A DNA stretch of 33,690 nt from an uncultured Methylococcaceae bacterium (lineage in GTDB: Bacteria > Pseudomonadota > Gammaproteobacteria > Methylococcales > Methylomonadaceae), in NCBI GenBank assembly GCA_903938485.1, contig CAJADF010000065.1:1-33690 (forward strand), given 5' to 3'. The notes under the pieces are model-generated. The model worked only from the letters and a program-made list of their open reading frames with translations. It was not told the DNA's origin and did not search any database. Of the stretch, positions 1 through 33,690 are shown in pieces. Within the stretch, counting starts at the first letter, position 1; each line of letters starts with the position of its first letter. The position numbers and the translations under genes were made by a program.

Positions 1-712
1 TAAATACGCCATGAACTTCAAATGCGTTACGGTCTAAACCTAATTCTGGTAACCACTCAGAACGATCTAATAATTTACGATACTCTAAAGCCGTTGCTGC
101 TGTTAACCATCCACAGCTACGACCCATCACTTCGTGTACGATTAACATACGTGGATTTGCATTGTTTTCTGCAACCACATTAGCGAAATAACGTGCGCCT
201 TGTTCAGCCGCAGTCCATGCACCTAATGATTGTTTAATAGGGAATACATCGTTATCAACGGTTTTTGGTAAACCAATAACTGTTAATCCGTAATTATTGT
301 TAGCTAAGAAAGCGGCTAAATCAGCCGCTGCTGTATTAGTATCATCACCACCGATAGTGTGCAAAATATCTACACCATCTTTTACTAATTGATCAGCCGC
401 CACTTTTTGTGGATCTTGACCTTCTTGCACTAAACCACGTTTTAAACAGTCTTTAACGTTAGTTAGTTTTACACGGCTATTACCAATTAATGAGCCACCA
501 AATTTATGTAAAAGCCCAGCTTTTTCTCTAATAGCAGGTGTCACTGTGTAAAAATCACCCAATAACAAACCTTTGTAACCACTACGGTAACAAATGATTT
601 CGATAGATGGATCAATTTCTGTATAACGCTCAATTAAGCTGCCGATTGCAGAGTTTAAGCATGGGGCTAGACCGCCCGCTGTGAGGATTGCTACTTTTTT
701 TGGTTTGCTCAT
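1..712 (-). CDS. pfp: Pyrophosphate-dependent 6-phosphofructokinase, 3' end outside window
   Basis: Catalyses reversible phosphorylation of fructose 6-phosphate with pyrophosphate in cytosolic glycolysis/gluconeogenesis. The first 237 residues are visible, starting at ATG 712 (MSKPKKVAIL) and running off the left edge; relatives are about 400 residues. The glycine-rich N-terminal loop TAGGLAPCLN is at 11-20. GGDDT at 121-125 has Asp where ATP enzymes have Gly (GGDGS), and PKTVDND at 149-155 has Lys where ATP enzymes have Gly; this Asp/Lys pair is the known signature of PPi enzymes. A conserved MGRSCGWL segment follows. PPi-PFK is the usual phosphofructokinase of RuMP-pathway methanotrophs, which supports the proposed host. 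It is read away from the sterol operon after a 212-nt spacer in which I see no convincing terminator or promoter. Confidence 0.93.
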   Translation of the reverse strand, partial: MSKPKKVAILTAGGLAPCLNSAIGSLIERYTEIDPSIEIICYRSGYKGLLLGDFYTVTPAIREKAGLLHKFGGSLIGNSRVKLTNVKDCLKRGLVQEGQDPQKVAADQLVKDGVDILHTIGGDDTNTAAADLAAFLANNNYGLTVIGLPKTVDNDVFPIKQSLGAWTAAEQGARYFANVVAENNANPRMLIVHEVMGRSCGWLTAATALEYRKLLDRSEWLPELGLDRNAFEVHGVF

Positions 713-924
713 ATGAATTGTAAAGTATGAATATAAAGGTTTGAAAAGGTGTTAAGTAACCAGAATACTTGGCCAGATATTTTAAGTGGTTTCTTTAAAT
801 ATCAATATAAAATTTACCTAGCAAATGGTTATTGATTTATTAAATGCTTCCCGCAAAAGTACATCTCCATTAATAAACTGCAAATTCTAACAATTTTTTG
901 CTTAAAAATAATTAATTAAGACTT

Positions 925-2271
925 TTATTTCTTAAAGTAGCCACTCACCACCGCGCTAACAGACAATTCATTTTTAGCTAAAGGCTTGATAATCGTGAGC
1001 GCATCCAACAAAATCCTAAAAGCTCTAGGCACATTGCATATGTTTTCACGCACTAAATCAAAGGCCCCATAGACAGCTAAACACGCAAACTGCTTAATCA
1101 AGGCATAATTATTTCTATTTAAACCGGCCAAAATACTAATTGATTCTTGGGCGTTAGAACCACCACATTTTAAATAATTAAAGACCGCTGCTTTTAATAG
1201 ATTGTTAGACATCACGCCATACAAGGCATTGGCTAATATATTTAAATTAGCATTAGCGCGTTGCCTATCTTGATAATAAGCTTCTATTTTTGTATGAATT
1301 AAATCATTGTTACTAAAGTCAGGCATTGCCAACAAATGCGCGCTTAAAATCTGAATATCAGAAAAGACCGCCGTCAATCCACCACCGGTTAAAGGATGAC
1401 GCATATTTAAAGCATCTCCTAACATAACTGCACCTTTACGAATAATCGGTTTTGCCGCCATGTAGTGATTAGGCATTACCTTAAAGCCACCTTCGTGCAT
1501 GGCTTGTTGGTAACTTTTAAGCATCTCTGCTGGAATATAAGGTGTGACGTTACTGTCTAAATGCTCTTGTAATAAGGCTTTTCTAGGTAATTGATCACCC
1601 GGAAAGTCAATTAACAAGCGCACTTCATTAGATGAAATGGGATAACAAATAAATGGAGTGGGTCCGGATAAAAACACATGCCCATGCTTAGGGAATGGCA
1701 TTGCACAGTCTTTTAAAATAACGCCAATAAAGTACGAAGTCACCGACTTCTCATTATTGCTTAAACTTTCTCTAAAATTTGAAAAGAAGCCATCACTGGT
1801 GATGGTTAAAGGCGCGTGTATAGACTTTATTTCTGAAGTTCCTTCTTCTCTATAACTCACTCCGATAATTTCATTACGCTCGTTTTCTAGCAATTGCAGA
1901 GCTTTGCCTTGTATTTGAGTAACGAAGTTATTTTTTAAAGCGGCGGCTCTGATGTTTTGTAAAAAAAGCCCATTGTGTAAACCCATGCCTTTATAACTAG
2001 CTGGGTAGGGAATGGTTATTTTTTGATCACCGTGTAACAACGCATAACCATCAACCGGTTGCGCCTCGAAGCCTTCTAATAAATGTCCGAGTTGCATTTC
2101 TTCTAAAGATAACACGGCACCCGGCTGTAGTAACTCCCCTACTATGCGCTTCTTTTCCTTAAAGCATTGATCAATCAAGGCAATTCTAATGCCTTTAGGT
2201 GCCAGATAAGCCGCGATAGTAGCACCGGCCATACCTGCCCCAATAATACAAATATCAAATTCTGCTTTCAT
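925..2271 (-). CDS. sqmo: Squalene monooxygenase (squalene epoxidase), FAD-dependent
   Basis: Converts squalene to 2,3-oxidosqualene with O2, FAD and reducing equivalents, the first committed sterol step. The 448-residue protein has a Rossmann FAD motif GAGMAG at 11-16, GELLQPG at 45-51 as in eukaryotic epoxidases, a second FAD/NAD(P)H-type segment TSDGFFSNFR at 158-167, and the diagnostic GDALNMRHPLTGGG at 285-298 that closes the FAD site. The N-terminal membrane anchor of animal enzymes is absent, as in other bacterial forms; the C-terminal part is rich in hydrophobic helices and probably sits on the membrane. It is the last gene of the four-gene minus-strand sterol operon, 44 nt after the cyclase whose substrate it makes. 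Generic FAD monooxygenase is the alternative, but the RHPLTGGG block and the neighbour make squalene the clear substrate. Confidence 0.95.
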   Translation of the reverse strand: MKAEFDICIIGAGMAGATIAAYLAPKGIRIALIDQCFKEKKRIVGELLQPGAVLSLEEMQLGHLLEGFEAQPVDGYALLHGDQKITIPYPASYKGMGLHNGLFLQNIRAAALKNNFVTQIQGKALQLLENERNEIIGVSYREEGTSEIKSIHAPLTITSDGFFSNFRESLSNNEKSVTSYFIGVILKDCAMPFPKHGHVFLSGPTPFICYPISSNEVRLLIDFPGDQLPRKALLQEHLDSNVTPYIPAEMLKSYQQAMHEGGFKVMPNHYMAAKPIIRKGAVMLGDALNMRHPLTGGGLTAVFSDIQILSAHLLAMPDFSNNDLIHTKIEAYYQDRQRANANLNILANALYGVMSNNLLKAAVFNYLKCGGSNAQESISILAGLNRNNYALIKQFACLAVYGAFDLVRENICNVPRAFRILLDALTIIKPLAKNELSVSAVVSGYFKK

Positions 2272-2315
2272 ATTAAGCTACTGGCCCAAATGCTTTAAAT
2301 TTCGTTGGATTTTTA

Positions 2316-4559
2316 TCATCCTTGAATAATTTCCTTATAGTAGCGATTAAGCGCCCAGATTGGAAATATATTTCTATAATTAGCGTACGTTATCATGCAG
2401 TTGTAATTAAAAACACCCGAAATACTCTCCTGTTCCCAATCACCTTGATCTGTCTGCCTACTTTGCAACAAATTAATACCCGCAGCAATTACCGTTCTAT
2501 CAACATTCTCTACAGCCAATAAAGCTAGTACAGCCCAAGCTGTATTTACAACTTGCGAAGTTTCGGCCTCAGTATAAACCAACTTAGAGCAAGACTTAAA
2601 GGTCTCACCCCAACCACCATCGGCCTTCTGTTTACCAACTAAAAACGCAACTGCGTTCTGCATACTGTCCGCTAAAACAGCGTCATTATAATAGCCTTTC
2701 CCTTTGGCTTTGCTTAAAGCTTCAACTGCAAACCAAGTGGCATAAGTAAAACAAACAGCCCAGCCACCATACCAAGAACCATCAGACTTTTGTTGCTTAA
2801 GTATAAAAGCTAAACCAGCACTAATTGCTTTATTAAGTTCAGCGCTTTTGTAATCTGGATAAATATGTTGAATCTCTATTAAAGAAATAACACAAGCCGC
2901 CGTACATTCCGTCCAAGAATAATCGATCATTATATCGGCAAACACTTCTGACGGATTTAGTTTCTCTAACCATTTAGGCGCTCTTGATAACTCATAAGTT
3001 GCCCAGCCACCATCCTTATTTTGATATGACAAAATAATATCCACCGCTTGCTGAATACGCTTCTCATCAATCGTTGGCTTAACCAAGCCCGACTCATGAA
3101 CTGCCAAACTAGCACTTAAACCTTCTGCCGTACAATCTGCAACGGGCCAACCATTCTCTGCAGTTGAAAACGGCCAACTTCCTATCATAGGATGTCTAAA
3201 AAACTCCGCATGGGTAGCGTGTTCAGACTTAATTTGGGAATGCTCGATAAAGTTATATGCCTTCTGAACAGTCTCTGGAAACAATTGGCCTAAATCACTC
3301 TCTAGTATGGCGCGCGTTGAAAAGGCGGTATCCCAAAGTTGAGAGCCATTATAACCGCTCATCTTCATACCATCTTCTGCCACCCATAAGTAATCAAACC
3401 AACGCGTTACATGCTGTTTAAACTGCTCAGAGTCTGCACCATAAGCATGCCAGATGCAGATTGAATTAATCACTTTATTGACTGGACCAATATTAATGTA
3501 ATCCGTTTGCTGATCTTCCGCATTTAAATAGCGCAAAATGTAATCTGTCGCTTTTTTACGCAACCAACCACAACTGATTTTTTCATAACTATTAGTGAAT
3601 AAATTCATCCACTTTAATACTGGCGATAAAACCGTATACGAATCTTTATCACACACTGTATTACGTTGCTGAGGCCAATTAATCTCAGCATAGTCTTCGC
3701 TATAAATCTCTGTCCTTAGCGATAAAATCAAATCATTTTCGGGCATTTTGATACGTTGCGCGTAACAATAAGCCATCGGCAAATACACCATGCGACTATG
3801 GCACCAATAACGCCAAGGATGAAACGGTAACCATTTAGGAAATAACCACATCTCTGGAAACAGGCTATTAAAGCCCTGCCAGTCATATAAATTTAAGATG
3901 GATAAATAAAACTTACCCCAAGATGGAATACCCGTGGCACCACCATTAAGCTTAATCCACGCTCTGGCTTTAACTAATGCCGGCTCATCTTTATCTACGC
4001 CCAACAACCTTAATGATACATATTGCATCACCGTGCCAAACATAGTCGATTCACCTTCAATATGCATTCCCCAGCCTGCATCTGCATTTTGGTGATTAAA
4101 CACGTAAAGCTTCATCATTTCTTGATGGGCTTTTGGAAAGGGCGTTTGAGTGACATAAGAGGCAATTAATAAGCCCGGTAATAAAAATAATGGCCCGCCA
4201 TAATCGCCAGCCCAATGCCCATCAGCACTTTGTAAACTGGCAAAGTAGTTGATACCCTTTATAACCGAGTCCGCTACTTTTTGCTGTTCAGGATTATTTG
4301 TTTGCGGCGTTACCCCTGTATAACCTCTAAAGTTATTAGCGACCGCTGCAAATCTAAAGACTTTATCACCTGAGTTGGGATTGACTTGCTTATCAAACTT
4401 AAAATCTTCAGCTGCTAAAGATATTTCCTGAGCCGAGATGTTATGGGCATTTTGTAAATGCTGATTGATATCCGTTGATGTTGGCTTAAAAGCCCAGATA
4501 TGTCGGCCTTGCTCAGTTAATAACTGCCAGTTTTTCCAACTAGGTTTTACACTATGCAT
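2316..4559 (-). CDS. osc: Oxidosqualene cyclase, probably lanosterol synthase
   Basis: Cyclises (S)-2,3-oxidosqualene to a tetracyclic sterol. The 747-residue length fits the family. The catalytic acid lies in DCTAE at 475-479 (Asp475) instead of the DxDD of squalene-hopene cyclases. Cys476 and Cys552 correspond to the pair hydrogen-bonding the acid in human OSC. His254 (in WCHSRMVYLP) and Tyr522 (in GGWATYE) match human His232 and Tyr503, which steer toward lanosterol. Asn469 and Val473, just before the acid, match the Asn/Val of lanosterol synthases rather than the His/Ile of cycloartenol synthases. QW repeats are visible (for example QNKDGGW, QKSDGSW, QKADGGW, QTDQGDW). The gene starts 5 nt after the NTF2-like gene and is followed by the epoxidase. 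Product assignment is inferred from residues; parkeol cannot be excluded. Confidence 0.95.
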   Translation of the reverse strand: MHSVKPSWKNWQLLTEQGRHIWAFKPTSTDINQHLQNAHNISAQEISLAAEDFKFDKQVNPNSGDKVFRFAAVANNFRGYTGVTPQTNNPEQQKVADSVIKGINYFASLQSADGHWAGDYGGPLFLLPGLLIASYVTQTPFPKAHQEMMKLYVFNHQNADAGWGMHIEGESTMFGTVMQYVSLRLLGVDKDEPALVKARAWIKLNGGATGIPSWGKFYLSILNLYDWQGFNSLFPEMWLFPKWLPFHPWRYWCHSRMVYLPMAYCYAQRIKMPENDLILSLRTEIYSEDYAEINWPQQRNTVCDKDSYTVLSPVLKWMNLFTNSYEKISCGWLRKKATDYILRYLNAEDQQTDYINIGPVNKVINSICIWHAYGADSEQFKQHVTRWFDYLWVAEDGMKMSGYNGSQLWDTAFSTRAILESDLGQLFPETVQKAYNFIEHSQIKSEHATHAEFFRHPMIGSWPFSTAENGWPVADCTAEGLSASLAVHESGLVKPTIDEKRIQQAVDIILSYQNKDGGWATYELSRAPKWLEKLNPSEVFADIMIDYSWTECTAACVISLIEIQHIYPDYKSAELNKAISAGLAFILKQQKSDGSWYGGWAVCFTYATWFAVEALSKAKGKGYYNDAVLADSMQNAVAFLVGKQKADGGWGETFKSCSKLVYTEAETSQVVNTAWAVLALLAVENVDRTVIAAGINLLQSRQTDQGDWEQESISGVFNYNCMITYANYRNIFPIWALNRYYKEIIQG

Positions 4560-4564
4560 AGCTT

Positions 4565-5167
4565 TTAACGATTAAATAAAGCAATACGCACCATTGCCAT
4601 AAAGCCTTTCAATTTCTTAAACAAACTAGGCTGTGGTCTTAAGCGCTCATGACCAGGTAATAATTGACCTTTTGCTAATTTACCAATTTTTGTTTTTACT
4701 GCAGGATCTAATTTCCCATCACCAGCCAACTCAAAAAACAAGGCTTTTACATTACCTAAATCAAAGAAATCGCGTTGCCATTCCCATTTATAGTTACCGC
4801 CATAACGAAACCAAGAACCGCCAATCCCTTCTACTTGATAATGCGTACCATCTTCTCGCACTGCTGGAGAAACTTGGGTCCATAAACCAATAACCTCACC
4901 CTGTTTTTCATCAATTAAAATACGATGATAAGGATAACGCCATTCTTCAAAACCTTCCATTTGTACACCTAAGGCCCACTCTTCAATCTCTTTACGACTG
5001 CGCGCGACAAACTCTTCATTGGGGCCAATATTCCAACGGTATTCCGCATCATCGGTATACATTGCCCCTAAATATTTAGGCCAGTTACCTTCTTTTTCTG
5101 CGTCACGGTTAGCTTGTAACCAACGCTCTACCATTTCTTCAAGTTCTGCTCTGGGATATGCCGCCAT
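4565..5167 (-). CDS. NTF2-like (SnoaL/ketosteroid-isomerase fold) protein of the sterol operon, function unknown
   Basis: A 200-residue protein without signal peptide. Residues about 5-150 read as an NTF2-like cone fold: N-terminal helices (AELEEMVERWLQANRDAEKE), a YTDDAEYRWNIGP segment, then strands ending in HYQVEGIGGSWFRYGGNYKW and WQRDFFDLGN. This fold binds small hydrophobic molecules and includes ketosteroid isomerase, limonene-epoxide hydrolase and polyketide cyclases. The last 50 residues extend past the fold and end in a basic, amphipathic stretch (LFKKLKGFMAMVRIALFNR) that could touch the membrane. It is 11 nt after cyp51 and 5 nt before osc, so it is surely co-expressed with them. 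Plausible roles are sterol-intermediate isomerase, hydrolase or carrier. I do not recognise a specific named family, and a structural or accessory role is equally possible. Confidence 0.85.
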   Translation of the reverse strand: MAAYPRAELEEMVERWLQANRDAEKEGNWPKYLGAMYTDDAEYRWNIGPNEEFVARSRKEIEEWALGVQMEGFEEWRYPYHRILIDEKQGEVIGLWTQVSPAVREDGTHYQVEGIGGSWFRYGGNYKWEWQRDFFDLGNVKALFFELAGDGKLDPAVKTKIGKLAKGQLLPGHERLRPQPSLFKKLKGFMAMVRIALFNR

Positions 5168-5178
5168 GATTGTCTCTA

Positions 5179-6819
5179 TTACGTATTTGTGGTTTTAATA
5201 AGAATTGCTTTGGTAGGGCAATATTTTTCAGCGAGCCGGGCTTTTTCTAAAGCCTCTAAACTAGGATTATCCTGAAGTACAGTCACATTGCCTTCGTCAT
5301 CTACCTGAAAAAGCTCTGGTGCTTCTGCCATACAAGTCGCATGCCCTTGACATAATTCTCTATCTAAATAAATTTGGAAGCCTGTTGGTTCAACGGTTTG
5401 CGTCTGCGCGACGCTAGACTCAGCAATTTCTTCAGCACTGGCCTGCAGATTTTTGCGCTTAACATAACGCACTCGACAAGGTGATAACGGTTGCACCACC
5501 ATCTGCGTAAAATCATCTTGATATTGGTCTTTTTCATCAACCAATTCAAAAGTATAACGTCGTAATAAGATGCTAAAAATAGCTTTTAACTGCAACATAG
5601 CAAAGGCATTGCCCGTACACTTATGCTTGCCACCACCAAAAGCAATCCAACTAAACGGTCTTGCATCTTCTTGACGTTCTTCTGAATACCGCTCTAAATC
5701 AAACTTTTCTGGATCAGGAAATATTTCTGCAATACGATGTGAAACGCGTGGCGAAGCGCATACGTATTTACCTGCCTTAACGGTATAGCCTTTAAAGTGA
5801 AAATCCTTCATCACTTTTCGAATTAAAAAAATCAATGGCGGATGCAATCGTAAGACTTCTTTAACAACATTCTCTAGAACCGGAATTTCACGCAAAGACT
5901 GAAAAGTCACTTCACCATCAAAACCAAACAGTTGATCTAATTCAGTTAAAACCAACTCCAATTGCTCAGGTCTTCTAGCTAATTCTAATAAAGTCCAAGC
6001 GGCAGTCCCAGCAGTTGTATGATGACCTGCGAAGATAGTCCCAATCAACATACCTGTAATTTCATGGGGCGATAAAGCCGTGCCATCATCATATTTTGAA
6101 TCGATTAATAACTGAAATGCATCATCACTCTTTTCAGCTTTTAAAGCTCTTTTAGCAATAATACCCGTCACTAACTCTTGTAAGCGAGCTCGCGCTTTAT
6201 CTCTGCGACGAAATACGGGGAGTGGCAAGTACGGAAAGACAAATGCTAAAGGATTAACGCCTTTTTCCAAATCATGATAAATCTTGGCAAATTCTTCATT
6301 TAACTCATAACGAAACTCATCGCCCAAGAGACAATGACTAGAGGTGTAAATTGTGAGTTCTTTCATGAACTCCAACAGATCAATTTCACCTGTTTCACCC
6401 CAGCCGGCAATCATATCTTCGACTTCTTGCACGATAACTTGCGCATAGCCACGCATAGGTTTATCACGCAAAACTGGCATTAGCATTTTGAGTTGTTGAT
6501 CTTTTTTATGCGGAGGCGCATCAAACACGACACCTTTGCCAAAAATAGGCGTCATAATTTTATAAGCTTGGCTCTGATCCAGCTGTGCATCGGGCGCTCG
6601 AAAAAAAGCTTCATTAGCTTCTGGCCCGGTCATCAAAACCATTTTTTGATGAAACATACGAAACTCACCTATTTCTCCTAGGCTGTTTCTAAGATTCATC
6701 ATATATAAAAAAGGATTTTTGCCGAACTTGAGCATGTGCCCAAAGAGAGGTAATGCACCCGGCATTTTTGGAGGCTCTAGAATAGAAGAGCGAGATTTTT
6801 CTTGATTCGGTTTCGTCAT
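5179..6819 (-). CDS. cyp51: CYP51 sterol 14-alpha-demethylase fused to a 3Fe-4S ferredoxin
   Basis: Removes the 14-alpha-methyl of lanosterol-type sterols in three O2-dependent steps. Residues 1-455 are the P450: CYP51 B' signature from Tyr86 to Asp100 (containing TPIFGKGVVFD), I-helix AGHHTTAGT at 264-272 with the His typical of CYP51, ExxR at 321-324, heme loop FGGGKHKCTG with axial Cys401. A linker (about 456-480, Ala/Glu/Gln/Thr-rich) leads to a ferredoxin at about 481-546 with Cys490, His493, Cys496 and Cys534 (CxxHxxC...CP), the pattern of 3Fe-4S P450 ferredoxins with His in the second position. The 546-residue fusion matches the layout known from Methylococcus capsulatus. No N-terminal membrane helix is evident. 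First gene of the sterol operon; its ATG has no strong Shine-Dalgarno. A separate ferredoxin reductase is still needed and is not in the window. Confidence 0.97.
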   Translation of the reverse strand: MTKPNQEKSRSSILEPPKMPGALPLFGHMLKFGKNPFLYMMNLRNSLGEIGEFRMFHQKMVLMTGPEANEAFFRAPDAQLDQSQAYKIMTPIFGKGVVFDAPPHKKDQQLKMLMPVLRDKPMRGYAQVIVQEVEDMIAGWGETGEIDLLEFMKELTIYTSSHCLLGDEFRYELNEEFAKIYHDLEKGVNPLAFVFPYLPLPVFRRRDKARARLQELVTGIIAKRALKAEKSDDAFQLLIDSKYDDGTALSPHEITGMLIGTIFAGHHTTAGTAAWTLLELARRPEQLELVLTELDQLFGFDGEVTFQSLREIPVLENVVKEVLRLHPPLIFLIRKVMKDFHFKGYTVKAGKYVCASPRVSHRIAEIFPDPEKFDLERYSEERQEDARPFSWIAFGGGKHKCTGNAFAMLQLKAIFSILLRRYTFELVDEKDQYQDDFTQMVVQPLSPCRVRYVKRKNLQASAEEIAESSVAQTQTVEPTGFQIYLDRELCQGHATCMAEAPELFQVDDEGNVTVLQDNPSLEALEKARLAEKYCPTKAILIKTTNT

Positions 6820-6910
6820 AACTCAATCATAATAGGGGTACTTTTTAAGAAGGCTTAATAAATGCCACGCAAAAAAAAGCATTAACTTTTAATTTTTCAG
6901 TAAAATTCCA

Positions 6911-6939
6911 AGCATAGGCTAATTTTACGCGGTGACCAA
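6911..6939 (-). promoter_or_regulatory. Possible sigma70-like promoter for the sterol operon
   Basis: On the minus strand TTGGTC and TATGCT are separated by 17 nt in the short gap after pcm, giving a predicted leader of about 85 nt before the cyp51 ATG. The -10 matches 4 of 6 and the -35 only 3 of 6, so this is a weak candidate. It does support the sterol genes forming their own unit rather than reading through from pcm. Confidence 0.25.
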
Positions 6940-6953
6940 TTATTGTACAAACC

Positions 6954-7616
6954 TTATTCTTTTCCAGATAAAAATGGGACGAATGTCACTGGCTCAATGT
7001 CCTCAACTTCATAACCGCTGGTTTTACGGGTTACCCTTTGTAGCATTTGCTGTCCATTAACACCGACCGGAATTACCATAACACCACCTACGGCCAATTG
7101 CTGTATTAATTGAAATGGAATTTCTGAAGGGGCAGCAGAAGCAATAATGCCATTATAAGGCGCATACTCTGGCCACCCAACATTACCATCATCATATAAG
7201 TAACTAATATTTTTAAGCTTCAACGCACCAATATGAACGCGAGCTTTACGCTGTAACGGCAATATTCTTTCAACTGAATAAACTCTATCTACAAAAGACG
7301 ATAGTATTGCCGTTTGATAGCCACAACCTGTGCCTATCTCAAGAACCTTCTCTAAATGATCTGTTGTATCTAGCAGCAACTCGGTCATTCTTGCAACTAT
7401 ATAGGGTTGAGAGATGGTTTGATTGTATCCAATAGGTAATGCGGTATCTTCATAAGCTCGACTAGATAAAGCTTCATCCATAAATATATGTCTAGGCGTA
7501 TCTCGCATGACTTCAAGCACTTTTTGATTTTTAATACCTTGTTCAGACAAGCGTTTAATCATGCGCTCGCGTGTGCGCAATGAGGTCATTCCCATGCCTT
7601 GTAAACTTATATTCAT
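6954..7616 (-). CDS. pcm: Protein-L-isoaspartate O-methyltransferase
   Basis: Methylates isoaspartyl residues with S-adenosylmethionine, starting repair of aged proteins in the cytosol. The SAM-binding motif [15 protein letters not shown], the upstream segment [19 protein letters not shown] and the SVERI post-motif are all typical; the length of 220 residues is slightly above the E. coli protein. The ATG at 7616 is chosen because it overlaps the surE stop in an ATGA arrangement; a frame extension to a TTG at 7622 exists but is less likely. The surE-pcm pairing is conserved in gammaproteobacteria, where nlpD and rpoS usually follow. Here the sterol operon follows instead. Confidence 0.96.
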
Positions 7617-8368
7617 AAACAATCTACCTTAGGCAACCACGCATTTAATGCGTTAATACTTTCATAATCTGTTAAATCGATTTGCAAAGGTGTTACCGAA
7701 ACATAGCCATTACTGACGGCATAAAAATCCGTACCTTCGCCCGCATCTTGTTCTGTACCAGGGAGACCTACCCAATAAATGACGCGTCCTCGTGGGTCTG
7801 CACTCTTTATCACCGCCTCAGATTTATGACGCTGACCTAATCGTGTAGCTTGAAAGCCTTTTAAATCTTCAATAGCCACATCAGGTACATTTACATTAAG
7901 GATAATATCCTTAGGCAAAGGATTGCAGATTATTTGTTTCAGCAAAGTTGCCGCTACCTCTGCAGCCGTTTCAAAATGAGTAGGATTACTTCCTACTAAT
8001 GAAATAGCTATGGCCGGTAAACCAAGAAATCGTCCTTCTGTTGCTGCGGCAACTGTCCCTGAATACAAAACATCATCACCCAAATTAGAGCCATGATTAA
8101 TCCCAGCAAATACCATATCAGGTTCTTTATCTAGTAAACCGGTAATGGCTAAATGCACACAATCAGTCGGCGTACCATCAACTTTGATAAAGCCATTATC
8201 GGTTGAATGCGCGCGCAAGGGCATTTCTAAGGTTAATGAATTGCTAGCTGCACTGCGATTTCTATCAGGCGCAACGACTGTTATTTCAGCATATTTCCTT
8301 AAAGCATTGGCTAGTGCTACTAATCCCTCAGCTAAATAGCCATCATCATTACTCAACAAAATATGCAT
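7613..8368 (-). CDS. surE: 5'/3'-nucleotidase SurE
   Basis: Metal-dependent phosphatase acting on nucleoside monophosphates, linked to stationary-phase survival. The N-terminus [10 protein letters not shown] holds the metal-binding Asp-Asp pair, SAASNSLT supplies further ligands, and [10 protein letters not shown] and [13 protein letters not shown] with [10 protein letters not shown] are classic SurE blocks. The ATG at 8368 gives the usual family start; two extra codons upstream (from a TTG) are possible but unneeded. The length is 251 residues. It overlaps pcm by 4 nt, so the two are translationally coupled, and is divergent from the Smr-domain gene across 75 nt. Confidence 0.96.
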
Positions 8369-8443
8369 TATCAATTCGCCATTCAGCGTAAGAAACTATA
8401 AAATCAAACATATTAGCAACAATAACCAATAAAATCAGCTTTC

Positions 8444-8989
8444 GTGGTAAAAAAAAACCTTACACAAGAAGATAAAGATTTATTTCGTCAAAGTATTGGC
8501 CAAGTAAAGACACTTGATTCTAATAAAGTATTATTAAATCAAAAAGACAAGCCTAAACCTTACCCCAAACCTACAAAGACCGATCTAGACGATTCATTAT
8601 TTAACGATACAAGCACCGACTTAGAAAAAGTCGGACTTGAAGATAGCCTGAGCTACACAGCACCAGGCTTACAAAACAATGTGTTAAAGAAATTACGCAA
8701 AGGCCACTTTGGACTTGATGCCGATATTGACCTACATGGTTTAACGAGCAATGCCGCTAAAAATCAACTACTTGTTTTTTTAAATAACTGTATTGCCTCA
8801 AACTACCGTTGCGTACATATTGTGCATGGCAAAGGCTATCGATCAGCAGATAGTCAACCTGTTTTAAAAAATGACCTTAATTTATGGTTAAGACAACATA
8901 AAGACGTCCAAGCTTTTTGCTCTGCACCCCAAAGTGCTGGCGGTACAGGCGCCTTATTTGTTTTATTAAAGGTTAATAATCTCTCTTAA
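8444..8989 (+). CDS. Smr-domain protein (putative nuclease, SmrA/SmrB type)
   Basis: A 181-residue soluble protein. The N-terminal half is polar and probably flexible (Lys/Asp/Pro-rich). The C-terminal half is an Smr domain with the hallmark DIDLHGLT at about 94-101, HIVHGKGYRS, and a terminal GGTGALFVLL block. Smr domains are found in RNA or DNA endonucleases; E. coli SmrB cleaves mRNA at collided ribosomes, but the exact substrate here is unknown. The start is GTG (8444), because no ATG lies in frame near the N-terminus, and no clear Shine-Dalgarno is visible. It is the only plus-strand gene inside the truD-surE-pcm run and its 3' end overlaps truD by 24 nt in convergent orientation. Confidence 0.9.
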   Translation: MVKKNLTQEDKDLFRQSIGQVKTLDSNKVLLNQKDKPKPYPKPTKTDLDDSLFNDTSTDLEKVGLEDSLSYTAPGLQNNVLKKLRKGHFGLDADIDLHGLTSNAAKNQLLVFLNNCIASNYRCVHIVHGKGYRSADSQPVLKNDLNLWLRQHKDVQAFCSAPQSAGGTGALFVLLKVNNLS

Positions 8990-10000
8990 AACGGATGTTG
9001 CGTAACTGCCTGCAGGTAAAGTAAAACCGAGCTCTAATATATCTTCTTGTATAAACTGCCAATTTAAGTCGTTTACTTTAACGCGCAAAGCGCGTCTATC
9101 GCTCTCTACTCCAGCAGCAATTAAACCTTGAACCAAGTCTGGATAACTATTCAAAATTGAACTTTCAAGCTCTAAAGCCAATGCAGATACGCTGACATCC
9201 CCTTTACCACATAAAGCACCGGAGATATGTATTTCCTGTGCTTGCAGACGCCGAATAATTTCTGCATCGGGCTGATCTGATTTAAAACTACTATGCGAGC
9301 CATCAAACACATAAGTATCACCCACCAAAGCCTGATTCCAAGTTTGATTTGCTACTCGATACCCTAAAATATGATTAAACAAATATGACCGAACTGCTGA
9401 CAAGTACAAACTACGCTGCTCTCTGCCCACCTTTGCACCTTGAAACATCGCTAGAGCTTTCTGAACATTTAAACCTTTATGACCGAAACGTTGCACACCA
9501 AAATAATTAGCTATGCCTTCAACTTTAATACGCTCTAATTGTTGAGCCGTTTTTTGTTGATCACCTTGCCAATCTTTAATACGCAACTTAAAACTGTTAC
9601 CAGACAATACGCCACGCTTTAATTTTCTGGCATGCCGAATAACCTGAAGTACCTTTATATTATCTGTATTAAATAAAGTCCAATCAGGATCAGCTTTACC
9701 AGGCAACCAAACACTAAACCATTGCGTAGTAACTGCGTGTCGATCTTTTAAACCAGCAAAACTGACATCACGCTGTCTTACACTGGCAAAACGCGCTAAT
9801 TGTCTTGCGACAAACTCGGTATTTTCGTCCGTTTTTTCTATCTGTAAAAAAACATGCTCACCTGCCCCAGAAGGCTCAAAGGCTAAATGCTCTGTTACTA
9901 TAAAATCTTCTGATGTAACTCGGATCTTCCCCTCGCCTGAAGGTCCTCCGTATACATAAGGCCATTCAGGTAGATCAATTATTTGATTGTTATCTTCCAT
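8966..10000 (-). CDS. truD: tRNA pseudouridine(13) synthase TruD
   Basis: Isomerises U13 of tRNA(Glu) to pseudouridine. The 344-residue length is close to the E. coli enzyme. The catalytic Asp is Asp86 in FAGLKDRHAVTTQWFS, corresponding to Asp80 of E. coli TruD. NYFGVQRFGHKG is the second conserved motif, followed by the TruD insertion and a C-terminal motif ending LPAGSYATSVLREI. It lies 59 nt after ispF in the usual ispD-ispF-truD-surE order. The last 24 nt are shared with the convergent Smr-domain gene. Confidence 0.97.
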   Translation of the reverse strand: MEDNNQIIDLPEWPYVYGGPSGEGKIRVTSEDFIVTEHLAFEPSGAGEHVFLQIEKTDENTEFVARQLARFASVRQRDVSFAGLKDRHAVTTQWFSVWLPGKADPDWTLFNTDNIKVLQVIRHARKLKRGVLSGNSFKLRIKDWQGDQQKTAQQLERIKVEGIANYFGVQRFGHKGLNVQKALAMFQGAKVGREQRSLYLSAVRSYLFNHILGYRVANQTWNQALVGDTYVFDGSHSSFKSDQPDAEIIRRLQAQEIHISGALCGKGDVSVSALALELESSILNSYPDLVQGLIAAGVESDRRALRVKVNDLNWQFIQEDILELGFTLPAGSYATSVLREIINL

Positions 10001-10059
10001 AGCAATTTATATATTTACATCCATGCCAAAAAACAGAGCTACTCTTAGCTAGTAACATA

Positions 10060-10533
10060 TTATTTTTCAATCAAAACGACAGCTTGAACGGCAATACCTT
10101 CTTTACGACCCTCAAAACCCAATTTTTCAGTCGTCGTAGCCTTAACATTAATACAATCCACTGCCACTTTTAAATCTTCGGCAATATTAGTGCACATAGC
10201 CAAAATATGCGGCGCCATTTTAGGCGCTTGCGCGATAATAGTTATATCTGCGTTTACTAATAAATAACCTTTTTCTTGCACAATGTTATAGACATGGCGC
10301 AATAAAACACGACTATCAGCACCTTTAAACTCAGGATCTGTATCCGGAAAATGCTTTCCTATATCCCCTAACGCGGCCGCGCCTAATAAAGCATCACATA
10401 AAGCATGTAACACCACATCACCATCAGAATGCGCTTCTAAGCCTTGCTCATAAGGAATTTTAACGCCTCCTAAAATGACATCACCGTCGTCTTTAAAACG
10501 ATGCACATCATAGCCCATACCTACTCTAATCAT
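10060..10533 (-). CDS. ispF: 2-C-methyl-D-erythritol 2,4-cyclodiphosphate synthase
   Basis: Forms the cyclodiphosphate intermediate of the MEP isoprenoid pathway, supplying IPP/DMAPP and, in this organism, squalene for hopanoids and sterols. The zinc ligands are in GYDVHRF (Asp8, His10) and [33 protein letters not shown] near the C-terminus binds the CDP moiety. The length of 157 residues is standard. It overlaps the end of ispD by 8 nt, indicating coupled translation. Confidence 0.98.
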
Positions 10534-11224
10534 TTTGATGCTCCATATAAAACTGCGCTAAGGCTAAATCTTCTGGTCGGGTAATTTTAATATTATCAGG
10601 ACGACCCTCTACTATCTTCGGCTGTAAGCCTTGCAACTCTAATGCACTGGCTTCATCAGTGATGGCAGGATTACCTTCTGCAATCTCTAATGCATTTTTT
10701 AAACTACCGTACTTAAACATCTGTGGTGTTAATGCCCGCCAAATGTGACTTCTATCTAAGGTACCTACAATATTTTTACCCTGTACATCTTTTAGAGTGT
10801 CATGAGAGGATAAAGCCAAAATCCCACCCACCTCATCCGCACGCAAGGTATCAATTAATAAATTTATATCTGTAGCTGTAATACAAGGCCTAGCAGCATC
10901 ATGAACCAAGACCCAGTCTTCATCTGATGCCAAGTCTCTAATTGATTTTAATGCAGACAATACTGAATCAGCTCGCTCTTTACCGCCATCAGCGGTGATC
11001 ACTTGTTCATGCCCAGAAACCTCTAATTCTGGCCAATAAGGATCTTCTTTTGAAATAGCCACCGCAACTGCTGTAAATACATTGGCACTTAATAAGCGCA
11101 ACAAAGTATGTTCAATGACTGTTTTACCTGCGAGTTCCAAATATTGTTTGGGCCGGTCTGCGTTCATACGCTTACCGACACCGGCAGCAGGAACGACTGC
11201 CCAGAAGTTGATAGTGCTTGTCAT
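10526..11224 (-). CDS. ispD: 2-C-methyl-D-erythritol 4-phosphate cytidylyltransferase
   Basis: Transfers CMP from CTP to methylerythritol phosphate in the MEP pathway. The N-terminal nucleotide-binding block [19 protein letters not shown] contains the conserved Arg and Lys; [10 protein letters not shown] and ITDEASALE are further family motifs. The length is 232 residues. Its ATG overlaps the stop of the upstream ion-channel gene (ATGA), and its 3' end overlaps ispF. PyrG, encoded about 3 kb upstream, makes the CTP it uses, though a terminator separates the two units. Confidence 0.98.
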
Positions 11225-11688
11225 TTATTTTGTTTTTCCAGCGCATCTAAGCGAGCATGTAATCTGGCAAGTTCCTGCAAAACTTTGCTTTCTTCTATCT
11301 CTATTTGATCCAAATCATTTTCAATTGATTGCACATTATTACCCCAAGCATCAATATTTTTACCAATTAAATTTGCAGATAATAACGCCGTAAATAAAGA
11401 GAAAAGAACTAATCCGAATAGAATCAAGGCGGCCGATAAAATACGACCTAAGAAAGAAGTTGGAACAACATCACCAAAACCCACGTGTGTCATTGTCACC
11501 CATGCAGACCATATGCCGTCGAACAAAGAATGTATATTAGTATCTAAAATAAACAATAACAAACCAGCACCAACAGAGACAGTAAAAGCCAAAATCAATA
11601 AATTCAACAAACCTTGCTTATGACTTAAATCATTAAGTATTGTTTTTAATAATGACAAGGCTTCTTTAATAGTTTCTAAAATATTCAT
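11221..11688 (-). CDS. Small two-TM potassium-channel-like protein with an unusual filter
   Basis: A 155-residue inner-membrane protein: TM1 about 28-49, pore helix and filter about 55-73, TM2 about 80-106, then a charged helix/coiled coil (about 117-153). The pore reads T-M-T-H-V-G-F-G-D at 65-73, aligning with T-A-T-T-V-G-Y-G-D of KcsA. Two features differ: His68 takes the place of the Thr whose side chain lines the innermost K+ site, and Phe replaces Tyr, which is common. It lacks a voltage sensor and RCK domain. It overlaps ispD by 4 nt and starts just after the ftsB terminator, so it probably opens its own transcript. K+ selectivity is likely but not certain. Confidence 0.85.
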
Positions 11689-11744
11689 AAATTAACTTTT
11701 TAGTAATAAATGCATAGACATATAAAATTTGTTTAAAACATAAA

Positions 11745-11796
11745 CAAAAAAGGCGACAACCCAAAAGTGTTTAACACTCTTAGCCTGCCGCCTTTA
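11745..11796 (-). terminator. Terminator of the pyrG-kdsA-eno-ftsB transcript
   Basis: On the minus strand an outer stem AAAGGCG/CGCCTTT (arms at 11789-11795 and 11749-11755) encloses an inner perfect hairpin AGTGTT-TA-AACACT-like sequence around 11766-11777, followed by a run of T. It sits directly after the ftsB stop and before the ion-channel gene, cutting the region into two transcription units. Confidence 0.7.
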
Positions 11797-11812
11797 TGAA
11801 ATGCTTATAACA

Positions 11813-12082
11813 TCACTCAAGCACCTGGAAAAAGGTTTCACCCTCTCTGATCATGCCCAACTCATTCCTGGCTCTCTCTTCGATAGCTTCTTGCCCTTTT
11901 CTTAAATCTTCAACTTCCGCATAAAGAGCCTTATTCCTTAGCACCTTTTCTTCAGCTTCTTTATTTAAATCATTAAGTTGCAGCTGGTATGACTTAACCT
12001 GCTCTATTCCTCCATCACCAAACCAAAGTCGATATTGCAAAAGCCCAATTAACAAAACCACAACCGCAAGAAGAATTTTCAT
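11813..12082 (-). CDS. ftsB: Cell division protein FtsB
   Basis: Bitopic inner-membrane divisome protein that pairs with FtsL and FtsQ at the septum. The 89 residues show a short cytoplasmic start, one TM helix at about 4-20 (ILLAVVVLLIGLLQYRLWFG) and a periplasmic coiled coil at about 28-65, then the conserved RARNELGMIREGETFF segment. Its location next to eno is conserved across gammaproteobacteria. It lies 78 nt after eno and is followed by a terminator. Confidence 0.95.
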   Translation of the reverse strand: MKILLAVVVLLIGLLQYRLWFGDGGIEQVKSYQLQLNDLNKEAEEKVLRNKALYAEVEDLRKGQEAIEERARNELGMIREGETFFQVLE

Positions 12083-12160
12083 GATGTTACAACCAATTAG
12101 AAAGCCCCATGTTCCTATCTATGATAGATTATCACGCAGGACTTTCATGCAAGACAAACC

Positions 12161-15914
<3,754 letters not shown>

Positions 15915-15967
15915 TTAAAGTATGGAGTTCAGAGAGAAACTGCGCGCAGCTAAAGTAAAACGACTCT

Positions 15968-15996
15968 ATTTTAATCGACAATAGCCTTGTCGTCAT
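15968..15996 (-). promoter_or_regulatory. Probable sigma70 promoter of pyrG operon
   Basis: On the minus strand ATGACG (-35, 4 of 6) and TAAAAT (-10, 5 of 6) are separated by exactly 17 nt. The predicted start lies about 45 nt before the pyrG ATG. An inverted repeat GACAAT/ATTGTC overlaps the spacer and could be a regulator site. Confidence 0.5.
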
Positions 15997-16039
15997 TGTC
16001 TTTATTTAGTCAATCGCTAAATTTAGGTCAGATTTTATT

Positions 16040-16077
16040 AAAAAACAAAACCTCAGCACTTAAAGAGCTGAGGTTTT
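16040..16077 (-). terminator. Strong orphan terminator upstream of pyrG
   Basis: AAAACCTCAGC (16047-16057) and GCTGAGGTTTT (16067-16077) form a perfect 11-bp stem with a 9-nt loop. On the minus strand the stem is followed by TTTTGTTTTTT, a good rho-independent tail; the plus strand has only four T. No minus-strand gene is recognised directly upstream: the nearest, tilS, ends at 17130 and has its own candidate terminator at 16721-16748. It may end an unannotated small RNA, or act as an attenuator if a pyrG promoter lies further up. The stretch 16078-16236 otherwise shows nothing I can name. Confidence 0.6.
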
Positions 16078-16236
16078 AAATTAATTCGAGGATTTTAATC
16101 TTGATAATATTTTCCTTGATTCTTTCTTACCACCCTATTTAAGACATTTTTAAAAGCCTCAAAGCAATCTCCCTATTAGCAAACTAAGAAAATTAATAAC
16201 TTAGAAAAAGCCCTAGCCTACGCGTCTCTTATAATT

Positions 16237-16299
16237 AGAAATAATTTAACTTTTTTTAGTCTTAACTTGAACCTTTTCACTTTTTTCTGCAATTAATAA
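16237..16299 (+). promoter_or_regulatory. Conserved upstream block of solo HTH gene, copy A
   Basis: Contains AGAAATAATTTAACTTTTTTTA, then TTGAAC (16267-16272), 17 nt, and CAATTA (16290-16295). The same elements with the same spacing occur at 22727-22790 ahead of the second HTH gene, and the distance to the ATG is 163 nt here versus 164 nt there. TTGAAC may be a -35; CAATTA is a poor -10, so whether this is a promoter, operator or vestige of a mobile element is open. Confidence 0.5.
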
Positions 16300-16429
16300 T
16301 CAAGGAATACGATTTTATTTAAAAACAACCTGCAAAGCACAGAAGCTAATGGTTGATGAATTATAAAAAACTAATACTTTAACAGAACCTTACATTTACT
16401 AATGTCGATAACAACAGGGTATATTAAAC

Positions 16430-16693
16430 ATGATTCGCATTAAAGAACTTACATCAGAAGAAAGAGCAACTTTAGAAAACGTGAAAAAAAACCATGCTGG
16501 TTACATGCCTCGTATGAGAGCACACGCAATTTTATTAAGCGAATCTGGTTTTGAAGTTCAAGAATTATCTGAAATATTTGGTGTTTGCAGACAAACCACC
16601 GCGACCTGGTTAAAATCATGGAATAAAGAAGGTTTAGCAGGTTTAGAAGACAAACCAAGAAGTGGCCGCCCTCGTAAAGAACAAACAGCTTAA
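16430..16693 (+). CDS. Solo helix-turn-helix protein related to IS630-type transposase N-terminus, copy A
   Basis: An 87-residue protein consisting of one winged/HTH DNA-binding unit: LTSEERATLENVKKNH helix, PRMRAHAILLSESGFEVQELSEIFGV with the HTH proper and CRQTTATWLKSW as probable recognition helix, ending DKPRSGRPRKEQTA. In IS630-family transposases and relatives this domain continues into a DDE catalytic domain, which is absent here. The paralogue at 22921-23181 is 63/83 identical over the shared region and stops at the same place after GRPRK, so this is a stable short protein rather than a random truncation. An AGGG lies about 10 nt before the ATG. It probably binds DNA; its target and role are unknown. 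Confidence 0.8.
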   Translation: MIRIKELTSEERATLENVKKNHAGYMPRMRAHAILLSESGFEVQELSEIFGVCRQTTATWLKSWNKEGLAGLEDKPRSGRPRKEQTA

Positions 16694-16720
16694 ATACACC
16701 CAACACCAACTTCAAAAAAA

Positions 16721-16748
16721 GAAAGGTTTTAAATTATTAAAGCCTTTC
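16721..16748. terminator. Hairpin between copy A HTH gene and tilS
   Basis: GAAAGGTTTTAA and TTAAAGCCTTTC form a 12-bp stem with one wobble and a 4-nt loop. On the minus strand it is followed by CTTTCTTTTTTT, fitting termination of transcription arriving from tilS; on the plus strand it sits 28 nt after the HTH stop and could end that transcript too, though without a T tract. Confidence 0.5.
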
Positions 16749-16813
16749 AATATTCACTGAACCACCTCAAAAAAGAACTTGACATAAAAACAGTTAGATA
16801 AACCAATTAATAG

Positions 16814-17015
16814 TTATTCACATTAACTGTCTCGTCAAAGCATCCTAAAAAAAACATACCCCAAAAAAACCAATACAACCTTAACTAATTGAAATAATTG
16901 AAATTAAACCCAATGATAACATCTTAGACGATCTAACAAAATGTAATACAAATTATGCAGTTAGATTAAGGTAATCACAGTTACACACAAAGTTATCCAC
17001 AGCATCTGGGGATAA
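16814..17015. other. AT-rich spacer with DnaA-box-like 9-mers
   Basis: The 436-nt gap between the HTH gene and tilS has no gene I can support. It holds TTATTCACA at 16814-16822 and TTATCCACA at 16993-17001, both exact matches to the TTATNCACA DnaA-box consensus, and an inverted TGGGGATAA at 17007-17015 (one mismatch), facing the second box across 5 nt. The sequence around them is very AT-rich. None of the usual oriC neighbours (dnaA, dnaN, mnmG) is present, so this may be an accessory DnaA-binding site or chance. Confidence 0.35.
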
Positions 17016-17129
17016 GTTAATAAAACGACGCAGCCTCAATTAGTTAGCCATTAAAGCTAAATATTTCCTTAAATATATCTGCTAATACAACACAAGGTAA
17101 TAAAAAAACCAACACTATAAGTAAAATAA

Positions 17130-18458
17130 TTAATCCTTACGAAACACCAATTGCACACAAGCAAAACCAGGATCAACCAGAAAAAAATCAGCGCTTACCC
17201 ACCTATCTCCCACTGCAACCAATCGGTCATCCAAGTAAACCAATGGCGTCATTTCTCTTTCCCACGATGGTACCCCGGCTTCTTGAAACAAATCCTTTAA
17301 ATTATGGCGACCAGCTCTATTAGCCAAACACAACTTTTCTCCGCCTTTACGGGACCGAACAGTAACAACAGCCCCGCTCCATTTCTCCCAAGATATCCCC
17401 GACTCCGCTGGTACAACATCCAAAAAATAATGCTCAGAAATCTTGACAGATAACTCACCCGCCAACCACACAAAGTCTTGAAAAGACCCTAAGCATTCAT
17501 TTTTAAGGCAATATAATTTATCTCGATAACGCCTTACCGAATAACCACGCCCCGCCAATACCGGATCACTGCCCTGTCTTGCCATAGCCACTTCGGTTCG
17601 CAAACGTTTTACAAAATCCGTAGATGGCATTTTATAACCCAAATATTTAAACCATTCCCGAATGACTAATTCCTGCTTAAAAACATCCAAGTGTAGTAAA
17701 TTACTAATCAATAGAGTTTTATCTACTTGATCAAATACTTCACACAATAATTTCTCTGCCTGTTCAGATAAATAAATCTGCGCTTCTGCACAATGTTTTG
17801 CCGAACGAGAAACAGTTGTTTCACAAGACGGCCAATGTTGCTTTATTAGGGGCAACACCTCATTACGCAGAAAGTTTCGATCATAATCATTACTATAATT
17901 ACTAGGATCTGTCACCCACGTTAAACCATTTTCAACCGCATAAAAATTAATTGCCCGCTTTGACACAGTCAAAAAAGGTCGCAACAACCATCCCTTACCA
18001 AAGGCAATCGACTCAGGCATCCCAGACAACCCTTTTAGACCACTACCTCTAAACAACTGTAGCAATACGGTTTCTAACTGATCTTCCCTGTGCTGTGCAA
18101 CCAACAACACATCACCATCATTTACCAGAGTCTTGAAAGCAGCATATCGAGCATCACGAGCCGCTTCTTCAGGACTTTCTCCCTGCCCAGGTAAAGCATT
18201 GACCCGTAACATCTTAAATTCAACACTTAATCCCAACGCAACATTTTTACAATGCACCGCCCAAGTATCCGCCTCAACTTGTAACCCATGATGCACATAC
18301 ACAGCTAATAACTTACTCTTAAACTCTGGAATAGTCGCACAGAAATGTAATAAGACATGAGAATCCACACCGCCACTATAACCAATTACAACACGCTTAG
18401 CCTGCTTGCATTTTTTAAATACAACATTTAAAGAATCTGCAAAAAGCAATTCAGACAT
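17130..18458 (-). CDS. tilS: tRNA(Ile)-lysidine synthase
   Basis: Converts C34 of the tRNA(Ile) CAU anticodon to lysidine with ATP and lysine, an essential decoding step. The 442-residue protein has the PP-loop SGGVDS at 28-33, then VYVHHGLQVEADTWAVHC, the LVAQHREDQLET block with GSGLKGLSGM, and FLRNEVLPLI, followed by the TilS substrate-binding and C-terminal domains (GRHNLKDLFQEAGVPSWERE). It stands alone, 123 nt after the membrane cytochrome gene with a hairpin between them. Confidence 0.97.
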   Translation of the reverse strand: MSELLFADSLNVVFKKCKQAKRVVIGYSGGVDSHVLLHFCATIPEFKSKLLAVYVHHGLQVEADTWAVHCKNVALGLSVEFKMLRVNALPGQGESPEEAARDARYAAFKTLVNDGDVLLVAQHREDQLETVLLQLFRGSGLKGLSGMPESIAFGKGWLLRPFLTVSKRAINFYAVENGLTWVTDPSNYSNDYDRNFLRNEVLPLIKQHWPSCETTVSRSAKHCAEAQIYLSEQAEKLLCEVFDQVDKTLLISNLLHLDVFKQELVIREWFKYLGYKMPSTDFVKRLRTEVAMARQGSDPVLAGRGYSVRRYRDKLYCLKNECLGSFQDFVWLAGELSVKISEHYFLDVVPAESGISWEKWSGAVVTVRSRKGGEKLCLANRAGRHNLKDLFQEAGVPSWEREMTPLVYLDDRLVAVGDRWVSADFFLVDPGFACVQLVFRKD

Positions 18459-18502
18459 AGGATTTTTTACTTGAGATAGATGAATGACAAAACCTTTAAG
18501 AT

Positions 18503-18532
18503 AATTACCGAGCTGTAATATACTCGGTAATT
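18503..18532 (-). terminator. Hairpin between the membrane cytochrome gene and tilS
   Basis: AATTACCGAG (18503-18512) and CTCGGTAATT (18523-18532) form a perfect 10-bp stem with a 10-nt loop, 50 nt past the stop of the upstream minus-strand gene. The following sequence has only a weak T bias, so termination is likely but not certain. Confidence 0.5.
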
Positions 18533-18581
18533 AAAATGACTACTTGCGTTATATTATCTACAACTCAAGTCAAAACTGAAC

Positions 18582-19487
18582 TTATTTTTTAAACTTTGCT
18601 TTAATTACTGGCCAAACACACTCTGTCCATTTACCTAATATATATTTACCCACTGGCTTAAACTCTGCAATCAACACTTTAAGCAAAGCCATGAACCTAT
18701 CTGGAATAGATGCCTCTGGACTGTCACGCCATTCTAAATACCGCGAACCAAAACCATTAATAAAGACAGTCTGGTAAAACCACATTTCTAATATAGATGT
18801 CACCCACATAAATATAAAAGAAATAGCCATTCCCATACCGGCAAAGATAACCAACCAAGCAAAAACCGGATCAATTTTAGTTAACCACCACGACATAATA
18901 TCAGCGATAAGAAATGCATAAGGCATTCCGATGGCAATACACTTGTACTGAGTAGTAGTCGTCTCGGAAAAACTGAAGATCAATCCAACAAACATAAATA
19001 TAAAACTAATGCCAAATAAATGGATATGTGACACGCGAGTTAATGATTCAAACGTCGCCCCCGTATCCTGCTTAGTGTAAGGAACCAAGCCTTCAAAAGT
19101 TGTAAAATCTGGAAGACCCGAAGCGTCTTTGTTATGACACATAACACAACGAGCTTCAATTATCTTATCAATACCATCGGCTTTATAATCAGAAAGATCA
19201 GCCCCATCCCTGACCCACTCCATAATCTTAAATCGCTCCTGATCGGGCGCATTAACTTTCATGGCTCCATTTAACTGCTTTTCTAACACTGTTCCAGATC
19301 GATTTCCATAATAACTATACACAATATCATCCACTGATAACCCGAACTGACCATCTGCCATCCCATGCGTAAATAAAATTTGAATTAACGCAAACAAATA
19401 CCCAATACCTACAGTACAAAGATAACCTGTAAATAAAACTTTAATGGGCGTATCGTGATCTTTTAGAGGTGTAAATTTTGGAGTCAT
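18582..19487 (-). CDS. Membrane-bound c-type cytochrome of unknown function
   Basis: A 301-residue protein. TM1 is at about 15-40; a periplasmic-type region (about 41-152) holds a single c-heme motif CVMCH at 114-118; then come three helices at about 154-173, 183-202 and 207-238. A C-terminal tail rich in Lys and aromatics is probably cytoplasmic. TM2 starts with SHIHLFG, whose two His could ligate a heme or metal. There is no cleavable signal peptide, but TM1 would export the heme region. The architecture resembles neither a cytochrome c oxidase subunit nor a cytochrome bc1 component that I can name. Electron transfer is inferred from the heme motif. It has its own spacers on both sides, so it looks monocistronic. 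Confidence 0.8.
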   Translation of the reverse strand: MTPKFTPLKDHDTPIKVLFTGYLCTVGIGYLFALIQILFTHGMADGQFGLSVDDIVYSYYGNRSGTVLEKQLNGAMKVNAPDQERFKIMEWVRDGADLSDYKADGIDKIIEARCVMCHNKDASGLPDFTTFEGLVPYTKQDTGATFESLTRVSHIHLFGISFIFMFVGLIFSFSETTTTQYKCIAIGMPYAFLIADIMSWWLTKIDPVFAWLVIFAGMGMAISFIFMWVTSILEMWFYQTVFINGFGSRYLEWRDSPEASIPDRFMALLKVLIAEFKPVGKYILGKWTECVWPVIKAKFKK

Positions 19488-20014
19488 AATATCGTCAACT
19501 ATTAAAGGTGCGCTGGACTGTCCATGAATCCATGTATTTAAACAAAGTACCTAACAAAACCCTTCAGCCTGAATTCAACCTGTTAGTACCTATTGATAAA
19601 AAAACCAACTAAAAAAGCCTGGATAAATTAATTTGTCTGAGTTTGAAACCAAGAAACTCAATGAACTACCACTAAATTTTAAGCAAAATCCACACCAGAC
19701 CCAGCTTAATAGGTTCAATAAAGTTCTTAAATTTATTAAGTGACAAAATAATAAACCTAAAAAAAACGTATCTTTATGAAATAACTGAGAAACATTATAA
19801 GCAACTAATATTTCAGTGCGTTGACACAAGTATATTCATAATTACATTTAGATAGATTGACACTAGTTTTTAAAATTAATCAATCTAATTTGCTGAGACT
19901 TAAACGTATTCAATTTGGTGCAATTAGCACGATGATGCACTAAAAATAGACTCAACAAAACCTCCACTTTCCAATATAAACTTCCCATCTATTGGCAAGC
20001 CTTCAGATTTATAC
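19488..20014. other. Intergenic stretch without a supported gene
   Basis: This AT-rich gap of 527 nt lies between trpS and the membrane cytochrome gene, both on the minus strand. Short open frames in it have no recognisable features. It should hold the cytochrome promoter and the trpS 3' end, but I see no strong hairpin with a T tract and no convincing promoter pair. Confidence 0.5.
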
Positions 20015-21028
20015 TTAGATGGATATTTTACAAATACCAACGGCTTGACGTAATTCTTTAATAAATGGAGCACTAACAGCACGAGCTTTTTCTGCACCTT
20101 CCTGTAATTGTTGCTCAATATGCTCGGGTGCTTCCAGCAATGCCTCATAGCGCTCCCTGGCTGGAGTAATATGATCATTGATATACTCAAACAACTCTCT
20201 TTTCATTTCTCCCCAACCAATACCATCAGCATAACGCTGACGCATTTCTTGCAATTGCTCAGTGTTAGCAAACGATCGATAAATACTAAACAAGGTACAA
20301 TCATCAGGATCCTTAGGCTCACCGGGCTCTAATGAATTAGTTTTAATTTTATTAATCAATTTCTTGAGTTTCTTTTCTGGCTCAAACAACGGAATCGTAT
20401 TGTTATAGCTCTTGCTCATTTTTCTACCATCAAGCCCTAACAAAGTAGCACTCTGCGCATCCACTTCAGCTTCTGGCAACGTAAAATGCTCACCATAAAC
20501 ATGATTAAACCGAGCCGCAATATCTCTAGCCATCTCAATATGTTGAATTTGATCTTTTCCAACGGGCACTTTATTTGCGTTAAACATCAAAATATCAGCC
20601 GCCATCAAGATAGGGTAACTAAATAAACCCATATTAATACCTTTATCGGGGTCATTCTCACCACTTTGCTCATTGTCTGCGACAGCCGCTTTATAGGCAT
20701 GAGCTCTATTCATCAACCCTTTTGATGCCACACAAGTCAACATCCATGCTAACTCTGTAATTTCTGGGACATCCGATTGCCGATAAAACACTGCATTAGA
20801 TGTATCTAAACCCAAAGCCAACCAAGTCGCCGCAATCTCTAAACTTGATTGCCTTACACGCTCGGGTTCTTGGCATTTAATTAAAGCATGATAGTCAGCA
20901 AGAAAATAAAACGGGGCCACATTTTCATCTTTGCTCGCAGCAATAGCAGGCCTGATTGCCCCTACATAATTACCCAAATGCGGAGTACCTGTGGTGGTAA
21001 TACCTGTTAAAACAATCGCTTTAGTCAT
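20015..21028 (-). CDS. trpS: Tryptophanyl-tRNA synthetase
   Basis: Charges tRNA(Trp); class I synthetase. The 337-residue protein has the HIGH-like motif TPHLGNYVGA at 14-23 (preceded by TGITTTG), PVGKDQIQHIEMARDIA, and the KMSKS loop GRKMSKSYNNTIPLF. The C-terminus EKARAVSAPFIKELRQAVG is standard, so the gene is complete. It is 75 nt downstream of mtaB and may be co-transcribed with it. No Trp-codon leader peptide or T-box is visible. Confidence 0.97.
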   Translation of the reverse strand: MTKAIVLTGITTTGTPHLGNYVGAIRPAIAASKDENVAPFYFLADYHALIKCQEPERVRQSSLEIAATWLALGLDTSNAVFYRQSDVPEITELAWMLTCVASKGLMNRAHAYKAAVADNEQSGENDPDKGINMGLFSYPILMAADILMFNANKVPVGKDQIQHIEMARDIAARFNHVYGEHFTLPEAEVDAQSATLLGLDGRKMSKSYNNTIPLFEPEKKLKKLINKIKTNSLEPGEPKDPDDCTLFSIYRSFANTEQLQEMRQRYADGIGWGEMKRELFEYINDHITPARERYEALLEAPEHIEQQLQEGAEKARAVSAPFIKELRQAVGICKISI

Positions 21029-21103
21029 ATCTACCCATTGTTATAATTATTGTTAATGAAATATTACCTAAATTCTGCTTATTAGCCAACAAAACATCAA
21101 CAT

Positions 21104-22390
21104 TTAAACTAACTCGCCGTGCATATACTCTTCGCCTACTGCCAATAAACGGGTCATCAAAGTCTTGTTCTCAACCGACACACCTGCGCTAATCACACAA
21201 GCGACTTTTAAATAATTAGGCGTATAGCCAAATACGCGTTGTTTGCCATCATCTAAAGGCTCACTATACCCTTCCCACAACACCGGAAAAACTGCACCAA
21301 TATTTTCTTGGCAAAAGTCCAATTTCATCGCATGTGCTAACGCATGCAACTGTTGACTGCGCTGCTTTTTAAGTTCATTAGGCACCTGATCCGGTAATGT
21401 CGCTGCTTTAGTGCCTTCTCGACTGGAGTAAGTAAAAATATGAATGTGTCCAAAGCCAGTTTGGTTTATAAAGTCATAGCTATCTTGCCATTCTTCTTCA
21501 GTTTCGCCTGGAAAGCCGACAATAATATCGGTAGTGATATTAAAGTGTGGAATTTTCTGCCGTAACGTACCAACAATACCAGCAAACTCGGATGTTTTAC
21601 AACGTCTTGCCATACGGCGTAACACGGTATCTGAGCCACTTTGTAAGGGCAAATGTAAATGCGGCATCAAGCGCGGATTATCAAATAGAGTAAAAAAATT
21701 ATCCGGTAATTCCCAAGGCTCCAAGGACCCCAGTCTTAAACGCGGAATAGTCGTTTCGGTCAAAATAGCCGTAATCAAATCCGAAAGATTATTACCTGAA
21801 TCACTGCCATACCCCCCTAAATGCACACCCGTTAAGATAACCTCAGTAATACCTTGTTGATACAAGGCATTAACCTCATCAATCACAGCTTGTACAGAAC
21901 GACTTGATTCTTCGCCACGCGCTACTGTCACAATACAAAAAGTACAACGATAACGACAACCATCCTGCACCTTAACAAAGGCTCTCTGCCTACCCCGAGT
22001 AAATAAGGAAATTTCACCCGGCTCTGTAGACATAACCGGCATCACTTCCATCGTCAACTCTCTTAAGGTTTTTTCAACTAACTGATCCTTATCTTTATTA
22101 CTAACCACCAAATCCACGCCCATTAAAGACTGCGCTTCTTCTTGATTTAAAGTGGCATAACAACCGCTTAATACTAATTTTGCCTGTGGATTATCGCGAT
22201 GAATACGACGCACTAACTGACGAGACTTTCTAGCAGCATCTTGCGTTACGGCACACGAATTAATCACAATCAAATTAGCCGCTTCTGCTTGGCGAGTAAT
22301 TTGATGCCCAAATTTTTGAAACGCCTGCGCCCAAGTCTCTAATTCTGCTTCATTAAGCCGACAGCCTAATGTTTTAAGGTGAACTTTCAT
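21104..22390 (-). CDS. mtaB: tRNA t6A37 methylthiotransferase MtaB
   Basis: Radical-SAM enzyme adding a methylthio group to t6A37 of tRNAs reading ANN codons. The N-terminal UPF0004 domain begins MKVHLKTLGCRLNEAE and contains NSCAVT and LSGCYA, giving the three Cys of the auxiliary cluster. The radical-SAM motif CRYRCTFC (C-x3-C-x2-C) follows in the middle, then HLHLPLQSGSD and DIIVGFPGET. The absence of extra N-terminal residues and the GCRLNE motif favour MtaB over MiaB or RimO. ATG 22390, with GGAT ahead, is preferred over the preceding TTG codon, giving 428 residues. A TRAM-like tail closes the protein. Confidence 0.93.
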   Translation of the reverse strand: MKVHLKTLGCRLNEAELETWAQAFQKFGHQITRQAEAANLIVINSCAVTQDAARKSRQLVRRIHRDNPQAKLVLSGCYATLNQEEAQSLMGVDLVVSNKDKDQLVEKTLRELTMEVMPVMSTEPGEISLFTRGRQRAFVKVQDGCRYRCTFCIVTVARGEESSRSVQAVIDEVNALYQQGITEVILTGVHLGGYGSDSGNNLSDLITAILTETTIPRLRLGSLEPWELPDNFFTLFDNPRLMPHLHLPLQSGSDTVLRRMARRCKTSEFAGIVGTLRQKIPHFNITTDIIVGFPGETEEEWQDSYDFINQTGFGHIHIFTYSSREGTKAATLPDQVPNELKKQRSQQLHALAHAMKLDFCQENIGAVFPVLWEGYSEPLDDGKQRVFGYTPNYLKVACVISAGVSVENKTLMTRLLAVGEEYMHGELV

Positions 22391-22471
22391 CAATTATCCA
22401 AAAAAACAATTTCCACTACTATTGTGGCAATAATACCCGAAAGGGTGATCAAGCAATACGCCAAAGCTTAA

Positions 22472-22660
22472 AAAATAATTTTTCCAACGAATGAAGAATT
22501 TGCAGCACTCAAGAACGATAAAGGGGAAATGTGCAAAGCTAAGGCGACTAAAGAACTTATTATTCATCTATCTTTCATAGCATGGAAAATTCGGATTAAT
22601 GATGTTTTAAAAGCACATCCGTTTATGTCCCCAGCCATTTCTAATATTATTTCATATTAA
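22472..22660 (+). pseudogene. Possible gene remnant or very small ORF
   Basis: A 62-residue open frame with protein-like composition (FAALKNDKGEM, ELIIHLSFIAWKIRINDVLK, AHPFMSPAISNI) lies between mtaB and the copy B HTH gene. It is less AT-rich than its surroundings, has no start codon at its beginning, and is preceded by an in-frame stop. An internal ATG at 22529 would give 43 residues. I do not recognise it. It may be the decayed end of a lost gene, or nothing. Confidence 0.2.
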
Positions 22661-22726
22661 GCCAAAAAAAATCTCAATAGATTTGTTAAAAAATTTCAAC
22701 AACTTATGACGAATAAAAAAATTAAC

Positions 22727-22790
22727 AGAAATTATATTAACTTTTTTTAAATTATTTTGAACCTTTTTCGACTTTAATGCAATTAACAGA
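22727..22790 (+). promoter_or_regulatory. Conserved upstream block of solo HTH gene, copy B
   Basis: AGAAATTATATTAACTTTTTTTA, TTGAAC at 22757-22762, 17 nt, then CAATTA at 22780-22785, mirroring the block ahead of copy A. The 130 nt between this block and the gene are AT-rich and poorly conserved between the copies, yet their length differs by only one base. Confidence 0.5.
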
Positions 22791-22920
22791 CAACAAAGAT
22801 AGAGTTTATTAATTAAAACTATCTAAGTCCTTTTAAATAAAGGATTAAATAAAAAATTAAAAAATACTATATTAACAAATACTTAAATAAACATTAACAT
22901 TAAAAACAGGATTAATAGCC

Positions 22921-23181
22921 ATGATTAGTATAAAAGACATAACCTCAGAAGAAAGAGCCACATTAGAAGATATGAAAAAAAACCACCCTGTTTATACTCC
23001 ACGAATGAGGGCCCATGCCGTTCTGTTATCTGTATCAGGCTTTGAAGTTCAAGAAATTTCTGAAATATTTGGCGTTTGTAGACAATCGGTTGCGACATGG
23101 TTAAGAGGATGGGAAAAACATGGCCTTTGCGCATTATTAGATAAACCTCGTAGTGGTCGCCCTCGTAAAATGGCTGTTTAA
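22921..23181 (+). CDS. Solo helix-turn-helix protein related to IS630-type transposase N-terminus, copy B
   Basis: An 86-residue paralogue of the protein at 16430-16693: ITSEERATLEDMKKNH, PRMRAHAVLLSVSGFEVQEISEIFGVCRQ with recognition helix VATWLRGW, and the same basic end DKPRSGRPRK before a divergent three-residue tail. Substitutions are mostly conservative (Ile/Leu/Val, Asp/Glu, Arg/Lys), as expected for proteins under selection. The start has AGGA about 10 nt upstream. No catalytic DDE part follows downstream. It faces away from mtaB and converges on the SpmAB-like gene across 292 nt, which contains a small AGCCTT/AAGGCT hairpin near 23395. Function unknown; a DNA-binding regulator is the simplest reading. 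Confidence 0.8.
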   Translation: MISIKDITSEERATLEDMKKNHPVYTPRMRAHAVLLSVSGFEVQEISEIFGVCRQSVATWLRGWEKHGLCALLDKPRSGRPRKMAV

Positions 23182-23473
23182 AACTAATTACGTTAATCAA
23201 CAAAAAAATCTTTTAGCAAATTCATATATAAAGCATGAGACGCTGTAAAAGCTGTCAATAAAGATTAAAAAAGATTATTAATAATAGAAGCCATGCACAA
23301 ATGAAGGAATCAGCAAAAAAGTGTTAGACACTCGCCCGTACTTCTTGTGCAGGCTTATTAAGAATTAAGATATTTTAAATTGATATGTCAGCCTTTATAA
23401 GGCTAACTTCTTATAACGTGTATAGTTACAAAAACAATTTGGTTTATCAGCTAATAATCAAGGCTTTAATCAA

Positions 23474-24703
23474 TTAACCAAAAAACCAATATCCCACGAC
23501 AATAGCAGCAATAATTCCCGAAAAATCAGCTATTAATCCACAAGTAGCGGCATAACGAATACGTTTTACGCCTACAGCGCCAAAGTAAATCGCCAACACA
23601 TAAAAAGTTGTCTCAGTACTGCCTTGAACAATAGACGCTAAGCGCCCAACGAAAGAGTCTACGCCATGCGTTTTCATGGTATCAATCATCATCGCTCTAG
23701 CGCCACTTCCACTAAAAGGTTTCATTAACGCTGTCGGTAAGGCATCAATAAATCTATCATCCATCCCCAGGTTGTGTACAGCCATTCTGGCCAAATCCGC
23801 CAATAAATCTAAGGCACCACTGGCTCTAAATACACCTATTGCCACCAACATCGCCACCAAATAAGGGACAATTAAAATAGCGGTTTGAAAGCCTTCTTTA
23901 GCGCCTTCAATAAACGCCTCGTAAGCATTAATACGTTTATAAACAGCACCAATAATAAAACTAGTCACTAAACTAAATAAAATCAGATTACTTATAATAG
24001 CCGACTGGACCAGCATTTGAGCTTGTGATAAGTTAGAAAAATGAGTCAATAAACCGGCGACAATTAACGTAAAACCGCCTAGATAAGCCATCACCACTTT
24101 ATCAAGCAGATTAATCTTTTGCACAAAAGATACCGCTAATAAACCCATCATTGCCGATACATAAGTTGCAATCAAAATAGGAATAAACACATCAGTAGGA
24201 TTTAAGGCTCCTAATTGTGCACGATAAGTAAAAATAGTAATCGGGAACAAAGTGACTCCTGATGTATTAATCACCAAAAATAGAATCTGAGCATTACTAG
24301 CAGTATCGGGTTTGGGATTTAAAGTTTGTAGCTCTTGCATAGCCTTAATACCTAAAGGAGTTGCCGCATTATCTAACCCTAAGGCATTGGCAGAAATATT
24401 CATGACTATAGCACCCAAAGCGGGATGTCCTTTGGGAATCTCTGGCATTAAACGGCTAAATAAAGGGGTAAGACTGCATGTAATTAAATCAATAAACCCA
24501 CTCTTTTCTCCAATCTTCATAATCCCTAACCATAAGGCCAATACACCTGTTAAACCTAAAGAAATCTCAAAAGCAGATTTTGATAAGCTAAACATCGCTT
24601 GCATCAATTGCGCAAAAATCTGTTGATCACCTAAGATAACCAGTTTAAAAAGAGACGTTAAAAAAGCGATTAGGAAAAAAGAAATCCAGATGATATTTAG
24701 CAC
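23474..24703 (-). CDS. SpmA-SpmB fusion type membrane protein (nucleoside-recognition/Gate domains)
   Basis: A polytopic inner-membrane protein of about 409 residues. The N-terminal half resembles SpmA (start LNIIW, GLDNAATPLGIKAMQEL). The C-terminal half resembles SpmB (LPTALMKPFSGSGARAMMIDTM, GSTETTFYVLAIYFGAVG). In Bacillus these are two spore-maturation proteins; in non-sporing Gram-negatives the fused form is widespread and its substrate is unknown, so the spore label is historical. I prefer the GTG at 24703, which gives the usual family start; an upstream TTG at 24739 would add 12 residues. Neither has a clear Shine-Dalgarno. It is divergent from yjbQ. Confidence 0.85.
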   Translation of the reverse strand: MLNIIWISFFLIAFLTSLFKLVILGDQQIFAQLMQAMFSLSKSAFEISLGLTGVLALWLGIMKIGEKSGFIDLITCSLTPLFSRLMPEIPKGHPALGAIVMNISANALGLDNAATPLGIKAMQELQTLNPKPDTASNAQILFLVINTSGVTLFPITIFTYRAQLGALNPTDVFIPILIATYVSAMMGLLAVSFVQKINLLDKVVMAYLGGFTLIVAGLLTHFSNLSQAQMLVQSAIISNLILFSLVTSFIIGAVYKRINAYEAFIEGAKEGFQTAILIVPYLVAMLVAIGVFRASGALDLLADLARMAVHNLGMDDRFIDALPTALMKPFSGSGARAMMIDTMKTHGVDSFVGRLASIVQGSTETTFYVLAIYFGAVGVKRIRYAATCGLIADFSGIIAAIVVGYWFFG

Positions 24704-24916
24704 GATGAGAAATAGGATTATATTGGTGAATGAAGGCAATCAGTTAGCGTGAATTATAATAGTTATTCAATGAGTAATTGATTTAATCATGATTTCTCAT
24801 TCGAAAGATACCTGATAGGCATATGAATCTAATCAACTAAGCCTTCTATGCTTATAAATATAAAACGGTGTTATTTAACCTTTAACTAAGAAACCTCCGG
24901 GATATACATATAACTT

Positions 24917-25342
24917 ATGTGGATACAAAAAGAATTTAATTTACCTGCCAAACAGAGAGGATTTCATCTCATTACAGATGAATTAATCAACGCACTATCA
25001 GAATTAAAACAAATAGATTGCGGCTTACTGCACCTCTTTATTCAGCATACTTCAGCTTCATTAACCATAAATGAAAATGCCGACCCGACAGTTCGTCAAG
25101 ATTTAGAAAGTCACTTTAATATATTTGTACCAGAAAATGCGCCTTATTATCGACATGATTACGAAGGTGATGACGATATGCCGGCCCATATCAAGAGCTG
25201 TATTTTAGGCAATAGCGTCACGATACCAATAACTAATGGATCACTCAACTTGGGTATATGGCAAGGTATTTACTTATGTGAACATCGCAACCATGGAGGT
25301 AGTCGACACTTTGTAGCCACCATTCAAGGACAGGAATATTAA
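24917..25342 (+). CDS. yjbQ: YjbQ/UPF0047 family protein
   Basis: A 141-residue soluble protein of the YjbQ family, whose members show weak thiamine-phosphate synthase activity in vitro; the physiological role is unsettled. Family blocks are present: [23 protein letters not shown], the charged [16 protein letters not shown] and [22 protein letters not shown], with conserved His and Asp residues that probably bind a metal. It has its own promoter region upstream (divergent from the SpmAB-like gene) and a 144-nt spacer before the ABC importer genes. Confidence 0.93.
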
Positions 25343-25405
25343 TATGATTTATAGGGTTATTTTTCAATATTAATATCAAACGCTCTTTTCAAAATAAAGT
25401 GATAA

Positions 25406-26239
<834 letters not shown>

Positions 26240-26258
26240 AACTAAATTATTTTCGTAT

Positions 26259-26912
26259 ATGACTTTTACAGACATACTTTTACGCCTATTACAAGGCGCA
26301 AGCCACACAGTCTTAATCACAATTACTTGCAGTATCACTGGCCTATTAGTTGGTTTAATTATTGTTGGCTTACGTCGACTTTGCCTCACAAGCCTTCGAT
26401 TTCTGCTTGACTCCTATGCCTATATATTCCGAGCCATTCCTGTTTTAGTCTTATTATTTATGGTCTACTTTGGCTTACCCATGCTTGGCTTAAAAGTAAC
26501 GCCTCTTGTCGCTATGAATATGAGCTTAGGATTAATTGCTAGCGCTTATATTTCAGAAGTATTTCGCGGCGCGCTCGATCTAGTGGATACCTCCGAAATT
26601 ATCGCAGCGCAATCCATGGGAATGACTCGAGCACAAATTCTGATGTATATCGAATTTCCGCAAATGTTACGTTTTGCCTTTCCGGGCTTAATAAATGAAT
26701 TCACAACCATATTAAAGTACTCTCCATTTGCCTATACAGTGGGAATTCCTGAGATTACTAAACAAGCCATGACTTTAACAGCCACTACGATGAGAGGGGT
26801 TGAAATCTATTTTGCCGTTGGCATCCTATATTTTGTAATTTATAAAACACTATTAATGAGCTTACATCTGCTTGAACGATATTTTCGTGTGCCAGGCATA
26901 GTTCCTAAATAA
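26259..26912 (+). CDS. Amino-acid ABC transporter permease 1 (HisM/GlnP type)
   Basis: A 217-residue inner-membrane permease with about five TM helices. N-terminal GASHTVLITITCSITGLLVG, YIFRAIPVLVLLFMVYFGLP and the cytoplasmic EAA-like loop EIIAAQSMGMTRAQILMYIEFPQ, which docks on the ATPase, are characteristic. The start ATG follows the binding-protein stop by 19 nt. It probably forms a heterodimer with the second permease encoded after the ATPase. Confidence 0.93.
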   Translation: MTFTDILLRLLQGASHTVLITITCSITGLLVGLIIVGLRRLCLTSLRFLLDSYAYIFRAIPVLVLLFMVYFGLPMLGLKVTPLVAMNMSLGLIASAYISEVFRGALDLVDTSEIIAAQSMGMTRAQILMYIEFPQMLRFAFPGLINEFTTILKYSPFAYTVGIPEITKQAMTLTATTMRGVEIYFAVGILYFVIYKTLLMSLHLLERYFRVPGIVPK

Positions 26913-26942
26913 TAGTATATTCATCTCATCAAAGGATAGATC

Positions 26943-27680
26943 ATGGCGTTGATTGAAATTAATAATTTAGTCAAAGAATTCGGCACGCAAAGAGTACTTG
27001 CAGGTGTTAACCTCAATATCATCAAAGGGGAAATAAAGGTAGTTATGGGACCTTCCGGTTGCGGCAAATCTACTCTACTGCGCTGTATAAATAGACTCAA
27101 TGAACCTACTTCTGGCTCAATTTTTTTTAAGGGTGAAGATATTACCCAACCTAATATCGATCTAAGGGCATTACGTCAAAGCATTGGTTTTGTGTTTCAA
27201 CAGTTTGCGCTCTATCGCCACCTCACCATTTTAGAAAATGTAACACTCGCCCTAAAGAAAATTCATGGCATGAACAACTCAGAAGCCAATGAAAAAGCCA
27301 TGTATGAATTATCACGATTTGAGATGGCCGTGCATCATGATAAATATCCAGCTCAGATTTCAGGAGGACAAAAACAACGAGTTGCGATAGCAAGAACCTT
27401 AGCAATGGACCCTGAGGTTATTCTTTTTGATGAGCCGACTTCAGCACTAGACCCTATCATGTGTCGAGAAGTTGCATCGTTGATTAACAAACTACTGGAA
27501 GATAATGTCACCCTATTATGTGTGACTCACGATCTGGTTTTAGCGAGACAATTATCAGATAAAGTAGCGTTTCTTGATCATGGGGAAATAAAAGCTGAAG
27601 ACACCTTTGATCACCTTTGTAATCACCACCCTGATCAACAAATTCGTTCATTCTTCGAACATGGAATTCAAAACTCATGA
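26943..27680 (+). CDS. Amino-acid ABC transporter ATP-binding protein
   Basis: A 245-residue cytoplasmic ATPase. Walker A is GPSGCGKST at about 36-44, the Q-loop is FVFQQFALYRHLTILENV, the signature is SGGQKQRVAIART, Walker B and D-loop are VILFDEPTSALDP, and the switch His is in VTHDLVLARQLSD. It belongs to the polar amino-acid (GlnQ/HisP) group. An AAAGGATAG segment precedes the ATG. The end overlaps the second permease by 4 nt (ATGA). Confidence 0.97.
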   Translation: MALIEINNLVKEFGTQRVLAGVNLNIIKGEIKVVMGPSGCGKSTLLRCINRLNEPTSGSIFFKGEDITQPNIDLRALRQSIGFVFQQFALYRHLTILENVTLALKKIHGMNNSEANEKAMYELSRFEMAVHHDKYPAQISGGQKQRVAIARTLAMDPEVILFDEPTSALDPIMCREVASLINKLLEDNVTLLCVTHDLVLARQLSDKVAFLDHGEIKAEDTFDHLCNHHPDQQIRSFFEHGIQNS

Positions 27681-28339
27681 ATGATTGGACAACTTTTTTA
27701 AGGGATCTATTAGAACAAGCACCTTTAATAATGACGGGCCTAGTAAAAACATTACAGCTAGCCAGCATTATTAGTTTGACCGGTTTTTTTATGGGACTTG
27801 TCGTTTTTTATCTGTCCCTCAGTCAAAACAAAATTATTCGGCAGTTCATCAAAGGCTACATCTCTTTCTTTATTGGTATGCCTCTGATTATTTTATTGTT
27901 CTTAATGTATTACGGACTACCCCATTGGGATATTAAATTAGCACCCTTAACAGTCGCTATAATAGGATTTACTCTCAATGTTGGCGCCTATAATGCCGCC
28001 TATCTTACATCGGCATATAATGGCCTTAATCAAGATGAATTTGATGCCGCTAAAGCGCAGGGATTTAATCATTGGCAAATATTTCGCTTAATTACCTTGC
28101 CACAGGTTATCCGCTTATCAATACCGGCGTTAACCAATCAAATCATTAATAATCTTAAAGATAGTTCTATCGCCTTTCTAATCCAGTACACTGAGTTTTT
28201 TGCCCGCATTCAAGAATTAGCATCCACAAACTTTCAATTTTTTAAAGCCTATTTCGTGGCCGCACTGGTTTATCTTTTTTTAGTTTCTATTATCGTATTC
28301 TTTGCAAGAAGGGTTGAAAAACTATTAGTAATTATCTAA
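27677..28339 (+). CDS. Amino-acid ABC transporter permease 2
   Basis: A 220-residue permease of the same family as the one at 26259, with TGLVKTLQLASIISLTGFFMG, FFIGMPLIILLFLMYYGLP and an EAA-like loop DEFDAAKAQGFNHWQIFRLITLPQ. The NNLKDSSIAFLIQYTEF end is typical. It starts within the ATPase stop codon. Its last 8 nt overlap the convergent outer-membrane lipoprotein gene, leaving no room for a conventional intergenic terminator. Confidence 0.93.
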   Translation: MNDWTTFLRDLLEQAPLIMTGLVKTLQLASIISLTGFFMGLVVFYLSLSQNKIIRQFIKGYISFFIGMPLIILLFLMYYGLPHWDIKLAPLTVAIIGFTLNVGAYNAAYLTSAYNGLNQDEFDAAKAQGFNHWQIFRLITLPQVIRLSIPALTNQIINNLKDSSIAFLIQYTEFFARIQELASTNFQFFKAYFVAALVYLFLVSIIVFFARRVEKLLVII

Positions 28340-29723
28340 ACCCACCCCCCATCGACTTATAACAAGCGATTAAATAAGTTGCCGTTGCCGCCTCTGATCT
28401 AGCTAAATCAATCTGGGCAGCATATAAAGCCCGTTGCGAATCCAAAACTTCTAAAAAGGTACTGACACCTTCTTGATAGCGTAGTTCTGATAAACGCACG
28501 GACTCTTGAAGTTCTGAAATTAATCTAAGCAGAGCTTGTCGACGAAGCTCTTCTTTTAAATAGCGTGTTAACGTTGTTTCAGTTTCTTGCAAAGCTTCTA
28601 AAACAAGTTTCTCATACTCTAAATAGGCCGCTTTTTGTTTAGATTCTGCTAAATCAATACCCGCTTGTATACGCCCAAAGTCCAACAGAGGTTGCACAAA
28701 ATTAGCGGCCGTACCATAAGAAAATGCGGCCGATTTAAATAGAGTATCTAAATCAGTATTGCGTAAACCAAAAAAAGCCGAAATAGATATCTTAGGAAAT
28801 TGCTCCGCAATGGCAGCCCCTTGCATAGCAGTTGCCGCAGCAAGTCGACGTTCTGAAGCATGAATATCCGGACGATTTTGTATAGTGACTATGGGTGTTG
28901 ATAAAAATACCTGACCAGGAATAACAGGCATTTTGTCTGTCGCATTAAGTTCGGTCATTAAGCTACCAGGCTGTTGCCCCAATAAGACTTCAAGCTGATA
29001 TAAAGAGGCCATTAAATTAGCTTCTAAATCTGGAATCTGTGCTGACGTCGATTCAACCTGCGCTTTTGCCCGCACCACATCGTTTCGCGCATTAACGCCT
29101 TCAGTGTAAAGTTGCTCAGTGAGTTTTAAAGTATGTTGTTGTGCAGATAAATTAGAACGGGTGATGCGTAATTGGTTTTGTAAGCTACGATAACCGATAT
29201 AACTTCGTGCTACCTCAGATGTTAAAGTCACTAAGGCTTGATGATGTAGTTCAGTAGCAGACTCTTGCTCAGCCACAGCCGATTCTAAGCGACGTTGTTG
29301 GCGACCGTATAAATCAATTTCCCAGATGGCATCAAAACCCATTTCAAACATATTATATTTAATGCCCTGAGCTAAGCCAGGGAAGGGATTATTTTGCCGT
29401 TGCACACCTGCTGTGGCATTAACTTTAGGAAATAATTCTGCACGCACACCACGACGCTCAGATCTAGCTTGCTCAACACGAGCCAATGCTATTTTTACAT
29501 CTAAATTATTTTGTAAGGCTTTATTAATTAGCGTGTTTAACTCAGCATCAGCAAAACTCAGCCAGTATGTTTTTAGATCAAGCGCTTTAGAGGTTTGAAT
29601 ATGCTCATTTGATGCAGACTGCCATTGCTTTGGAACAGTCGGTTCCACTTTGTGATAATCAGGTCCTACAGTACAACTCACTAAGCTTATTAAAACCAGG
29701 CAACCACCAACTCTAAACTTCAC
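28332..29723 (-). CDS. Outer-membrane efflux lipoprotein (NodT/OprM, TolC-like)
   Basis: Outer-membrane channel component of a tripartite efflux pump, 463 residues. The lipoprotein signal peptide ends LISLVSC, with Cys17 followed by TVGPDYHKVEPTVPKQW, a hallmark of the NodT family. Two OEP repeats follow with long helices (NKALQNNLDVKIALARVEQARSE-type and SEAATATYLI-type). The start codon is GTG at 29723, supported by AAAAGGA seven nt upstream. It is divergent from emrA/emrB, with which it most likely assembles. It overlaps the permease at its 3' end. Confidence 0.93.
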   Translation of the reverse strand: MKFRVGGCLVLISLVSCTVGPDYHKVEPTVPKQWQSASNEHIQTSKALDLKTYWLSFADAELNTLINKALQNNLDVKIALARVEQARSERRGVRAELFPKVNATAGVQRQNNPFPGLAQGIKYNMFEMGFDAIWEIDLYGRQQRRLESAVAEQESATELHHQALVTLTSEVARSYIGYRSLQNQLRITRSNLSAQQHTLKLTEQLYTEGVNARNDVVRAKAQVESTSAQIPDLEANLMASLYQLEVLLGQQPGSLMTELNATDKMPVIPGQVFLSTPIVTIQNRPDIHASERRLAAATAMQGAAIAEQFPKISISAFFGLRNTDLDTLFKSAAFSYGTAANFVQPLLDFGRIQAGIDLAESKQKAAYLEYEKLVLEALQETETTLTRYLKEELRRQALLRLISELQESVRLSELRYQEGVSTFLEVLDSQRALYAAQIDLARSEAATATYLIACYKSMGGGFR

Positions 29724-29775
29724 TACGCTGTCCTTTTAGAAATATAAGAAGCCATTTGCTAAACATTGGCTTACT

Positions 29776-29788
29776 GTTTAGACTAAAC
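29776..29788. promoter_or_regulatory. Palindrome in the efflux divergent promoter region
   Basis: GTTTAGACTAAAC is a perfect 6+1+6 inverted repeat in the 93-nt gap between the outer-membrane lipoprotein gene and emrA. Related half-sites (GCTAAAC, TTAGTTAAGC) lie on both sides. Its location fits an operator that could control both directions. No regulator gene is adjacent. Confidence 0.4.
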
Positions 29789-29816
29789 CACCCCGATTAG
29801 TTAAGCAACAAAATTA

Positions 29817-30842
29817 ATGCCCGTTATCGTGCCTAAAAAGTCCATCATCACTATTCTATTTTTACTTACCTTTATTAGTGCGGGTATCTGGTATTGGTTA
29901 CACGCAGTGCATCCCTTCGAATCTACTGACAACGCTTATCTAAAAGCCCACACCTTGGTGATTAGCCCTAAAGAAGGGGGCTATGTAAAAGAAGTCTTAT
30001 TTCATGACAATCAAAAGGTAAAACAAGGTGACTTGCTAGTTGTTATAGATGATCATGATTTTCAAGCAAAAGTTAAGCACGCAGAAGCGCAGGTCTTATT
30101 AGAAACGGCACATATAAAAACCCTAGAAATGGATAAGCGTGGCCAAACAGCAAAGGTACAGCAAGAGTCTGCCGGTATTGAAGCATCAAAAGCAGAACTG
30201 GATAGAGCCAGTAAGGACCTAAAGCGTTTTAGTCATTTAGCTAAAGAAGGTGCCATCTCTGCACAAACAAAAGACACAGCCGAATCCTCTCATAAACAAG
30301 CCACAGCCCAATTAAATAAAGTCACCTCCGCTCGCTTAGAAGAAGAAAGTCAGTTAGCAACCCTAGAGGCTCAAATCGAAGAAGCCCGGGCTCGCATTAA
30401 AATCGCCAACACCACTTTAGAATTAGCACGTATTGATTTAGCAAATACGCGTATTACAGCCTCTAGTAATGGCACTTTAGGCAACCGTAGTGTGGAAGTC
30501 GGTCAATTACTCAAACCTGGCAGCCCCTTAGCTTATTTAATTCCAGATGAAGGCTTATTTGTAGCAGGTAATTTTAAAGAAACCCAAATAACAGAAATGC
30601 AAGTCGGCCAGACTGTTGAAATCAAAGTTGACGCCTATCCAGACCAAGAATTCAAAGGCGTTATTGATAGCTTCTCACCTGCCTCAGGCTCAGAATTTAG
30701 TTTATTACCCACCGAAAATGCGACTGGCAACTTTACTAAAATCGTCCGCCGTGTCCCCGTAAAAATCATTTTCTTACCGGATAACGATATTAGCCAACTA
30801 AAACCCGGACTATCCACCGCCATTAAAGTAAAAGTACGCTAA
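29817..30842 (+). CDS. emrA: Membrane fusion protein of multidrug efflux pump (EmrA/HlyD family)
   Basis: Periplasmic adaptor of 341 residues. One N-terminal TM helix at about 10-28 (IITILFLLTFISAGIWYWL) is followed by ESTDNAYLKAHTLVISPKEGGYV, the EmrA-type first half of the lipoyl domain. A long alpha-helical hairpin (about 85-200) is rich in Ala, Glu and Lys. The second lipoyl half is ELARIDLANTRITASSNGTLGNRSVEVGQ, and a beta-barrel domain reads FVAGNFKETQITEMQVGQTVEI. It starts 93 nt from the divergent outer-membrane partner and 5 nt before emrB. The Shine-Dalgarno is weak. Confidence 0.93.
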   Translation: MPVIVPKKSIITILFLLTFISAGIWYWLHAVHPFESTDNAYLKAHTLVISPKEGGYVKEVLFHDNQKVKQGDLLVVIDDHDFQAKVKHAEAQVLLETAHIKTLEMDKRGQTAKVQQESAGIEASKAELDRASKDLKRFSHLAKEGAISAQTKDTAESSHKQATAQLNKVTSARLEEESQLATLEAQIEEARARIKIANTTLELARIDLANTRITASSNGTLGNRSVEVGQLLKPGSPLAYLIPDEGLFVAGNFKETQITEMQVGQTVEIKVDAYPDQEFKGVIDSFSPASGSEFSLLPTENATGNFTKIVRRVPVKIIFLPDNDISQLKPGLSTAIKVKVR

Positions 30843-30847
30843 GTTCT

Positions 30848-32407
30848 ATGTCCGAGGTAACCGAAGCCAAAACCGTTAGCACTGAGCAATGGATAGGATT
30901 TTTTTCAATGGTGCTGGGCATCTTTATGGCTATTTTGGATATCCAGATCGTTGCCAGTTCTTTAGAACAAATTCAAGCCGGTCTTTCTGCTACGCAAGAT
31001 GAAATCACTTGGGTGCAGACCGCTTACTTAGTGGCCGAAGTTGTTATCATCCCTTTATCGGGTTGGCTAGCCAGACTACTTTCTACCCGCACCTTATTCG
31101 TTATAGCGTGTGGTGGATTTACACTTATGAGTTTTTGGTGCGTACTGGCATGGAATTTACCTTCAATGGTCATCTTTAGAGCCTTGCAAGGCTTGTTTGG
31201 CGGCGCGATGATTCCAACGGTATTTGCCTGCATTTACACTTTATTTCCCCGCCACTTACAACCCGCAATGGTGATTGTAGTCGGCATGGTAGTTATGATT
31301 GCCCCCACAGCCGGCCCAGTTTTAGGGGGATATTTAACTGAAATCATGTCTTGGAAAGCTTTATTTCTGATTAATCTAATTCCTGGGGTTTTAGTTTGCC
31401 TATCCACATGGCGTTTTGTAAAAGTCGATGAACCCGAATGGGATTTACTCGATAAGATTGATTTCTTAGGCATTGCCTTAATTGTGATCTTTCTAGGTAG
31501 CTTGCAATTTGTTTTAGAAGAAGGCGCAAAAGAACAATGGTTTGAAAGTCGAGAAATTGTGCTATTTAGCGTTATCGCCTTATTGTCAGGCATCGCTTTA
31601 TTTTATCGAGAATTAACCATAGCCCATCCTATTGTAGATTTAAAAGCCTTTAGAAATGGTAATTTCGCAGTTGGATGTACCCTAGGATTTATTTTAGGTA
31701 TTGGGCTGTTTACCCTCATGTTCTTAATTCCGGTTTACTTAGCTAATGTAAAAGGCTTAAATAGTTTACAGATTGGCCAATACATCATGGTTACCGGTAT
31801 GTTTCAATTATTATCGGCTTTCGTCGCTGGCCCAATAGCAAAACGCATGGACCCGCGATTAATGTTAGCTTTAGGCTTATCTGGCTTTGCTTTAGGCAGT
31901 TGGATGAATGGTAATTTAACTCAGGAATCTGGCTACTGGGAGTTTTTCTGGCCCCAAGCAGTCAGAGGTTTCTCATTAATGTACTGTTTTTTACCTATCA
32001 ATTCATTAGCATTGGGTACATTACCACCCGATGAAGTAAAAAACGCCAGTGGCCTCTATAATTTAACCCGAAATCTTGGCGGTGCCCTAGGCTTGGCAGT
32101 CGCCAATACCCTGATGACTTATTTAAACAAATTACATTACGCGGTCCTAAGAGAACATATCACACCTGGCTCACCGCAAGCAGAAGCCTACCTGGGTGGT
32201 TTAACAGAGCGTTTATCCAATATGGGTGTACCCAATCCAGAAACAGCCGCTTTAAAACAATTATCGGGCTTATTAATGCGAGAAGCCGAAGTATTAACTT
32301 TAAATACACTTTTTCATACTCTATCCATCATCTTTTTAATGGCACTATTATTAATGCCATGGGTTAAAAAAGTAGCGCCCGATGCAGGCGAAGTAGCAGG
32401 ACATTAA
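30848..32407 (+). CDS. emrB: DHA2-family drug:H+ antiporter (EmrB type)
   Basis: Inner-membrane pump of 519 residues with about 14 TM helices. The first helix contains FMAILDIQIVASSLEQI, corresponding to the DHA2 motif LDxTIVNVALP. The later region ITWVQTAYLVAEVVIIPLSGWLARLL is typical, GGAMIPTVFACIYTLFP follows, and motif C is MVVMIAPTAGPVLGGYL. It acts with the EmrA-like adaptor and probably the divergent outer-membrane lipoprotein to export drugs or hydrophobic compounds. It begins 5 nt after emrA and is followed by hemW after 6 nt, which is likely co-transcribed. Confidence 0.95.
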   Translation: MSEVTEAKTVSTEQWIGFFSMVLGIFMAILDIQIVASSLEQIQAGLSATQDEITWVQTAYLVAEVVIIPLSGWLARLLSTRTLFVIACGGFTLMSFWCVLAWNLPSMVIFRALQGLFGGAMIPTVFACIYTLFPRHLQPAMVIVVGMVVMIAPTAGPVLGGYLTEIMSWKALFLINLIPGVLVCLSTWRFVKVDEPEWDLLDKIDFLGIALIVIFLGSLQFVLEEGAKEQWFESREIVLFSVIALLSGIALFYRELTIAHPIVDLKAFRNGNFAVGCTLGFILGIGLFTLMFLIPVYLANVKGLNSLQIGQYIMVTGMFQLLSAFVAGPIAKRMDPRLMLALGLSGFALGSWMNGNLTQESGYWEFFWPQAVRGFSLMYCFLPINSLALGTLPPDEVKNASGLYNLTRNLGGALGLAVANTLMTYLNKLHYAVLREHITPGSPQAEAYLGGLTERLSNMGVPNPETAALKQLSGLLMREAEVLTLNTLFHTLSIIFLMALLLMPWVKKVAPDAGEVAGH

Positions 32408-32413
32408 GACACT

Positions 32414-33553
32414 ATGACATTACCCCCACTTAGCCTATACATTCATATTCCTTGGTGCATTAAAAAATGTCCCTATTGTGATTTTAATTCTCATGCGGTT
32501 AAAAGCGATACCCCCGAAGCGGCTTATATAGACACTTTGCTAAATGATCTAACAGAAGATCTTCAACGATATGCAATAACCCGCCCCATTAGCAGTATCT
32601 TTATAGGAGGTGGTACACCGAGTTTATTTGCCCCTGAATCTTTTGAGCGTTTATTAAGTGGCATCAAACAACGCATCGCATTAATTCCCGACATTGAAAT
32701 TACTTTAGAAGCCAATCCAGGCACCTTTGAAAGTCAGAAGTTTGCTGAATTTAGAGCCTTAGGGATTAACCGCCTTTCTATAGGCATTCAAAGTTTTAAT
32801 GATGTGTTATTACAAAAACTAGGGCGTGTACATTCCGCTAAAGAAGCCTTAGCGGCGGGTGATATTGCCCAACATGCGGGCTTTACTAACTTTAATCTGG
32901 ATCTTATGTTTGGCCTACCCGACTCAAATCCAGAAGACAGTATTAATGATGTTAAAACTGCGATCAATTTAAAACCTACGCACTTGTCTTTCTATCAGTT
33001 AACGCTAGAACCGAACACTTACTTTCATAAGTTTCCACCTCAATTACCCAACGATGAAAGCATTTTTAGCACCCAAAAACAGGCACAAAAAATTCTAGCC
33101 GAGCATGGCTATCATCAATATGAGGTATCGGCTTATAGCCAGAGAAATCGACAATGCCAACATAATTTAAACTACTGGCAATTTGGCGATTATTTAGGCA
33201 TCGGGGCTGGTGCGCACGGTAAAATCACCCAAGCACTACCGCAATCTATTACCCGCAGCTTTAAACCTAAAAGCCCAGAACAATATCTAGCTAATACGCA
33301 TAAAAATGGCGGAGCAGAATTAATTTCTAGCGCAGAGCTACCGCTAGAGTTTGTAATGAATCATCTGCGTTTAAAACAAGGTTTTACTGTCGATACTTAT
33401 CAAGCCAGAACTGGCTTAAGCATTGATACCTTAGATCCTGCACTCTCAAACTGTCTTAAAGAAGAATTGCTAATCTATCGCAATAACCATTATTATTGCA
33501 CCGAACAAGGCTGGAATTTTATGGATAATATCTTAGAAAAATTTATCCCTTAA
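32414..33553 (+). CDS. hemW: Radical-SAM heme chaperone HemW (CPO-III-like)
   Basis: A 379-residue radical-SAM protein. The cluster motif is CIKKCPYCDFNSH (C-x3-C-x2-C) at about 15-22, where HemN enzymes have further conserved residues. FIGGGTPSLF, LTLEANPG-like ITLEANPGTF, RLSIGIQSFND and LDLMFGLP are family blocks, and the C-terminus has a winged-helix-like tail. HemW inserts or carries heme rather than oxidising coproporphyrinogen, and older annotations call it HemN. The order with emrB and pyrE suggests read-through but no functional link. Confidence 0.92.
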   Translation: MTLPPLSLYIHIPWCIKKCPYCDFNSHAVKSDTPEAAYIDTLLNDLTEDLQRYAITRPISSIFIGGGTPSLFAPESFERLLSGIKQRIALIPDIEITLEANPGTFESQKFAEFRALGINRLSIGIQSFNDVLLQKLGRVHSAKEALAAGDIAQHAGFTNFNLDLMFGLPDSNPEDSINDVKTAINLKPTHLSFYQLTLEPNTYFHKFPPQLPNDESIFSTQKQAQKILAEHGYHQYEVSAYSQRNRQCQHNLNYWQFGDYLGIGAGAHGKITQALPQSITRSFKPKSPEQYLANTHKNGGAELISSAELPLEFVMNHLRLKQGFTVDTYQARTGLSIDTLDPALSNCLKEELLIYRNNHYYCTEQGWNFMDNILEKFIP

Positions 33554-33599
33554 AAGATAGTTCTAACACTACCCCAACATTAACCTAACAATCTTTATC

Positions 33600-33690
33600 A
33601 TGCTTGATTATCAAAAAGAATTTATTACTTATGCGCTTGAATGTGGCGTCTTAAAATTTGGTGAGTTTCATTTAAAGTCTGGTCGTACCA
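33600..33690 (+). CDS. pyrE: Orotate phosphoribosyltransferase, 5' end only
   Basis: The frame opens at ATG 33600 with [14 protein letters not shown], then [13 protein letters not shown] at the right edge. Phe-Gly-x-Phe-x-Leu-Lys-Ser-Gly-Arg is the N-terminal signature of PyrE, which converts orotate and PRPP to OMP in pyrimidine synthesis. Thirty residues are visible; the gene continues beyond the window. It lies 46 nt after hemW, with no hairpin in the gap. Confidence 0.9.

Follow-up and report, generated by a model that had tools for sequence, protein, structure and literature searches.

The window, the whole stretch of 33,690 nucleotides analysed here, corresponds to contig C65 in a draft genome of 2.51 Mb, which comprises 134 contigs and has a completeness estimate of 99.95%. 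The host is a bacterium of a methane-eating group. The window contains four uninterrupted open reading frames, cyp51, bsr, osc, and sqmo, which are arranged in tandem on the minus strand (Table 1). The reading frames and the gaps between them, exactly 11, 5, and 44 nt, confirm the gene content and spacing given in a preliminary description made from the sequence. That description also took the order of transcription to be the reverse of the pathway, which does not hold: the genes are transcribed in the order of steps 3 (cyp51), 4 (bsr), 2 (osc), and 1 (sqmo), and this is no simple reversal.

Table 1. Genes and bordering intergenic stretches of the sterol locus, in window positions.
Feature	Position	Strand	Basis or remark
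CYP51-ferredoxin fusion, sterol C-14 demethylase, 546 aa	5179..6819	-	operon gene 1; P450 and Fer4 domains
Predicted 8,14-Bsr, NTF2-fold bacterial 8,14-sterol reductase, 200 aa	4565..5167	-	homology, pocket residues, model fold
Oxidosqualene cyclase (osc), probably lanosterol synthase, 747 aa	2316..4559	-	TIGR01787, 1w6k match, DCTAE
Squalene monooxygenase (sqmo), 448 aa	925..2271	-	last gene of the operon; PF08491, 6c6n match
Intergenic pcm/cyp51, 134 nt, probable promoter region	6820..6953	-	TGTACA-16-TAAAAT match at 6949-6922
Intergenic sqmo/phosphofructokinase (pfk, same strand), 212 nt, probable end of unit	713..924	-	no terminator-like match

The operon is flanked by pcm and pfk, both on the same strand. 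The stretch upstream of cyp51 that holds the promoter-like match is partly conserved in three close relatives. Promoter-like sites number 14 versus 21.7 expected from shuffles and are not above chance; the match is therefore not evidence of function. Terminator-like sites are also not above chance (6 versus 5.9 expected from shuffles), and none lies in the 212-nt stretch after sqmo or between any two of the four operon genes. Read-through into pfk, or transcription starting from pcm, may occur. Judged by spacing and conservation, the four genes likely share one mRNA.

The cyp51 product contains a P450 domain and Fer4_15/Fer4_13 matches (Pfam). It has the composition of a ferredoxin-fused CYP51, with a P450 heme motif (FGGGKHKCTG at 394) and a C-terminal single-cluster ferredoxin (CxxHxxC...CP at 490). 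Its best solved relative is 6mcw (Cytochrome P450 51, 551 aa; 735.6 bits), which we take to be the CYP51-ferredoxin of Methylococcus capsulatus, and the alignment spans residues 15-541 of the window protein, that is, both domains. The two proteins each carry P450 and ferredoxin in one chain, with no notable difference in architecture.

The 8,14-Bsr of M. capsulatus Texas is an NTF2-superfamily protein, according to the available portions of Lee, Giner, and Welander (J Bacteriol, May 2026; PMC13277303). In E. coli it converts 4,4-dimethylcholesta-8,14,24-trienol, the product of CYP51, to 4,4-dimethylcholesta-8(14),24-dienol. The same portions state that the gene often lies beside cyp51, that Y43 and D133 are needed for activity, that Y37 and Y78 are needed as aromatics, and that its discoverers recognise no cofactor site; the legend of their Fig. 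1 mentions gene clusters containing the NTF2 gene.

The window's NTF2-like protein is 68% identical over its whole length to the M. capsulatus Texas homologue (locus L126; no other Bsr locus of that strain stands among the best 80 of 105). It contains all six pocket residues that the paper studied by mutation (Y37, Y43, Y78, Y80, D133, and D136), which are invariant in 22 aligned Bsr homologues. Its AlphaFold2 model has a pLDDT of 93.4 and a pTM of 0.86, and the top Foldseek matches of this model are NTF2/SnoaL-like enzymes (best E 5.7e-07, TMq about 0.5). The best of these share about 11-23% identity with it and comprise isomerases, cyclases, and epoxide hydrolases; ketosteroid isomerase 1OH0 is absent among the 50 Foldseek rows listed. 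The Pfam family SnoaL_2 matches the protein weakly, at 21.0 bits under a cut-off of 27. A sequence search of solved structures found no NTF2 relative; its sole matches, designed Scone proteins (E 1.4e-06) plus a single weak one, were read as low-complexity beta matches and set aside. By homology, pocket, and predicted fold, the gene is assigned as an 8,14-sterol reductase that would both reduce and isomerise the CYP51 product. Roles as a ketosteroid isomerase or a carrier were considered and dropped after the available portions of PMC13277303 and the pocket-residue check.

The window cyclase contains N- and C-terminal SQHop_cyclase domains (Pfam) and matches TIGR01787 at 678.8 bits, above the cut-off of 322.7. 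Its score against TIGR03463 (2,3-oxidosqualene cyclase), 652.9 bits, is under the cut-off of 851, and it is therefore filed as an oxidosqualene cyclase outside that subfamily. Its best solved match is human lanosterol synthase 1w6k (692.6 bits), and the acid motif DCTAE is found at 475. The residues by which lanosterol and cycloartenol synthases are told apart are, as read from the alignment, Y403, N469, and V473 in this enzyme, a combination that presumably indicates a lanosterol product. Among 34 related cyclases, these positions read Y-N-V in 27, Y-Q-V in 6, and are unreadable in 1. Lanosterol synthases are expected to have Val at the CAS Ile481 position and to lack His at the 477 position. 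One passage in the available text of PMC6423090 supports I481V. The enzyme is thus probably a lanosterol synthase, its product being deduced from sequence.

The sqmo product combines a squalene epoxidase domain (PF08491; 266.2 bits, cut-off 20.1) with the FAD/substrate-side motifs GAGMAG at 11 and GDALN at 285, as in squalene monooxygenases. Its best solved match is the human enzyme 6c6n (278.6 bits). Intact reading frames, domain matches, and closest solved relatives bear out the earlier proposal of a compact sterol operon leading from squalene to a 14-demethylated sterol.

The later steps had been placed outside the window. This is correct for C-4 demethylation, for which the window holds no genes, but not for C-14 reduction, which lies within it because the NTF2-like gene is assigned as 8,14-Bsr. 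A search of the genome for a canonical C-14 reductase had been suggested as a check. PF01222 (ERG4/ERG24) has 0 matches in the window's genome, and the positive control G010 matched at 3.8e-123; the test is nevertheless the wrong one, and this absence does not refute the pathway, since a canonical enzyme is not needed where 8,14-Bsr would do the step. Canonical C-14 reductase has been reported lacking in most aerobic methanotrophs. Genomes G074 and G187 have partial PF01222 matches below the cut-off.

The SdmA search proposed alongside it was carried out and gave 0 matches in the window's genome, and only two Rieske matches turn up in that genome, with open frames 113 and 209 codons long; neither search yields a candidate for C-4 demethylation. 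No close BstA was found in the genome (the best BstA-like match is 24% identical over residues 234-899), and close BstA occurs in 3/21 genomes of the host's genus, g1. The M. luteus DHCR24-like protein has 0 matches in the window's genome; G127 and G074 matched as controls. Because SdmA, ERG24/ERG4, and DHCR24-like genes were not found in the genome, the pathway probably stops at 4,4-dimethylcholesta-8(14),24-dien-3beta-ol, the predicted end product. At the other end of the pathway, the genome's one squalene-synthase-type gene (PF00494) can supply squalene. It lies on contig C47 and adjoins a second PF13243 cyclase, read as a squalene-hopene cyclase.

Conservation was assessed in 201 genomes from the host's family, with OSC counted at >=66% identity (at least 66%). 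OSC is present in 69/201 and bsr in 65/201, so that the rarity ascribed earlier to bacterial sterol synthesis is overstated within this family. Both genes occur in 63 genomes; 2 have bsr but not osc, 6 have osc but not bsr, and 130 have neither. The genomes with bsr only are G169 (63% complete) and G108, whose bsr lies close to the end of a contig. Those with osc only are G019 (98% complete), G091 (95%), G142 (96%, with OSC cut at the contig start), G045 (75%), G187 (66%), and G193 (71%).

Regions were fetched from 20 of the 65 bsr-positive genomes, and the order and strand cyp51-bsr-osc-sqmo are kept in 19/20; the exception is G122, where cyp51-bsr stands alone. A second, overlapping set takes the 80 best of 105 named loci, and many of these 80 come from the same genomes. 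In this set the order is kept in 38/38 loci that have all four genes and an osc of >60% identity, Methylobacter luteus among them; the remaining loci in these best 80 are cut by contig ends or laid out differently. Given the order and strand kept in relatives, the four-gene arrangement is judged not to be a product of chance.

Across the 34 near-complete loci among these 38, Bsr has a median of 92.2% identity to its window counterpart, CYP51 84.3%, SQMO 81.4%, and OSC 77.1%; in 31/34, Bsr ranks first of the four proteins in conservation. Mean pairwise distances follow the same order (0.089, 0.150, 0.171, and 0.215, respectively). Distances for the four genes correlate positively in all six pairings (r 0.557 to 0.844), with 0/999 permutations reaching each value, which speaks against independent evolution of the operon genes in these loci. 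Nothing in the correlations therefore points to recent exchange within the family; they bear on such recent events, not on an older replacement of osc-sqmo.

With a probability of about 0.88, the four genes form one operon for a methanotroph-type sterol, leading from squalene to 4,4-dimethylcholesta-8(14),24-dien-3beta-ol. Squalene monooxygenase would convert squalene to 2,3-oxidosqualene, from which the cyclase would form lanosterol, its predicted product. CYP51, together with its fused ferredoxin, would remove the C-14 methyl group to give 4,4-dimethylcholesta-8,14,24-trienol. 8,14-Bsr would then reduce and isomerise this diene to the 8(14),24-dienol. The last two reactions are published for relatives.

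Three other explanations bear on separate parts of this reading. Instead of being the reductase, the NTF2-like protein could serve CYP51 as a carrier or structural partner, or act on another substrate in the manner of a ketosteroid isomerase. NTF2/SnoaL folds have many jobs, as the distant isomerases, cyclases, and epoxide hydrolases among the best Foldseek matches illustrate, and the SnoaL_2 match is below its cut-off. However, the close identity to the M. capsulatus Texas homologue, the retention of every studied residue, the shared position beside cyp51, and a genome with no ERG24 match to do C-14 reduction otherwise make such a role very improbable. The pathway could also continue past the 4,4-dimethyl sterol if a C-4 demethylase or C-24 reductase has escaped recognition or lies in an assembly gap. 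Near-full-length SdmA is patchy in genus g1 (7/21 genomes; G039 of this genus gave no match), and its carriers include G062 and G200, close relatives by OSC identity; since the genome is a draft in 134 contigs, a later-step gene could lie hidden in a gap. Against this, the completeness estimate is high, neither the protein search nor the Rieske family found SdmA, and the nearest relatives by OSC apart from G200, namely G190 (98%) and G012 (94%), also have no SdmA. Continuation is thus unlikely, although it is the strongest of the three.

The remaining alternative concerns transcription and would make cyp51-bsr and osc-sqmo two adjacent cassettes with their own promoters. The gene pairs lie apart in Methyloprofundus-type loci (13 named loci from the best 80 of 105) and in G122, and over the 34 loci the spacing between bsr and osc ranges from 5 to 566 nt, versus 18-66 nt for osc-sqmo. 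In the window, however, the bsr-osc gap of 5 nt is too short for an ordinary promoter between genes, and the stretch from cyp51 to sqmo is free of terminator-like matches. Two separate units are therefore improbable, and a single transcription unit is preferred.

The four genes differ in affinity. In comparison with seven chosen Methylococcus-type loci, the window's CYP51 and Bsr are 59-63% and 67-71% identical, respectively, to six of them, whereas OSC is 34-37% and SQMO 21-23% identical to all seven, M. capsulatus included. By phmmer, the window OSC scores 692.6 bits versus the human enzyme and 413-446 versus three Methylococcus-type cyclases; the corresponding SQMO scores are 278.6 and 67-74. 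In the 13 Methyloprofundus-type loci noted above, bsr is accompanied by cyp51 or its end and by an SdmA-like gene (41-43%) but not by osc, and in G122 osc-sqmo is found elsewhere on the same contig. The operon thus appears to join two modules, a Methylococcus-like cyp51-bsr and an osc-sqmo pair of other affinity. A wider proposal has two parts: that the operon is a chimera of native bacterial cyp51-bsr and eukaryote-like osc-sqmo, which replaced the Methylococcus-type cyclase and monooxygenase in an ancestor of the family, and that this small-genome lineage pared the pathway to four genes, with 4,4-dimethylcholesta-8(14),24-dienol alone, free of C-4 demethylation and the Bst transporter, as its working membrane sterol. 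Taken together, these are tentative and somewhat more likely to fail than to hold.

These assignments have consequences for how sterol pathways are recognised. A "hypothetical" gene inside a sterol operon would be the missing C-14 reduction step, and because the NTF2-like gene would supply that step, genome screens that seek ERG24 would mistake such pathways for incomplete ones. Genomes in which the four core genes were found, but no SdmA, BstA, or DHCR24-like gene, would be natural tests of which sterol changes bacteria actually need, and from them a distinct 4,4-dimethyl 8(14)-sterol signature would be expected in sediments. The difference in affinity between the two gene pairs also bears on how parts passed between the bacterial and eukaryotic sterol pathways.

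The window operon adds one more copy to an arrangement that is already known and mostly in print. The Methylobacter luteus IMV-B-3098 cluster (L088/L049) has the same four genes in the same order and on the same strand. Table 4 of Wei et al. (2016), in the part available (PMC4919349), lists M. luteus cyp51 as MetluDRAFT_1253, the cyclase as 1255, and squalene epoxidase as 1256; the number left between them, MetluDRAFT_1254, falls to bsr, which is seen there in the M. luteus locus. The M. luteus cluster then runs on into SDR, Rieske oxygenase, and RND-type genes, whereas the window continues with phosphofructokinase. From their domains and the neighbourhood published in the available part of PMC10942540, these three genes are read as sdmB, sdmA, and bstA. 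M. luteus also has a DHCR24-like gene, unlike the window's genome, and the full M. luteus-type set of sdmAB plus bst was not found in that genome, where SdmA and BstA were searched for.

M. capsulatus offers a different comparison. Its Texas strain shares with the window an 8,14-Bsr with the same six pocket residues and NTF2 fold. Its bsr is not beside other sterol genes, according to the available portions of PMC13277303, and locus L126 has no cyp51, osc, or sqmo match, whereas the window bsr lies inside the operon. Wei et al., in the part available, place methanotroph cyclases in two groups, one of which (group 2d) is eukaryote-like. The M. capsulatus cyclase, 34-35% identical to the window OSC, belongs to group 1 by that account, in part by deduction, and the window cyclase, placed by similarity, fits the Methylococcales lanosterol synthases of group 2d.

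The genes for pcm and phosphofructokinase, which lie on the same strand as the sterol operon, also flank it in four close relatives (loci L033, L034, L035, and L037). The conserved block is read as truD, the one gene checked by family search, together with probable ispF, ispD, eno, kdsA, and pyrG. Judging from its matches, the small ORF is perhaps a transposon remnant.

Features of the window around the operon and of the usual bsr place in genome G045
Feature	Coordinates	Strand and position	Evidence
Conserved block, gene clusters 7 and 10-16	window 8966-15914	same strand as operon, upstream	conserved gene clusters; family search for truD
Small ORF	window 16430-16693		winged helix-turn-helix matches; IS630 transposase match below cut-off
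Usual bsr place, cyp51 on one side and SdmA-like gene on the other	L150:2068-2858		791 nt, no bsr-like match

BstA is an RND-type Bst protein, and SdmA is the Rieske oxygenase of C-4 demethylation. Seven genomes (G014, G029, G053, G064, G082, G120, and G195) encode BstA with at least 76% identity and gave no SdmA match; G064 and G120 also gave no match to Bsr and no close match to oxidosqualene cyclase (OSC). Near-full-length SdmA is found in four genomes of genus g1, namely G062, G166, and G178 (each 99-100% complete) and G200 (84% complete), and no close BstA was found in these four. According to the published text, every other methanotroph genome that carries sdmAB has bst homologues.

G045 and G019 of genus g19 contain both OSC and CYP51, despite which neither Bsr nor the canonical sterol C-14 reductase ERG24 was matched in either genome. 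Completeness is 75% for G045, which has 4% contamination, and 98% for G019, whose CYP51 is only a fragment. If real, these genomes are an exception to the statement that all sterol-producing methanotrophs have Bsr.

Thirteen Methyloprofundus-type loci (L099, L100, L101, L102, L104, L105, L106, L108, L109, L110, L112, L113, and L114), some of them from Bathymodiolus symbionts, have a gene for an SdmA-like Rieske oxygenase after bsr, and in nine of the loci an SdmB-like gene (39-42%) follows as well. The SdmA-like proteins are 41-43% identical to Methylobacter luteus SdmA, and the two genes form a divergent, putative C-4 demethylase pair joined to cyp51-bsr.
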